A DNA stretch of 64,000 nt from contig NZ_BLTE01000010.1 of the NCBI RefSeq assembly GCF_013019105.1, positions 62,001-126,000 of the forward strand. The letters run 5' to 3'. Both the position numbers and the translations under genes were made by a program. Shown here in pieces: positions 1 to 64,000 of the stretch. This DNA is from Fundidesulfovibrio magnetotacticus. GTDB taxonomy: Bacteria > Desulfobacterota > Desulfovibrionia > Desulfovibrionales > Desulfovibrionaceae. The stretch's first letter is position 1, and every line of letters starts with the position of its first letter. The notes beneath the pieces are model-generated. The model was not told where the DNA came from. It saw only the letters and a list, made by a program, of their open reading frames with translations, and made no database searches.

Positions 1-323
1 TCCCATTCGGAGGACCAGAAGGCGTCCGGCGCGAAGCGCAGCCATGGGCCGGTGTCCGAGGCGGAAAGACAGGCCCATACGTCGCGGTTCGCGCGCGGCG
101 GGTCGAAGCATTCGCCGCAGTCGGTGGGCATCCAGCCGTCCTCATGCAGGCCCTGGAGGATGGACCGGAGCACCGGGGCATAGTCCTTGTAATCGCCGCC
201 CTGGTAGTAGCCGATGCGCCAGGGGGCTCCATCCGGTCTTCCGGCGGGTGGGGCGGGGGGGTCAAAGCCCTGGGCTGTCCCGGCTGCCAGGAAGACGAGG
301 AACAGGAGGGCGGCGAGTTTCAT
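1..323 (-). CDS. Secreted substrate-binding-like protein (N-terminal part, cut by window edge)
   Basis: The minus strand encodes a protein starting at 323 and running off the left edge, so only about 107 residues are seen. It opens with a clear Sec signal peptide (MKLAALLFLVFLAAGTAQG). The mature part contains IGYYQGGDYKDY followed by a leucine-rich helix and GLHEDGWM. That opening is typical of periplasmic ABC-transporter substrate-binding-like proteins in deltaproteobacteria. An AAGGG ribosome binding site precedes the ATG. The substrate cannot be told from the fragment, and the family call is from this N-terminal pattern only. Confidence 0.65.
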   Translation of the reverse strand, partial: MKLAALLFLVFLAAGTAQGFDPPAPPAGRPDGAPWRIGYYQGGDYKDYAPVLRSILQGLHEDGWMPTDCGECFDPPRANRDVWACLSASDTGPWLRFAPDAFWSSEW

Positions 324-521
324 GATGGACCCTTGGACCGGCCGAAACGCGCCGGGTTGAGGCGGAAGCGTGCCGGAGAACTGATTCGGTTGCCAAGAAA
401 ACAGATATTCGTCGTAAAGTCCACGACGCATCGCGAGCGACCAGCCGGTTGCCGTGAACGTCCGCCCGGGCTAGAGAAGGGGAAATCTGCGGGTTCCTGC
501 CTGCTCCGCCGTGAGGTGGCC

Positions 522-932
522 ATGCCCTTCGTCCGCGTTCCCGTCATCGGGGTTCTTCGCACGCCCCACTTCACCCTGGAGGCCATCCCCCGCCAGGCCC
601 ACCTCGCTCCGCAGGCCGTGGGCCGCGCGGAATTGTATCCCGAGTTCGCCCCGGGGCTGAAGGGCATCGCCCCGGGCGACCGCGTGGTGCTCACCTTCCG
701 CTTCCACAAGGCGCGGCGCACGGAACTGACCACGACGACCCGGAGCACGGGGCGCGTCTGCGGTGTGTTCGCCTCGCGTTCGCCGCGCAGGCCTTCGCGC
801 CTGGGCGAGAGCGTGGTGGAGGTGACGGCCGTGGAGCCTTCGGCCCTGGTCTTCCGGGGGGTGGACATGCTCGACGGCACGCCGCTTCTTGACATCAAAC
901 CCTGGATCGGCCCGGACAGGGACCGGGGCTGA
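522..932 (+). CDS. trmO: TrmO/TsaA-family tRNA methyltransferase-like protein
   Basis: A 136-residue protein. It carries the TsaA-domain pattern: VIGVLRTPH near the start, VCGVFASRSPRRPSRLG in the middle, and RGVDMLDGTPLLDIKPW near the end. TrmO methylates N6-threonylcarbamoyladenosine at position 37 of some tRNAs using S-adenosylmethionine. I placed the start at the ATG at 522 because GAGGTGG lies just before it and the domain begins there; the frame is open further upstream without domain content. The usual RPNPIG is RPSRLG here, a departure near the cofactor-binding motif. It is convergent with the LOG gene. Confidence 0.8.
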   Translation: MPFVRVPVIGVLRTPHFTLEAIPRQAHLAPQAVGRAELYPEFAPGLKGIAPGDRVVLTFRFHKARRTELTTTTRSTGRVCGVFASRSPRRPSRLGESVVEVTAVEPSALVFRGVDMLDGTPLLDIKPWIGPDRDRG

Positions 933-1056
933 CCCCGGCGCTCCTGCCCCGGGCCTGCCGGTCCAGCACGCGACGGGAGCGCCCGGCCGGAAGTCCCGGC
1001 GGCGCAAGGGGGCAGCCCCCGCCGGAGGGGCCGGACCGCAAGGCGGCCCGGCGCGC

Positions 1057-3339
1057 TCAGGCGTCTTTGCGATCGTAGGGGGCCAGGGCCTGGACGATGT
1101 AGGGCGGGATGACCACCCCCGCGCGGGCCAGGTTGTCGCGCGCCTCCAGCACTTTGGCGATGTCGATGCCCGCCCCGCTCCAGTAGGCGGCCGGGTCGTC
1201 CAGGAAGGCGCGGATCACGGTCAGGGCCTCGGGGTAGGAGCGCACCAGGTGGCAGCAGTTGACCACCCACATGGGGCCGAGGGGAGGTATCTCGGCCTGG
1301 CCTGTCTTGTGGGCCGAGGAAAGCTCCTGGAACTGCTCGATGGACTTGCGCCAGAGATGCCCGCCCTCGCCGCCCAGGCCCAGGGGGTCCACGAAGACGT
1401 AGGGGGCCGGGAGGCAGTGGCCGATCTTCATGAAGGTGAGGGCCATGTTCACCTCGTAGCTCGTGCCGTAGCCGCCCACGTTGAACACCTTGAAGAGGCT
1501 GCGCCGGTCCAGGATGTCCTGGCGGGTGTTCAGGGCGATGTTCACGAACTGCACCACGGCCTCGGGGGAGAAGTTGGTGCGCTGGCCGATCTTCTCGCCG
1601 TCGATGCCCACGCCGATGCGGTAGATGCCGTGGCGCGCGGCGGCGTCGTCCGCGGCCTTCATGACGCCCGGGCCGGAACCGTGGGCGATGGCCAGGCCCT
1701 CGCCCAGGCGGGGATCGGCGGCCAGGGCGGCGAAGAACTCCTCGAACTGGGGCATGAGGATGGGCTTCAACTCGTCCACCACGGAGCCGAAGAGCGCCGC
1801 CGTGGTGTGCAGGCGGCCCAGGCGCTCCTTGCCCTCGGCGGAGACCCAGAAGCCGCTGTTGAATTCGCGCACGTGGCAGGCCTCGTCCTGGGCGAAGATC
1901 ATGTAGAAGCGCATGCCCTCGCGCCAGAGGCGGTTGATCTCCTCGTAGGAGGACTGGTCCAGGTAGTATTCCGGATTGCCGCCGTTGCGCGATCCGCGCA
2001 TGTTGATGCTGCGGATCACCACGACGCCCACGCCGTTGCGCTTGAGCACGCGCAGGGCGTCCACGGGCGGCAGGGAGTCGCTGACGAACACCTTGGAGAG
2101 GCTCTGCTCGCCGCCCACGTATTTGAGGTCGTGCAGGAAGTTCCTGAAACGCTTGGGGATCTCCTCGCCCGTGAGGATGGACTCGGGCACGTTGCCCCGG
2201 GCGCACTCGTAGACCAGGCGCCACTGGAATTCCGGAATCCAGCGGTTGTCCTCCTGCTCCCAGGGGATGGTCACGATGCGTCCGGGCATCATGATGCGTC
2301 CGTAGAGCCCGCCGCCGCCGGGCGCGGCCGAGATCTCGTCGAAGAGGGCGCGGCAGGCCTCGGCGTTGAAGATGTCGGTGATTTCCGCGAAGTCCACGCC
2401 CCGGGCCAGGATGGCCGTGGCCTTGCCGGGCTTGAGCACCCGGGTGGTGATGGCGCTCACGCGCTCGTCGGCCGGATAGAGCTTGATGCGCAGGCGCAGG
2501 TCGCGGAAGGGCACGGGATCGTCGCCGCGGTTGTAGATTTCGGCCTGGCGCAGGGTGTCGATGCCCGTGGTGCGCACGCCGTCGAGCAGGCGCGAGGCCA
2601 GGTGGAACACGCCGGGGCGGTTGAGATTGCGCGAGATGAAAGCCGTGTAAGGCCCCAGCGAAATGCGCAGGGCGCTCACCATGAATTCCTTGGGGCCGAA
2701 CTCCTCGGGCAGGCCCGAGGGCGCTGGCTGCTGGAACATGGCCAGGCCATGCTTGCCGCGCACGATCATCTCCGCGAAATTGTTGGGGATGGAGATGAGC
2801 CGCTGGGAGAGGATGTAGCGCACGTTCTCCAGGGGCACTTCCAGCACGCCGTCGGCTCCGATCTCGTGGCCCTCGCTCAGCAGCAGTTCCTCGCGCTCCA
2901 GGGCCTTGAGGACCTCCTCGCGTGAAAGGTGGTCCGAGAGGGGCACGAAAAGGCGGCCTATGTCCACGGGGGTGCGGCTTGCCAGGGCCTGGAGGTCGGA
3001 AAGGGACTCGGCCAGGTGGCGGTTGAGCGCCGAAACCACCACCGGAAGTTCGATGGTCTTGGTCTTGTCCGAAACGTGGGGCTCTCCCTCGCTCAGGTGG
3101 ATGTCGATGCCGATGCGCGAATGGCCGCTGCGCCCGCTCACGTCCAGGAAGTCTTCCAGCGGGCGCGATTCACTCTTGGCCCGCCCGGCGATGTCGCGCA
3201 CGAGGCCGCGCAGGGAATCGGAGACGTGGCTGAAGCGCATGGTCCCGAAAAGCTGGGGCGCGGCGAGGTCCTGGTTGAAATGGATGACGCTGGCTTCGAC
3301 GAGCTGGCCGTCTCCGGTGACGAAGGGAGCGAGTTTCAT
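1057..3339 (-). CDS. Very large LOG-domain (Rossmann, lysine-decarboxylase-like) protein
   Basis: The product is 760 residues, against about 180-250 for ordinary LOG proteins. LOG signatures lie in the C-terminal third: GSGPGVMKAA (about 552-561, matching the GGGPGxMxA loop) and GGYGTSYE (about 620-627, matching PGGxGTxxE). Small LOG proteins release free cytokinin-type bases from nucleoside monophosphates; whether this one does is unknown. The first 500 residues have no motif I recognise. Start chosen at MKLAPFVTGDGQ; upstream codons lack protein-like content. It is divergent from the glycosyltransferase, with 103 bp between the two starts. Confidence 0.65.
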   Translation of the reverse strand: MKLAPFVTGDGQLVEASVIHFNQDLAAPQLFGTMRFSHVSDSLRGLVRDIAGRAKSESRPLEDFLDVSGRSGHSRIGIDIHLSEGEPHVSDKTKTIELPVVVSALNRHLAESLSDLQALASRTPVDIGRLFVPLSDHLSREEVLKALEREELLLSEGHEIGADGVLEVPLENVRYILSQRLISIPNNFAEMIVRGKHGLAMFQQPAPSGLPEEFGPKEFMVSALRISLGPYTAFISRNLNRPGVFHLASRLLDGVRTTGIDTLRQAEIYNRGDDPVPFRDLRLRIKLYPADERVSAITTRVLKPGKATAILARGVDFAEITDIFNAEACRALFDEISAAPGGGGLYGRIMMPGRIVTIPWEQEDNRWIPEFQWRLVYECARGNVPESILTGEEIPKRFRNFLHDLKYVGGEQSLSKVFVSDSLPPVDALRVLKRNGVGVVVIRSINMRGSRNGGNPEYYLDQSSYEEINRLWREGMRFYMIFAQDEACHVREFNSGFWVSAEGKERLGRLHTTAALFGSVVDELKPILMPQFEEFFAALAADPRLGEGLAIAHGSGPGVMKAADDAAARHGIYRIGVGIDGEKIGQRTNFSPEAVVQFVNIALNTRQDILDRRSLFKVFNVGGYGTSYEVNMALTFMKIGHCLPAPYVFVDPLGLGGEGGHLWRKSIEQFQELSSAHKTGQAEIPPLGPMWVVNCCHLVRSYPEALTVIRAFLDDPAAYWSGAGIDIAKVLEARDNLARAGVVIPPYIVQALAPYDRKDA

Positions 3340-3442
3340 GCCGTGGTCCGGGTCCTTTGCATGGCGGTTGAAAAGGGATAGACTGGTTAGCGTGATTCGC
3401 CCACCAGTGCAACAACCCCGCCGCGGCGCCTGAGGTGGACCC

Positions 3443-4288
3443 GTGGTTTCCCTGATAGGCGTGGTGATCTCCAACCGCGACTACGGTCCGCGCCTGCCCG
3501 GGCTCTTCGCTTCCCTGGCGGCCCAGACCGTGGGCCTTCAGCGCGTGGCGTGCGTCTTCGCCGACGACGCGAGCTCCGACGGCTCCCTGGAGAAGGCCCG
3601 CGCGCTGGGAAGCGCCCTGCCCTTCGCGCGCTTCGAGGCCCGGGCCGTGGGGCCGCTTGGCCACCCCGCGCGCACGCGCAACGCGGGCTTCGACCTCGCC
3701 GGGGCCGCCGACCCCCTGCTGTTTCTCGACGCCGACGACCTGCTCCTGCCCCGCTATCTGGAAGCCTGCCTGGAGGCCCTGGAGCGCGGCGCCCAGGTGG
3801 TCGCCTGCGACTACGAGGAGCGCTCCCCCGAGGACAGCCGCATCGTGCGCCTGGCCGATTTCGACCCCGCCCTCCTGCGCACCCAGAACATCCTGGGCAT
3901 CGGCAGCATGATGCGCCGCGAGGTGTTCCTGGCGTTGGAGGGCTTCCGGGACCACTCCGACTACGAGGACTGGGACTTCTGGGTGCGCGCCGCCCACGGT
4001 GGCTTCCGCTTCGCCCGCGTGCCCGAGGCCCTCTACGTGCACATGCGCCACGGCGTCGGTTTCTCAAGCCGGGCCGAGGCGCGCGACGGCCGGGCCAAGG
4101 CCGCCATCGTGGCCGCCACCCCGGGCTTCTTCCCGCCCGAGACCCGGCGCTGGGCCAAGGCCCTTCTGGAGGGCAAGCCCTGGGCGCAGCCCCTGGCGAG
4201 GGGGGTGATCCCCCGCGAGGAGGACGTGCGCGCCCTGCGCGACGCCTGGGCCGCCCTGCGTACGGCCCGGGCGCGCCGGGAGGGCTGA
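3443..4288 (+). CDS. Family 2 glycosyltransferase
   Basis: A 281-residue GT-A type glycosyltransferase starting at GTG after a TGAGGTGG ribosome binding site. The N terminus reads LIGVVISNRDYGPRL, then VFADDASSDGS (nucleotide binding), then LFLDADDLLLP carrying the DXD-type metal site. DYEDWDFWVRA supplies the acidic catalytic region. No membrane segment is visible, so it is probably cytoplasmic or peripheral. It would transfer a sugar from a nucleotide donor to a glycan or protein. No glycan cluster surrounds it, so the acceptor is unknown. Confidence 0.85.
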   Translation: MVSLIGVVISNRDYGPRLPGLFASLAAQTVGLQRVACVFADDASSDGSLEKARALGSALPFARFEARAVGPLGHPARTRNAGFDLAGAADPLLFLDADDLLLPRYLEACLEALERGAQVVACDYEERSPEDSRIVRLADFDPALLRTQNILGIGSMMRREVFLALEGFRDHSDYEDWDFWVRAAHGGFRFARVPEALYVHMRHGVGFSSRAEARDGRAKAAIVAATPGFFPPETRRWAKALLEGKPWAQPLARGVIPREEDVRALRDAWAALRTARARREG

Positions 4289-4386
4289 GAGGCCCGGCTT
4301 GCGTGCGGCCGGACCGCGCCTCCCGCCCGAAAACGGAACCTGCCGGGGCCATCGCCCCCCACGCGGGGGGCGACGGCCGGAAGGGC

Positions 4387-5388
4387 TCAGATCTCGTGGA
4401 CTTCCAGGTAGACCAGGGTCTGGTTGAGCAGCTGGTAGGCGATCTCGCCGAAGGTGGCGGGACCGCTGAAGGGCTCGGTCTTTTTGCCTTCCAGCTCGGA
4501 ATAGAGGTAGTTCAGGATGCAGTTGCAGGAGAACACCAAGTTGGCGGGCTGGATGTTGCAGGCCGAACAGAGCTTGCCGGTGAACTGTGCGGCGTAGTCC
4601 GGCACGGGGCGGGCGTGCTTGTAGCGGATGCCGGTGAACACGGGGGCGTAGAACTTCACCTCTCCGTCGGCCTCGTCGATGCCCTGGAAGCTGATGTTCA
4701 CCAGGGCCCCGTAGTAGTCGGCCACCAGGGGGAGCTTGGTGTCCAGGCGGTTCTTCACCAGATAGGCCGCGAAGTTGCGGCGTTCGCCGTTGACGAGCAC
4801 GTCCTTGGTGGCGAATCCGGTTTCCGGGAAGGTGAGCGTGTCGCCCTCGCCCTGCTCGAAAAGGTTCACGATGCCGATTTCGGCCGCCTTGCCCGGGGGC
4901 AGCGTGGCCGAGAGCACCAGCGCGCCCTCCTCCAGGAACTCGCCCGTCTGCCCGTTGTAGACCTTGGGCGTGCGCTTGCCCAGGTCGTCCAGGTGCACGC
5001 CCGCGATCCAGCCGATGAGGGGTACTGTGCCGAAGTCCTTGTAATTTGGGGCGTTGAGCGCGAAGGAGAGATGGGCCTTGCTCATTGCCGGGATGAGGAT
5101 GAAGCTGAAGCCGTTGTCCGGGCCGTCCGAATAGACGTGGCTCAAGGAGTTTTGATCGTAGGCCTTGATCTCCAGGGACGTGGCGATGTCCGTGATGTCG
5201 GTGGCGAACACCTGCTCGCGGGTTGAAAGGCCGCCCTGCTCGTTGGTGATGAAATAGGGGATGGTTCCGGCGATCCAGGAACCTTTGGGCAGGCGGTTCA
5301 GGGCCTGCTCGTCGCCCGCCAGGATCAGTTTGCGCCCGGAGGCGATGGCCGTGGAGGCCGTTTCGAGGGACATCAGTTGCTGGCTCAT
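4387..5388 (-). CDS. Conserved protein of unknown function, second gene of a two-gene operon
   Basis: A 333-residue protein with no signal peptide or membrane segment. Recurring features are KGSWIAGTIPYFITNEQGG near residue 40 and a Cys cluster (LCSACN and FSCNC) near residue 280. The overall pattern of a chamber-like domain with GTIPYF loosely recalls FIST-type sensory proteins, but I cannot assign it. The start is fixed by AGGAGG overlapping the stop of the preceding small gene, so the two are translated as a pair. The clustered cysteines could bind metal; that is inference. Confidence 0.7.
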   Translation of the reverse strand: MSQQLMSLETASTAIASGRKLILAGDEQALNRLPKGSWIAGTIPYFITNEQGGLSTREQVFATDITDIATSLEIKAYDQNSLSHVYSDGPDNGFSFILIPAMSKAHLSFALNAPNYKDFGTVPLIGWIAGVHLDDLGKRTPKVYNGQTGEFLEEGALVLSATLPPGKAAEIGIVNLFEQGEGDTLTFPETGFATKDVLVNGERRNFAAYLVKNRLDTKLPLVADYYGALVNISFQGIDEADGEVKFYAPVFTGIRYKHARPVPDYAAQFTGKLCSACNIQPANLVFSCNCILNYLYSELEGKKTEPFSGPATFGEIAYQLLNQTLVYLEVHEI

Positions 5389-5396
5389 GGGTCCTC

Positions 5397-5630
5397 CTAG
5401 CCGAAGATGGTCTTCAGGTCGTCCTGGACGCTGGGGATGTGGCTGTTCTTGGCGTAGACGTCGTACAGCTGGTCGATGCCCGCCTTGACGTTGTCGGGAG
5501 ACGGGTTCTCGCTCAGGCTTCGCGTCAGACGCCCAAGAAGAATCTTCGCGGCGAGGAACTTCAGCTCGTAGGCCTTCTTTCCGGTCACCACGTCCTGCCA
5601 TTGTTTGCTGCTCTTCGCGGGAAGACTCAT
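5397..5630 (-). CDS. Small conserved protein, first gene of a two-gene operon
   Basis: A soluble 77-residue protein beginning MSLPAKSSKQWQDVV, predicted mostly helical, with no recognisable motif. AAGGAGG sits at ideal distance from the ATG. Its TAG stop lies inside the ribosome binding site of the following 333-residue gene, and only 8 bases separate the two. The pair is therefore probably co-regulated and functionally linked. A possible sigma-54 promoter lies about 75-90 bases upstream of the start. Function unknown. Confidence 0.7.
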   Translation of the reverse strand: MSLPAKSSKQWQDVVTGKKAYELKFLAAKILLGRLTRSLSENPSPDNVKAGIDQLYDVYAKNSHIPSVQDDLKTIFG

Positions 5631-6064
5631 GCCAACCTCCTTGCGTTGCGGAATGCTCGGGAGCCGCCGGGTGAACCCCACGGCCCCGGCTGGACGGCAG
5701 AAAAGCAAGGACCAAACCACAATGAAAAAGCATGTATGTTCAGTGTGTTGCGTGCGCATGGGGCGAAGTGCCCCCTTCCGGGAGGGACAAATGGATACGG
5801 TCCTCACCACGTGTGCCGCACGAAGCCTCGTAAATTCGGGAGGATATCCTCCCTCTCCGGCGTGCCTGGATTGTACGGATTCGGGTCATTTTGATGCGGA
5901 GCGTGGCTGAGAGGTCACGAACGGGCGACATTTCGTGTTCCTGTTCGCCGGGTGCTCTGTTCGCCTGCAAGTGCTTCCCAGAATGCGCGGGAGGATTATA
6001 TGAGAGGTTCGCGGACGGCGCTGCCCGCCGTCCCACACCAGGACCATCCACCGGAGACACGCGC
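5631..6064. other. 434-bp intergenic region between divergent genes
   Basis: No supported gene. It holds the possible sigma-54 promoter at 5704-5719 and a perfect 16-bp palindrome, GGGAGGATATCCTCCC, at 5838-5853. Upstream of the reductase gene there is an AT-richer patch near 5995-6005 that could hold a -10 element. The palindrome is suited to binding a dimeric regulator. Confidence 0.5.
5704..5719 (-). promoter_or_regulatory. Possible sigma-54 promoter for the 77/333-residue operon
   Basis: On the minus strand the sequence TGGTTTGGTCCTTGCT keeps the GG and GC dinucleotides in exact -24/-12 register (TGG, 8 bases, TTGC). The CAC part of the usual TGGCAC is not kept. Predicted transcript start is near 5692, giving a leader of about 60 bases. 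No activator gene is adjacent. Assigned by pattern only. Confidence 0.35.
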
Positions 6065-6973
6065 ATGCAAGACGCTCAGTGCCTGATCATCGGCGCGGGC
6101 CCCGCCGGGCTCTCGGCCGCCATCTACACCGCCCGGGCCGGCATGAGGACCCTCGTGCTCGGCAGCGACCCGAAAATCGCGGGCGACTACGACATCGACA
6201 ACTACTTCGGCTTCGAGGACACCATCTCCGGGCGCGACCTCATGGCGCGCGGACGCCTCCAGGCCCAGCGCTTCGGGGCCGAGATCCGCCAGGAGAAGGT
6301 CCTGGGAGTGCACCACGGCGACAACGGGCGCTTCCACGTGAAGACCGACCAGGGCGAATACGACGCCTGCGCCGTGATCCTGGCCACGGGCGCGGCGCGC
6401 AACCGCCCGAAGATCAAAGGGCTGGCGGACTACGAGGGCAAGGGCGTCTCCTACTGCGTCTCCTGCGACGGCTTCTTCCACAGGGGCAAGCCCGTGATGG
6501 TGGCCGGGGAGGGGCTCTTCGCCGCCAACCAGGCCCTGGAGCTTTTGGCCTACACCCCGGACGTGCGCATCTGCACCCTGGGCAAGCCCTCGGCCATCCC
6601 CCCGGAATACGGCGAACGCCTGGCCAGGGCGGGCATCGAGGTGATCGAGGCGGCCGTGGAATCCCTGGAGGGCGATCCCGGCCTGACGGCCGTGCGCCTT
6701 GCCGACGGCCGCCGCATCGAGATTTCCGGCCTCTTCATCGCCATGGGCGAAGCCTCGTCCACGGACTTCGCCTACACCCTGGGCGTGGCGCGCAGCGGCA
6801 TCTTTCTGGAAACCGACCGGGACATGAAGACCAACATCGAGGGCGTGTTCGCCGCCGGGGACTGCACCGGGGGCTTCCTGCAGATCGCCGTGGCCGTAGG
6901 AGAAGGCGCGCTGGCCGGACGCTCGGCCATCGCATGGCTCAAGTCCAGCTGCCCGGGCGGGGGCAAACGGTGA
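6065..6973 (+). CDS. Thioredoxin-reductase-like FAD/NAD(P)H disulfide oxidoreductase
   Basis: A 302-residue flavoprotein of the thioredoxin reductase fold. It has an FAD-binding GAGPAGLSAA at residues 9-18, a redox pair CVSCDGFF (CxxC, in place of the usual CATC), and a second FAD contact at EGVFAAGDCTGG near the C terminus. The NAD(P)H loop reads AGEGLFAANQAL and lacks the full GxGxxA pattern of classic TrxB, so partner or cofactor preference may differ. No thioredoxin gene is adjacent. Start chosen at the ATG after GGAG; upstream open frame has no domain content. Confidence 0.8.
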   Translation: MQDAQCLIIGAGPAGLSAAIYTARAGMRTLVLGSDPKIAGDYDIDNYFGFEDTISGRDLMARGRLQAQRFGAEIRQEKVLGVHHGDNGRFHVKTDQGEYDACAVILATGAARNRPKIKGLADYEGKGVSYCVSCDGFFHRGKPVMVAGEGLFAANQALELLAYTPDVRICTLGKPSAIPPEYGERLARAGIEVIEAAVESLEGDPGLTAVRLADGRRIEISGLFIAMGEASSTDFAYTLGVARSGIFLETDRDMKTNIEGVFAAGDCTGGFLQIAVAVGEGALAGRSAIAWLKSSCPGGGKR

Positions 6974-6992
6974 AGATGCGGCGCGAAAATTC

Positions 6993-7022
6993 TTGACACG
7001 TCTTTAAAATGGAGCGTATGAA
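6993..7022 (+). promoter_or_regulatory. Sigma-70 promoter of the tRNA gene
   Basis: A perfect -35 (TTGACA, 6993-6998) is followed by 18 bases and TATGAA (7017-7022). Transcription would start near 7029, 18 bases before the tRNA. It stands out clearly in the surrounding GC-rich DNA. Confidence 0.7.
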
Positions 7023-7046
7023 TCCAGATTCAGACTTGAGCTGGAG

Positions 7047-7122
7047 GGGCCTATAGCTCAGTTGGCAGAGCTTCCGGCTCATAACCGGGTGGTCCCAGGT
7101 TCGAATCCTGGTGGGCCCACCA
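7047..7122 (+). tRNA. tRNA with CAT anticodon (elongator Met or lysidine-type Ile2)
   Basis: A full cloverleaf of 76 nt with encoded CCA. The acceptor stem GGGCCTA/TGGGCCC pairs throughout, with one G-U. The anticodon loop CTCATAA sits on a 5-bp stem and the T loop is TTCGAAT. The normal 1-72 G-C pair excludes initiator tRNA. The acceptor stem closely matches that usual for tRNA-Ile(GAT) and has C4-G69 and C5-G68, as in E. coli tRNA-Ile2. It may therefore be the AUA-decoding isoleucine tRNA whose C34 becomes lysidine, rather than methionine. Confidence 0.95.
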
Positions 7123-7200
7123 CTCGCATCGAGGACCAGCACTTGCCGATTTTCCGCACCTTGAATCAATCCCGCGCCCGGCGCACCAACTGCAGGCATC

Positions 7201-7244
7201 AAGGCGCTTTCCCAGGGGTCTACCCGGAAAGCGCCTTCCTTTTT
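7201..7244 (+). terminator. Intrinsic terminator after the tRNA
   Basis: A perfect 12-bp stem (AAGGCGCTTTCC with GGAAAGCGCCTT), a 13-base loop, then CC and five T. It ends only 5 bases before the ATG of the next gene, which is unusual. Confidence 0.85.
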
Positions 7245-7249
7245 GCGCA

Positions 7250-8272
7250 ATGAACATCACAGATCTCTTCGCACTCGTCGAGCGCCTCGCTCCGCCGCGC
7301 ATGGCCGCCTCCTGGGACCGCTGCGGCGTCCAGGTGGCCGGCGCTCACGGCAAGGCCTCCCGGCTGGCCGTGGCCCTGGACCCCCTGCCCGCCACCCTGG
7401 CCCAGGCCCTGGACTGGGGCGCGCAGGCCGTGCTCACCCACCACCCCCTGGGCAAAACCCCGCGCCTGCCGGACCGCCGCGACGCCCACCGCGAGGCGCT
7501 CAAGCTCCTGCTCGGACGCGATGCCTGGCTCTACGCGGCCCACACCTCGCTCGACTGCGCCCCCGGCGGCCCCGCCGCATGGCTGGCCGACGAGCTGGGC
7601 CTCTCGGAGCGCGCCGTGGTGGACCCCCAGGGCGAAACCCGCCGCGTCATGGCCTTCTACAAGGAAGTGGCCATGGACGGCTTCGACGCCTTTCAGCTGC
7701 CCGAGGGCCTGGACGTGGACCGCCTCCACTTCGACCGCGACGCCCTGCGCCACGCCCCCCAGGCCTTCTCCTGCCCCGAGCCCCACTGGCCCGCCTTGCG
7801 CGCGGCCCTGCAGGCCTGCCCGGACGTTTCGTCCATGGCCGGGGCCGTGTCCCTGGTCGAGCCCTCCGAGCCATACGGCTACGGCATCGTCGGCCGACTG
7901 CCCTCCCCCATGGGCTGGGACGATTTCCTTGCCGAACTCTGGCGGCTGCTGCCCCGGGCCTTCCTCTCCTTCGCGGGCGAAGCCGCCGCCAGGGTGGAGC
8001 GCGTGGCCTACTGCACCGGGTCCGGCGCGTCCTGCGGGGCCAGGGCTTTCGCCCTGGGCGCGGACGTGTTCCTTACGGGCGACGTGCCCCATCACTTCGC
8101 CCTGGACCTGGCTCCCCTGGGGCTCACCGTGGACTGCGGCCACCACGTGCTGGAGCAGGAGATGATGCGTCGGTTCGCCGGTCGTCTCGCCGACGAGACG
8201 CGCGGCCAGGAATTGGAAGTTCGCTTTTTCGAGAGCCCTGACCCCCTGCGGGCGGCGCTCAGACCTTCGTGA
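7250..8272 (+). CDS. Nif3/YbgI-family dinuclear metal protein
   Basis: A 340-residue Nif3-type protein (called GTP cyclohydrolase I type 2 in some databases; true role unsettled). Metal-binding signatures are visible: LTHHPLGK near residue 63, HTSLD near 98, TGDVPHH near 276 and DCGHHVLE near 298. The length fits members with a middle inserted domain. The start at 7250 gives the expected N terminus (LFALVERLAPPRMAASWD), but there is no Shine-Dalgarno sequence and a terminator ends 5 bases before it. It lies upstream of the zinc-ribbon gene, a pairing often seen in bacteria. Confidence 0.88.
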   Translation: MNITDLFALVERLAPPRMAASWDRCGVQVAGAHGKASRLAVALDPLPATLAQALDWGAQAVLTHHPLGKTPRLPDRRDAHREALKLLLGRDAWLYAAHTSLDCAPGGPAAWLADELGLSERAVVDPQGETRRVMAFYKEVAMDGFDAFQLPEGLDVDRLHFDRDALRHAPQAFSCPEPHWPALRAALQACPDVSSMAGAVSLVEPSEPYGYGIVGRLPSPMGWDDFLAELWRLLPRAFLSFAGEAAARVERVAYCTGSGASCGARAFALGADVFLTGDVPHHFALDLAPLGLTVDCGHHVLEQEMMRRFAGRLADETRGQELEVRFFESPDPLRAALRPS

Positions 8273-8390
8273 CGGACCGCCGGGGCTTCGTTTCCCGGCC
8301 TTGCGACCTCGTGTCGGTAGAGAATCATCCCGGCGGCGCCACGCCTCGGGGGACATAAGCCAGGGGCGCTTCGGGCGCCTGGAGACGGCA

Positions 8391-9146
8391 ATGTACCACA
8401 AGCAGATCGAACAGTTGGTGATGCTCCAGCGCATCGACGGCGAAATCCTCACGCTGCGCACCGAGCTGGACAACGCGCCCCAGGAGATCCAGAGCCTGGA
8501 GAAGAGGCACCAGGATGCCGAGACCGCGCGCAACGTGGTGCTCGAAAAGCTGGGCTACCTCACCGACCAGCTCAAGCGCCTGGAAAACGACATGGAAGAA
8601 GACCATGTCCGCCTGCGCAAGTCCAAAAGCAAGATGATGATGGTGGGCAACTCCAAGGAATACCACGCCATGGTGCGCGAGATGGACAACCTGGAGAAGC
8701 TCAACCGCTCCCGCGACGAGGAGAAGGCCGCCTTCGCCGAGGAGCTGGAGCGCCAGACCAGCGCCGAACAGGAAGTGACCGCCAAGGCCGAGGCCGTGAG
8801 CAAGGAGCTGGAAGTGGCCCGCGCCGGGCTCGACGAGCGCATGCAGGCCGCCCGCAAGCGCCTGGACGTGCTGGCCGGGCAGCGCAAGGAGGCCTGCAAG
8901 GTCCTGCCGCCGCCCATCCTCTCCCGCTACGAGTTCATCCGCTCGCGTCTGCCCAACCCGGTCATCGTCTCCGTGGATCAGGGCGTGTGCGCGGGCTGCA
9001 ACATCTCCATTCCGCCCCAGGCCTTCATCGAGCTGCAGAAGGGCCAGCAGATCCTCTCCTGCCCCAACTGCCAGCGCCTGATCTTCTGGGTGCAGCACAT
9101 CGCCCCCCAGACGACCCCCGAAGAGGGCAAGGACGCCAAGGCCTAG
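8391..9146 (+). CDS. Coiled-coil zinc-ribbon protein (DUF164 / zf-RING_7 type)
   Basis: A 251-residue protein with about 170 residues of heptad-rich coiled coil, then a C4 zinc ribbon: CAGCNISIP and, 24 residues on, CPNCQRLIF. This architecture is widely conserved next to nif3-like genes and is thought to bind nucleic acid or act as an adaptor; the exact role is unknown. A GGAG sits 6 bases before the ATG. RNase P RNA begins about 60 bases after its stop. Confidence 0.85.
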   Translation: MYHKQIEQLVMLQRIDGEILTLRTELDNAPQEIQSLEKRHQDAETARNVVLEKLGYLTDQLKRLENDMEEDHVRLRKSKSKMMMVGNSKEYHAMVREMDNLEKLNRSRDEEKAAFAEELERQTSAEQEVTAKAEAVSKELEVARAGLDERMQAARKRLDVLAGQRKEACKVLPPPILSRYEFIRSRLPNPVIVSVDQGVCAGCNISIPPQAFIELQKGQQILSCPNCQRLIFWVQHIAPQTTPEEGKDAKA

Positions 9147-9206
9147 TTTGTTATCCCCCGGCCGGACGCACACCGAGGCGGACGCGCCCGGACCGGGGGC
9201 TTCTGA

Positions 9207-9586
9207 AGGTTCGGGGAGTCGGACAGGCTGTCGCCGCGGGGAAACCCGGGGAGGAAAGTCCGGACTCCGCAGGGCAGGACGCTGGGTAACCCCCAGGGGG
9301 AGCGATCCCCGGAGAAGCGCCACAGAAAGCAAACCGCCGGCCGGGTCCACCCGGCCGGTAAGGGTGAAACGGTGGAGTAAGAGCCCACCAGTTGCCGCGG
9401 TGACGCGGCAAGCTAGGCATGCCCCGTCCGGAGCAAGACCAAATAGGGAAGCGTTCGAGGCCGGCCCGGCCGAGCTTCCGGGTAGGTTGCTGGAGGCGGC
9501 GGGCAACCGCCGTCCTAGAGGAATGACAGCCGCCGTCCCGCAAGGGGCGGTTACAGAATCCGGCTTACGTCCGGCTCCCCTTACAC
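9207..9586 (+). ncRNA. rnpB: RNase P RNA (class A)
   Basis: The catalytic RNA of RNase P, which matures tRNA 5' ends. The invariant core is present in order: GAGGAAAGTCCGG near 9251, CAGGGCAGG-type and CCACAGAAA elements, GGTAAGGGTGAAA near 9357, CAAGACCAAATAGGG near 9435, GGGTAGGTTGCTGGAG near 9480, and ACAGAATCCGGCTTA near 9553. Helix P1 closes perfectly: GGGGAGTCGGAC at 9213-9224 pairs with GTCCGGCTCCCC at 9569-9580. Ends are set by P1 and are approximate by a few bases. No T-run terminator follows; ispDF starts 13 bases after P1. Confidence 0.96.
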
Positions 9587-9593
9587 CTTCATC

Positions 9594-10820
9594 ATGAACA
9601 CCTGGATCGTCCTTCTCGCCGCCGGCAGCGGCTCCCGGCTGGCAGCCGCCTCGGGCGGCGCGAAAAAACAGTTCCTGGACGCGGGCGGCTCGCCCGTGTT
9701 CTGGCGCTCGGCCCAGGCCCTGGCCCGCTGCGCGGGCGTCTCCGGCATCGTCTTCGTCTTCCCTCCCGACGAACTGGACGCGGCCCGCGAGGCCGTCGAC
9801 ACCCTCGACGCGTCAGCGCCCCTCGGGCTCGACCGGCGCGTGGTCCACGGCGGCGCGCGCCGCCAGGATTCACTGGAGAACGCCCTCTCCGCCCTGCCCC
9901 GGGAGTGCACCCACGTGCTCGTGCACGACGCGGCGCGCTGCTTCGTCACCCCGGACGTGGCCGCACGGGTCCTGGAGGCCCTGCGATCCGGGGCCAAGGC
10001 CGTCATTCCCGCCGTGCCCGTCAAGGACACCGTGAAGCAGGTGGACGCCCAGGGCGTGGTGGTCGCCACGCCCGAGCGCGCCAGCCTCAGGGCCGTGCAG
10101 ACCCCACAGGGCGTGGAACTGGAAGCCCTGCGCGCCGGGTTCGCGCTGGCCCGGCGCGAAAACCTCACCGTCACCGACGACGCGGGCCTCGTGGAGGCCC
10201 TGGGCCTGCCCGTGTCCGTGGTGGAAGGCTCGGAAGCCAACGTGAAGATCACCACTCCGGAAGACCTGCGCCTGCTCGCCCCGGCCCGGGTCCCGGCCGC
10301 CCTGCCCCGCGTGGGCTTCGGCTACGACGTGCACCGCTACGCCTCCGAGGCCGAGGCCGACGCCCCCAACGCCCGGCCCATGGTCCTGGGCTGCGCGCCC
10401 ATCCCCGGCGCGCCGCGCGTGCTGGCCCACTCCGACGGCGACGTGCTCCTGCACGCCCTGGCAGACGCCCTCCTGGGCTGCCTCTGCCTGGGCGACATCG
10501 GCCAGCACTTCCCGGACACGGACCCCTCCCTCTCCGGGGCCGCAAGCTCCGTGCTGGTGGCCGAGATCCTGGCCCGCTTCGCGCCCGCGGGGCTCGCGCT
10601 GGTGCACGTGGACCTCACCGTGGTGGCCCAGGTCCCCAAGGTGGGGCCGCACCGGGAGCACATCCGGCGCAACGTGGCCGGGCTGCTGGGCCTTGCCCCG
10701 GAGCGCGTCAACGTGAAGGCGACCACCGAGGAAAAGCTCGGCTTCACGGGCCGCAAGCAGGGCATCAAGGCCTACGCCACGGCCACCGCGGTGGAGACCG
10801 GAGCCCCCCGCGCGGACTGA
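9594..10820 (+). CDS. ispDF: Bifunctional IspD/IspF isoprenoid enzyme
   Basis: A 408-residue fusion for two steps of the MEP pathway. The N-terminal IspD domain (about 1-226) makes CDP-methylerythritol and shows LLAAGSGSRL, VHDAARCF and VKDTVKQV. The C-terminal IspF domain (about 235-400) makes the cyclic diphosphate and shows GYDVHRY, HSDGDVLLHAL and FPDTDPS, the zinc and substrate motifs. Such fusions are normal in delta- and alphaproteobacteria. The ATG at 9594 gives the exact family N terminus but lacks any ribosome binding site and lies 13 bases after RNase P helix P1. Confidence 0.95.
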   Translation: MNTWIVLLAAGSGSRLAAASGGAKKQFLDAGGSPVFWRSAQALARCAGVSGIVFVFPPDELDAAREAVDTLDASAPLGLDRRVVHGGARRQDSLENALSALPRECTHVLVHDAARCFVTPDVAARVLEALRSGAKAVIPAVPVKDTVKQVDAQGVVVATPERASLRAVQTPQGVELEALRAGFALARRENLTVTDDAGLVEALGLPVSVVEGSEANVKITTPEDLRLLAPARVPAALPRVGFGYDVHRYASEAEADAPNARPMVLGCAPIPGAPRVLAHSDGDVLLHALADALLGCLCLGDIGQHFPDTDPSLSGAASSVLVAEILARFAPAGLALVHVDLTVVAQVPKVGPHREHIRRNVAGLLGLAPERVNVKATTEEKLGFTGRKQGIKAYATATAVETGAPRAD

Positions 10821-10978
10821 TCCGCCGCGCAAGGGATTCCATGGCAAAATATTGAAATAAAAAGGTAAAGTGCGTGCAGCGTGCTCGCTCCACCACCCGG
10901 AAGCCCGGCGCGCCTTGACTTTTGCCCCCCGCTCTGCAACCTGATTCCCCCGACCTCCAAGCTCTTCAAGGACCAGCA

Positions 10979-12436
10979 ATGCAGCTTTACAACACCCTCA
11001 CGCGCGCCAAGGAACCCTTCACGCCCGCCCACGAAGGCCGGGTGAACATGTACGTCTGCGGCATCACCGCCTACGACTACTGCCACATCGGCCACGCCCG
11101 CTCGGCCGTGGTCTTCGACGTGCTCGTGCGCTACCTGCGCTCGAAGGACCTGGAGGTGCGCTTCGCCCGCAACTTCACCGATGTGGACGACAAGATCATC
11201 AAGCGCGCCCAGGAGGAAGGGCTTTCCTCCGAGGCGGTCTCGGAGAAGTACATCGCCGCCTTCTACGAAGACATGGACCGCCTGGGCATCCTGCGCGCCG
11301 ACATGGAGCCCCGCGCCACCCGCTACATCGGGGAAATGCTCCAGCTGGCGCAGCACCTCATCGACACCGGATTCGCCTACGCAACGCCCTCTGGCGACGT
11401 GTACTTCCGCGTGCGGGCCTTCAAGCCCTACGGCAAGCTTTCCGGGCGCAACCTGGAAGAGCTCCAGAGCGGCGCGCGCGTGGCCCCGGGAGAGGAAAAG
11501 GAGGACCCCCTGGACTTTGCCCTCTGGAAGGCCGCCAAGCCCGGCGAGCCCACCTGGGAGAGCCCCTGGGGGCCGGGACGCCCCGGCTGGCATCTGGAGT
11601 GCTCCGCCATGAGCGAAGACCTCCTGGGCCTGCCCCTGGACATCCACGGCGGCGGCCAGGACCTCGTCTTCCCCCACCACGAGAACGAGATCGCCCAGAC
11701 CGAGGCCGCCACCGGAAAGGACTTCGCCCGCTTCTGGGTGCACAACGGCTTCGTGCAGATCAATTCTGAAAAAATGTCGAAATCGTTGAATAATTTTGTG
11801 ACGATCCGCGACATTTTCGGCTACTGCCTGCCCGAGGTGCTGCGCTTCTTCCTGGTGGCCGCCCACTACCGCTCGCCCCTGGACTACTCCACCGAAGCCC
11901 TGGACGAGGCCGAGAAGGGCATCCGCCGCATCTACGCGGCCCTGGCCCAGATGGACGATGCGCTGGCCGGAACCAAATGGTCCGCCAACGCCGCCCCGGC
12001 CGAACTGCTCGCCGAGCTGGACGGCCTGGAAAAGGACTTCGACCAGTCCATGGAGGACGACCTGAACACCGCCGCCGCACTGGGCCACATCTTCGGCATG
12101 GTGCGCCTGGCCGGGCGCGTGATGGAAGACAAGGCCCTGCGCAAGAGCCAGGGCGGCAAGGCGATTCTCGAACGCATCCGGGGCGGCTTCGCCCGCTACG
12201 CCGCCATCCTGGGCGTGTTCGGCAGCGAACCGGCCCGCTTCCTGGCCGACCTGCGCGACTCCAGGGCCGCACGCAAGGGCATCGAGTCCTCCAAAGTGGA
12301 CGACCTGCTGGCCCAGCGCAAGCAGGCCCGCCAGGACAAGGACTTCGCCCGCTCCGACGCCATCCGCGACGAACTGGCCGCCATGGGCGTGGAGGTGAAG
12401 GACACCCCCGTCGGGGCCGTCTGGGACGTAGCGTAG
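10979..12436 (+). CDS. cysS: Cysteinyl-tRNA synthetase
   Basis: A 485-residue class I synthetase. Motifs: [16 protein letters not shown] (zinc ligand and HIGH), ECSAMS and HHENEIAQ (remaining zinc ligands), and KMSKSLNNF (KMSKS loop). Start chosen at MQLYNTLT after AAGGA; the 19 upstream codons are not conserved-looking. The gap before it holds TTGACT at 10915 as a possible -35 with only a weak -10. A striking AT-rich run covers the KMSKS codons at 11762-11800 in an otherwise very GC-rich gene. Confidence 0.96.
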
Positions 12437-12535
12437 CGCCCCTTGGGGGGGCCGAATGGCCGGAATCTCCCGGATTCCCGTTGCGGACGGGACGCTTTCC
12501 TTGAGCCTTGCGATCTCCTGGCTTGCCGTGAACGG

Positions 12536-14143
12536 ATGAATAACATCGCCCGCACAGTCGCTTTGGTGATCTTGTCGACCTGGGTCCTGATCCTGCTGGC
12601 CGAGGCGGTGCTGCACGTCGTGTCATCCGCGCCGGAATACGTAAATTACGAGTTCCATCCCGACTTGGCGGGCGATCTGCCGCCCAACGTCTCCGTCATG
12701 GACACCCTCATCAAGGGCCTGCCCTATCGCGTCAGCACAAACGCGCAGGGGCTGCGCGCCCAGGAACCCCTCCTCCCCCGCGACGAGGTGGGCGTGCGGG
12801 TGCTCTGCCTGGGCGACTCCTTCACCTTCGGTGTCGGGGTGGACGACAAGGCGACGTATCCCTTTCTGTTGCAACAATTCCTGCGAAAGGCCATGCCGGG
12901 AAAGGTGGTGGATGTTGTCAACAGCGGCATCCCCTTCTTCGATATAGTGGACGAACTCGACTACTGGTATCAGAAGGGGCAGGCGCTCAAGCCCGACGTG
13001 GTGGTCTGCCAATTCTACTACAACGATCTCCAGACCATGAACGGCAGATCGTTCAGGCGCGAGCGCAGGGCTCAGTCAGCCCCTTACAGCCGTGTCAAGG
13101 CCGTCCTGAAAGAGTCGCGCCTTTTCGCTCTGGCGGCCAGCCTGGCCTATCGTCTTGCCAGCATTGCCCCGGCCGCTTCGGGCGGGGGGGCCTCCGGCGC
13201 GGATCCCTGGTACGAAGGGCGTTATTGTTCCGATATGTCTCCGGAGATCATGGAGATCGTCCGCGGCGGCGTGCTTGATGCGGCAAATAACGGTGCACTG
13301 GCTTGCCGCTGGGACAAGTATCTGGCGAACCTGCTGGAACTCAAAAGCGCGGTGGAAGCAACCGGAGCGCGTTTCGTGCTGGTGATGATCCCGGACGAGG
13401 CGCAGCTAGCCGCCCCCCTTGCAGGTCCGGACGTGTACTTCCAGTCCGTGCTGCCGGGGCTGGGGGTGGACGCCCTGGACCTGCTCTTCGTTTTCCGGGA
13501 AGTTCACCACCGGGAACGGCTGAAGCTCTACAACTCCCCTCTGGATTTTCACACTAACGCCCAAGGCAATACGCTGGTGGCCAAACTGACGGCAGAGAGT
13601 GTTCTCAGAACGTTATCGGTCCGGGACGACGCCCCGCCCGACAGGGCGAAAGGCTTTCCGGGCTCTTGGCGCGTGGCTTTCCGATTCGGCGCGCACGGCC
13701 TGGAAGCTGACCAGGCCCCTCCAGGAGGCGAACGCGTGGAGGTTCAACAGTCCCAGACCCTGCACTGGCAGGGGATGGACACTGTTGACGGTCCAGCCGT
13801 GGCCACCACCTATGCCGACGTGCCCGGTGAGCTGACTGTCCGGGTCACCGGTATGGAGCCATCCACCTATCTGGGGCTGACACTGCATCCGATCGTCTAC
13901 AACGAAGCCGTCAATGGCGGAATTCGCATTTACGTCGAACTCGACAACGGACAGGTGCTCCAGGTTCTGGACAGAGAGAACAGCACACCTCAGGGCACCC
14001 GCTTGCTCTGCGATCTTTTCTTTCCCGACAAGCCATTCCGCGCGGTCACGCTCCGCTTTGTGATCGGCAAGTCAACGGGGCTGGCCGTGGACAAGGCCAA
14101 AGGCTCGACGTCTTCCCAGCAGCTGACGCTCCGCGCAGGTTGA
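12536..14143 (+). CDS. Membrane-anchored SGNH/GDSL hydrolase with extra C-terminal domain
   Basis: A 535-residue protein with one N-terminal membrane segment (VALVILSTWVLILLAEAVL, about 8-26). The catalytic blocks of an SGNH esterase follow: LGDSFTFGVGV (block I Ser), FYYNDLQT (Asn block) and DFHTNAQGN (Asp-x-His). Residues from about 380 form an extra beta-rich region. SGNH proteins of this build usually add or remove acyl groups on surface polysaccharide. Base composition is a little less GC-rich than its neighbours, which could mean later acquisition. No SD motif precedes the ATG, though GGATGA overlaps it. Confidence 0.75.
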   Translation: MNNIARTVALVILSTWVLILLAEAVLHVVSSAPEYVNYEFHPDLAGDLPPNVSVMDTLIKGLPYRVSTNAQGLRAQEPLLPRDEVGVRVLCLGDSFTFGVGVDDKATYPFLLQQFLRKAMPGKVVDVVNSGIPFFDIVDELDYWYQKGQALKPDVVVCQFYYNDLQTMNGRSFRRERRAQSAPYSRVKAVLKESRLFALAASLAYRLASIAPAASGGGASGADPWYEGRYCSDMSPEIMEIVRGGVLDAANNGALACRWDKYLANLLELKSAVEATGARFVLVMIPDEAQLAAPLAGPDVYFQSVLPGLGVDALDLLFVFREVHHRERLKLYNSPLDFHTNAQGNTLVAKLTAESVLRTLSVRDDAPPDRAKGFPGSWRVAFRFGAHGLEADQAPPGGERVEVQQSQTLHWQGMDTVDGPAVATTYADVPGELTVRVTGMEPSTYLGLTLHPIVYNEAVNGGIRIYVELDNGQVLQVLDRENSTPQGTRLLCDLFFPDKPFRAVTLRFVIGKSTGLAVDKAKGSTSSQQLTLRAG

Positions 14144-14155
14144 GCGCGCAGGCGC

Positions 14156-15118
14156 TCAAAGCGGCAGCCGCGAGGCCTCGCGGGCCAGGGCGGCCAGACG
14201 CCGGGCGCGCGCCCCGCTTTTTTCCACGGCGGAGCGGGCCTGAGGGTCGCGGATGTTCAGGGCCACGGTCTCCAGGGCCGTGGCCGACTCGTCCAGGCGG
14301 TCGGCCAACAGAGGCAGGCCGCGCAGCCCCTCCTCGCCCAAGGGCCTGGCCAGCAGGCCTTCCAGTTCGCGGGCGGCCTCCCTGGCCTTGGCGGAGGCGC
14401 GGGCGTAGGTCTCGCGCAGGAAGGTCCGCTCCTGGGCGGAGAGGCCGTCGCCCGCGGCCGCGCGCTGGGCCGCCTCGGCCATGAGTCGCCCCAGTGCTTC
14501 GTCTTCGGCGCCCACGGCCTGGGCGTAGGTCCCCCGAAGGCTCGCGCCCACGTCCCCGGCCGAGGCCGCGGAGAACCGGGCCTGGGGCGCAAATTCCAGC
14601 CCGGCGAACATGGTGTTGAAATCCTTGATGTACTTCTGAAGCGATCCAGCAGGACCCACGCCCGTCAGCTCCAGGCGGCCGAAGCCCGTGAGGCGCACGC
14701 ACAGGTAGTATTCCAGACCGGTCCCGTCCTTGGGGACCAGCCAGGCCACCAGCGTGCGCGCGGTGTCGTCCTGCTGGAGGTGGCGCAGGGCGTAGCGCTC
14801 CGGGGAGACGTGCCAGAGCGCCGTGAACTCCAGGTTCCTGTCGCGGGCCATCACCTCCAGCACGCCCTGGGGCGTGGGGGTGCGCACGGCCTTGACCACC
14901 AGCGTGGGGTAGCCCTTGGCGGTCTTCACGCCGTCCTCGTGGGCCAGCACGGCGGCCACTCCGCCCTCGCCGCGCTGGGTGACGCTCCAGCCCGGCGCGG
15001 GCGTGAGCACGTAGGCCCCGCCGGAACCGGCCAGGGGATCACGGGGATCGCCAGACGGGCCTGAACCCATGCAGGCGGACACGAACAGCGTCAGAAGGGC
15101 GGCAAAGAGCGTGCGCAT
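14156..15118 (-). CDS. Lipoprotein of unknown function
   Basis: A 320-residue protein with a lipoprotein signal (LLTLFVSACMGSG; the Cys at residue 16 would be lipidated). The middle contains alternating strands with a PTLVVKAVRTPTPQGVLEVM segment. The C-terminal 120 residues are long Ala/Arg/Glu-rich helices. GAGGAGA precedes the ATG at 15118. A TTGACA at 15166-15171 (minus strand) may be its -35, with a poor -10. It is convergent with the SGNH gene (12 bp gap). No assigned family. Confidence 0.7.
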   Translation of the reverse strand: MRTLFAALLTLFVSACMGSGPSGDPRDPLAGSGGAYVLTPAPGWSVTQRGEGGVAAVLAHEDGVKTAKGYPTLVVKAVRTPTPQGVLEVMARDRNLEFTALWHVSPERYALRHLQQDDTARTLVAWLVPKDGTGLEYYLCVRLTGFGRLELTGVGPAGSLQKYIKDFNTMFAGLEFAPQARFSAASAGDVGASLRGTYAQAVGAEDEALGRLMAEAAQRAAAGDGLSAQERTFLRETYARASAKAREAARELEGLLARPLGEEGLRGLPLLADRLDESATALETVALNIRDPQARSAVEKSGARARRLAALAREASRLPL

Positions 15119-15197
15119 GGCGAAGGTCTCCTCGGCACGGGGCAATGCGCCGCCCTGCGGGCTTTTGTCAAGGAGGCTCCTGGTGTAGGGTGCCCCC

Positions 15198-16628
15198 ATG
15201 GACCTTGCCCCCCTCACGCAGCTCGACCCCTGGCGCTGGATGCTGCCGCCCCGCGGCGGCATGGGCGTGCCCGCCGTTTTCGTTGGCTCGCGCCGCCTCC
15301 TGCGCGACCTGGAGGAGGCCGCCGCGCGCCAGGCCGCCAACGTGGCCCGTCTCCCGGGCATCGTGGGCGCCTGCTACGTGATGCCCGACGCCCACTCGGG
15401 CTACGGCTTCCCCATCGGCGGCGTGGCCGCCTTCGATCCGGACCAGGGCGGCGTGGTCTGCGCAGGGGGCGTGGGCTACGACATCGCCTGCGGCGTGCGC
15501 ACCCTGGCCACGGACCTGGACGCCAGGGACCTGGATCCGGTGATGGAGCGCCTGGCCGACCGCCTCTTCGCCGCGATTCCCTGCGGCGTGGGCGTGGGCG
15601 GCGGTCTCGCCCTGAAGGACAGGGACCTGGACGCCCTGCTGACGGGGGGAGCTGCCTGGGCCGTGAAACGGGGTTTCGGCGAGAAGGCCGACCTGGAGCG
15701 CATCGAGGACAGGGGCACGGCCCCGGACGCGCTGCCGGACAAGGTCTCCCCCGGAGCGCGCGCCCGCCTGGGCTCCCAGGTGGGCACCCTGGGCTCGGGC
15801 AACCACTACCTGGAGGTGCAGCGCATCGAGGAGCTTTTCGACGCCCGTGCGGCCGCCGTTCTTGGGCTCTTTCCCGGGCAGACGCTGGTGAGCGTGCACT
15901 GCGGCTCGCGCGGGCTGGGGCATCAGGTGGCCACCGATTTCATCGACCGCATGCGCCGCGAGGCCCAGAGGCACGGCCTCAGCCTGCCCGACCCGGAGCT
16001 GGCCTGCGCACCCATCGACTCGCAGCCGGGCCGGGACTACCTGGGGGCCATGCGCGCGGCGGTCAACTGCGCCCTGGCCAACCGCCAGGTGATCGACCAC
16101 CTCGTGCGCCGCGTCCTGGAGGAATTCTTCCCCGGGGCGCGCCCGCGCCTGGTGTGCGACGTGTCCCACAACACCTGCAGGGAGGAGCGCCTGGACGTTG
16201 AAGGCCGCGCCAGGCGGCTCTTCGTGCACCGAAAGGGGGCCACGCGCGCCTGGGGGCCGTCACACCCCGGATTGACCGACGCCTTCCGGGGCCTGGGCCA
16301 GATCATGCCCGTTGGCGGCAGCATGGGCGCGGCCTCCTATCTCCTGCGCGGGACCGACCTCTCCCTGGAGCGCTCCCTGGGCTCGGCCTGCCACGGCGCG
16401 GGGCGCGCCCTATCCCGCTCCCAGGCGCTCAAACGCTTCAAAGGCCGCGACGTGATGGAGGGCCTGGCCCGGCGGGGCGTGACGCTGCGGGCCAAGGGGC
16501 TTCGGGCCGTGGGCGAGGAGGCCCCGGGGGCCTACAAGGACATCGAGGCCGTGGTGGAGGCCGCGGAGCAGGCCGGGCTGGCCGCGCGGGTGGCCCGGCT
16601 GGCCCCGCTGGCCTGCGTCAAGGGTTGA
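15198..16628 (+). CDS. rtcB: RNA-splicing ligase RtcB
   Basis: A 476-residue RtcB, joining 2',3'-cyclic phosphate or 3'-phosphate RNA ends to 5'-OH ends with GTP and Mn2+. Family blocks are all present: MPDAHSGYGFPIGGVAAF, GGVGYDIACGVR (metal Cys), LGSGNHYLEVQ, VHCGSRGLGHQ, DVSHNTCREE and GSACHGAGRALSR, which includes the His that becomes guanylylated. Neither archease nor rtcA is adjacent. The ATG gives the family N terminus, but the ribosome binding site is weak. Confidence 0.95.
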   Translation: MDLAPLTQLDPWRWMLPPRGGMGVPAVFVGSRRLLRDLEEAAARQAANVARLPGIVGACYVMPDAHSGYGFPIGGVAAFDPDQGGVVCAGGVGYDIACGVRTLATDLDARDLDPVMERLADRLFAAIPCGVGVGGGLALKDRDLDALLTGGAAWAVKRGFGEKADLERIEDRGTAPDALPDKVSPGARARLGSQVGTLGSGNHYLEVQRIEELFDARAAAVLGLFPGQTLVSVHCGSRGLGHQVATDFIDRMRREAQRHGLSLPDPELACAPIDSQPGRDYLGAMRAAVNCALANRQVIDHLVRRVLEEFFPGARPRLVCDVSHNTCREERLDVEGRARRLFVHRKGATRAWGPSHPGLTDAFRGLGQIMPVGGSMGAASYLLRGTDLSLERSLGSACHGAGRALSRSQALKRFKGRDVMEGLARRGVTLRAKGLRAVGEEAPGAYKDIEAVVEAAEQAGLAARVARLAPLACVKG

Positions 16629-16668
16629 TGTTGCAAATGCTCACGAAGCTGCTAGTGAAAAGCACTCA

Positions 16669-18963
<2,295 letters not shown>

Positions 18964-18975
18964 CACCGGCCCTGC

Positions 18976-20922
18976 GTGACCCCCTCCTCCCTTCCCGCTT
19001 CCGGCGCGGCGCGGTCCCTCCCGTCCTTGCTGCTGCCGGGCCCGCTTCTGCTGCTGGGGCTTTGGCTCGGGCCTGCCGGGACCCTGGGGACCGGCCTGGA
19101 GCGCCTGCCCTCCTCCATCGAACGCTCAGGACCCGTCCAGTACTGCCTTGAGCACGGGTTTCGACTGCTGACGAGCCGCGAGCAGGCGTTCACCGTCCTC
19201 CCGGTCTTCTTTCCCGCGCGTCAGGTGCAGCCCCTGCAGGAGATGCACCCCGTCACCCTGCCCCTCTACGCCCTGGCCCGGTTCGCCGGAATGGAGCGCG
19301 AAAGGGCCTTCCAGGCGTGGTTCGCGGGGCTTTTCGCGCTCAATTTCCTCTGCGCCTGGCTGGCCTTGCGCCGAGAGGGCCCGGGCCAACCGGCCTTGAA
19401 CGGGGCGGGGCTGGACGGATCGACCGCGCGCGGCGCTTCCCTGGGCGGCACGGGGCCGACCGGAGCCGTCGCGGCGTGCGGCGCGCTCCTCTTCGCCCTG
19501 GCGGCCCAGACACCCCGCGCCCTGGCGTATCCGGCGTTCCTTCACGCCTTCCCCCTGCCCCTGGCCTTCTGGGCGTTCCGCACATGGGCGCGCTCGGGGT
19601 CCCTGGGGGCCTGGGCCGGGGGATGCGCGGCCGCCGCGCTCCAGTGGCACGCCTGCCCGGAGCTGGGCGCGGCACTTTGCCTGGGGCTCGCCGCCGTGGG
19701 CGTCCGGCGCGCCATGGCGCGCCGGGGCAGAGCGGCGTGGGACTTCTTCCGGGCCGAGCGCCAGGGGGCCGTGGCTCTGGCCGCCCTGGCCTGCATGATC
19801 CCCCTGGGCCTCAACCTCCGGGAGGCCTTCCCCGGCGGCCCGCCCCTGGACTCCCTCGCCGCCTCCTTGCCGTGGTCCTTCGCGACCCTGGCCGCCTGCG
19901 CCCTGGCCTTGCCCGGCGCGCACGCCCTGGCGGCCCTTTTCGCCCGGAGGCGACCCGGTTGGCCATCCCTTGCGGCTCTGACGGCGGGCTTTCTGCTGGC
20001 CCTGGCCAGCCTCGCGACCGGCCCCGGCGGGGCGCGTCTGGACCATCTGCGCGCCCTGACGGACGAGGCACGTGGGGCTTTCGAAGTCCGACCGCCCGAC
20101 AGCTCGGCGGTGGCGCTGGTCTTCGCAGCCGGAACGGACGGCGCGGCGGCTTCGGCGGTGGCCGAAACCCGTCCGGATTTTGGGCCGGACATGGCCCCGC
20201 CCGCGTCGCCGGACGGATCATCGTCCGCTGCCGGGTTCACGAGCGGAATCGCGGGCGCATCCGCCGTGGAGCGAACGGTGGCGGCCATGCTGGCGGCCCA
20301 GGACCTTGGGCTGCCGGTGGTCAACGGGCTGGCGGCCGCCGTGCCGCCGGGCTACGCCGCCTTCTCGCTGGAGCCCGACTGCCGGGGGCTGGCGCGCTGG
20401 CTTGCGCGGACGCAGTCGCGCGCCGAGGACCCGCTCGCCGGGAAATTGGGCGTGGTGCGGATCGACAGAAAGACCTCGCCCGGAGCCACCGGGGCCGCAT
20501 CCCTGGTCGCACCGGGGACCGGGACGGAAACCCGCGACCCATGCGCCCTGCCCGCTCCGGTACGCGCCGAGGCGCGGGCCTGGCTGGAACGAAGCGCCCA
20601 GGAGGGCGACTCGGCGGACCTGGCCTGGCTCCTGGAGCTTCGTGGGTTCGAGCCTTACGGCGGCGGGTCGTGGCGGCTCCAGGGCGCGGGCGGCCTGACG
20701 CTTCTCGGCGGCGAACGAGCCACCCTGGAGTGGACGGGCGGCCCCTCGGGCGTGTTGCGGGTTCTGGTGGACGGCCGCTTCGCCGGACGACTTGAGACGG
20801 GCGGCGGCCCCGGCCGGGCGAGCTTCTCCCCCGCGCGCGAGACGCGCTACGTCTTTGAAGTGGAAAAGCCCGGCGAGGCGGTAGAGCTCTCCCGCATCGT
20901 CTTCACGCCCGCCGCGCGCTGA
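18976..20922 (+). CDS. Polytopic membrane protein of unknown function
   Basis: A 648-residue protein beginning at GTG 12 bases after the kinase stop, with no clear SD, so probably read as part of the kinase transcript. The first 350 residues hold several Leu/Ala-rich membrane segments (for example PSLLLPGPLLLLGLWLG and LFALNFLCAWLAL). The remainder is a soluble Gly/Ala-rich part ending in a short beta-rich domain. The layout recalls large membrane glycosyltransferases or hypothetical membrane proteins, but no catalytic motif is visible. The exact start is uncertain. Confidence 0.6.
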   Translation: MTPSSLPASGAARSLPSLLLPGPLLLLGLWLGPAGTLGTGLERLPSSIERSGPVQYCLEHGFRLLTSREQAFTVLPVFFPARQVQPLQEMHPVTLPLYALARFAGMERERAFQAWFAGLFALNFLCAWLALRREGPGQPALNGAGLDGSTARGASLGGTGPTGAVAACGALLFALAAQTPRALAYPAFLHAFPLPLAFWAFRTWARSGSLGAWAGGCAAAALQWHACPELGAALCLGLAAVGVRRAMARRGRAAWDFFRAERQGAVALAALACMIPLGLNLREAFPGGPPLDSLAASLPWSFATLAACALALPGAHALAALFARRRPGWPSLAALTAGFLLALASLATGPGGARLDHLRALTDEARGAFEVRPPDSSAVALVFAAGTDGAAASAVAETRPDFGPDMAPPASPDGSSSAAGFTSGIAGASAVERTVAAMLAAQDLGLPVVNGLAAAVPPGYAAFSLEPDCRGLARWLARTQSRAEDPLAGKLGVVRIDRKTSPGATGAASLVAPGTGTETRDPCALPAPVRAEARAWLERSAQEGDSADLAWLLELRGFEPYGGGSWRLQGAGGLTLLGGERATLEWTGGPSGVLRVLVDGRFAGRLETGGGPGRASFSPARETRYVFEVEKPGEAVELSRIVFTPAAR

Positions 20923-21035
20923 GAAAGGGCTCTACGCCCGAGGGGGCTTCGCTCCGGCGGACGCGGAGCCGACAAGGCGGCGTGTGCGCCACACCCCGCT
21001 GGAGAACGGCAGCCCCGGCCGGATGCGCGCGGGGC

Positions 21036-22694
21036 TCAGCACTCCATGCGGCTGGCCACGGGCATGCGCCATCCCGTGCCGAAGGCCCGGTCGGTGATCT
21101 TGATGCCCGGCGCGGCCTGGCGGCGCTTGAATTCGGCGATCTTCACCAGGCGGCAGACCTGGCGCACGGTCTCGGGGTCGAACCCGGCGGCCACGATCTC
21201 CTCCACGGACTGGTGGCGCTCCACGCGCAGGCGCAGGATGGCGTCCAGCACGTCGTAGGGCGGCAGGCTGTCCTGGTCGGTCTGGTCCGGGCGCAGCTCC
21301 GCAGAGGGCGTCTTTTCCACGATGGCCCGGGGGATCGGCTCCGGGCCGCGCGCGTTGAGCCACTCGCAGATGCGCCAGACCATGGTCTTGGGCACGTCGG
21401 AGACCACGGCCAGCCCGCCGGACATGTCGCCATAGATGGTGCAGTAGCCAACGGCCAGCTCGCTCTTGTTGCCCGTCGTGAGCAGGAGCGACCTGTGCTT
21501 GTTGGAAATGGCCATGAGCAGGTTGCCCCGGATGCGCGATTGGACGTTCTCCTCGGTGGTGTCCGGCGGCAGGCCCGCGAAGGCCGGGGCCAGGCTCCTC
21601 TCGAAGGCCTCCATGATGTCGCTGATGGGGATGGTGAGGGTCTTCACGCCAAGACGCCGGGCCAGATCCAGGGAATCCTCCACGCTGCCCCTGCTGGAAT
21701 AGGGGCTGGGCATGAGCACGCCCAGCACGTTTTCCGGCCCCAGGGCCTCGGCGGCCACGGCGGCGGTGAGGGCAGAGTCCACGCCCCCCGAGAGGCCCAG
21801 GAGCGCGCCCTTGAAGCCGCACTTGGCGCAGTAGTCGCGCACGCCCAGCACCAGGGCGCGCCAGGCCTCGGACTCCTCGGAGAAGTCGTCCGGGGCGATG
21901 CGCCCTTCGCCGCGCCCCTGTTCCAGATCTTCGAGGTCCATCACGAGCACGTCCTCGGAGAAGGCCGCCGCGCGCGCGGCCAGCCGACCCCGGGCGTCCA
22001 GGGCCATGGAGCGGCCGTCGAAGACCAGATCGTCGTTGCCGCCCGCCTGGTTGCAGTAGACCACCGGAAGGCCGTATTTGCGCGCCGCCGCGCCCAGCAT
22101 GGCCTCGCGCACGGGCTGCTTGCCCAGGGTGAAGGGCGAGGCCGAGAGGTTCAGGATGGCCTGGACGCCCTCCGCGACCAGACGCTCCACGGGGTCCTCG
22201 TGGTAGCGCCGGTCGCGCCAGTAGGCCTTGTCGTTCCAGATGTCCTCGCAGATGGTCACGCCCAGTCGGCGTCCCGCGAAATCGATGAAGCCCAGGCGCT
22301 CGCCCGGCTCGAAGTAGCGGTCCTCGTCGAAGACGTCGTAGGTGGGCAGGAGCTTCTTGGGCAGCAGCGCCTCCACGCGTCCGCCCGCGAGGAAGGCCGC
22401 GCAGTTCATCAGGGGGCGGCCCTGGGCCAGGGGACTGCGCGCCGCCGTGCCCGCCAGCAGGGCCGGGCCGTCGGCCAGGGAGCGGGCCAGCTCCTCCAGC
22501 ACGGCGCGGGCCTTGTCCACGAAGGCGCTCGAGAGCAACAGGTCGCGCGGGGGATAGCCCGTGAGGGCCAGCTCCGGCGTGATGCAAAGCTCCGCCCCTG
22601 CCGCCTGGGCCTTGCGCGCCGCGCGGGCGATCCTTCCAGCGTTGCCGGTGAGGTCGCCCACCACGGGGTTCACCTGGAGCAGTCCGATCTTCAT
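21036..22694 (-). CDS. nadE: Glutamine-dependent NAD+ synthetase
   Basis: A 552-residue two-domain enzyme making NAD+ from deamido-NAD+ with ATP and glutamine. The N-terminal nitrilase-type glutaminase shows the Glu (TPELALTGYPPRDLL), Lys (KKLLPTYDVFDE) and Cys (VTICEDIWND) triad. The C-terminal synthetase shows LSGGVDSALTAAV (P-loop), TTGNKSELAVGY and YGDMSGG. Its ATG overlaps the dapB stop by 4 nt (ATGA), so the two are translationally coupled. Confidence 0.96.
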   Translation of the reverse strand: MKIGLLQVNPVVGDLTGNAGRIARAARKAQAAGAELCITPELALTGYPPRDLLLSSAFVDKARAVLEELARSLADGPALLAGTAARSPLAQGRPLMNCAAFLAGGRVEALLPKKLLPTYDVFDEDRYFEPGERLGFIDFAGRRLGVTICEDIWNDKAYWRDRRYHEDPVERLVAEGVQAILNLSASPFTLGKQPVREAMLGAAARKYGLPVVYCNQAGGNDDLVFDGRSMALDARGRLAARAAAFSEDVLVMDLEDLEQGRGEGRIAPDDFSEESEAWRALVLGVRDYCAKCGFKGALLGLSGGVDSALTAAVAAEALGPENVLGVLMPSPYSSRGSVEDSLDLARRLGVKTLTIPISDIMEAFERSLAPAFAGLPPDTTEENVQSRIRGNLLMAISNKHRSLLLTTGNKSELAVGYCTIYGDMSGGLAVVSDVPKTMVWRICEWLNARGPEPIPRAIVEKTPSAELRPDQTDQDSLPPYDVLDAILRLRVERHQSVEEIVAAGFDPETVRQVCRLVKIAEFKRRQAAPGIKITDRAFGTGWRMPVASRMEC

Positions 22695-23479
22695 GCGAGC
22701 ATGTCGGCCATGGAGTAGAGCTTGCCCGGCTCCTGCGCGCCGATCCAGAGCGCTGCCCGCAGCGCGCCGCGCGCGAAGTTCTCGCGGGTGTGGGCACGGT
22801 GCGTCACCTCGATGCGTTCGCCGGGGCCGAAGAAGTAGACGGTGTGGTCGCCCACCACGTCGCCGCCGCGCAGGGCCATGACGCCCAGCTCCTCCTGCGT
22901 GCGCGCCCCGATGATGCCCTCGCGGCCGCACTTCATCACGTCCTGGAGCTCCTGGCCGCGCGCCCCGGCCAGCACCTGGCCCAGCTTGATGGCCGTGCCG
23001 CTGGGCGAGTCGGCCTTCTTGTTGTGGTGGATCTCCATGATCTCCATGTCGTAGGCGGGGCCGAGGGCCTTGACCAGCAGCGGCAGGAACTGGGCCAGGG
23101 CGTTGATGCCCAGGCTCATGTTGGGCGACCAGAAGATGCGCCCCCTGGCGGAGGCGGCCTGGACGCGCTCCAACTGCTCGCCCTTGAGGCCCGTGGTGCC
23201 GATGACCACGGGATTGCCCAGGCGCGCGGCCGTCTCGGACACCAGCACGCTGGAGTCCGGGGCCGTGAAGTCCACGATTACGGCGCCGGGGAGCCTGGAG
23301 AAAACCTCCTCCATGGACGAGCCCTTGACGCAGTCCGGGTAGCGGTCCAGGGCCGCCTCGTTGCCCGGGCGCTCCACCACGCCCGCCAGCCGGAAGGCCG
23401 GGTCGGCCATGGCCAGCTGGCACAGGGTCTGGCCCATGCGGCCGCCGGCCCCCATGATGATCACGTCGCGCACGCTCAT
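22691..23479 (-). CDS. dapB: 4-hydroxy-tetrahydrodipicolinate reductase
   Basis: A 262-residue enzyme of the lysine/diaminopimelate pathway. It has the NAD(P)H loop GAGGRMGQ at the N terminus, SPNMSLGIN, and the catalytic signature EIHHNKKADSPSGTA. A GAGGGGG ribosome binding site precedes the ATG at 23479. It is first in a dapB-nadE operon. The last enzyme of the same pathway, lysA, lies in the window at 43105 but in a separate unit. Confidence 0.96.
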   Translation of the reverse strand: MSVRDVIIMGAGGRMGQTLCQLAMADPAFRLAGVVERPGNEAALDRYPDCVKGSSMEEVFSRLPGAVIVDFTAPDSSVLVSETAARLGNPVVIGTTGLKGEQLERVQAASARGRIFWSPNMSLGINALAQFLPLLVKALGPAYDMEIMEIHHNKKADSPSGTAIKLGQVLAGARGQELQDVMKCGREGIIGARTQEELGVMALRGGDVVGDHTVYFFGPGERIEVTHRAHTRENFARGALRAALWIGAQEPGKLYSMADMLA

Positions 23480-23734
23480 ATCGTCCCCCTCGGTTGCGGC
23501 CGCCCCGCGCGGGCGGCCGGGTGATGGATCAGGAAAACCATGTGCCCAGAAGTTGTCGCAACAAGACCCGGTGTGAACGCTCGCGTCGCGAAGCCGAAGG
23601 GGAGTCCATAGGGCGCGAGCCCTTTGGCCGCCGGAGGCTTCTGAAACCATGACTGGGCAAGTTCCTCATGCTCCGCTTGAAATTGCGGTCTCGTCGCCAC
23701 GGGAAACCGGGCCTTCGCGCCGTGGGGCGCGGGC

Positions 23735-26547
<2,813 letters not shown>

Positions 26548-26599
26548 GGGGTACACCTGCTGGGCCGGTCCGCGCGCGGCGTCCCGGCCGGGTCGCGGC

Positions 26600-27690
26600 C
26601 TAGCTGGCGGCCTCGCGCTGGAGGTCGGCCAGGAGCTTCTTGCCTCCCACCAGGATGAGGGTGTCTCCGGCCTGGAGCACGGACTGGGGCTGTGGGTTGA
26701 AGAGCAGCTTGCCGTCGGGCTTCTGGATGCCGATGACGATGACGTTCCAGCGCTGGCGCAACTGGGAGGCGATGAGGTCCTTGCCCGCGAGGCTCGATCC
26801 CTGGGAGATGGTGAGCTGTTCCATCTGGAGGTCCTCGTTGTCGCCGCGCATGGCCAGGTCCATGAAGCCCAGCACCGAGGGGCGCAGCACCGAGTGGGCC
26901 ATGCGCACGCCGCCGTAGAGGTGCGGGAAGAGCACCTGGTTGGCCCCGGCGCGCTGGAGGCGCTGGGAGTGGTCGGGCGAGTCGGAGCGGGCCACGATGA
27001 CGATCTCGGGGTTGAGCTGGCGGGCCGTGAGCGTCACGTAGACGTTGGCCGCCTCCTCGGAGAGCGCCGAGACCAGGGCCTTGGCGTGTTTGAGCCCGGC
27101 GGCCAGGAGGATGTCGTCCTTGGTGGCGTCTCCGGCCACGAAGGGGATGTCCTTGCCTTCCAGCTCCTCCACCAGGGCGTGGGAGCGCTCCACCACCACC
27201 ACGTCCTGGCCCTCGGCCGCGATCTCGCGGGCCACCACGGACCCGATGCGGCCGTAGCCGCAGACGATGGTGTGCCCCCGCATGTTCTCGATGGCGTGCC
27301 GCATCCAGCGCCTCCCGAAGATGTTTTGGATGTGCCCCTCGATCATGAGCTGCACGATGGCTCCCGCCAGGTAGAAGAAGGTGCCCACGCCCGAGAGCAG
27401 CAGCACGGCCGTGACCGCCCTGCCCGCCCGGGTGAGGGGGTGCACCTCGCCGTAGCCCACGGTGGTGAGCGAGATGATCACCATGTACACGCTGTCGAAG
27501 AGGTCCCACTCCTCCACGAACATGTAGGCCAGCGTGCCGCCCACGAAGATGAAGGCCACGGCCGTGAGGCCCGCGATAACGGGCCAGAGCACGCCCAGCC
27601 TGCGCCGCATGAGCGTGAAGCGGTTCACGCGGCGCAGCACCCTGCCCCGGCGCATGCCGCGCACGCCGGGTTCGATCTTGCGCGGGGCTT

Positions 27691-27694
<4 letters not shown>
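26600..27694 (-). CDS. Potassium channel with RCK (TrkA-N / TrkA-C) domains
   Basis: A 364-residue two-helix K+ channel. The first membrane helix lies around residues 25-50 ([20 protein letters not shown]). The pore helix and selectivity filter read [12 protein letters not shown], followed by the second helix ([16 protein letters not shown]). The cytoplasmic RCK part starts at [12 protein letters not shown]-like [13 protein letters not shown] (nucleotide-binding Rossmann), and a TrkA-C domain ends the protein. The GTG at 27694 overlaps the uvrB stop (GTGA), which decides the start; an internal ATG at 27655 is the alternative. Confidence 0.9.
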
Positions 27695-29733
<2,039 letters not shown>

Positions 29734-29805
29734 ATCTTTCCCCCTCGGCAACCAACACGGCGATTCTACGGCCTCCAGGGCCATAAAACAAGCGGAGAAG
29801 CCACC

Positions 29806-30297
29806 ATGCTCAGAGAGTTCGTCCCGGCCAGCGAAAAGCTCCCCGTGGACCGCGCCTGGTCCATGTCCATCGTGATCAAAAGCTTCAAGGGGCGCAAGGA
29901 CGTGGAAGTCCACCTCTTCCGGCCCGAATGGGACTGCCTGGAAGAAGACTCCTTCGACTGGAACGACATCCTGGGCGACCCCATGCACCCGGACATGGAC
30001 GCCGACATGGGCTCGGGCCGCAAGCTCGTGATGGAATCCTTCACCCCCGACGAGCGCGACATGGTGGCCGCCTACTTCGAGGAGCGCTACGCGGGCAAGC
30101 TGGCCGCCATCCGCGCCTGCCCCATCGACTTCCCCGTGCCCCTGGGCATCCCCGCCCTCTGCGACCTGGAGGAAGGCAAGGACATGGGCTTCGTGCTCTT
30201 CGACCGCATCCCCAACTACGCCCTGCCCTTCCCCGTGCGCGGCTTCTTCGACCTGAGCCAGCACGCGCCCATCGTGGAGGTGGAGGAAGGGTCATGA
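29806..30297 (+). CDS. Conserved hypothetical protein upstream of a LOG gene
   Basis: A soluble, acidic 163-residue protein beginning [20 protein letters not shown], rich in Asp/Glu, with [12 protein letters not shown] and [15 protein letters not shown]. No recognised domain. GGAGAAG gives a good ribosome binding site. Its stop overlaps the start of the LOG gene (ATGA), so the pair forms an operon divergent from uvrB. Function unknown. Confidence 0.7.
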
Positions 30298-30875
30298 AGA
30301 ACCTCTGCGTGTTCCTGGGCTCCAACCCCGGGACGAAGCCGGGCTACGCCGAGGCCGCCGGGGAGATGGGACGTCTCCTGGCGGCCCGGGGCGTGGGGCT
30401 GGTGTACGGCGGGGCCAAAAACGGGCTCATGGGCGTGCTGGCCCGGGCCGCGGCCGAGGCCGGAGGCCGCGTGATCGGCGTGCTGCCGGGGTTCCTCAAG
30501 GCCAAGGAGCTGGCCTTCGAGGGGCTTACGGAGATGCACGAGGTGGAGTCCATGCACGAGCGCAAGGCGCTCATGGCCGAACTCTCCGACGGCTTCGTGG
30601 CCATGCCGGGGGGGCTCGGAACGCTGGAGGAGATCTTCGAGGTGGCCACCTGGGGACAGCTGGCCCTGCACGCCAAACCGGTGGGTTTCCTGAACATCCT
30701 CGGCTACTACGACAAGCTCACGGGATTTCTGAACCACATGGTGGACGAAGGCTTCCTCAAAAGCCCTCACCGCAACAACCTGCTCTTCTCCGACGACCCC
30801 GGGGAACTGCTGGACCTCATGGAGGCGCACCGCCCCGCCGTGCTCGGCAAGTGGTACGGGCTGGAGAAGTCGTGA
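30294..30875 (+). CDS. LOG-family cytokinin riboside 5'-monophosphate phosphoribohydrolase
   Basis: A 193-residue LOG (YvdD-type) enzyme expected to release adenine-type bases from nucleoside 5'-monophosphates. Signatures: VFLGSNPGTKPGY at the start, LVYGGAKNGLMG, ESMHERKALM, and the defining AMPGGLGTLEEIFEV (PGGxGTxxE). Length is typical of the family. GGAGGAAGG lies before the ATG. It is the second gene of a coupled pair. In bacteria the true substrate of these proteins is usually unclear. Confidence 0.92.
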   Translation: MKNLCVFLGSNPGTKPGYAEAAGEMGRLLAARGVGLVYGGAKNGLMGVLARAAAEAGGRVIGVLPGFLKAKELAFEGLTEMHEVESMHERKALMAELSDGFVAMPGGLGTLEEIFEVATWGQLALHAKPVGFLNILGYYDKLTGFLNHMVDEGFLKSPHRNNLLFSDDPGELLDLMEAHRPAVLGKWYGLEKS

Positions 30876-30899
30876 TCCGTTCCGGCGGAGAGAGCCCTC

Positions 30900-30926
30900 T
30901 TGACGCTGTATCGTAAAAGATACATT
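30900..30926 (+). promoter_or_regulatory. higBA promoter with embedded palindromic operator
   Basis: TTGACG (30900-30905) could be the -35 and TACATT (30921-30926) the -10, with a short 15-base spacer. Between and over them lies an inverted repeat, TGTATC (30907-30912) and GATACA (30919-30924), placed where an antitoxin would block transcription. The predicted start falls at or next to the higB ATG (30932). Confidence 0.6.
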
Positions 30927-30931
30927 CTCCC

Positions 30932-31258
30932 ATGACGTACACCGCCCGCCGATACGCCTTTGAAGATGGCAAGGAGCCTTTCAGCCTGTGGTTCAAAGCC
31001 TTGCGCGACTTCCGGGCCAAGGCCGCGATCCTGAAGCGGATCGAGCGCCTTGAAGCGGGCAATTTCGGCGCTGCCAAACCATGCCGGAACGGAGTGCATG
31101 AATTGGTGGTGGATTTCGGGCCAGGGTACAGAGTCTATTACGGCCTGGTGGGGAAGGAGATCGTCCTGTTGCTCTGCGCCGGGGACAAAAGGACGCAGCA
31201 GGCCGACATAGACAGGGCCATCAGCTATTTGGACGACTACAGGGAGCGTACGCGGTGA
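30932..31258 (+). CDS. higB: HigB/RelE-type addiction module toxin
   Basis: A 108-residue toxin of the RelE/HigB-2 type (addiction module killer protein), expected to cut mRNA on the ribosome. Features: FSLWFKALRDFRAKAAILKRIERL helices, the NGVHELVVDFGPGYRVYYGLVG core with conserved Arg and Tyr, and LLLCAGDKRTQQADI near the C terminus. There is no Shine-Dalgarno sequence before the ATG. The gene overlaps the antitoxin by 4 nt (GTGA). Toxin-first order is typical of hig loci. Confidence 0.88.
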   Translation: MTYTARRYAFEDGKEPFSLWFKALRDFRAKAAILKRIERLEAGNFGAAKPCRNGVHELVVDFGPGYRVYYGLVGKEIVLLLCAGDKRTQQADIDRAISYLDDYRERTR

Positions 31259-31581
31259 AATCTGCATGCAGGGCCAGTGTGAGCCATCATGACGCCGTGG
31301 TCCGGGAACTGCGGGAAGACCCGGAACTGGCGTTCGAATACCTGAAGGCCACTCTGGAGGAAGAGGACGAGGTTGCGCTCCGGCTGGGGCTTCGCCGTCT
31401 GGTGCAGGCCTATGGCGCGGCGGAGGTGGCCGGAAAGGCCGGACTGCGCAGGGAAAATCTCTACCGGGCGCTCTCTCCTGGCGGCAATCCCACCCTGAAG
31501 ACGCTTACGTCCATCCTGCGGGCCTTGGGCCTGCGCCTGAGCGTGGAGCGCATCCAGAGCGACGCCCAGGCGGGTTGCTGA
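31255..31581 (+). CDS. higA: HigA-type addiction module antitoxin
   Basis: A 108-residue DNA-binding antitoxin. The C-terminal half is a helix-turn-helix (AEVAGKAGLRRENLYRALSPGGNPTL, about 62-87) of the HigA-2/antidote type; LTSILRALGLRLSVERI follows. The N-terminal acidic part (LREDPELAFEYLKATLEEED) would contact the toxin. It starts at GTG overlapping the higB stop, with GGGAG upstream. It probably represses its own promoter through the TGTATC/GATACA repeat. Confidence 0.88.
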   Translation: MKSACRASVSHHDAVVRELREDPELAFEYLKATLEEEDEVALRLGLRRLVQAYGAAEVAGKAGLRRENLYRALSPGGNPTLKTLTSILRALGLRLSVERIQSDAQAGC

Positions 31582-31633
31582 TTTCCGCAGGGCTGAAGGC
31601 CCCGCCAGCCCCCTCCCCCCAATCCAACAAAAC

Positions 31634-31668
31634 CGGCCCGGGAATCTCTCGATTCCCGGGCCGTTCGT
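31634..31668. terminator. Bidirectional intrinsic terminator between higA and clpA
   Basis: A perfect 13-bp stem (CGGCCCGGGAATC, 31634-31646, with its complement at 31651-31663) and a TCTC loop. On the plus side TTCGTTATCTT follows; on the minus side GGTTTTGTTGG follows. It lies between convergent higBA and clpSA units and can serve both. Confidence 0.85.
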
Positions 31669-31700
31669 TATCTTGGTCCGCGACGATCCGTTCGACTTCG

Positions 31701-33977
<2,277 letters not shown>

Positions 33978-34292
33978 TTATTCCTCTTCCATGGTGCACT
34001 TGAGGGGGAAGCCCCCCTCCTTGGCCAACTGGCGCACCATGACTACTTTCGTTTCGGCCACCTCGGCCGTGAACACGCCGCACACGCCCTTGCCGTTCTG
34101 GTGCACGGCAAGCATGATCCGGGTGGCCTCGGCCTCGGACTTGTGAAAGACGCTCACCAGCACCCGCACGACGAACTCCATGGTGGTGTAGTCGTCGTTG
34201 TGCAGGAGCACCTTGTATTTGCGGGGTTCCCGGATCTCGTCTTCGACGCCGGTTCCCGAGAGGGTTTCTTCCTGGTTCAGTGAGTCTGTCAT
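33978..34292 (-). CDS. clpS: ATP-dependent Clp protease adaptor ClpS
   Basis: A 104-residue adaptor that hands N-degron substrates to ClpA. The core reads [18 protein letters not shown] (the N-degron pocket Asn-Asp-Asp), then [24 protein letters not shown]. The flexible N-terminal extension is usual. It is directly followed by clpA, the standard pairing. A possible promoter on the minus strand near 34350 reads TCGACA, 16 bases, TATCTC. Confidence 0.95.
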
Positions 34293-34534
34293 GTCTGCGC
34301 TCCGGGGGCGCGCCCTTGGCGCTGAGTGAGATAAGACCTGATGCAGGCTTGTCGAGACGTGGACAGCACGAGCCCGCACTTGCGCCTGTACTGAAAAAGG
34401 TCCCTCCAGGCAAGGCGTGCAAAAGCCCACTGGACGCGCAAGCCCCGGGAGATGTATCAATGGCTGACACAGGCGCGGTTTCCCGACGGGGGGCCCTGGG
34501 CGCGCCGCAAGCAACGGGATCGCGGAGAAGAGCC

Positions 34535-35263
34535 ATGCAGCACGAACTTACCTGGAACGGCCATTCCAACTTCACCCTGAAGACCGGGGGCCAGACCATC
34601 CTCATCGACCCCTTCTACGACGGCAACCCCAACGCGGCGCTGGCCTCCAAGGACGTGGCCCAGGCCGACCACGTGCTGGTGACCCACGACCACGGCGACC
34701 ACGTGGGCCAGGCCGTGGCCATTTGCCAGGCCACCGGGGCCAAGCTCCTGGCCATCGTGGAGACGTGCTCCAAACTGGTGGACCAAGGGCTGCCGCGCGA
34801 GCAGGTGGTGAACGGCATCGGCATCAACATCGGGGGCTCCATCGCCCTGGGCGGCGTGAAGGCCACCATGGTGCAGGCCGTGCACTCCAGCGAGTCCGGC
34901 CTGCCGGTGGGCTACATCCTCACCCTGGCCGACGGCTTCACGCTCTACCACGCTGGCGACACGGCCATTTTCGCCACCATGGAGCTCTACGGGAAGCTCT
35001 TCCACATCGACATGGCCCTGCTGCCCGTGGGCGGCGTGTTCACCATGGACGCACGCCAGGCGGCCGTGGCCTGCAAGCTGCTGCGCTGCCATCAGGTGCT
35101 GCCCATGCACTGGGGGACCTTCCCGGTGCTCGAGAAGAACACCCGGGCCTTCGGACTGGCCCTTGAGGACCTGGGCGTGGAGACCATGATGGTGCGCTGC
35201 CAGCCCGGGCAGACCATCACCCTCCAGAAGAACCCCTTCAACGAGGACTGCGGCTGCGACTGA
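34535..35263 (+). CDS. UPF0173-type metal-dependent hydrolase (metallo-beta-lactamase fold)
   Basis: A 242-residue metallo-hydrolase with [30 protein letters not shown], the metal motif THDHGDHVG (HxHxDH), [22 protein letters not shown] and LPMHWGTFP. This matches the UPF0173/UlaG-like branch; the natural substrate is unknown. The ATG at 34535 is preceded by GGAG. The frame is open further upstream but without domain content. Cytoplasmic, monocistronic. Confidence 0.9.
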
Positions 35264-35490
35264 TCCGCACCAAGACTCCGCGACCAGATCCGCGAAACGT
35301 TCGCCGGGACCGCGAGCCGGTCCCGGCGGAGCGCCACTGCACCGCCGCGAGGTTCTCCCCGTTCGCTCCGTCCCTCGTCACGAAGCGCCCCCCGGCGATC
35401 CGGCCTGACGCCGGGGCGTTATACGCCGCCCGCCGCCGCGCGACGCTAGGCTGTTGACGGTCCGGCGCGCGCCGAAGCGTCTCCAACGGC

Positions 35491-35904
35491 CTAAGGCGCG
35501 TTGCGCCCCTGGTAGCGCCCCTGGGCGTCGTAGCGGCGTCCGTCCTTGTCGATGCGCCCCTGGTAGCTGCCGTGGCTGTCGTAGAGGCGCTGGTTGCCCG
35601 AGGTGTCCGTCTCCACCCTGCCCTTGTAGCTGCCGTGGCTGTCGTAGAGGCGTCCGTCCGGGGATTGCCGCCCCTGGTAGCCGCCGTGGGCGTCGTAGCT
35701 GCGCGTTTCCCCGGAGGCGTTGGTCTCGGTGCGGCCCCGGTAGGAGCCGTGGCTGTCGTAGGCGCGGGAGCCGCCCTGCTGGTCGCGCCGGACCTGGCCC
35801 TGGTAGCGCCCCTGGGCGTCGTAGCGGCGTTCGGTGGTCTGCGCCCGGACGGCGGACGCGCCGAGGAAAAGCAGAAAAAGGAAGAGGGGAATGAGGGCCT
35901 TCAT
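35491..35904 (-). CDS. Secreted tandem-repeat protein
   Basis: A 137-residue protein with a clear signal peptide (MKALIPLFLFLLFLGASAVRA) and then six repeats of 17-22 residues built on YDxxGxYxGR, for example LYDSHGSYKGRV and RYDAQGRYQGR. Between repeats lie short Asp/Ser/Gly/Arg linkers such as ETDTSGNQR. The repeats recall beta-hairpin YD-like or calcium-independent cell-surface repeats, but I cannot assign a family. Expected in the periplasm or outside the cell. Monocistronic, 71 bp upstream of the methyltransferase stop. Confidence 0.75.
   Translation of the reverse strand: MKALIPLFLFLLFLGASAVRAQTTERRYDAQGRYQGQVRRDQQGGSRAYDSHGSYRGRTETNASGETRSYDAHGGYQGRQSPDGRLYDSHGSYKGRVETDTSGNQRLYDSHGSYQGRIDKDGRRYDAQGRYQGRNAP
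35497..35835. repeat. Tandem DNA repeats inside the secreted repeat gene
   Basis: The repeats are conserved at DNA level as well: the string CCGTGGCTGTCGTAG occurs three times (near 35569, 35633 and 35746), and CCCTGGGCGTCGTAGCGGCG occurs at both ends. Unit lengths are 51 or 63 bases. Such arrays can gain or lose units by slippage or recombination. Confidence 0.8.
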
Positions 35905-35974
35905 GGGAACCTCCGGAGATCGCGGATGTTCCCTCATGCCACAGGGCGGGAGAAAGAGGAAGGATCGGCCTGGA

Positions 35975-36661
35975 TCAGCGATACAATCGCATGAATTTGC
36001 GGGGCTTTTCGTAGCCGGGGGCGAGGTCCGAGAGCATCTGGATGTTCCAGCGGTCCTTGAAGAAGTCCCGGACGTATTCGAGAAGGTGCATCGCGCCGCC
36101 ATGCAGGTAGGCCTCGGGGTAGAAGCGGCGCATGGTCTCCATGTCGGAGCCCAGCTCCTTGCGGACGTAGTAGGACTTCTGCACCGAGAGCACCAGCTCC
36201 TTGTCGGAGAGACGCTCGTAGAAGGCGAGCGTCCGCTCCACCAACCCTGCGCGCACGAAGGTCTTGCCCATGAACTCCACGAGCATGGCCATGTCGAAGG
36301 TGCGGCCTTGCAGGCAGTTGCCGGGGCTTTCGATGTCGCAGGCGAGAAAGTTCACAGTGTTTTGGCCGAAGGCGTCGCGCAGAAGGCATGCGCCCTGGAG
36401 CACATTCGCCTCACGATCCACGGCCAGCACGCTCGCCGCCCCCCTGCGGGCGGCCTCGAAGGCGAAGAACCCGAAGTTGCATCCGAGATCCACCACGTGC
36501 TTGCCCTGGAAATCCACCTTGCGGAAGGCTTCGAGCCCCTGGAAGTCCAGATCCTCGACCCCCTGGATGAGGGGCGTGTAGTGCTCGTCGTAGATGGTGC
36601 GGTAGACGTGTTCCCGGCCGATGCCGGACACGAGCTGGCGCAACCGCTCAAAGCGGGGCAT
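35975..36661 (-). CDS. Class I SAM-dependent methyltransferase
   Basis: A 228-residue protein with SAM motif I HVVDLGCNFGFFAFEAARRGA (about 60-80), then VLAVDREANV (motif II acidic residue) and a CDIESPGN acidic loop. The N terminus IGREHVYRTIYDEHYTPLIQGVEDL resembles bacterial small-molecule or tRNA-type methyltransferases, but the substrate is unknown. AAGGAG sits before the ATG at 36661. Monocistronic. Confidence 0.8.
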   Translation of the reverse strand: MPRFERLRQLVSGIGREHVYRTIYDEHYTPLIQGVEDLDFQGLEAFRKVDFQGKHVVDLGCNFGFFAFEAARRGAASVLAVDREANVLQGACLLRDAFGQNTVNFLACDIESPGNCLQGRTFDMAMLVEFMGKTFVRAGLVERTLAFYERLSDKELVLSVQKSYYVRKELGSDMETMRRFYPEAYLHGGAMHLLEYVRDFFKDRWNIQMLSDLAPGYEKPRKFMRLYR

Positions 36662-36920
36662 GGGGACTCCTTGGCGTGGCGTGACCCAGCGCCGATACAG
36701 ACTTTTTCCGGGAAATGCAAACGCAGAGCACATGTGAGGCGCCATACCGCCGACAACGCAGGCATTTCCTCCATGTCGGCAGCCCCGCGCGAAGCGCCGC
36801 TTGGAACCGGGCGGTTGTTTCGCCCGTCAACGGCTCTCGCGCTTCCGATCAGGGAGGCATCCGACAAGGCGCGCAAGCGCCATCCGATGGAACGGCTCCG
36901 TGCCCCGGGGAGGCGGGAGT

Positions 36921-38768
36921 TCAGGCGGGGCGGGAGCGGGCCTTTCGCAGCGCCGCCAGGGCCTCGCCCACGCTCTGGGCCTTGGCCGGGCCGAAGCCGT
37001 CCAGGCCCATGAGGTCCTGTTCGGTGGCGGCCAGGAGGCGCTCCAGATCGCCGAAGCGGTCCCAGAGGAGTTTCGCCGTTTTGGGGCCGACGCCCGGCAG
37101 GCCCAGCACCTCGCTGTGCAGTCCCGCCTTTTTGCGGGCCTGGCGCTGGCGCCCGATGACGTAGCGGTGGGCCTCGTCGCGCAGCTTTTGCAGGAAGAGC
37201 AGTTCCCTCGATCCGGGGCGCAGACCCACGGGGTTCTTGCGCCCGGGCCGGAAGATCTGGTCCTCCTGGGCGTTCTTGGCGCGGCCGGACTTGGCGATGG
37301 AGGCCAGCTCCCACAGGCGCGGCAGACCGGCCTGGGCCATGGCCCGCTCCACGGCCGCCAGCTGCCCCCTGCCGCCGTCCACCAGCACGAGGTCCGGCCA
37401 GGGCTCGCCCAGCCCGATGCGCCGGGCCACCCAGGAGGAGAGCGCGGCGTAGTCGTCCCCCGTGCCCTCCAGCTCCGGAAAGGCGAAAAGCCTGTAGTCG
37501 TCCTTGGCGAAGCGCCCCTCCTCGAAGACCACCATGCCCACGCGCATGCCCTTGCCGCCCAGGTGGGAGGCGTCCACGGTCTCGATGCGCCGGGCCTCGC
37601 GTCCGAGTCCCAGCCTGCGGCCCAGGAGCGCGGGAACGCCCTCGCCCTCCCCGTCCTGCACGCGGGCTTCGCTCAGGGCGCGCGATGCGTTGGCCGAGGC
37701 GATCTCCAGCAGGCGTTCCTCGGCCTCGTTGCGCGCTCCGTCCAGCACACAGCGCGCCTCCCGGCGCTCCGTGAGCACCTCGGCCGCCAGGGACAGGCCC
37801 GCTGCGCCCAGGGCCTCCAGGGCGCGGCGCGAAAGGAGCACCCGGCCCGGCACGAAGCTCTCGGGGCGGTAGAACTGGGCCAGGAAGCTCGGCAGGATAT
37901 CGGGGAGCGCGGCCTCGTCCACGTCGGTCCAGTGGAAGCTGGCGCGGTCCAGGAGCCTGCCCTGGCGCACGAAGAGCACGCACAGGCCCAGGCCCGAAGG
38001 CGCGGTGAACACGTCCACGGCGTCCAGGTCGGCGTGGTTGGGCAAGACGGCGGCCTGGCCCTCGACGGTGGCGCGCATGGCGGCGGCCAGGTCGCGCAGG
38101 TCGGCGGCGCGCTCGAACTGGAGGGCCTCGGAGGCTTCGAGCATTTCGCGCTCCACGCGCTTGATCACCTCGGCCGAGCGCCCCGAGAGGAAGGCCTCCA
38201 CCCTGCGTACGAGCGCGGCGTACTCCTGGGGCGAGACGTTGCCAGCGCAGGGGGCCAGGCATTGGCCGATGTGGTGGTAGAGGCAGGGGCGCACGCGGTT
38301 TTTGAAGCTGGCGTCGCGGCATTTGCGCAGGGGGAAGAGCTTGCCCAGCTCCTTCCAGGTGCGGCGGGCGGCCCCGGCGGAGGTGAAGGGGCCGAAATAG
38401 GCCGAGCCGTCGCGCACCACGCGGCGGGTGAAGGCGATCTTGGGGAACTCCTGGGTCTTGTCGAGCTTGAAGAGGATGTGGCTTTTGTCGTCGCGCAGCA
38501 CCACGTTGTAGCGGGGACGGTGCTTCTTGATGAGGCTGGCCTCCAGGAGCAGGGCCTCCTTCTCCGTGGCCGTGACGAGCACGTCCACCCCGGCCACGCG
38601 CGCCACCATGGCCCGGGTGCGGGGATGGGGCACGTCGGCGCGGAAATAGGAGGAAAGCCGCGAGCGCAGGTTCACGGCCTTGCCCACGTAGAGCACCTTG
38701 CCCTGGGCGTTCTTCATGAGATAGACGCCCGGGTCCTGCGGGAAATCCCTGGGGACGAACTCGAACAT
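36921..38768 (-). CDS. uvrC: Excinuclease ABC subunit C
   Basis: A 615-residue dual-incision nuclease of nucleotide excision repair. It has an N-terminal GIY-YIG domain (GVYLMKNAQGKVLYVGKAVNLR), a Cys-rich stretch (CRDAS, CLYHHIGQCLAPC), a UVR motif (LQFERAADLRDL), an RNase-H-like nuclease half (IETVDASHLGGKGMRVG, DLVLVDGGRGQL) and C-terminal helix-hairpin-helix repeats (LPGVGPKTAKLL, LDGFGPAKAQ). No SD motif is seen before the ATG, although the N terminus is exactly that of the family. Confidence 0.96.
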   Translation of the reverse strand: MFEFVPRDFPQDPGVYLMKNAQGKVLYVGKAVNLRSRLSSYFRADVPHPRTRAMVARVAGVDVLVTATEKEALLLEASLIKKHRPRYNVVLRDDKSHILFKLDKTQEFPKIAFTRRVVRDGSAYFGPFTSAGAARRTWKELGKLFPLRKCRDASFKNRVRPCLYHHIGQCLAPCAGNVSPQEYAALVRRVEAFLSGRSAEVIKRVEREMLEASEALQFERAADLRDLAAAMRATVEGQAAVLPNHADLDAVDVFTAPSGLGLCVLFVRQGRLLDRASFHWTDVDEAALPDILPSFLAQFYRPESFVPGRVLLSRRALEALGAAGLSLAAEVLTERREARCVLDGARNEAEERLLEIASANASRALSEARVQDGEGEGVPALLGRRLGLGREARRIETVDASHLGGKGMRVGMVVFEEGRFAKDDYRLFAFPELEGTGDDYAALSSWVARRIGLGEPWPDLVLVDGGRGQLAAVERAMAQAGLPRLWELASIAKSGRAKNAQEDQIFRPGRKNPVGLRPGSRELLFLQKLRDEAHRYVIGRQRQARKKAGLHSEVLGLPGVGPKTAKLLWDRFGDLERLLAATEQDLMGLDGFGPAKAQSVGEALAALRKARSRPA

Positions 38769-38910
38769 GGTGCGATTGTGCCCGCAAGAGCGGCAGGCTT
38801 CAAGCCCCGCGGAATTTTCGCGCGTGAGCCTTGGCCGGAATCCTTCCTGCCGCTTGCCCTCGGGCCATCTTCCGTGTACGGGAATTGGACTCTTTCAAAC
38901 GAAATCAAGA

Positions 38911-39366
38911 ATGAAAAAGCGTATTTCCGTCATCGGTGCGGGCGAATGCGGCCCGGATGTCGAGGCCGTGGCCCATCGCCTCGGCACGCTCATCGCCCAG
39001 AACGGGTTCGACCTGCTCTGCGGCGGGCGCATGGGCGTGCAGCGCGCCGCCTGTCGCGGGGCCAAGGAGGCCGGAGGCTTCACCATCGGGTTGCTGCCCG
39101 GGCTCGATTTCACCCAGGCCAACGAGTTCGTGGACGTTCCCGTGGTCACGGGCCTGGGGCACATGCGCAACTTCCTGGTGGTGAAGAACGGCGCGGCTGC
39201 GGTGGCCGTGGAGGGCGGCGCGGGCACGCTCTCCGAGATCGGCCTGGCCATGAAATCCGGGATTCCCGTGGTGGCCATCGGGCGCTGGTCCGGCGTGGAC
39301 GGCGTGCGCGCGGCGCGCGACGCCGACGAGGCCATGGACATCGTGCTCTCCCTGGTGGGCCGCTGA
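38911..39366 (+). CDS. TIGR00725-type LOG-like Rossmann protein
   Basis: A 151-residue protein related to LOG enzymes but shorter. It shows ISVIGAGECGPDVEAVAHRLG, LLCGGRMGVQRAACRGAKEAGG (nucleotide-phosphate loop), TGLGHMRNFLVV and VEGGAGTLSEIGLA, where GGxGT matches LOG but PGG is replaced by EGG. Function unknown. The ATG of the HIT gene overlaps its stop (TGATG), so it opens a three-gene operon. Third LOG-type protein in this window. Confidence 0.8.
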   Translation: MKKRISVIGAGECGPDVEAVAHRLGTLIAQNGFDLLCGGRMGVQRAACRGAKEAGGFTIGLLPGLDFTQANEFVDVPVVTGLGHMRNFLVVKNGAAAVAVEGGAGTLSEIGLAMKSGIPVVAIGRWSGVDGVRAARDADEAMDIVLSLVGR

Positions 39367-39866
39367 TGGATGTGCTCTGGGCGCCCTGGCGGATGGACTA
39401 CATCCTCGGCCCCAAGCCCGATTCCTGCGTCTTCTGCGTGCCGGAACACGCCGGGGAGGACCGCGAGCGCCTCATCCTGGGCCGGGCCGCCACCTGCTAC
39501 GCCCTCATGAACAAGTTTCCCTACAACTCGGGGCACATCATGATCTGCCCCTACCGCCACGTGAGCTGTCCCACGGAACTCACGGCCGAGGAGTCCTCGG
39601 AGTGCATGGCGGCCCTCACGGCCACGGTGGCCATCCTCAAGGAGGCCTTCAGGCCCCACGGCATCAACGCCGGGCTCAACCTGGGCGAGGCCGCCGGGGC
39701 GGGCATCGCGGCGCACCTGCACTTCCAGATCGTGCCGCGCTGGAACGGCGACAATTCCTTCATGGCCGTGTTCGGCCAGACCCACGTGATCCCCGAGCTT
39801 CTGCTCGACACCTACGACAGGATCAGGCCGCGTTTCGCGAACGCCGGTCCATTTCGCAACATCTGA
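39366..39866 (+). CDS. HIT-family nucleotide hydrolase/phosphorylase
   Basis: A 166-residue HIT protein. The histidine triad reads AAHLHFQIVPRW (HxHxQ variant), after CVFC near the N terminus, which binds zinc in the Ap4A-phosphorylase-like branch. Further motifs are MNKFPYNSGHIMICPYRH and NAGLNLGEAAGAG. The Q in place of the third His suggests nucleotidyltransferase or phosphorylase activity on dinucleoside polyphosphates rather than plain hydrolysis. Overlaps the preceding stop by one base. Confidence 0.9.
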   Translation: MDVLWAPWRMDYILGPKPDSCVFCVPEHAGEDRERLILGRAATCYALMNKFPYNSGHIMICPYRHVSCPTELTAEESSECMAALTATVAILKEAFRPHGINAGLNLGEAAGAGIAAHLHFQIVPRWNGDNSFMAVFGQTHVIPELLLDTYDRIRPRFANAGPFRNI

Positions 39867-39880
39867 CGAGGGAGGAGGCT

Positions 39881-40258
39881 ATGCGTTTCATCAAGTTCGT
39901 GCTGCTGGTGGTGTTCTTCCTGTTCTTCATGGTGTTCTTCATCCAGAACCAGGCCCAGCTGGCCACGGCCCTGGAGCTGAAGTTCAGCCTGTTCACCCTG
40001 AACTGGCAGGCGCAGCCGCTGCCCTTCTACCTCGTGGTGCTCATCTTCTTCGTGCTGGGCGCGCTGTTCAGCACCATCTTCTTCGTGATCGACCGCATCC
40101 GCGTCGGATCGGTGTGCAGCTCCGCCCAGTCCAAGGCCAAGAGCCTCCAGGCCGAGCTGGACTCCCTCAAGGCCAAGCAGAGCCTCGCCTCCCCGGCTCC
40201 CGCCCCGGTCGTCACCCCGGCCCCCGAAGCCGAGACCAAGACCGAGAGCAAGGCCTAA
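39881..40258 (+). CDS. LapA-domain (DUF1049) small membrane protein
   Basis: A 125-residue inner-membrane protein with two membrane segments (about 4-22 and 44-72) separated by FIQNQAQLATALELKFSLFTL, the LapA pattern. A coiled segment (KAKSLQAELDSLKAKQ) and a Pro/Ala-rich tail follow on the cytoplasmic side. LapA proteins in other bacteria are tied to lipopolysaccharide assembly. GGAGGAGG precedes the ATG. Last gene of the LOG-like/HIT operon and followed by a terminator. Confidence 0.8.
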   Translation: MRFIKFVLLVVFFLFFMVFFIQNQAQLATALELKFSLFTLNWQAQPLPFYLVVLIFFVLGALFSTIFFVIDRIRVGSVCSSAQSKAKSLQAELDSLKAKQSLASPAPAPVVTPAPEAETKTESKA

Positions 40259-40280
40259 CGCCGCCGGCTCCCACGGATTC

Positions 40281-40324
40281 AAGCGGCCGGGCGCTTCCTG
40301 CGTCCGGCCGCTTTCGTGCCTTTT
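40281..40324 (+). terminator. Intrinsic terminator after the LapA-like gene
   Basis: AAGCGGCCGG pairs with CCGGCCGCTT around a small inner stem and loop, followed by TCGTGCCTTTT. It closes the three-gene operon before mutS. Confidence 0.7.
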
Positions 40325-40329
40325 CCGGG

Positions 40330-40359
40330 TTGACGCGACGAAATTGCCAAGGATAGAAG
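40330..40359 (+). promoter_or_regulatory. Possible mutS promoter
   Basis: TTGACG (40330-40335) is followed, after 18 bases, by TAGAAG (40354-40359). It lies just after the upstream terminator and about 45 bases before the mutS ATG, which has no Shine-Dalgarno sequence. The -10 is weak. Confidence 0.4.
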
Positions 40360-40411
40360 ACTTGGGCGACCTCAACCTGTCAATTCACAAAATCGTAAAA
40401 CGCACCACGCC

Positions 40412-43093
40412 ATGAGCACCCCCCGGCTCACCCCCATGCTCGAACAGTACCTGTCCTTCAAGGGCGAGTACCCTGACTGTCTGCTCATGTACCGCATGGG
40501 AGACTTCTACGAGCTTTTCTTCGAGGACGCCGAGGTGGCCGCCCGGGAGCTCCAGATCGCGCTCACCTCGCGCGACAAGAACTCCGACTCCCCCGTGCCC
40601 ATGTGCGGCGTGCCCCACCACGCCTTCAACGCCTACGCCAGCCAGCTCACGGAAAAGGGCTACAAGGTGGCCGTGTGCGACCAGGTGGAGGACCCGCGCT
40701 TCGCCAAGGGGCTCGTCAAGCGCGAGGTCACCAAGGTGCTCACGCCCGGCACCGTCCTGGACGATGCAAGCCTCCAGGCCAAGGAGAGCAGCTTCCTGGC
40801 CGCCCTCTTCTGGGACGCCGACGAGCGCGCCGGCGGCCTGGCCTGGCTCGAATTCTCCACCGGCGAATGGGAGGGCCTGCACGCGCGCGACGAGGCCCAG
40901 CTCTGGCAATGGGTGGAAAAGCTCCAGCCCCGCGAGCTGCTCCTGCCCGACATGAAAACACCGCCCAGGCATCTGCCGGAACTGGGCATCCAGATCGCCA
41001 ACCTGCCGCTCAAGCCCCATTTCCACCTGGCCACGGCCACGGAGCGCATCGTCAAGACCTTGCGCGTGGGCGGGCTCGAAGTGCTCGACGTGGCGGACAA
41101 GCCCCAGCTCGTGCGCGCCATGGGGGCCATCCTGGCCTACCTGGAGCGCACCCAGAAGCAGACGCCAGCCCACATCGCCTCCTTCCGCCCCCTGAACCTC
41201 TCCAAGCACATGCTCCTGGACGAGGTGACCGAGCGCAATCTCGAAATTTTCCGCAGGCTCGACGGCCGCAAAGGGCCTGGTGCCCTTTGGAACGTGCTGG
41301 ACCGCACCGTCACCCCCATGGGCGGCAGGCTCCTGGAAAACCGCCTGCGCAAACCCTGGGTGGATTTGGAGACCATCACCGCCAACCAGGAGGCCGTGCG
41401 CTTCTTCTTCAAGGAGGACGCCCCCCGCGAGGCCCTGCGCCGCGCCCTGGACGACGTCTACGACCTGGAGCGCCTGACCACGCGCATCCTCCTGGGCCGC
41501 GCCGCGCCCAGGGACTACCTCGCCCTGCGCCACACCCTGGCCGCCCTGCCGCGCGTGCTTGCCCCCTTCGCCGAGGATGGTCCCGAGGACGCGCGCTTCC
41601 TCCAGGAGCGCCCCAAGGCCCTGGGCGACCAGTTGGGCGCCTGGGACCCTCTGGACGACGTGCGCGAACTCCTGGAACGCGCCCTGGCCGACAATCCGCC
41701 CCCGGCCATCACCGAGGGAGGCCTCTTCCGCCAGGGCTACGACCCGCGCCTGGACGAGCTGATGGAACTCACCGAGCACGGCGAGGCCCGCCTCAAGGAG
41801 CTTCTGGAGCGCGAACAGGCAGAACACGGGCTGCCCAAGCTCAAACTCGGCTACAACCGCGTCTTCGGCTACTATTTCGAGCTCTCGCGCGCCGCCGGAC
41901 AGGCCCCGCCCCACTTCGAGCGCCGCCAGACCCTGGCCAACGCCGAGCGCTACCTCACCCCGGACCTCAAGGACCTGGAGGACAAGCTCCTCTCGGCCAG
42001 CGACCGCCGCAAGGACCTGGAACTTGCCCTCTTCCACGAGCTGCGCGAGGAGGTCTGCCGCGCCGGGGCGCGCTTCAAGCGCATGGGCCAGGCCCTGGCC
42101 GTGCTGGACTGCTGGCAGGGCCTGGCGGACGCCGCCCGCGCCAACGAATGGACCCGCCCCATCCTGCACCAGGGCATGGACATCGTGGTGCAGGCCGGAC
42201 GCCACCCGGCGGTGGAGGCCGTGCAGGGCTCGGCCAACTACATCCCTTCGGACCTGACCCTGGCCGGGGAGTCGCGGCTGCTGCTCATCACCGGCCCCAA
42301 CATGGCGGGCAAGTCCACGGTGCTGCGCCAGACGGCCATCATGGCCATCATGGCCCAGATCGGCTCCTACGTGCCCGCGGCCAAGGCCTCCATCGGGCTC
42401 ACGGATCGCATCTTCTCCCGCGTGGGGGCCTCGGACAACCTGGCCCAGGGCCATTCCACCTTCATGGTGGAGATGATGGAGACCGCGCGCATCCTGCGCC
42501 AGGCCACGCGCCGCAGCCTGGTGATCCTGGACGAGATCGGCCGGGGCACCTCCACCTTCGACGGCCTGGCCCTGGCCTGGGCCGTGGTGGAGGAACTCTG
42601 CGGCCGGGGCCGCAAGCCCGATTCCCGCGAGCCCGGCGGCATCCGCACCCTCTTCGCCACCCACTATCACGAGCTGACGCAGCTGGAAGGCAAGCTTCCT
42701 GGCTTGCGAAACGTGAACATTGCGGTCAAGGAATGGCGAGGCGACATCATCTTCCTGCGCCGCCTGGTGCCCGGCCCCTCGGATCGCAGCTACGGCATCG
42801 AGGTGGCCCGGCTGGCGGGCGTGCCCGCCAGGGTGGTGGCGCGGGCCAAGGAACTTCTGGCCGGGCTGGAAAAGAAGGCGCGCGACTCGCGCGCTCCCCA
42901 GCCCGAGCAGGCCGCCTGCCAGAGCGTGCTGCCGGGCCTGGGCGCTCCCCGCGCGGAGGCCCCCAGGCCGGAGCATCCCCTGGTGGAAGAGCTTCTGAAC
43001 CTCAAACTGGACTCCCTCACTCCCCTGGACGCCCTGAACATCCTGGGCGAATGGCGCAGGCGGTGGGGCGGGGACACCCCCAAGACCTTCTAA
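40412..43093 (+). CDS. mutS: DNA mismatch repair protein MutS
   Basis: An 893-residue MutS that recognises mispairs. The mismatch-contacting Phe-x-Glu motif lies in GDFYELFFEDA near residue 32. The lever and clamp domains follow, and the ATPase shows Walker A GPNMAGKSTVLRQ, LVILDEIGRGTSTFDG (Walker B and D-loop) and TLFATHYHEL. The C terminus has the EHPLVEELLNLKLDSLTPLDAL tail. Length is typical. No SD motif precedes the ATG. Separated from lysA by 11 bases. Confidence 0.97.
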   Translation: MSTPRLTPMLEQYLSFKGEYPDCLLMYRMGDFYELFFEDAEVAARELQIALTSRDKNSDSPVPMCGVPHHAFNAYASQLTEKGYKVAVCDQVEDPRFAKGLVKREVTKVLTPGTVLDDASLQAKESSFLAALFWDADERAGGLAWLEFSTGEWEGLHARDEAQLWQWVEKLQPRELLLPDMKTPPRHLPELGIQIANLPLKPHFHLATATERIVKTLRVGGLEVLDVADKPQLVRAMGAILAYLERTQKQTPAHIASFRPLNLSKHMLLDEVTERNLEIFRRLDGRKGPGALWNVLDRTVTPMGGRLLENRLRKPWVDLETITANQEAVRFFFKEDAPREALRRALDDVYDLERLTTRILLGRAAPRDYLALRHTLAALPRVLAPFAEDGPEDARFLQERPKALGDQLGAWDPLDDVRELLERALADNPPPAITEGGLFRQGYDPRLDELMELTEHGEARLKELLEREQAEHGLPKLKLGYNRVFGYYFELSRAAGQAPPHFERRQTLANAERYLTPDLKDLEDKLLSASDRRKDLELALFHELREEVCRAGARFKRMGQALAVLDCWQGLADAARANEWTRPILHQGMDIVVQAGRHPAVEAVQGSANYIPSDLTLAGESRLLLITGPNMAGKSTVLRQTAIMAIMAQIGSYVPAAKASIGLTDRIFSRVGASDNLAQGHSTFMVEMMETARILRQATRRSLVILDEIGRGTSTFDGLALAWAVVEELCGRGRKPDSREPGGIRTLFATHYHELTQLEGKLPGLRNVNIAVKEWRGDIIFLRRLVPGPSDRSYGIEVARLAGVPARVVARAKELLAGLEKKARDSRAPQPEQAACQSVLPGLGAPRAEAPRPEHPLVEELLNLKLDSLTPLDALNILGEWRRRWGGDTPKTF

Positions 43094-43104
43094 GGAGACA
43101 GCGC

Positions 43105-44358
43105 ATGCATTTCTTCGAATACGTCGACGGCCAGCTCCACGCCGAGGGCGTTCCGGCCGCCGAGCTGGTCCGGCGCTTCGGCACGCCGCTCTACGTCTAT
43201 TCGGCGGCCACCCTGCGCCGCCACTTCGAGGCCTTCGACTCGGCCTTCGCGGGCCTGCCCCACATCACCTGCTACTCGGTGAAGGCCAACTCCAACCTGG
43301 GCCTGCTCAAGCTCCTGGGCCAGTGCGGCGCGGGCATGGACATCGTGTCCGGCGGCGAGCTGCACCGGGCGCTCACGGCGGGCATCCCCGCCTCGCGCAT
43401 CGTCTACTCGGGCGTGGGCAAGCGCGAGGCCGAGATCCGCCAGGCCCTGGAAGCCAACATCCTCATGTTCAACGTGGAGTCCATGGGCGAGCTGGAACGC
43501 CTCTCCTCCGTGGCCTCGGACATGGGCAAGACCGCGCGCATCAGCCTGCGCATCAACCCCGACGTGGACCCCAAGACCCACCCGTACATCTCCACGGGCA
43601 TGAAGAAGAACAAGTTCGGCCTGGACATCGAACAGTCCCTGGCCGCCTACTCCCGGGCCATGACGCTGCCCGGCATCGAGCCCGTGGGCATCGACTGCCA
43701 CATCGGCTCGCAGCTCACCACCCTGGAGCCTTTCATGGAGGCCCTGGACCGCATCATCCGCTTCTACGACCGCCTCAAGGGCATGGGCCTGCGCATCGAA
43801 TACCTCGATCTGGGCGGCGGCCTGGGCATCACCTACAACGAGGAGGAGCCCCCCCACCCGGCCGAGTTCGGCAAGGCCCTGGTGGGCGTGCTCAAGGACC
43901 ACCCCATGACCCTCATCCTGGAGCCCGGCCGCGTGATCGCCGGAAACTCCGGCATCCTGCTCACCGAGGTGGTCTACACCAAGAAGACCCCCTCCAAGGA
44001 TTTCGTCATCGTGGACGCCGCCATGAACGACCTGGTGCGCCCCTCGCTCTACGGCTCCTTCCACGCCATCAAGGAAGTGACGCCCAAGGGACGCCCCGTG
44101 CTCAACGTGGACGTGGTGGGCCCCATCTGCGAATCCGGCGACTTCCTCGCAAAGGACCGCGACCTACCCGCCGTGGAACAGGGCGAACTGCTGGCCGTGT
44201 TCTCGGCCGGGGCCTACGGCTTCACCATGTCCTCCAACTACAACTCCCGCACCCGCGCCGCCGAGGTGCTCGTGGACGGCGACAAGGCCACCCTGGTGCG
44301 CCGCCGCGAAACCTACGACGACCTTATCGCCCTGGAGAAGGACGCCCTGAACGGCTGA
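43105..44358 (+). CDS. lysA: Diaminopimelate decarboxylase
   Basis: A 417-residue PLP enzyme making L-lysine from meso-diaminopimelate. The PLP-binding Lys is in CYSVKANSNLGLL. Other motifs are DIVSGGELHRAL, HIGSQLT, DLGGGLGITY, EPGRVIAGNSG and CESGDFLAKDR, whose Cys is catalytic across the dimer. AAGGAGA lies before the ATG, 11 bases after the mutS stop, so it may share the mutS message. A strong terminator follows. Confidence 0.96.
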   Translation: MHFFEYVDGQLHAEGVPAAELVRRFGTPLYVYSAATLRRHFEAFDSAFAGLPHITCYSVKANSNLGLLKLLGQCGAGMDIVSGGELHRALTAGIPASRIVYSGVGKREAEIRQALEANILMFNVESMGELERLSSVASDMGKTARISLRINPDVDPKTHPYISTGMKKNKFGLDIEQSLAAYSRAMTLPGIEPVGIDCHIGSQLTTLEPFMEALDRIIRFYDRLKGMGLRIEYLDLGGGLGITYNEEEPPHPAEFGKALVGVLKDHPMTLILEPGRVIAGNSGILLTEVVYTKKTPSKDFVIVDAAMNDLVRPSLYGSFHAIKEVTPKGRPVLNVDVVGPICESGDFLAKDRDLPAVEQGELLAVFSAGAYGFTMSSNYNSRTRAAEVLVDGDKATLVRRRETYDDLIALEKDALNG

Positions 44359-44383
44359 GCAGCCCTCTGTCCCTGAATGATTG

Positions 44384-44421
44384 ACCGGCGCACGGGATGC
44401 CCTTCCGTGCGCCGGTTTTTT
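44384..44421 (+). terminator. Intrinsic terminator after lysA
   Basis: A perfect 12-bp stem (ACCGGCGCACGG with CCGTGCGCCGGT), 9-base loop, then six T at 44416-44421. A textbook Rho-independent terminator ending the mutS-lysA unit. Confidence 0.92.
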
Positions 44422-44670
44422 ATTGTCGGCTTTCCGATCGGATAGCGCGCACCGTGTATGCCTGCGGCGCGCTGAGCCTTCGCGCCACCCCGTGCCGGGC
44501 CATAGGGAATCCCCGTGGCCGATCCGTTCGTCATCCACGCCCTGTGCCGTCCGAAAGGGATTGGCGGCACGTCTCCAATATATCGAAATGCACTGCTCGT
44601 GCGTCTGAACTTGTTCGCCATTTGGCGTGTGTGGTATGCGATGTCCCATTCATCGACAGGGAGGGCCACC
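44422..44670 (+). other. Leader region of the alpha/beta hydrolase gene
   Basis: About 250 bases without a gene, less GC-rich than the surroundings. TTGTTC near 44611 and TATGCG near 44636 could form a promoter for the hydrolase at 44671. An in-frame ATG at 44641 is an alternative, poorer start. Nothing else seen. Confidence 0.4.
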
Positions 44671-46077
44671 ATGGCCAGACAAGTCATCATTCTCCACGGC
44701 TGGAGCGACAGCTCCAAATCCTTCAAAGCCTTGGCAAAATTTCTGGATGAGCACGGGTTCACTCCCCACGCCGTACACCTTGGAGACTATATCTCCATGG
44801 ACGACGAGGTGCGCGTGGAAGACGTGAGCCGCCGCATGCGCGACGTCATCCGCCAGCGTCAGGATGAAGGAACGATCGACGCGTCTTTCGACATGATCGT
44901 GCACTCCACCGGAGGCCTCGTGGCCAGGCAGTGGATCGCCGACCTGGCGGGTCTGGGCCTGCCCTGCCCCCTGAAGCGTCTGGTCATGCTCGCCCCGGCC
45001 AATTTCGGCTCCGCCCTTGCGGTCAAGGGCAAGAGCCTGCTTGGACGCATCCTCAAGGGAGGGGGCAACTGGTTCCAGACGGGCAAGGCCATGCTGGACG
45101 CCCTGGAGTTGGCCTCCCCCTACCAGTGGAAGCTTGCGAGCCAGGACCTCTTTGTCCCGGCGGGGAAATCCGACGCACCCTCGCCCTACGGCGACGAGGG
45201 GGTGTGGCCCTTCGTGGTCGTCGGCAGCCACCCCTATTCCGATCTCCTGCGCAAGATCGTCAACGAGAACGGCTCGGACGGCACCGTGCGGGTCTGCGCA
45301 GCCAACCTCAACGCCCGGGGCATGACCATCGACTTCAGCTCGGACCCCGAAAACCCCGAAGTCACGCCCTGGACCTTGCGCAATCCTGAGTTGCGCATGC
45401 CCCTGGCCGTACTGCTGGACAGGGACCACGGCTCGATCACCCGGCCCGACACGAAGGGCGTTAACGCCGGAGACCCCAATCTGTTGGGGGAACTCATCCT
45501 CCAGGCCCTGCGCTGCGGCGATCTCAACGAGTACTCGGCCATCGGCCAGCAGTGGGACGCCATCACCGAGGGGACCGGACGCCTCGCGGGAGACAAGAAT
45601 TCGAACAAGGACAGCCGGGCCTTCTACCACCAGTACTTCCAGGTGGTGGTCCGGGCCGTGGACGACCAGGGCAACGATATCGAAGATTTCTTCCTGGAGT
45701 TCGGTGGGGCAGACAAGAACGACCGGCTCACCGGCATCTTTCACACGGAGGTGCTGGAGAAGGTCAGCCCCAACCAGACCAACCCGGCTTTGCGTTGCCT
45801 CTACGTGGACCGCAACGACCTCTTCGAACTCTACTACGACCAGATCAAAGACCCGACCAACAAGGTGCTCACCCTCACCGTAAGCGCTGCTCCCCCCGGC
45901 CCCAACGTCGCCTACCTGAACCAGGGACAGGGTCGGATCAAGGTGCACAGCGAGCATGTCGACGTCCGCGACAATCTGGGAGAGTTACGCATGAGGCGCA
46001 ACACGACGCACTTCCTCAAACTCGTGATCCCGCGCACGCCCAAGGACGATGTTTTCAAACTCAGAGTAGCGCCTTAA
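44671..46077 (+). CDS. Alpha/beta-hydrolase (lipase/esterase-like) with C-terminal extension
   Basis: A 468-residue protein. The N-terminal 250 residues look like an alpha/beta hydrolase: VIILHGWSDSSKSF (oxyanion HG), then DMIVHSTGGLVARQW as nucleophile elbow, where Ser sits in VHSTG rather than GxSxG, and DRDHGSITRP as a possible catalytic Asp/His. The remaining 200 residues are beta-rich without a known domain. No signal peptide. AGGGAGG decides the ATG at 44671. Monocistronic with terminators on both sides. Substrate unknown. Confidence 0.75.
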   Translation: MARQVIILHGWSDSSKSFKALAKFLDEHGFTPHAVHLGDYISMDDEVRVEDVSRRMRDVIRQRQDEGTIDASFDMIVHSTGGLVARQWIADLAGLGLPCPLKRLVMLAPANFGSALAVKGKSLLGRILKGGGNWFQTGKAMLDALELASPYQWKLASQDLFVPAGKSDAPSPYGDEGVWPFVVVGSHPYSDLLRKIVNENGSDGTVRVCAANLNARGMTIDFSSDPENPEVTPWTLRNPELRMPLAVLLDRDHGSITRPDTKGVNAGDPNLLGELILQALRCGDLNEYSAIGQQWDAITEGTGRLAGDKNSNKDSRAFYHQYFQVVVRAVDDQGNDIEDFFLEFGGADKNDRLTGIFHTEVLEKVSPNQTNPALRCLYVDRNDLFELYYDQIKDPTNKVLTLTVSAAPPGPNVAYLNQGQGRIKVHSEHVDVRDNLGELRMRRNTTHFLKLVIPRTPKDDVFKLRVAP

Positions 46078-46175
46078 GGAGACGGTGTTCCGGCGGCTAG
46101 GGGATGCCCCCCAGACCCGCAATAGCCTCACAGGTTCCAAAGGGAACGACGACTGAGAGATGGAGAATGCATCCG

Positions 46176-46227
46176 GCCGCCGAGCGACGCTGGCTTGTCC
46201 AGCGCCGTTCGGCGGCAGGTTCTTTTG
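46176..46227 (+). terminator. Terminator-like hairpin after the hydrolase gene
   Basis: GCCGCCGA (46176-46183) pairs with TCGGCGGC (46209-46216), enclosing a second stem CGCTGG/CCAGCG; AGGTTCTTTTG follows. It lies between convergent genes and probably ends the hydrolase transcript. Confidence 0.55.
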
Positions 46228-46246
46228 ATCAGGGGAGTACGCGGAG

Positions 46247-47650
46247 CTAGGCGGTGAACTCGAAGGTGGTCTCCACGCCCTCGTCCCAGCCGTCCCAGAG
46301 GAAGTCGTCCGCGCGCCCGTCCGCGATCAGCCGGAAGGCGTAGCGGGCCTGTTCCTCGTAGAAGCGGCAGAAAGCGCCCTTGCGGTCCATGCCGCCGTTC
46401 ATCTCGGCGGCCTCGGCCGGGCAGGGCGAGCCGCAGAAGTGCCGCACGGCGCAGCGCGAGCACTCCTCAATGTCCTCCACCTTGCGCCCGGTCACGGCCT
46501 TGAAGGGCGCGCTCTCCAGGATGTCGCCCAGGCTGTCGGCGAAGAGGTTGCCGCCCCGCCAGTCGGGCAGGCCGATGAACTCGCTGCAGGGGAACACGTC
46601 GCCGCCCGGGGCGAGGGCGAAGAAGCAGCGGCCGCCGCCGCAAGGCGAGATGTCGCACATCAGGCGGCGCGCCGTGGGGGCCAGGATCGCCAGCAGGATG
46701 TTGGCGAAGTTGCCCACCACGAGCTTGCGCCCGGTCTCTTTGTAGAGTTCGTGGGAGCGTTCCAGGGCCTTGACGAACCAGCGGGCCGCCAAATCCTCGT
46801 CAGGCTTGATCTTGCGCGCGCCGAGCAGGGTGCAGCGCACCATGTTCAGCAGGCAGGTTCCCACGCCGTGCTTGTGGAAGAACTCCACCACCTTGGGCAG
46901 GGTGCGAACGTTGCCTTCGGTGACCGTGCAGATGACGCTGAAGGCCGGATACCCGGCAAGCTTCTCCATGGCCCACAGCACCTTGCGCGAAACGCCCTCC
47001 CCGCCCCAGGTGACGCGGGCGCGGTCGGCCACGGCGGCGCTGGCCCCGTCCAGGGAGACGCCCACGCCCACGCCGTGCCCGGTGAGGAAGGCGATGGCCT
47101 CTTCGTCCAGGAGCGTGGCGTTGGTCTGGATGCCGAAGCGGAAATGATCCCGATGGCGCTCGATGCCCGCGAACATGGCTTCCCGGTTGAGCAAAGGTTC
47201 CGCCCCGTGGAACACCACCTGGGGGCGCGTGCCCTCCGGGAGCGTGGCGTCGAAGTGGGCCTTGAGCCTGTCCAGGGCTTCCAGAAGGCGTTCTCGGGAC
47301 ATGTGCTCGCCGCCGGAACGCATCGCTGCCGGGATGTAGCAGTAGGCGCAGTTGAGGTTGCAGCGCTCGGTGGGGTTGAAATAGACCGCCGAGGGCGTGA
47401 GCCCGAAGCGCAGGCGGCGCATCTCCTCGGCGAAGCGGTCGGCCTGGGAGGCATAGGCCTTCATGAACTTGCGGCTGGCGAGGGTCTGTCCCAGCTTCTC
47501 GGTGCGTACCAGGGCCCAAAAGGCCGTGTCGGGGTCCACCACGGCCATGTAGTCGCGGTGGCCGATGTCCACGGGTTGGAGCGCGGGGCCGGAGCCGGTG
47601 TTGAAGTGGCGGCCCCTCTCCGGGGCCGCCTGATTGCTCGTGGAAGGCAT
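46247..47650 (-). CDS. cbpB: Peptide-modifying radical SAM/SPASM enzyme (CbpB-like)
   Basis: A 467-residue radical SAM enzyme. The core [4Fe-4S] site is Cys97, Cys101 and Cys104 in ERCNLNCAYCYIP. VVFHGAEPLLN is the GGEP-like SAM motif. The C-terminal third is a SPASM domain with many Cys (MCDISPCGGGRC, FPCSEFIG, CSRCAVRHFCGSPCP) for two auxiliary clusters. This build is typical of enzymes that crosslink or epimerise ribosomal peptides. It starts 2 bases after the 33-residue peptide gene, with AAGAAG as a weak ribosome binding site, so it is probably coupled. The whole unit lies under a cobalamin riboswitch. I recall this pair as CbpA/CbpB; the name is from memory. Confidence 0.85.
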   Translation of the reverse strand: MPSTSNQAAPERGRHFNTGSGPALQPVDIGHRDYMAVVDPDTAFWALVRTEKLGQTLASRKFMKAYASQADRFAEEMRRLRFGLTPSAVYFNPTERCNLNCAYCYIPAAMRSGGEHMSRERLLEALDRLKAHFDATLPEGTRPQVVFHGAEPLLNREAMFAGIERHRDHFRFGIQTNATLLDEEAIAFLTGHGVGVGVSLDGASAAVADRARVTWGGEGVSRKVLWAMEKLAGYPAFSVICTVTEGNVRTLPKVVEFFHKHGVGTCLLNMVRCTLLGARKIKPDEDLAARWFVKALERSHELYKETGRKLVVGNFANILLAILAPTARRLMCDISPCGGGRCFFALAPGGDVFPCSEFIGLPDWRGGNLFADSLGDILESAPFKAVTGRKVEDIEECSRCAVRHFCGSPCPAEAAEMNGGMDRKGAFCRFYEEQARYAFRLIADGRADDFLWDGWDEGVETTFEFTA

Positions 47651-47652
47651 CG

Positions 47653-47754
47653 CTACTTCTTGGGGTCCATGAGGATGTAGTGGGACAGGCCGACGCCGTC
47701 GGCCTTGCAGGACTTGCGGACGGCGATCACGTCCTTCTTGTGTTTGCCTTTCAT
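47653..47754 (-). CDS. cbpA: Precursor peptide of the riboswitch-controlled RiPP system (CbpA-like)
   Basis: A 33-residue peptide. Residues 1-14 are Lys-rich (MKGKHKKDVIAVRK), followed by SCKADGVGLSHYILMDPKK with a single Cys at 16 and a Gly-x-Gly at 20-22. GGAGGAAGC gives an optimal ribosome binding site, which strongly supports translation of so short a frame. It lies directly downstream of a riboswitch terminator and 2 bases before the radical SAM gene. It has no signal peptide and no double-Gly cleavage site. Its likely role is substrate of the radical SAM enzyme; the modification and final product are unknown. Confidence 0.8.
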   Translation of the reverse strand: MKGKHKKDVIAVRKSCKADGVGLSHYILMDPKK

Positions 47755-47780
47755 GCTTCCTCCGTGGCTGGGGTTGCGAC

Positions 47781-47817
47781 AAAAAAAAGGTTCCGGCAGG
47801 AAGAACCTGCCGGAACC
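47781..47817 (-). terminator. Riboswitch expression platform: intrinsic terminator
   Basis: On the minus strand GGTTCCGGCAGG pairs perfectly with CCTGCCGGAACC (12 bp, 5-base loop) and is followed by eight T. It sits between the cobalamin aptamer and the peptide gene, 27 bases before its ATG, so control is by premature termination. Confidence 0.92.
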
Positions 47818-47843
47818 CTTTGCCTTCAGGTTCCGATGGGGCG

Positions 47844-47999
47844 GCGTTTCGACAGGTCTTCTGGCTTCCGGATCCTCCGCGCGGGGACGGCCTTCCCGGG
47901 GAAACCCCCAGTGACCGGCTTTCGCCATGTCCTCCCGCGTCCCCGGTTACAGCGACGGGTTCGCCACGGATTCGCACCGTGTTCCGAGATGTCGAACGC
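47844..47999 (-). ncRNA. Cobalamin (B12) riboswitch aptamer
   Basis: Read on the minus strand, conserved AdoCbl-aptamer pieces occur in order. P1 GCGTTCGAC opens at 47999. ACGGTGCGAATCCGTGG follows, then GCGAACCCGTCGCTGTAA (the B12-box/core region near 47950), a variable arm, and GAAGCCAGAAGACCTG, close to the AGCCAGGAGACCTGCC consensus, near 47853-47870. The closing P1 strand GTCGAAACGC ends at 47844. Usual cobalamin riboswitches lower expression when the ligand is bound. Here the controlled genes are a peptide and its modifying enzyme rather than B12 synthesis or uptake. Confidence 0.93.
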
Positions 48000-48009
48000 A
48001 AACAGAGGG

Positions 48010-48038
48010 TTGATACCCTCTCGCGGTCCGAAGGTCAA
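48010..48038 (-). promoter_or_regulatory. Promoter of the riboswitch transcript
   Basis: On the minus strand TTGACC (48033-48038), exactly 17 bases, then TATCAA (48010-48015). The start would fall near 48003, a few bases before the aptamer P1 helix. The -10 sits inside a 7-bp inverted repeat (AGAGGGT/ACCCTCT, 48004-48021). Confidence 0.7.
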
Positions 48039-48046
48039 ACCTCGGG

Positions 48047-48673
48047 CTACTTCCTGCCGAATTCCTGGAGCACGGCGTTGTGGCCGTGGGTGTCGGTGAT
48101 GCGCACGAAATAGGCCACCTCGGGGGAGTACCAGAGGGTGTAGGTTCCGCTCCAGCCGGTGGTGTTCCTCTTCTGCACTTTGATGCGGAAGGTCTTGAAG
48201 GTCCCGGCCGGGGTGGTGACCTCTTCGGAGGCCTCCACGGTGACGGTGTTGGTGTAGCTTGCGCTGCCCTTGGCCGTGCTTGCGTTCTGGGTGAAGGTCC
48301 GGGTCTGGCCCACGGCCAGGGGGAAGAAGATGTAGGCGTCGGTTCCCGAATCCACGGAGTAGGCCAGCAGCGAACCGTTGGAGCTCCTGACGGAGAGGTC
48401 GCGCCCGAGCACGGCCTTGCGGGCCTGGTCGCCGTCGCCGGTCAGGACGATCTCGTCGCCCACGGAACGCACCTCCATGCGCTCGGCCAGGGCGTAGGGG
48501 CTCCTGGTCTTGGCGGAGAAGCGCCACCAGTCGCCGGTTTTCCACTGGGGGGCCTGGGCGGCGGGCAGCGGGGCCACCTCGGTATGGCGCGAGGCGCATC
48601 CCGCAAGGGACAGGGCCAGAACCAGGAGCAGCAGAACGCTGAGAGGCCGGACGGATGGGGCGTTAGTCGTCAT
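48047..48673 (-). CDS. Lipoprotein of unknown function
   Basis: A 208-residue lipoprotein: LLLLVLALSLAGCASRH gives a clear lipobox with Cys about 25 residues from the start. The mature part is beta-rich, with WKTGDWWRFSAKTRSPY and GTYTLWYSPEVAYFVRITDTHG, a pattern like outer-membrane-anchored DUF proteins. The ATG at 48673 overlaps the end of the upstream gene by 11 bases, so the two are one operon. It ends 9 bases before the riboswitch promoter begins; linkage to the peptide system is only positional. Confidence 0.75.
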   Translation of the reverse strand: MTTNAPSVRPLSVLLLLVLALSLAGCASRHTEVAPLPAAQAPQWKTGDWWRFSAKTRSPYALAERMEVRSVGDEIVLTGDGDQARKAVLGRDLSVRSSNGSLLAYSVDSGTDAYIFFPLAVGQTRTFTQNASTAKGSASYTNTVTVEASEEVTTPAGTFKTFRIKVQKRNTTGWSGTYTLWYSPEVAYFVRITDTHGHNAVLQEFGRK

Positions 48674-49151
48674 CGGCGGACTTCCTTTCCTTGGCCAGCT
48701 CATCGGCGCTCATGCTCCACCAGGGCATACCGTCCTTGGTGCGGCGCACCTTGAGCTGGAGCTTCTCGTCCTTTTTCACCTTGGAGGCCATCACCACCTC
48801 CTTGCCGCCGATGCTGGCCCAGACGCCCGTGACCTTCACGGAGTCGCCCTTGCGCAGCCCGATGGACTCCAGGTCCACGAAGGACTTGGGGCCAAGGTGC
48901 ACGGTTTCGGTCTTGTTGTCCTTCTTGTCGCGCACCACGAGGGCCACGCCCTTGTCCATGCCCGGCAGGGGGACGATTTCCAGGATGTCTTCCACGCGGC
49001 CCTTGAAGGAGTCTGCCTCCTTGGGGTCGTAGGCCTTGTCGTAGGCCCCTCCGCGCTCCCAGCCCTTGATGTTGTCGGCGGCCAGGACGGGCGCGAAGAG
49101 GCAGAAAACAGCGAGGAAAGGAAGGACGGCGAAACGGACGAACGATGCCAT
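48663..49151 (-). CDS. Exported protein of unknown function
   Basis: A 162-residue protein with a signal peptide (FAVLPFLAVFCLFAPVLAAD). The mature part has a small beta-barrel-like region (FKGRVEDILEIVPLPGMDKGVALVV, TETVHLGPKSFVDLESIGLRKGDSVKVTGVW) resembling an OB-type exported domain, and an acidic tail ending SADDD. GGAGGAATCC precedes the ATG at 49151. First gene of a two-gene envelope operon. Confidence 0.7.
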   Translation of the reverse strand: MASFVRFAVLPFLAVFCLFAPVLAADNIKGWERGGAYDKAYDPKEADSFKGRVEDILEIVPLPGMDKGVALVVRDKKDNKTETVHLGPKSFVDLESIGLRKGDSVKVTGVWASIGGKEVVMASKVKKDEKLQLKVRRTKDGMPWWSMSADELAKERKSADDD

Positions 49152-49219
49152 GGATTCCTCCGGAATGATGTGACGATTCTTGTTAGCTAATGCGCGAGGG
49201 CTCCCGTGTAAAGTCGTCG

Positions 49220-50212
49220 TCATGCGCTTTGGGGTGCGCGCCCGGGGGGGGCCGCCGCGTCCTGCCCCAGTCCGGTTTCGCCCGTCCCGCGCAGGCGCGC
49301 CAGGGCGTAGTCGTGCTCCGGGTCGCCCGGGAAGAGGAACTGGTAGGAGATGTTCTCGCGACAGAAGTCCTCGAAGGCCCCGGCCCAGTCCGCCCCGGGG
49401 AGCGCGGCGCGGCGCTCCATGTGCAGCAGGGCGAAGAGCGGCTCGCGCCCGAAGGCCTCGGACCCGAAGAGGTATTTGCCCGACATGTGGAAGGGTTTGC
49501 GCGAGGCGATGAGCGGGTTGCGCAGCGGCTCGGGCAGCATGGCCACGGCGAAGGACTGCATTTCCGTAAGGTGGAAGTTGCCGTAGAGGAACGCGCCCCA
49601 GCAGTGAAGCTCCCCGTGCAGGGAATTGGGCTCCGTCTCCAGGTAGAAGCGCGCGTCCAGGCGCAGGCAGTAGGGGTCGGCCGTGTGGATGGCCAGCGCC
49701 ATCTTGTTCACGCCCACATCGAAGGGCACCTTGGCCAGGTAGACCACGTAGAAGCCTTTCAACAGTTCGAAGAGGGCGTTCACGTATTCGGGGCGGTTGT
49801 AGTCCAGGAATTGCTCGTTGACCGTCCCGCCGAAGATGTTCTGGAGCATGATCGTCGGTGGCGCCTGGTCCGGCTTGGCCGCGACCACGGCGGAGACGAA
49901 GGCCGGGTCCGTGGGGGCCAGGGCGTCGTCCGTGAGCATGGAGGGCGTGACGTTCAGGAGCGCCGCATACCTGGACACCCTGTCGAAGGAGACTCCGGCG
50001 CGGATGTCTTCCTTTACGGTCTTGATGCTTTTGGGAAGGCCGCACTGCCCCCAGCGCTTCATGTTGAAGAGGTGGTTGGGGGCGGCGGTGTTGCTGCCCC
50101 AGGTTTTGCCAAGGAGCATGAAGGCCATGCGCAGTTTGTCTCCGGCGCGGGCCAGGCGTCCCTTGCGGGGCCTTCCGGGCGATGCGGTCAACGGTTCCTG
50201 GGCTTTCGTCAC
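49220..50212 (-). CDS. Protein of unknown function with an HTH-like N-terminal segment
   Basis: A 330-residue protein starting at GTG 50212, fixed by GGAGG seven bases upstream; the open frame continues further without protein-like content. Residues about 55-85 (VSFDRVSRYAALLNVTPSMLTDDAL) look like an XRE-type helix-turn-helix recognition segment. The remaining 240 residues (for example IHTADPYCLRLDARFYLETEPNSLHGELHCWGAFLYGN) show no known domain. A strong promoter containing a palindrome lies upstream, compatible with self-regulation. Family unknown. Confidence 0.65.
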   Translation of the reverse strand: MTKAQEPLTASPGRPRKGRLARAGDKLRMAFMLLGKTWGSNTAAPNHLFNMKRWGQCGLPKSIKTVKEDIRAGVSFDRVSRYAALLNVTPSMLTDDALAPTDPAFVSAVVAAKPDQAPPTIMLQNIFGGTVNEQFLDYNRPEYVNALFELLKGFYVVYLAKVPFDVGVNKMALAIHTADPYCLRLDARFYLETEPNSLHGELHCWGAFLYGNFHLTEMQSFAVAMLPEPLRNPLIASRKPFHMSGKYLFGSEAFGREPLFALLHMERRAALPGADWAGAFEDFCRENISYQFLFPGDPEHDYALARLRGTGETGLGQDAAAPPGRAPQSA

Positions 50213-50263
50213 GGTAGCGCCTCCGGGGTCGCGTCGTATCACGCCGGTGCGTCGATTTGTAAC

Positions 50264-50306
50264 CCCTTTTTTACCATATAATAAACCAAAAAAGGGCCAT
50301 TGCCAA
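50264..50306. promoter_or_regulatory. AT-rich divergent promoter with palindromic operator
   Basis: Minus strand: TTGGCA (50301-50306), 17 bases, TATTAT (50278-50283) drives the HTH-like gene. Plus strand: a perfect TATAAT at 50277-50282 faces the PilZ gene, though its -35 is poor. Both -10 elements lie between arms of an inverted repeat, CCCTTTTTT (50264-50272) and AAAAAAGGG (50288-50296). This is the most AT-rich spot of the window. Confidence 0.65.
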
Positions 50307-50502
50307 ATCGGGCCCTGCCTCCGATTGTGCGGCCAACACGGGAGCGAGTGCATGGGGGAAAAACAATCCGCCGCTGGCTGCCGGAACCCCGCACGCGAGG
50401 CGGCCAGAGCCTCCGCTCCCGCCCGGGGCTGGCTTGGCAGTGGTGGATCGGCAGAACGCTTGCGTGGTCCGGGATTACAACCTCTCATCAGGAGGTTCCA
50501 TC

Positions 50503-51162
50503 ATGTTGCGGCGCATCCAGGCAACACCGGCCGAGCCGTCGTCCATGCCTTCAGTGCCGTCCTGTCCCCCGGATCTCAGGAGCGCCCACCGCGTCGAGGT
50601 GGCCCGGGACTTCGTCATTGAGCTGGCGGTCTGGTTCGGCCGCTGCCTGGGGCTGCGCCGCATCCACCTGAGAGATCTCGGTTCCCCGGTGTTCACCCTT
50701 GGGAGGCCGCCCTACCCCTGCATCGACAACATCTCTGCCGGTGGCCTCGGGCTCTCCTTCGCCGCCTCGGCCCCGTCGCAACTTGCGGCCCTCCGTGAGC
50801 GCCTGCCCTTGGCCCTGGTCTACTTCAAACTTCACGACCCGGCCGAGACCAACTCCTGGCCCCTGGCGTTCATGGCCGGCTACGAAGTGAAACGCGTGCG
50901 TTACCACGAGGGCCGCATCTGCCTGGGCCTGAGCCTGGCCTTGGACGGAGCGCCACACCCCGAGGAAATGGCCCTGGACTTCGTGGACGCCCGCAAGTAC
51001 GGCAACGCCTGCCTCACCAAGTGGTGCGACGACATGCAGCGTCGCAACGTCCGGGGCGGCTGCGCCAAGGGCTTCCAGGGCCTGCGACTGGACATGCTGC
51101 TCAGCCAGCTGGACGCCGCCCTGGCCGAACTTCCGGGCCGTTCCGTCTGTCCCGGAGCCTGA
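50503..51162 (+). CDS. PilZ-like c-di-GMP-binding protein
   Basis: A 219-residue protein. CIDNISAGGLGLSF near residue 80 matches the (D/N)xSxxGxG half of the PilZ signature; Arg-rich RCLGLRRIHLRD upstream could provide the RxxxR half. The following strands (LALVYFKLH, GYEVKRVRYHEGRICLGLSL) fit a PilZ barrel. AGGAGG decides the ATG at 50503. It is followed after 7 bases by an HD-GYP gene, which supports a role in c-di-GMP signalling. Domain call is moderate. Confidence 0.7.
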   Translation: MLRRIQATPAEPSSMPSVPSCPPDLRSAHRVEVARDFVIELAVWFGRCLGLRRIHLRDLGSPVFTLGRPPYPCIDNISAGGLGLSFAASAPSQLAALRERLPLALVYFKLHDPAETNSWPLAFMAGYEVKRVRYHEGRICLGLSLALDGAPHPEEMALDFVDARKYGNACLTKWCDDMQRRNVRGGCAKGFQGLRLDMLLSQLDAALAELPGRSVCPGA

Positions 51163-51169
51163 CCACTGG

Positions 51170-52417
51170 ATGCATGACACAATGGCCAGCCCACGCCGCA
51201 GCGCCCCGTGCGCCGCAGAACTCTCCCCCAGCGCAGGGAGCCCCGAGCGCATCCGCAAGATCGCCGTGGCCGAGTTGCGCCCGGGCATGACCGTGGTGGA
51301 TACCGGGCTTTCCTGGACGGAACACCCCTTCCTCTATTCCGCGGCGGGGCCCGTGGACTCCCGGAGGCAGGTGGAGGCCCTGCTGGCCGAAGGCTACCGC
51401 GAGACCTTCATCCGGGAGGAACGCACGCCCGCGCCCCCTCGCCGTTCCGGCATGTCCCCGTCGTCCCGGCCGCTGCCGGGCCGGGACGATTACGCCCGGG
51501 CCCGGGCGCTCCAGGATGAATCCGTCGGTGTGATCAGCGCCTTCATGCGGGCCGCGCGCCTGGGCAAGCCCCTGGACCGCGAGGCCCCCGCGCGCCTTGT
51601 GGAAAAGGTGATCGATACCGTGGCCGGAAACCCCGACGCGCTGGTGAGCCTGGCGAACTTGCGCCGCAACGACGCCTATTCCTACACACACTCCCTCAAC
51701 GTCTCGGTCCTGGCGGTTGTGTTCGGGCAGTACCTGGGCCTGGACAAGGACGCGCTGCGCGGGCTGGGAGAGGCCGGCCTCTTCCACGACCTGGGCAAAA
51801 CCCGTATCCCGGACGCCATCCTGGACAAGCCCGGGCGTCTCACCCCGGAGGAGTTCGCCGTTATCAAGTCCCACCCGGGCGAGGGGGCGGACATCCTGGA
51901 AAGCCAGGGGCTCGGGTCCCCAAAGGTGTTGGCGGCCATCCGGGACCACCACGAGAAGTTCAACGGCGCGGGCTATCCCCGGGGCCTGGCCGGAGACAGA
52001 CTGGAGCGCGCGGCGCAGGTCGTCGGGCTCGTGGACTCCTACGACGCCATGACCAGCAACCGGCCCTACCGGGGCGCCATACAGCCCAACACGGCCATGC
52101 GCATCCTGTTCGCCATGCGCGACAAGGACTTCTCGCGCGAACTGTTGGAATCGTTCATCAAATGCCTGGGCATCTATCCGGTTGGCAGCCCCGTGCGCCT
52201 GCGCGACGGCTCGGTGGCCCTTGTCTGCGGTTCCAACCCCGAGAGCCCCCTGCTTCCCACGGTGAAGATCATCCTGGACGCCCGCATGCGTCCCAGGCCC
52301 CACCTCGTGCTGGACCTCGCCTCGCCGCAGGTCAAGGCCCTGGGCGATGCTGTGGTCATCGAAGCCCCCCTGGACATGTCCGTGCTGGGCATGGACCCGG
52401 CCGGCTTTCTCTTCTGA
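51170..52417 (+). CDS. HD-GYP-type cyclic-di-GMP phosphodiesterase
   Basis: A 415-residue cytoplasmic protein. Residues about 25-95 (KIAVAELRPGMTVVDTGLSW) form the DUF3391-type N-terminal domain common to HD-GYP proteins. The catalytic part shows YSYTHSLNVSVLAV, LFHDLGKTRIPD (HD), HPGEGADIL, DHHEKFNGAGYP (HHExxxGxGYP), and VDSYDAMTSNRPYR. It should hydrolyse c-di-GMP. The start could be ATG 51170 or 51182; neither has a strong ribosome binding site, consistent with coupling to the PilZ gene 7 bases upstream. Confidence 0.92.
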   Translation: MHDTMASPRRSAPCAAELSPSAGSPERIRKIAVAELRPGMTVVDTGLSWTEHPFLYSAAGPVDSRRQVEALLAEGYRETFIREERTPAPPRRSGMSPSSRPLPGRDDYARARALQDESVGVISAFMRAARLGKPLDREAPARLVEKVIDTVAGNPDALVSLANLRRNDAYSYTHSLNVSVLAVVFGQYLGLDKDALRGLGEAGLFHDLGKTRIPDAILDKPGRLTPEEFAVIKSHPGEGADILESQGLGSPKVLAAIRDHHEKFNGAGYPRGLAGDRLERAAQVVGLVDSYDAMTSNRPYRGAIQPNTAMRILFAMRDKDFSRELLESFIKCLGIYPVGSPVRLRDGSVALVCGSNPESPLLPTVKIILDARMRPRPHLVLDLASPQVKALGDAVVIEAPLDMSVLGMDPAGFLF

Positions 52418-52475
52418 CGCTCTGTCCGTCCAGTGCGGCCCTGGTCATCCCCGGCTGCTCCCGGCCCGGGAGACG

Positions 52476-52505
52476 CGAAACGCCCGGCGAGGGCCGGGCG
52501 TTTCG
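52476..52505. terminator. Terminator-like hairpin between convergent genes
   Basis: A 13-bp stem CGAAACGCCCGGC with GCCGGGCGTTTCG and a 4-base loop, between the HD-GYP and aminopeptidase genes. T-rich ends are short, so the efficiency is uncertain. It could act on both strands. Confidence 0.6.
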
Positions 52506-52611
52506 TGCATGCCCTGCGTCGCGGGGAAAAGGCCGAGTCCCTTGCGGAGTTTCTCTCCGTGAGGGCCGGGCAATTCCCAGCGGCGCAGCGGGGGGATACT
52601 TCGACAGGTCG

Positions 52612-53811
52612 CTAGCAGGCGAACTGGCCGTTCTCGTAGACCACCTTGATGCCGCCGCCGCGCAGACGCGCCGTCACGCGCTTGGGTTCGGTGTTCACCA
52701 GGTCCCAGTGGAGGGCCGAGTCGTTGAAGCCCAGTTCGGCCTTGCGGGCCTCGGTGAGTTCGGCGGGGTCTCCGTCGTAGGTGTCGGAGTAGGAGCTTCC
52801 CAGGGCCACGTGGCAGTTGCCGTGCTCGCCGCCGAAGTTCTCGTCGAAGAGGGTGTTGGCCATGAAGCGGTCGATGCGGGAGAAGCGGCGGTCGGTCAGG
52901 GAGAATTCGCCCAGCCTGGAGGCCCCGGCGTCCATGGCCACCTGCTTTTTCACGAACTCCTCGCCTTCCTCCGCCTTCACGTCCGTTACCATGCCCTCGC
53001 GGAACTCCAGGCGCACGCCGCGCACGAGGTTGCCGTTGCGGTAGGAGGGCTGGTCGGCGAAGTAGACGCCCTCGGTGCCGCGCCAGTCCGGCGAGAGGAA
53101 CAGCTCGAAGCTGGGGATGTTGTGCCCCGAGATGCCGATGAACCGGCGCTTGAGTCCGGGGGTGACGGTGAGGTCCACGTTGGCGGACTCCACGTGGTAG
53201 GCCTCCACGTCCAGGGCGTTGATCCATTCCTTGATGGTCGTGGCGTCCTTGTGGATGCGCCGCCATTCGGCCACGGGGTCGGCGGCGCGCAGGTGGCAGG
53301 CCTTGATCACCTGTTCGGTGAACTCCTTCTTGGTGAGCCCGGCGCAGCGCGCGTATTCCGCGGTGGGGTGCACGCAGAGCGTCCAGCCGAACTGCCCGGC
53401 CTCCTCGCGGCGGGTGAGGATGTCGCGGTAGGGCTTGCGGGCGATGGCGGTCTGGGCGATGCGCTTTGGGTCCACGCCGGAGAGGTGGGTGAGGCTGTCG
53501 GGCGCGATGATGTACACTGAGCCGTGCAGGTTCTCGTAGAGCTCCCTGGTGCCGGGTGCGATGAAGCTCAGCTGCGGGTCATTGCCCCGGGAGTAGAAAT
53601 CCAGTTCCATGCGCGAGGTGAAGACCATGCGCGGCACCACGTTGAGGCCCCTGTCCACCAGTTTGGCGAAAAGGGTCTCGGCCAGCTTGAGCCCGGCCAG
53701 GTCGTACTGCACGAGCACGTTGTCCCCGGGCTGGTAGGGGGTGGTGCGGGAGGTGTCCAGGCCCCAGATCAGGACGTCGGCGTATTTGTCCAGGAGTTTG
53801 GCGGTCAGCAC
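52612..53811 (-). CDS. M29-family metallo-aminopeptidase
   Basis: A 399-residue leucyl-type aminopeptidase of the thermophilic M29 family, removing N-terminal residues with a two-metal centre. Metal-binding blocks: VRLEFREG (first Glu), RLGEFSLTD (second Glu), HVALGSSYSDTYDG (His and Tyr) and LHWDLV (His-x-Asp). The N terminus VLTAKLLDKYADVLIWGL matches the family at GTG 53811, with GGAG nine bases upstream. A TTG five codons earlier is a poorer alternative. Cytoplasmic, monocistronic. Confidence 0.88.
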   Translation of the reverse strand: MLTAKLLDKYADVLIWGLDTSRTTPYQPGDNVLVQYDLAGLKLAETLFAKLVDRGLNVVPRMVFTSRMELDFYSRGNDPQLSFIAPGTRELYENLHGSVYIIAPDSLTHLSGVDPKRIAQTAIARKPYRDILTRREEAGQFGWTLCVHPTAEYARCAGLTKKEFTEQVIKACHLRAADPVAEWRRIHKDATTIKEWINALDVEAYHVESANVDLTVTPGLKRRFIGISGHNIPSFELFLSPDWRGTEGVYFADQPSYRNGNLVRGVRLEFREGMVTDVKAEEGEEFVKKQVAMDAGASRLGEFSLTDRRFSRIDRFMANTLFDENFGGEHGNCHVALGSSYSDTYDGDPAELTEARKAELGFNDSALHWDLVNTEPKRVTARLRGGGIKVVYENGQFAC

Positions 53812-53959
53812 GGCGGATGGCTCCAAGAATGGGGTTGTCGGCGTGCAAGCCGTTTGCCCAAAAGAGCCCGCAATGTAAAGCGGGGCGGGAACCCGCGCCG
53901 CGCGGGCGGCGCTGGTTTCGTCACGGGGCCGTCACATCAGGGGCGGACACTCTCTGGCG

Positions 53960-55060
53960 ATGCTGCCCTTCATCCAGTCCACCTATCTGGCCGCGCTTCT
54001 GGAGAGCTTCCACTCAGGGGTGTTGATCCTCAACGTCCGGGGCGACGTGTACGCCGCCAACGAGACGGCAGGAGCCATGCTCGGGCTCGATCGCGAGGAC
54101 CTGCTGGCCGGGAGCTTTCGCGAGCACGTGCTTCCCGGCGTCCGGGAGAAGGACGAGGCCCTGGCCCTTTTCGAACGTATCCGCGACGGGGGCGAACCCG
54201 GTCCGGGCATCCAGACCACCTTCGACCATCCCGCGCTGGGGCCTCGCCACGTCACGCTTACGCTCTCCCGTCTGGTGGAATACGGCAAGGTTTTCGGCAT
54301 CGTGGCCCAGCTGACCGACGTGACGCCCATCTACGAAATGCACCGGCGCGAAAAGGACATGCTCGAGGAGCAGGCCCGGCTCCAGCGCGAACGCATCGCC
54401 TCGTTGGACCAGCTATCCATGGCCCTTGCCCACCAGATGCGCAACCCGCTCATGAGCATCGCCGGCTTCGCGCGCATCCTGGAACGCAAGGGCCGTCTGG
54501 ACGAGTACTGCACGGAGGCCCTGCGCGCCATCCTGGACGGGGCCGGACGCCTGGAGGAAATCGTGCGGGCCGTCACCTGCTACACCGCCTCGCGACCGCT
54601 GGAGCGCGTCGCCTCGGACCTGGGCGGCCTGGCCAGGGAGGCCCTGCGCGCCGTGGAGCCCCTGCCGGGCGGCGTGCGCGTGGAGTGCGCGCCGCACTGG
54701 CCCTGCGTCCAACTGGACCCCCGACGGGTCCGCGACGCCCTGGCGGAGGTGCTGCGCAACGCCGTGGAGGCCTGCATCCCGGCGGGGGGCGCTGTGCGCG
54801 TTGTGCCGGAACTCGACGCCGACGGCCCGGGCATCGTGGTCACCGACCAGGGGCCGGGCATCGACGCATCGATCCTGCCCTTTCTGTTCGACCCCTTCTT
54901 CACCACCAAGGCCGTGGGCGTGGGCATGGGCCTGCCCAAGGCAAGGCGCTGGATGCGGGAGATGGGGGGAGACGTGGCGATTCGCAGGATTCCCGGCGGA
55001 GGAACCATGGCCATCCTGCGTTTCCCGGCAGGCAGCGTCTTGAAGGGCGCGGAAAAATAG
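53960..55060 (+). CDS. PAS-domain sensor histidine kinase
   Basis: A 366-residue soluble kinase. The PAS domain covers about 10-130 ([27 protein letters not shown]), then a coiled linker, a dimerisation domain with His158 in [16 protein letters not shown], and an HATPase domain with EVLRNAVEA (N box), [10 protein letters not shown] (G1) and [13 protein letters not shown] (G2). No receiver partner is adjacent, so the regulator is elsewhere. The start lacks a strong ribosome binding site. It is separated from infA by 40 bases. Confidence 0.9.
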
Positions 55061-55100
55061 TCTAATAAACGCTGCTTCACATCACCGGAGGAGGCAGCCC

Positions 55101-55319
55101 ATGCCCAAGGAAGACGCCATCGAAGTGGACGGAACCGTCCAGGAAGCCCTGCCCAACGCCATGTTCCGCGTGGAACTGGAGAACGGGCACGAGGTCCTGG
55201 CGCACATTTCCGGCAAGATGCGCAAATTCTACATCCGCATTCTGCCCGGCGACAAGGTCAAGGTCGAACTTTCGCCCTACGATCTCTCCCGGGGCCGCAT
55301 CACCTACCGCATGAAATAG
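55101..55319 (+). CDS. infA: Translation initiation factor IF-1
   Basis: A 72-residue OB-fold protein of standard length: [40 protein letters not shown], and [21 protein letters not shown] near the end. It binds the ribosomal A site during initiation. GGAGGAGG lies before the ATG. Unlike in many genomes it is not in a ribosomal-protein operon here. A short hairpin follows the stop. Confidence 0.97.
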
Positions 55320-55338
55320 GCCTCCTTCCGGAGGCTTT
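55320..55338 (+). terminator. Short terminator hairpin after infA
   Basis: GCCTCC and GGAGGC pair around TTCC immediately after the infA stop, followed by three T. Small, but in the right place. Confidence 0.5.
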
Positions 55339-55778
55339 CCGCCTGGCCGCGCGCCCCGTCCCGGGGATCCTTCGCAGCCCACGCCGTCCCGCAGCTTCCG
55401 CCGTCCGGCCTGCCACGCCCGTCAGGGCAGGAACGCCCGGCGCCTTGCGCCCCCTCGCCCGTTCCCAGAAGAGCTCTCTCCGGCGTCGGGAACATGCCGC
55501 GCGCTTCGGAAAATCCTCAGCGTCCTCCAGCTGTTCGTGCCCCCAGGGACCCCGTCCCGTGCGACCCTCATCCGATGGCGACACGGCCGCGCGGCAAACC
55601 GGAAACCGCTGGAAGCCCTCCGCGCCGTCTGGCGCGCGGCGGCACCGCAGGTCCGTCCCGCGCAGGGGCAGGCCCGGGAGCCCGCCCGACCGGCGGCGCG
55701 GCTCCCACGTCCCCGCCCGGAATGACCCGCGAGGTCCCGGCCGCCCCTGTGGGGACCGGCCGGTCCTGCTGTGAAGGC
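55339..55778. other. 440-bp GC-rich stretch without a supported gene
   Basis: Between infA and the convergent hydrolase. Open frames exist on both strands but show Arg/Pro/Ser-rich translations without ribosome binding sites or protein-like pattern. I see no RNA gene or repeat here. Confidence 0.5.
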
Positions 55779-57386
55779 CTACATCTGGGAGATCATCTCC
55801 ATGAGGTCCTTGTTCACTTCCAGAAGCCTGTCGCGCAACTCCACCTGCTCCACCCAGGGCCGCTCGGCGGCCTTGTCCAGGCGCTGCTTGAGCATCGTGA
55901 ACTTGGATTCCGTGTCGGTGAGGATGAAGTTCCAGTCCACCCGGGGCATGGCGCGCTCGGTGTGCAGCACCATGGCCGTCTCGGCCCCGGGCTTGAGGGT
56001 GCACTCCTCCAGGTATTCCGGGGTGCGCACCGTGAATCCGAAGCGCTCCCGGATGAGCCCGGCCAGGGTGTTGATGGCCCCGTTTTCGCCGTGGACCAGG
56101 AAGACTTCCATGCCGTTGGGCTTGAAGTGGTTGAGCCATCCCAGGATCTGGCTCTGGCCCGCGTGGGCCGAGAAGCCGCCGATGGTCCAGATTCTGGCGG
56201 CCACCTGCACGTCCTCGCCCAGCAGCTTGACGGTCTTGGCGCCGTCCACGATCTTGCGGCCCGGGGTGCCCTGGCCCTGGTAGCCCACGAAGACCACGCT
56301 GGCTCCCTTGCGCCACAGGTTGTGGCGCAGGTGGTGCTTCACGCGCCCCGCGTTGCACATGCCGCTGGCCGAGATCACGACGGCCGGGCCGTCGGTGGTG
56401 TTGATATTGCGCGATTCGTCCGCCGTGAGCGTGAACTTGAGGTTCGGAAGGCTGAAAGGATCTTCCCCCGCTTCGATGAGCGCCTTGACCTCGGCCTCCA
56501 TGTACTCGGGATGCTTTCGAAAAACCTCCGTGGCCCGGATGGCTAGGGGGCTGTCCACGTAGACGGGCATGTCCCGGGGCAACTTGCCTGCCTTGGAGAG
56601 CATGTGCAGCGAATAGAGCACCTCCTGGGTGCGCTCCACCGCGAAGGCTGGGATGATCACCTTCTCGCCGTGGGCATAGGAGAACGAGATGGCTTCGGCC
56701 ATTTCGTCCAGGCTGGAGCCCAGGTCCTTGTGGTCGCGGTCGCCGTAGGTGGATTCCAGGAAAAGGTAGTTGGCGTCCTCCACGTGGCTGGGGTCGCGCA
56801 CGAGGAGCTGGTCCTGACGGCCCAGGTCGCCCGAGAAGACCATCTTGCTGGTGGCCCCGTTCTCCGTCACCCAGATTTCGATGAAGGCCGAGCCCAGGAT
56901 GTGCCCCGCGTCGCGGTAGATCACCTTCAAGCCCGGGGCCGGCTCGAACTCCTGATTGTATTCGATCACCTGCATCATGGGCATCACGGCCGCCGCGTCG
57001 GCCTGGGTGTAGAGGGGCTCCACCGGCTTGCCGCCACGCCGGGCGTTCTTGCGGTTGGCCCACTCGGCCTCCATCTCCTGGATGTGGGCCGAGTCCTGGA
57101 GCATGATCCAGAGCAGGTCGCGGGTGGCCGTGGTCACGTACACCTTGCCGGAGAAGCCGTGGCGCACCATGCGCGGCAGCAGGCCCGAGTGGTCCATGTG
57201 GGCGTGGGTGAGCAGGAAGAAGTCGATCTTGCGCGGCTGGTAGGCCGTCACGTCCTGGTTGCGGGACTCGATCTCGCGGTTGCCCTGGTGCAGGCCGCAG
57301 TCCACGGCAAATCGGATGCCGCCCGTCTCCAACACGTAGCACGACCCGGTGACGGTCTTGGCCGCACCCAGAAACTTGACTTTCAT
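55779..57386 (-). CDS. Metallo-beta-lactamase/beta-CASP ribonuclease-like protein
   Basis: A 535-residue protein of the CPSF/YSH1-like bacterial branch. Metal motifs: FLGAAKTVTGSCYVLE, LLTHAHMDHSGLLP (HxHxDH), DAGHILGSAFIEI and FSGDLGRQDQ. The beta-CASP part has FAVERTQEVLY and VISASGMCNAGRVKHHL, and the RMMBL motif is FSAHAGQSQIL. These suggest RNA endo- or exonuclease activity. GAGGGCACTG precedes the ATG. C-terminal helices extend beyond the usual domain. It is divergent from the GNAT gene. Confidence 0.9.
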   Translation of the reverse strand: MKVKFLGAAKTVTGSCYVLETGGIRFAVDCGLHQGNREIESRNQDVTAYQPRKIDFFLLTHAHMDHSGLLPRMVRHGFSGKVYVTTATRDLLWIMLQDSAHIQEMEAEWANRKNARRGGKPVEPLYTQADAAAVMPMMQVIEYNQEFEPAPGLKVIYRDAGHILGSAFIEIWVTENGATSKMVFSGDLGRQDQLLVRDPSHVEDANYLFLESTYGDRDHKDLGSSLDEMAEAISFSYAHGEKVIIPAFAVERTQEVLYSLHMLSKAGKLPRDMPVYVDSPLAIRATEVFRKHPEYMEAEVKALIEAGEDPFSLPNLKFTLTADESRNINTTDGPAVVISASGMCNAGRVKHHLRHNLWRKGASVVFVGYQGQGTPGRKIVDGAKTVKLLGEDVQVAARIWTIGGFSAHAGQSQILGWLNHFKPNGMEVFLVHGENGAINTLAGLIRERFGFTVRTPEYLEECTLKPGAETAMVLHTERAMPRVDWNFILTDTESKFTMLKQRLDKAAERPWVEQVELRDRLLEVNKDLMEMISQM

Positions 57387-57496
57387 CAGTGCCCTCGGCA
57401 GGTTGCGGTTGCGCGTTACAACGCGGGGATCGCAGCCTACACCAAGACGACGCGGATTCCAAGGCGCGCCGGGAACCCGCCACGGAGCATCACGTC

Positions 57497-57976
57497 ATGA
57501 GCACCCTTCCGGGCATCGTCCCTGCGGCCCCCCAGGACACCGAAGCCGTCCGCGCCCTCTTCCGCGACTACCAGCAGAGCCTGGGCATCTCTCTCTGCTT
57601 CCAGAATTTCGAGACCGAACTGGCCACCCTGCCCGGCCGCTACGCCCCCCCGCACGGCGAGATTCTCCTGGCCCGGGACGCTCAAGGCCCCGTGGGCTGC
57701 GTGGCCATGCGCCCCCTCGACCAGCCCGGCGTCTGCGAAATGAAGCGCCTCTTCGTGCGCCCCCAGGCCCAGGGCACGGGCCTGGGCCGCGCCCTGGCCC
57801 GGGCCGTGGTCGCCGCCGCGCGTGCCGCCGGATACCGCGTCATGCGCCTGGACACCCTGCCCTCCATGGGCCGGGCCATCGCCCTCTACGAGTCCCTTGG
57901 CTTCAGGGACATCCCCCCCTACTGCGCCAACCCCCACGAGGGCGTGCGCTACCTGGAGCTGGACCTGACCACTTAG
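57497..57976 (+). CDS. GNAT-family N-acetyltransferase
   Basis: A 159-residue acetyl-CoA-dependent acetyltransferase. IVPAAPQDTEAVRALFRDY opens the fold, GCVAMRPL is the central strand, CEMKRLFVRPQAQGTGLGRAL is motif A with Q/RxxGxG/A, and YESLGFRDIPPYCANP is motif B. The FCFQNFETEL-like segment and the C-terminal YLELDL match a common subfamily that acetylates small molecules or proteins. The substrate is unknown. GGAG supports the ATG at 57497. Confidence 0.88.
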   Translation: MSTLPGIVPAAPQDTEAVRALFRDYQQSLGISLCFQNFETELATLPGRYAPPHGEILLARDAQGPVGCVAMRPLDQPGVCEMKRLFVRPQAQGTGLGRALARAVVAAARAAGYRVMRLDTLPSMGRAIALYESLGFRDIPPYCANPHEGVRYLELDLTT

Positions 57977-58005
57977 CTGCCTGTCGACAAGGTCGATTCT
58001 TGCAG

Positions 58006-58055
58006 CCTGTTCAAAAAACTCGCTGCAACGCAACCAGCGAGGGTTGTTCAACAGG
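58006..58055. terminator. Long imperfect hairpin between convergent genes
   Basis: The segment at 58006-58025 pairs imperfectly with 58035-58055 (about 17 of 20 positions; core CTCGCTG/CAGCGAG and outer CCTGTT/AACAGG). It contains six A on one side and lies between the GNAT gene and the convergent lipoprotein gene. Likely a shared terminator. It is less GC-rich than its surroundings. Confidence 0.6.
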
Positions 58056-58058
58056 TTG

Positions 58059-58574
58059 TCAGGACCCCGGGGCGTAGAGCACCCCGCAATCCAGGCCCGA
58101 TCCGCCCGCCAGCACGTCCTCGAACGCCGTGAGCCCGGCCGGATGGCTGGCGCTCCACCCCTTGGCCGAATAGACCAGGAACTCCGCCCCCGTGAAGGCG
58201 AACGTCTTCGCCGTCAGGTCCACCGTGAACTTCACCCGCAGAAAGGCGCGGGCGGCCTTCACCTGCCCGTCTTCCCCCGCCGCCGGGCACAGGCGCGCCT
58301 CCGGCAGGTCCATGCGGTATTCGCCCGTGGAGAGCACCCGCGTGACGCCCTGGGCGTCCACGTACTGCTCCCACGTCACCTCCTTGAACACCGGGCCCAC
58401 GCGCATGGCCTGGCCCACCGGCACGGCCGGGTCCAAAGGCGTGACGCCGCCTTGCACCAGCTCCACGCCCGGATCGCCGCACCCCGCCAGAGCAAGGCAG
58501 ATCGCAAAGCAGAGGAGAATGCGCCCTGGACGGCTCGCGATCCCGGATTCAGACGGTTGCCTCGTGTCGCCCAT
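58059..58574 (-). CDS. Lipoprotein of unknown function
   Basis: A 171-residue lipoprotein with ILLCFAICLALAGCGDPG as signal and lipobox. The mature part has VGPVFKEVTWEQYVDAQGVTRVL and a central AARAFLRVKFTVDLTAKTF segment of beta type. AAGGAG precedes the ATG at 58574; a codon for an earlier start lacks a ribosome binding site. Monocistronic, divergent from the hemerythrin gene. Function unknown. Confidence 0.72.
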   Translation of the reverse strand: MGDTRQPSESGIASRPGRILLCFAICLALAGCGDPGVELVQGGVTPLDPAVPVGQAMRVGPVFKEVTWEQYVDAQGVTRVLSTGEYRMDLPEARLCPAAGEDGQVKAARAFLRVKFTVDLTAKTFAFTGAEFLVYSAKGWSASHPAGLTAFEDVLAGGSGLDCGVLYAPGS

Positions 58575-58663
58575 GGGTGGCTCCTTGCCGCGTGTGCTTG
58601 AATTCAACTGAAACCGGGGATAGAATCAACCATCCCCCCCATGCTGTCCACAACGGATGTCCT

Positions 58664-59062
58664 ATGATCGAATGGAACGACTCCCTGTGCACCGGCGTCG
58701 AGGAGATCGACGCGCAGCACCGCGAACTGGTGCGCCGCTACAACGTTTTCTCCCAGGCGGCCGCAGACGGCGCGGGAGCCGCCGAACTGGCCGAGATGCT
58801 CCGCTTCATGCACGCCTACGCCGAAGAACACTTCCGCACCGAGGAACGCTTCATGGAGCGCACGGGCTATCCTGGCCTTCCCAGCCACATCCTGCAACAC
58901 CGGGAATTCACCGGCAGGCAGTTCTGGCTCCTGGAAGGGGCCGACTCCCCCGAAACCGTCCAGGAAACCGTGGACTTCCTGCGCGAGTGGATCGCCCGGC
59001 ACGTCGGTGAAGTGGACGCCAAGATCGGACTCCATGTGCGGGAACTCGCCCGCAAAAGCTGA
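58664..59062 (+). CDS. Bacteriohemerythrin
   Basis: A 132-residue four-helix O2-binding protein with a diiron site. Ligand motifs in order: TGVEEIDAQHRELV (first His), MHAYAEEHFRTEERFM (HxxxE-type), HILQHREF (HxxxH) and WIARHVGEVDAK (HxxxxD). Single-domain hemerythrins are common in anaerobes and are linked to oxygen sensing, storage or scavenging. A weak ribosome binding site precedes the ATG. Confidence 0.94.
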   Translation: MIEWNDSLCTGVEEIDAQHRELVRRYNVFSQAAADGAGAAELAEMLRFMHAYAEEHFRTEERFMERTGYPGLPSHILQHREFTGRQFWLLEGADSPETVQETVDFLREWIARHVGEVDAKIGLHVRELARKS

Positions 59063-59110
59063 CCCGCGCGCCCTTCAGCAAGATCGTCGACTCGGCTGGA
59101 GGAGAGGCCT

Positions 59111-59187
59111 CCGGCGGCCAGGGCAGAGCCCTGCAGCAGGGGGCACAGCGTCCCAGGTTCTTCAGGAGGCGAAGCCCTGGCCGCCGG
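59111..59187. repeat. GC-rich inverted repeat between hemerythrin and pgm
   Basis: CCGGCGGCCAGGGC (59111-59124) is perfectly complementary to GCCCTGGCCGCCGG (59174-59187) over 14 bp, with 49 bases between. Inner pieces GGGCAGAGCCCTG also fold. It lies between convergent genes and could be a terminator or an interspersed intergenic repeat. Confidence 0.65.
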
Positions 59188-59249
59188 GGGCTCTTGCCCC
59201 GGCCGCCCTGCCGCACCTTGCCGCAGCCCCGGGCGTCCCCTCTTCCCCC

Positions 59250-60899
<1,650 letters not shown>

Positions 60900-60909
60900 G
60901 GGAGCTCCT

Positions 60910-61383
60910 TTACTGATGCTTGTAGTCGGCCGGGGCGTGGAACTTGTCCAGGCACTGGGCGAATTGCTTCACGAAGTCTCGGTAGTCCTCGAAGGTCATG
61001 TCGGTCTTCACGCCGATGGCCTCGGAGGAGAAGCAGTGGGAGTCCGAGAAGCAGCAGACGTCGAATTCGATGTCCACGTAGACGGTGTTGGGCTTCTCGA
61101 AATAGCGGTTGAATACCACGGAGCCGTCGGGGTCCACCAGGTCGATGCGGGCCGCGCCGAAGTCGGTGTTCAGGGCCTCCAGGCCGTCGAGGGTGTACTT
61201 CACCGCGTCGGCGTAGAGGTTCATGCGCGAGATGGAGTAGTCGTCGGTGACGTGCAGGGCGGGGTTGAACACCGGCTTGCCGTCGATGGTGACGACGAGT
61301 TCCACGGCGTAGCCGTAGTCGGTGGCTTCGAAGTCCAGCTCGACGCCGAGCACGCTGGAATTGACTTTCAGGGGGCATTTCAT
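60910..61383 (-). CDS. Conserved hypothetical protein between lolA and pgm
   Basis: A soluble 157-residue protein. Residues about 7-40 are beta-rich ([21 protein letters not shown]). The middle has [18 protein letters not shown] with three Cys and a His that could bind metal. No known family. I chose ATG 61383; a GTG four codons earlier (61395) overlaps the AAAGGTG that otherwise serves as a distant ribosome binding site. Eleven bases separate it from pgm. Confidence 0.7.
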
Positions 61384-61406
61384 GGTTGGGATCACCTTTC
61401 GGGGCG

Positions 61407-62072
61407 CTATGGTTTCGGCTTGTCCTGCATACCCGCATTGTCCAGGATGGTGAAGTCCTTGGGAGGGGCGTACTGGAAAAAGTCCTTGGGCACGGCGGGG
61501 TTGGTCTTGAGGTTTTCCAGGGTGACGTCGTTCAAGTTCCCGTAGAAGTCCTCGATGACGATGCGGGCGAGCATGTTGGTCTTCAAGTCCACCCAGGCGT
61601 GGGCCAGCACGAGCCCTGGTTCGGCCTCGCGGGGCACGAGCTTGAGCTGTGCCTGGCCCTGGGGGGCCTCGGGCTCCTGGGAGACGTGGAAGTCCTCGCG
61701 CAGGTTGCCCTTGCCGGAGAGGAAGCGCAGCATGGTCTTGGAGCCCAGGATGTCTTCAACGGCGTAACGGTAGGCGGTCTTTTCCCCTGGGAAGACGTTC
61801 CAGGCGGCGTCCTTGCCCACGATGAGCAGCTCCTTCTCGGGGCGCTCGGTCTCCCAGCGGATCAGGGCGGGCTGGGAGAAGACGAGCTTTCCGGTGCGCG
61901 TTTCGCGCTCCTTGCTGGCGGCGTTGACGAGCACCTGGGTGAAGTCGGCGGAAAAGGACGTGACGGACTGGTACTGCTTCTGGACCTTGTCGGGGAGCCC
62001 GGCCACGTCGGCGGCCAGGGCGTTGGCGGAGCACAGGAGCGCGCACAGGGCGCACAACACGCGAAGCGTCAT
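61407..62072 (-). CDS. lolA: Outer-membrane lipoprotein carrier protein LolA
   Basis: A 221-residue periplasmic chaperone carrying lipoproteins to the outer membrane. Signal peptide VLCALCALLCSANALA, then LPDKVQKQYQSVTSFSADF, TGKLVFSQPALIRWE and the TERPEKELLIVGKDA strand, then a DFFQYAPPKDF end. GAGAGG precedes the ATG. It follows an unknown gene by 9 bases and ftsK beyond; ftsK-lolA linkage is common. Confidence 0.92.
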   Translation of the reverse strand: MTLRVLCALCALLCSANALAADVAGLPDKVQKQYQSVTSFSADFTQVLVNAASKERETRTGKLVFSQPALIRWETERPEKELLIVGKDAAWNVFPGEKTAYRYAVEDILGSKTMLRFLSGKGNLREDFHVSQEPEAPQGQAQLKLVPREAEPGLVLAHAWVDLKTNMLARIVIEDFYGNLNDVTLENLKTNPAVPKDFFQYAPPKDFTILDNAGMQDKPKP

Positions 62073-62081
62073 GGGGACCTC

Positions 62082-63119
62082 TCAGAAACCGGTGTGCCGG
62101 ATGGCCTGGAACACGGCCTCCACGTCGAGGACGGCGGCCAGTTCCGGCGTGAGGGTGTAGGGGACCACGTGGATGTCGTGGCGGAAGAGCACCTGGGTGA
62201 AATAGGGGCCAAGGGGGCCGGGCACGGCCAGGCACTTGGCGGCGCGCAGGGTGTGGCGCGAGAGGATGAGCTCCCCGATGGCGCTCTCCAGGGCCGCGGG
62301 GGCCAGGGAATCGCGCACCTGGAACACGGCCTGCACCGCGCCCTCGCCCGAGGCCAGCACGATGTCGCAGCCGGGGGCGGAGCCCAGCTTGCAGCGCAGC
62401 TTGCGGGCGTCCACGAACTTCTGGAGCTGTTCGCGGAGGCTGCGGGCTACGGCCTCGCGCAGGGGCTGGGCCTGTGCGCCCTCCACGCAGGCGGAGGCCA
62501 GGGCGCGCGGGCCGAAGGCGATCCGCGAGCCCGCATCGCCCAGGCCCAGCGCGTTCCAGCGCTCGTGGTCGTGAAGGGCCCCTGCCAGGCGGCGCAGGTG
62601 GAAGCCCGCGTCGGGGCTCGCCGCGCTGCACAGGATGAAAGCCTTGAAGGAGCCCGCCCCGGGGCTATCCTGCTGTTGGCCGGATGCGCCCGGCGCGGAG
62701 CCCGGCTCTTCCAGTTCGTGAACGGTGGGACCGTGGCCGTGCCGTTCCAGAAAGGCGGCCAGGGATTCTCCGTTGCCGCGCTCGCGCAGGCGGCAGGCCA
62801 CCAGGGCGTCGCCGCCGAAGCGCACGAAGAAGCCCGCCTCCCGGGGATCGATGCCCCCGGCGCGGAAGCCGATCTCGGCGCAGGGGGTGAGCCGGGCCGG
62901 GTACGCGGGGTCGCCCAAGCCCAGGAAAAGCGTCTCGCGAGCCTTGGTGGAGCGCCAGGCGGTCCACAGGCCCAGGCCGGGGTTCCACGCCACCTCCAGC
63001 CTGCGCCAGCCAGTGCCCACGCGCACCTGGGCGGTGAGGGGCACGCAGTCTTTCTTCAAGTGGGACTTGAACGATTCCAGGGCCGCGCGGGCCAAGTCGG
63101 AGTCGGTGAGGATGCGCAT
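62082..63119 (-). CDS. Conserved hypothetical protein between ftsK and lolA
   Basis: A soluble 345-residue protein starting MRILTDSDLARAALESFKSH, with AQVRVGTGWRRLEVAWN, several Leu/Ala-rich helices and a C-terminal DIHVVPYTLTPELAAVLDVEAVFQAI. No recognised motif. AGGGA lies before the ATG, four bases after the ftsK stop, so it is in the ftsK operon. A longer open frame upstream overlaps ftsK and is not supported. Confidence 0.7.
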   Translation of the reverse strand: MRILTDSDLARAALESFKSHLKKDCVPLTAQVRVGTGWRRLEVAWNPGLGLWTAWRSTKARETLFLGLGDPAYPARLTPCAEIGFRAGGIDPREAGFFVRFGGDALVACRLRERGNGESLAAFLERHGHGPTVHELEEPGSAPGASGQQQDSPGAGSFKAFILCSAASPDAGFHLRRLAGALHDHERWNALGLGDAGSRIAFGPRALASACVEGAQAQPLREAVARSLREQLQKFVDARKLRCKLGSAPGCDIVLASGEGAVQAVFQVRDSLAPAALESAIGELILSRHTLRAAKCLAVPGPLGPYFTQVLFRHDIHVVPYTLTPELAAVLDVEAVFQAIRHTGF

Positions 63120-63123
63120 GGGG

Positions 63124-64000
63124 TCATTCCCTGCCCTTGAGCACGACGCGCGGCTTGCTGCCGTCGGCCGGTCCCAGCAGGCCGTCGCGCTCCATCTGTT
63201 CGATGAATCGGGCCGCACGGTTGAAGCCGATGCGGAAGCGGCGCTGGATGAGCGAAATGGAGGCCTTGCCCTGCTCCATCACGAATTCCAGGGCTTGGGG
63301 ATAGACGGGGTCCGAGAGGGAGTCGCTGCCGTCGTCGCCGCCGCCTATGGCCACGCCCTCGGCCGAGGCCTCCTCCTTCCAGCTTGCCAGGTCCATGAGG
63401 TAGCTGGGGGCCTGGCGCTCCTTCCAGTATTGCACCACGCGGGCGCTCTCCTCGTCGGAGACGAAGGCCCCGTGCATACGCACCATCTTGGCCCCGCTGG
63501 GCTTGAAGAGCATGTCACCCTTGCCCAGCAGGTGCTCCGCGCCCACGGTGTCCAGGATGGTGCGCGCGTCGTGGCGGCTGGTCACCTGGAAGGCGATGCG
63601 CGTGGGGAAGTTGGCCTTGATGAGCCCGGTGACCACGTCCACGCTGGGGCGCTGTGTGGCCAGGATCAGGTGGATGCCCGCCGCGCGCGCCAACTGGGCC
63701 AGGCGCACGATGGAGATTTCCACCTCCTTGGCGGCGGTCATCATCAGGTCGGCCAGTTCGTCGATGATCAGCACCAGATAGGGCAGCGGGTCCACCACTT
63801 CCACGTCCGGGCCGGGGTTGGCGGCGAGCTTGGCGACCTTCTCGTTGAAGCCGTCGATGTTGCGCACGCCCATCTGGGCCATGGCTTCGTAGCGGCGGTC
63901 CATCTCGGCCACGCACCAGTCCAGCGCGGACTTGGCCAGGGCCATGTCCGTGACCACGGGGTGCACCAGATGGGGCAGGTCCTGGTACATGGCCAGCTCG
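63124..64000 (-). CDS. ftsK: DNA translocase FtsK, C-terminal part (cut by window edge)
   Basis: About 292 C-terminal residues of FtsK/SpoIIIE, the septal DNA pump. Visible: [29 protein letters not shown] (Walker B), [52 protein letters not shown], and a C-terminal gamma winged helix ([21 protein letters not shown]) that reads KOPS-type polar DNA motifs. Walker A lies beyond the right edge. First gene of a series toward lolA and pgm. Confidence 0.95.

Follow-up and report, generated by a model that had tools for sequence, protein, structure and literature searches.

Organization of the locus

The window analyzed here, a stretch of 64,000 nucleotides from Fundidesulfovibrio magnetotacticus, carries on its minus strand, in this order, a cobalamin aptamer, a terminator hairpin and the genes cbpA and cbpB; all features below are on this strand and are given in its 5' to 3' direction. 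Judged by its sequence, this CbpA/CbpB cassette is a member of the cobalamin regulon. The aptamer (47985-47856) matches model positions 47-167 of RF00174 in cmscan with 74.5 bits against a gathering threshold of 31.5 (E = 1.6e-16), which settles in its favor the covariance-model check suggested in a first-pass annotation of the same DNA. It is one of four found in a whole-genome search for cobalamin aptamers. A promoter-like sequence was read by eye at 48038-48010 (TTGACC, 17 nt, TATCAA); the promoter that had been claimed here is plausible, but a consensus promoter scan did not report it.

An intrinsic terminator hairpin of 16 pairs followed by a T run (47821-47785) was located by site scan and folding. 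The stretch 47825-47775 folds at -31.4 kcal/mol, and the stem is the longest among nine terminator-like sites on both strands between 46000 and 48300, compared to a mean of 2.1 such sites in shuffled sequence. Of 65 loci that match the B12 box strictly, 60 also have a terminator-like hairpin. Folding without the 3' arm of the terminator gives a candidate anti-terminator (47835-47810), a possible helix between CGGAACC and GGGTTCCG, the latter from the 5' arm of the terminator. Its helix comprises nine pairs in the window versus 5.6 in shuffles; across 60 loci the anti-terminator signal is weak, with a small excess over shuffled sequence (6.8 versus 5.9 pairs) and 42 of 60 loci above their own shuffles.

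The ribosome binding site GGAGGAA (47763-47757) lies directly 5' of the ATG of cbpA (47754-47653), which encodes a 33-aa precursor peptide with the core R-x2-C-x5-G-L-S-H-Y. The gene cbpB (47650-46247) starts 2 bases past the cbpA stop and encodes a radical SAM/SPASM enzyme of 467 aa that is predicted to modify the peptide. Aptamer, strong terminator, 33-codon peptide gene with its ribosome binding site and the enzyme gene 2 bases on were all confirmed where the first-pass annotation had placed them. The cassette is preceded by the gene for a DUF3108-like protein and followed by an alpha/beta-hydrolase ORF on the opposite strand; as had been noted before, no exporter, protease or immunity gene was recognized among these directly flanking genes.

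Predicted precursor peptide and modifying enzyme

The identity of the pair as CbpA/CbpB, as named in the first-pass annotation, holds: CbpA matches TIGR04164 (model positions 1-25 of 25) with 56.4 bits against a cut-off of 35 (E = 1.4e-15), and CbpB matches TIGR04163 (1-428 of 428) with 687.8 bits against 375. A CbpA ORF is present upstream of CbpB in 93 of 96 loci, the window included, so that a second check set by that annotation, on loss of the peptide frame where the enzyme is retained, also comes out in its favor. Two of the three loci without the ORF lie at contig edges and the third is L107. The peptide is under selection, as the cysteine and the arginine three residues before it are invariant in all 93 ORFs despite six different codons used for the arginine. 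The core of the relatives reads R-x2-C-x5-7-G-L-S-H-Y and is nearly invariant across loci from 11 named phyla. A single cysteine occurs in 87 of the 93 peptides and a single histidine in 81; the residue at Cys+4 is glycine in 85.

CbpB carries PF04055 and PF13186. The cysteines of its CX3CX2C motif (C97/C101/C104) are invariant in 73 aligned rows, and so is the seven-cysteine SPASM arrangement C337-X12-G350-X4-C355, C397-X2-C400-X5-C406-X3-C410 and C428; the general SPASM pattern is CX9-15GX4C-CX2CX5CX3C-C. The AF2 model (pLDDT 90.2) has CteB, AnSME and ChlB as nearest folds, with CteB as best match (5why, 5wgg). Recognition domains are known from related systems, the RRE domain of RiPP maturases being an N-terminal winged helix and CteB and SuiB having a peptide-recognition domain. 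In CbpB, residues 24-88 are modeled with pLDDT 93.9 as a fold of two helices and three strands; a search of the PDB with these N-terminal 65 residues returned no similar fold at E 0.001.

With PapB, CteB, DynA and the SCIFF maturase, CbpB shares the radical SAM core and the seven-cysteine SPASM domain. PapB and DynA are its next NCBIfam models, but these and the SCIFF model score it far below their own cut-offs (PapB 125.7 bits versus 340). Unlike the precursors of these systems, CbpA mostly contains one cysteine, and the CX3D spacing of PapB is absent, Cys+4 being mostly glycine. A thioether or His-Tyr link by resemblance to PapB or DynA is not proposed, given these scores and this glycine.

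The pair itself is already catalogued, and no essential difference from the case described here was found: both models are matched far above cut-off and gene order and upstream aptamer are as in relatives; what is new is the functional evidence. The NCBIfam model names carry no product or function, and we know of no function assigned to CbpA/CbpB. No paper was found under the family names in a literature search within whose scope few subscription papers fall, and wider searches gave no title or abstract on the pair among the matches listed. Text matches to 'cbpa' in PMC2763108 and PMC8123684 were rejected as fragments of DOI strings.

Genomic context of CbpB loci

A cobalamin aptamer lies upstream of CbpB on the same strand in 85 of 101 loci, namely 35 of 37 other whole-genome loci (Rfam), 5 of 5 further loci, 44 of 58 named loci and the window; none was found at 22 control loci. 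Twelve of the 16 aptamer-less loci are in or beside B12 gene clusters: L008 and L009 are inside cob operons, visible in the longer stretches L145 and L146, nine have an adjoining same-strand B12 gene, and L078 is part of a btuFCD/btuR-type cluster. Both an aptamer and a B12 neighbor are missing from L065, L087 and L107, the last of which is also the locus without peptide.

B12-type genes occur within 10 kb of CbpB in 26 of 99 loci, 20 of which have two or more kinds, versus 1 of 42 control radical-SAM loci (1/22 and 0/20); in 73 of the 99, the window included, they are absent from the searched flanks of up to 10 kb. For two of the 26 (L150 and L163) the B12 context consists of a single kind of gene, a tetrapyrrole methylase, whose role could instead be in siroheme synthesis. 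The sole control with a B12 gene, L121 (CbiB), has an ORF resembling CbpA next to an interrupted CbpB-like frame and appears to be a decayed CbpAB locus; it was kept in the control counts. On the CbpB tree the B12 context switched at least 10 times. This gene context supports a place for the product in B12 metabolism.

Distribution across genomes

In the home phylum, CbiD is present in 39 of 40 genomes with CbpB and in 23 of 58 without (Fisher 5e-10, relatedness ignored). Within the genus, two of seven genomes have CbiD but no CbpB above cut-off, so CbpAB is dispensable. A cross-phylum set of 50 genomes consisted of CbpB carriers only, mostly metagenome bins of uncertain completeness; 16 of these lack CbiD and 14 of the 16 also CbiC. 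The ring-less carriers keep BtuR in 13 of 14 and CobS in 11 of 14 cases, and they include the isolate Dechloromonas hankyongensis as well as all five members of a clade whose btu/cob clusters are of the salvage type. In the ring-positive carrier G469 (0.9 Mb), neither BtuR nor CobS was found.

CbiM is found in 39 of 40 genomes with CbpB and in 25 of 25 without, and CbiK above cut-off in 37 of 40 and 24 of 25, respectively, the genomes without CbpB having been chosen for CbiD. As these frequencies do not differ, CbpAB replaces neither protein, and its use as a stand-in for cobalt import or chelation was rejected. A role as substitute for the precorrin-6A reductase CbiJ was likewise rejected, this gene being equally rare with CbpB (3/39) and without (3/41).

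Proposed function

A known element class and a conserved layout lead us to infer an attenuation switch. With cobalamin plentiful, the aptamer would bind it and transcription would stop at the hairpin before cbpA; with cobalamin scarce, cbpA and cbpB would be transcribed. CbpB, by its motifs a radical SAM enzyme with cysteines for two further iron-sulfur clusters, would then covalently alter the conserved core of CbpA. The recurrence of the pair among B12 synthesis and salvage genes suggests that the peptide serves B12 metabolism. In our preferred reading, to which we give a probability of about one half, low B12 leads to a modified peptide with a function in a corrinoid step common to synthesis and salvage. 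Its action on corrinoids would most likely be intracellular, the candidate steps being corrinoid hand-over, reduction to Co(I) and adenosylation, or late assembly. A corrinoid stage rather than a ring stage is the best reading of the ring-less carriers that keep BtuR and CobS. The more specific view that CbpA is the precursor of a RiPP dedicated to handling corrinoids, as their ligand, reductant or carrier, between uptake or ring synthesis and adenosylation, is offered tentatively.

Among the alternatives, the mature peptide might be an intracellular cobalt carrier or chaperone that supplies the chelatase of ring synthesis with Co(II). Several cbpAB operons have cobalt-gene neighbors that would fit a cobalt role (short chelatase, cbiM, cbiQ, nickel/cobalt transporter); in the large cob operons of L071, L145 and L146 the pair is flanked by cbiC on one side and by cbiM or a short chelatase on the other, and a HoxN/NixA-type transporter follows cbpB in L077. 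The near-constant presence of CbiD in home-phylum carriers and the single cysteine and histidine of most peptides point the same way. However, CbiM and CbiK do not separate genomes with and without CbpB, and since carriers without ring genes exist, such as the salvage-type clade and D. hankyongensis, a role limited to capturing cobalt for ring synthesis is disfavored; we regard it as rather unlikely. The peptide could also be matured to a reductant or small redox cofactor for a single corrinoid reaction, e.g. Co(II) to Co(I). PQQ and mycofactocin are redox cofactors matured from peptides, the adenosyltransferase BtuR requires Co(I) and is kept in nearly all ring-less carriers, and a housekeeping product would agree with a core that is near-invariant in 11 named phyla. 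Among the recurring neighbors that were annotated, a part of the clusters, none was recognized as a dedicated peptidase or tailoring gene, and the CbiJ counts rule out a missing precorrin-6A reductase as the step. We consider this cofactor an unlikely product.

An exported peptide acting as corrinoid or cobalt scavenger or as signal, as had been suggested from the window, is improbable: of the window neighbors within 9 kb, whose functions are partly annotated, only cbpB is shared by more than three of the seven close relatives compared. Export is still conceivable because an ABC-ATPase cluster recurs near the pair in 18 of 81 groups as the commonest recurring neighbor, and L075, L081, L116 and also L076 have downstream genes that by eye resemble TonB receptors and BtuFCD. 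Yet the ABC members are scattered and on both strands, and nine of the 18 loci are in B12 context, where CbiO or BtuD may be the gene concerned. The least probable of the alternatives is that CbpAB takes over from a B12-dependent function under B12 shortage, with no part in making or handling B12. Riboswitch control alone is compatible with this, B12-independent isozymes do occur under cobalamin riboswitches, and in the same genome such a riboswitch precedes a putative anaerobic ribonucleotide reductase activase and reductase (named by eye), but it sits poorly with the repeated position of cbpAB within cob and salvage-type operons. Overall, the earlier interpretation is partly supported.

If the corrinoid-handling reading is true, a RiPP would work inside vitamin B12 metabolism itself in at least 11 named bacterial phyla, with an apparently decayed copy extending it to one archaeal record, and a peptide-derived component would join a pathway usually drawn as enzymes and transporters only. 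With the context evidence, the observation of a peptide gene behind a B12 riboswitch becomes a testable claim, a modified peptide that works for corrinoid metabolism whether or not its carrier has ring genes.

Two systems invite comparison. CobW, a cobalt chaperone, resembles CbpAB in that its role in cobalt supply was initially argued from its position in cobalamin gene clusters, but it is a GTPase protein that bears a CxCC motif and belongs to the late-insertion pathway (PMC7689651), whereas CbpA is a predicted modified peptide. The DUF71-B12 group is likewise an uncharacterized family tied to B12, with a predicted role in salvage, by its neighborhood; it is a PP-loop ATPase and not a peptide system (PMC3541065). 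In L116, a DUF71-like ORF scoring below the cut-offs of its models lies directly 3' of cbpB.

Organization of the cbpAB unit

The unit at 46247-48038 of the window is read from the minus strand and starts with a promoter-like sequence that is a by-eye candidate only, a consensus scan having reported no promoter at cbpAB. It continues with a cobalamin aptamer (47985-47856), a terminator of 16 pairs followed by a T run (47821-47785), a ribosome binding site between the terminator and cbpA, the 33-codon cbpA ORF (47754-47653) and, 2 bases further on, the 467-codon cbpB ORF (47650-46247). The first-pass annotation had likened this pair to a CbpA/CbpB family, and both NCBIfam models score above their cut-offs: TIGR04164 for CbpA with 56.4 bits (cut-off 35) and TIGR04163 for CbpB with 687.8 bits (cut-off 375). 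Pfam places Radical_SAM and SPASM domains in CbpB. The pair is an ordinary member of the catalogued CbpA/CbpB family, an assignment that we regard as practically certain. The aptamer, likewise named by the first-pass annotation, is borne out by covariance model RF00174 (74.5 bits, gathering threshold 31.5). Elsewhere in the window, an RNase P RNA of class A occupies 9215-9582 and a tRNA-Met gene 7047-7122.

CbpA peptide and CbpB enzyme

The loci compared comprise 38 from whole-genome searches (L005-L042; the window is L016) and 58 named loci (L063-L120), with near-identical pairs across both sources (L029/L102 and L030/L120). The named loci are 58 of 80 returned from a named genome collection; the other 22, distant relatives, served as controls. 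The peptide frame is kept alongside the enzyme: a CbpA-like ORF lies within about 600 bases upstream of CbpB in 93 of the 96 loci, two of the remainder (L075, L114) being at contig edges and L107 having none. All 93 ORFs contain a Cys, preceded at three residues' distance by an Arg despite the use of six different Arg codons. Most peptides have a single Cys (87/93) and a single His (81/93), and the residue at Cys+4 is Gly in 85. Conservation of the GL-x-H-Y part is partly by construction, because the search pattern demands it or close forms.

When CbpB of the window is aligned with that of 72 other loci (73 rows), the CX3CX2C triad C97, C101 and C104, the SPASM-pattern cysteines C337, C355, C397, C400, C406, C410 and C428, and an additional cysteine, C332, are invariant. 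The AlphaFold2 model has a mean pLDDT of 90.2. Among its best fold matches (Foldseek) are CteB, an anaerobic sulfatase-maturating enzyme, ChlB, TigE, SkfB and SuiB; CteB and the sulfatase-maturating enzyme also rank first in a profile search of PDB sequences. On their own, residues 24-88 fold into two helices and three strands in the model (pLDDT 93.9); they match no PDB fold at E 0.001, so fold comparison gives no support for an RRE-type recognition domain.

Cobalamin riboswitch

A same-strand cobalamin aptamer precedes cbpAB in 85 of 101 loci, window included. Rfam finds it in 35 of the 37 whole-genome loci other than the window's, and model R1 in all five further whole-genome loci (L178-L182) and in 44 of 58 named loci, where its start lies 364-888 bases ahead of the cbpB match. 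Eight of the nine aptamers used to build R1 came from cbpAB loci, so the model is biased towards this group. Around other radical SAM genes no cobalamin aptamer was found (0/22 control loci). A strict B12-box match lies upstream in 65 of the 93 peptide-bearing loci, with a terminator-like hairpin after the box in 60 of the 65. Control of cbpAB by B12 is very likely.

Of the 16 aptamer-less loci, two (L008 and L009) are embedded in large cob operons, visible in the longer stretches L145 and L146, and nine adjoin a same-strand B12 gene (L067, L071, L075, L076, L077, L081, L105, L109, L116). L078 fails the adjacency test, yet lies within a btuFCD/btuR-type cluster, and the L114 stretch stops at a contig edge. 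Neither aptamer nor adjacent B12 gene was found at L065, L087 and L107; scanned with the whole of Rfam, they gave no hit, and nor did L067, L071, L077 and L109. The window genome holds four cobalamin riboswitches: before cbpAB, before a CbiK ORF followed by a FecCD-like ORF, before an apparent anaerobic ribonucleotide reductase activase and reductase, and before a CobT-like ORF (FecCD-like, reductase and CobT-like ORFs named by eye).

Gene neighbourhood

Context was scored in 99 loci (58 named, 40 longer whole-genome stretches and the window; flanks are shorter at contig ends) against a reference set of cob, cbi, cobalt-transport and related proteins drawn from the loci themselves. B12-type genes occur within 10 kb in 26 of the 99, two or more kinds in 20; in two of the 26, L150 and L163, a tetrapyrrole methylase is the sole basis. 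Of the controls, one distant radical-SAM locus in 22 has such genes, and none of 20 further radical-SAM loci taken from genomes with CbpB does (Fisher p = 0.0007 against the pooled controls). Among the 86 groupable loci there are five near-duplicate pairs (at least 92% CbpB identity). The commonest recurring neighbour is an ABC-ATPase cluster (18/81 groups), whose members are scattered in position and on both strands; 9 of its 18 loci have B12 context.

Pfam confirmed the neighbour families for ten representatives; the remaining names are readings of the sequences unless covered by NCBIfam, which supports CbiM, CbiQ, a HoxN/NixA-type transporter, CobQ, BluB and CobD above cut-off. The cluster labelled CobQ includes CobD-type proteins, the short chelatase and the DUF71-like protein score below cut-off, and the putative CbiN ORF has no NCBIfam match. 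An ORF labelled BzaF is assigned to ThiC by its NCBIfam score.

Gene orders include cobQ-cbiB-btuR-cbiA-cbiC-cbpAB-cbiM-cbiN(?)-cbiQ-ABC-cbiD (L071), cobQ-btuR-cbiA-cbiC-cbpAB-chelatase-cbiM (L146) and cobT-cobS-cbiB-cobD-(AsnB-like)-cbpAB-DUF71-btuF-btuC-ABC-btuR-TonB receptor (L116). L076 and L078 have, downstream of cbpB and in the same salvage-type cluster, a further ORF that is small and by eye radical-SAM-like (242 and 294 aa). On a quick CbpB tree of 94 rows, 23 were labelled for a B12-type gene within about 5 kb (L078 by hand); this label takes 13 changes to explain, of which starred branches force at least 10, and shuffles average 20.7. The B12 association is clustered, yet it has formed or broken many times.

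Distribution and corrinoid ring genes

CbpB exceeds the cut-off in 36 of 395 sampled Desulfobacterota genomes (G042 by a fragment), and in 10 of 59 genomes of relatives, among them 5 of the 7 of the genus, the window's included. CbiD served as the marker for the anaerobic ring pathway. Of the 44 CbpB-positive genomes, 40 were searched for it (G005, G042, G400 and G442 were omitted as incomplete), and 39 have it, G434 being the exception. CbiD occurs in 25 of 38 hand-picked CbpB-negative genomes, mostly of related families, and in 23 of 58 that are at least 95% complete, picked in handle order up to G107. Omitted from this series were G016 (CbpB-like fragments), G076 (home family), G047 and the genomes of the 38-set (eight up to G110, three with CbiD), whose inclusion gives 26/66. 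Fisher p is 2e-4 for the first set and 5e-10 for the second, kinship ignored. CbiM, CbiK and CbiJ do not separate CbpB-positive from CbpB-negative genomes. CbiJ (precorrin-6A reductase, PF02571) was found in just 6 of 80 Desulfobacterota genomes, 79 of which have CbiD; this step may be performed by another enzyme or a diverged CbiJ form.

A search across phyla covered the genomes behind 50 of the 58 named loci, all CbpB-positive and most of them metagenome bins of unknown completeness. CbiD is present in 34, and CbiC is also missing in 14 of the 16 CbiD-less carriers; these 14 retain BtuR in 13 cases and CobS in 11. The isolate Dechloromonas hankyongensis (L113, G497) is one of these 14, as are all five members of the L075/L076/L078/L081/L116 clade, where cbpAB stands in salvage-type clusters and four of the five genomes are small (1.1-1.9 Mb). 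G469 (0.9 Mb), one of four ring-positive carriers searched alongside, lacks BtuR and CobS. Loss of ring genes while late genes remain is not the pattern expected from random gaps; therefore CbpAB probably acts on corrinoids once the ring is made.

Proposed role

Gene order, family membership, aptamer, terminator, conservation and context are directly established for cbpAB. On the proposed mechanism cobalamin would end transcription ahead of cbpA, CbpB would modify CbpA within the R-x2-C...GLSHY core, and the product would serve a corrinoid step that synthesis and salvage share. We give this whole chain a probability of about 0.5; a role of some kind for CbpAB in B12 metabolism is likely. Rivals to the shared corrinoid step are a cobalt carrier, a cofactor, an isozyme function, and the scavenger or signal suggested by the first-pass annotation.

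The family names returned no match in the open-access literature, and broader searches, in part among the matches listed, nothing about the CbpA/CbpB pair; the portions consulted of PMC9600662, PMC9062424, PMC7689651, PMC3541065, PMC3543383, PMC8123684 and PMC2763108 do not describe it as a peptide system. New here is the link of CbpAB to corrinoid metabolism, drawn from context, tree and presence or absence.

Divergent and incomplete copies

The CbpB frame of a Chloroflexi bin (L074:8533-9912) contains an in-frame stop and was excluded from alignment and tree. In G016, contig 14 (31057-31524) carries two short, strong CbpB-like pieces (98 and 84.8 bits) that share a 172-aa open frame; this may be a gene remnant or a truncated gene. 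L043:990-2680, from the window genome's family, encodes a CbpB-like enzyme below the cut-off (218.8 of 375 bits); the locus has no CbpA motif, and a 90-aa open stretch with CHGHGHYH precedes the enzyme, perhaps forming with it a sister peptide system. In the Methanomicrobia archaeon LH_S13 (L121:9790-10544) a CbpA-like ORF (R-x2-C-x6-GLSHY) lies directly 5' of a 214-aa CbpB-like frame that is missing the SPASM end and some of the core, with a CbiB match 5.7 kb away; this looks like a decayed archaeal CbpAB copy or an assembly fault.
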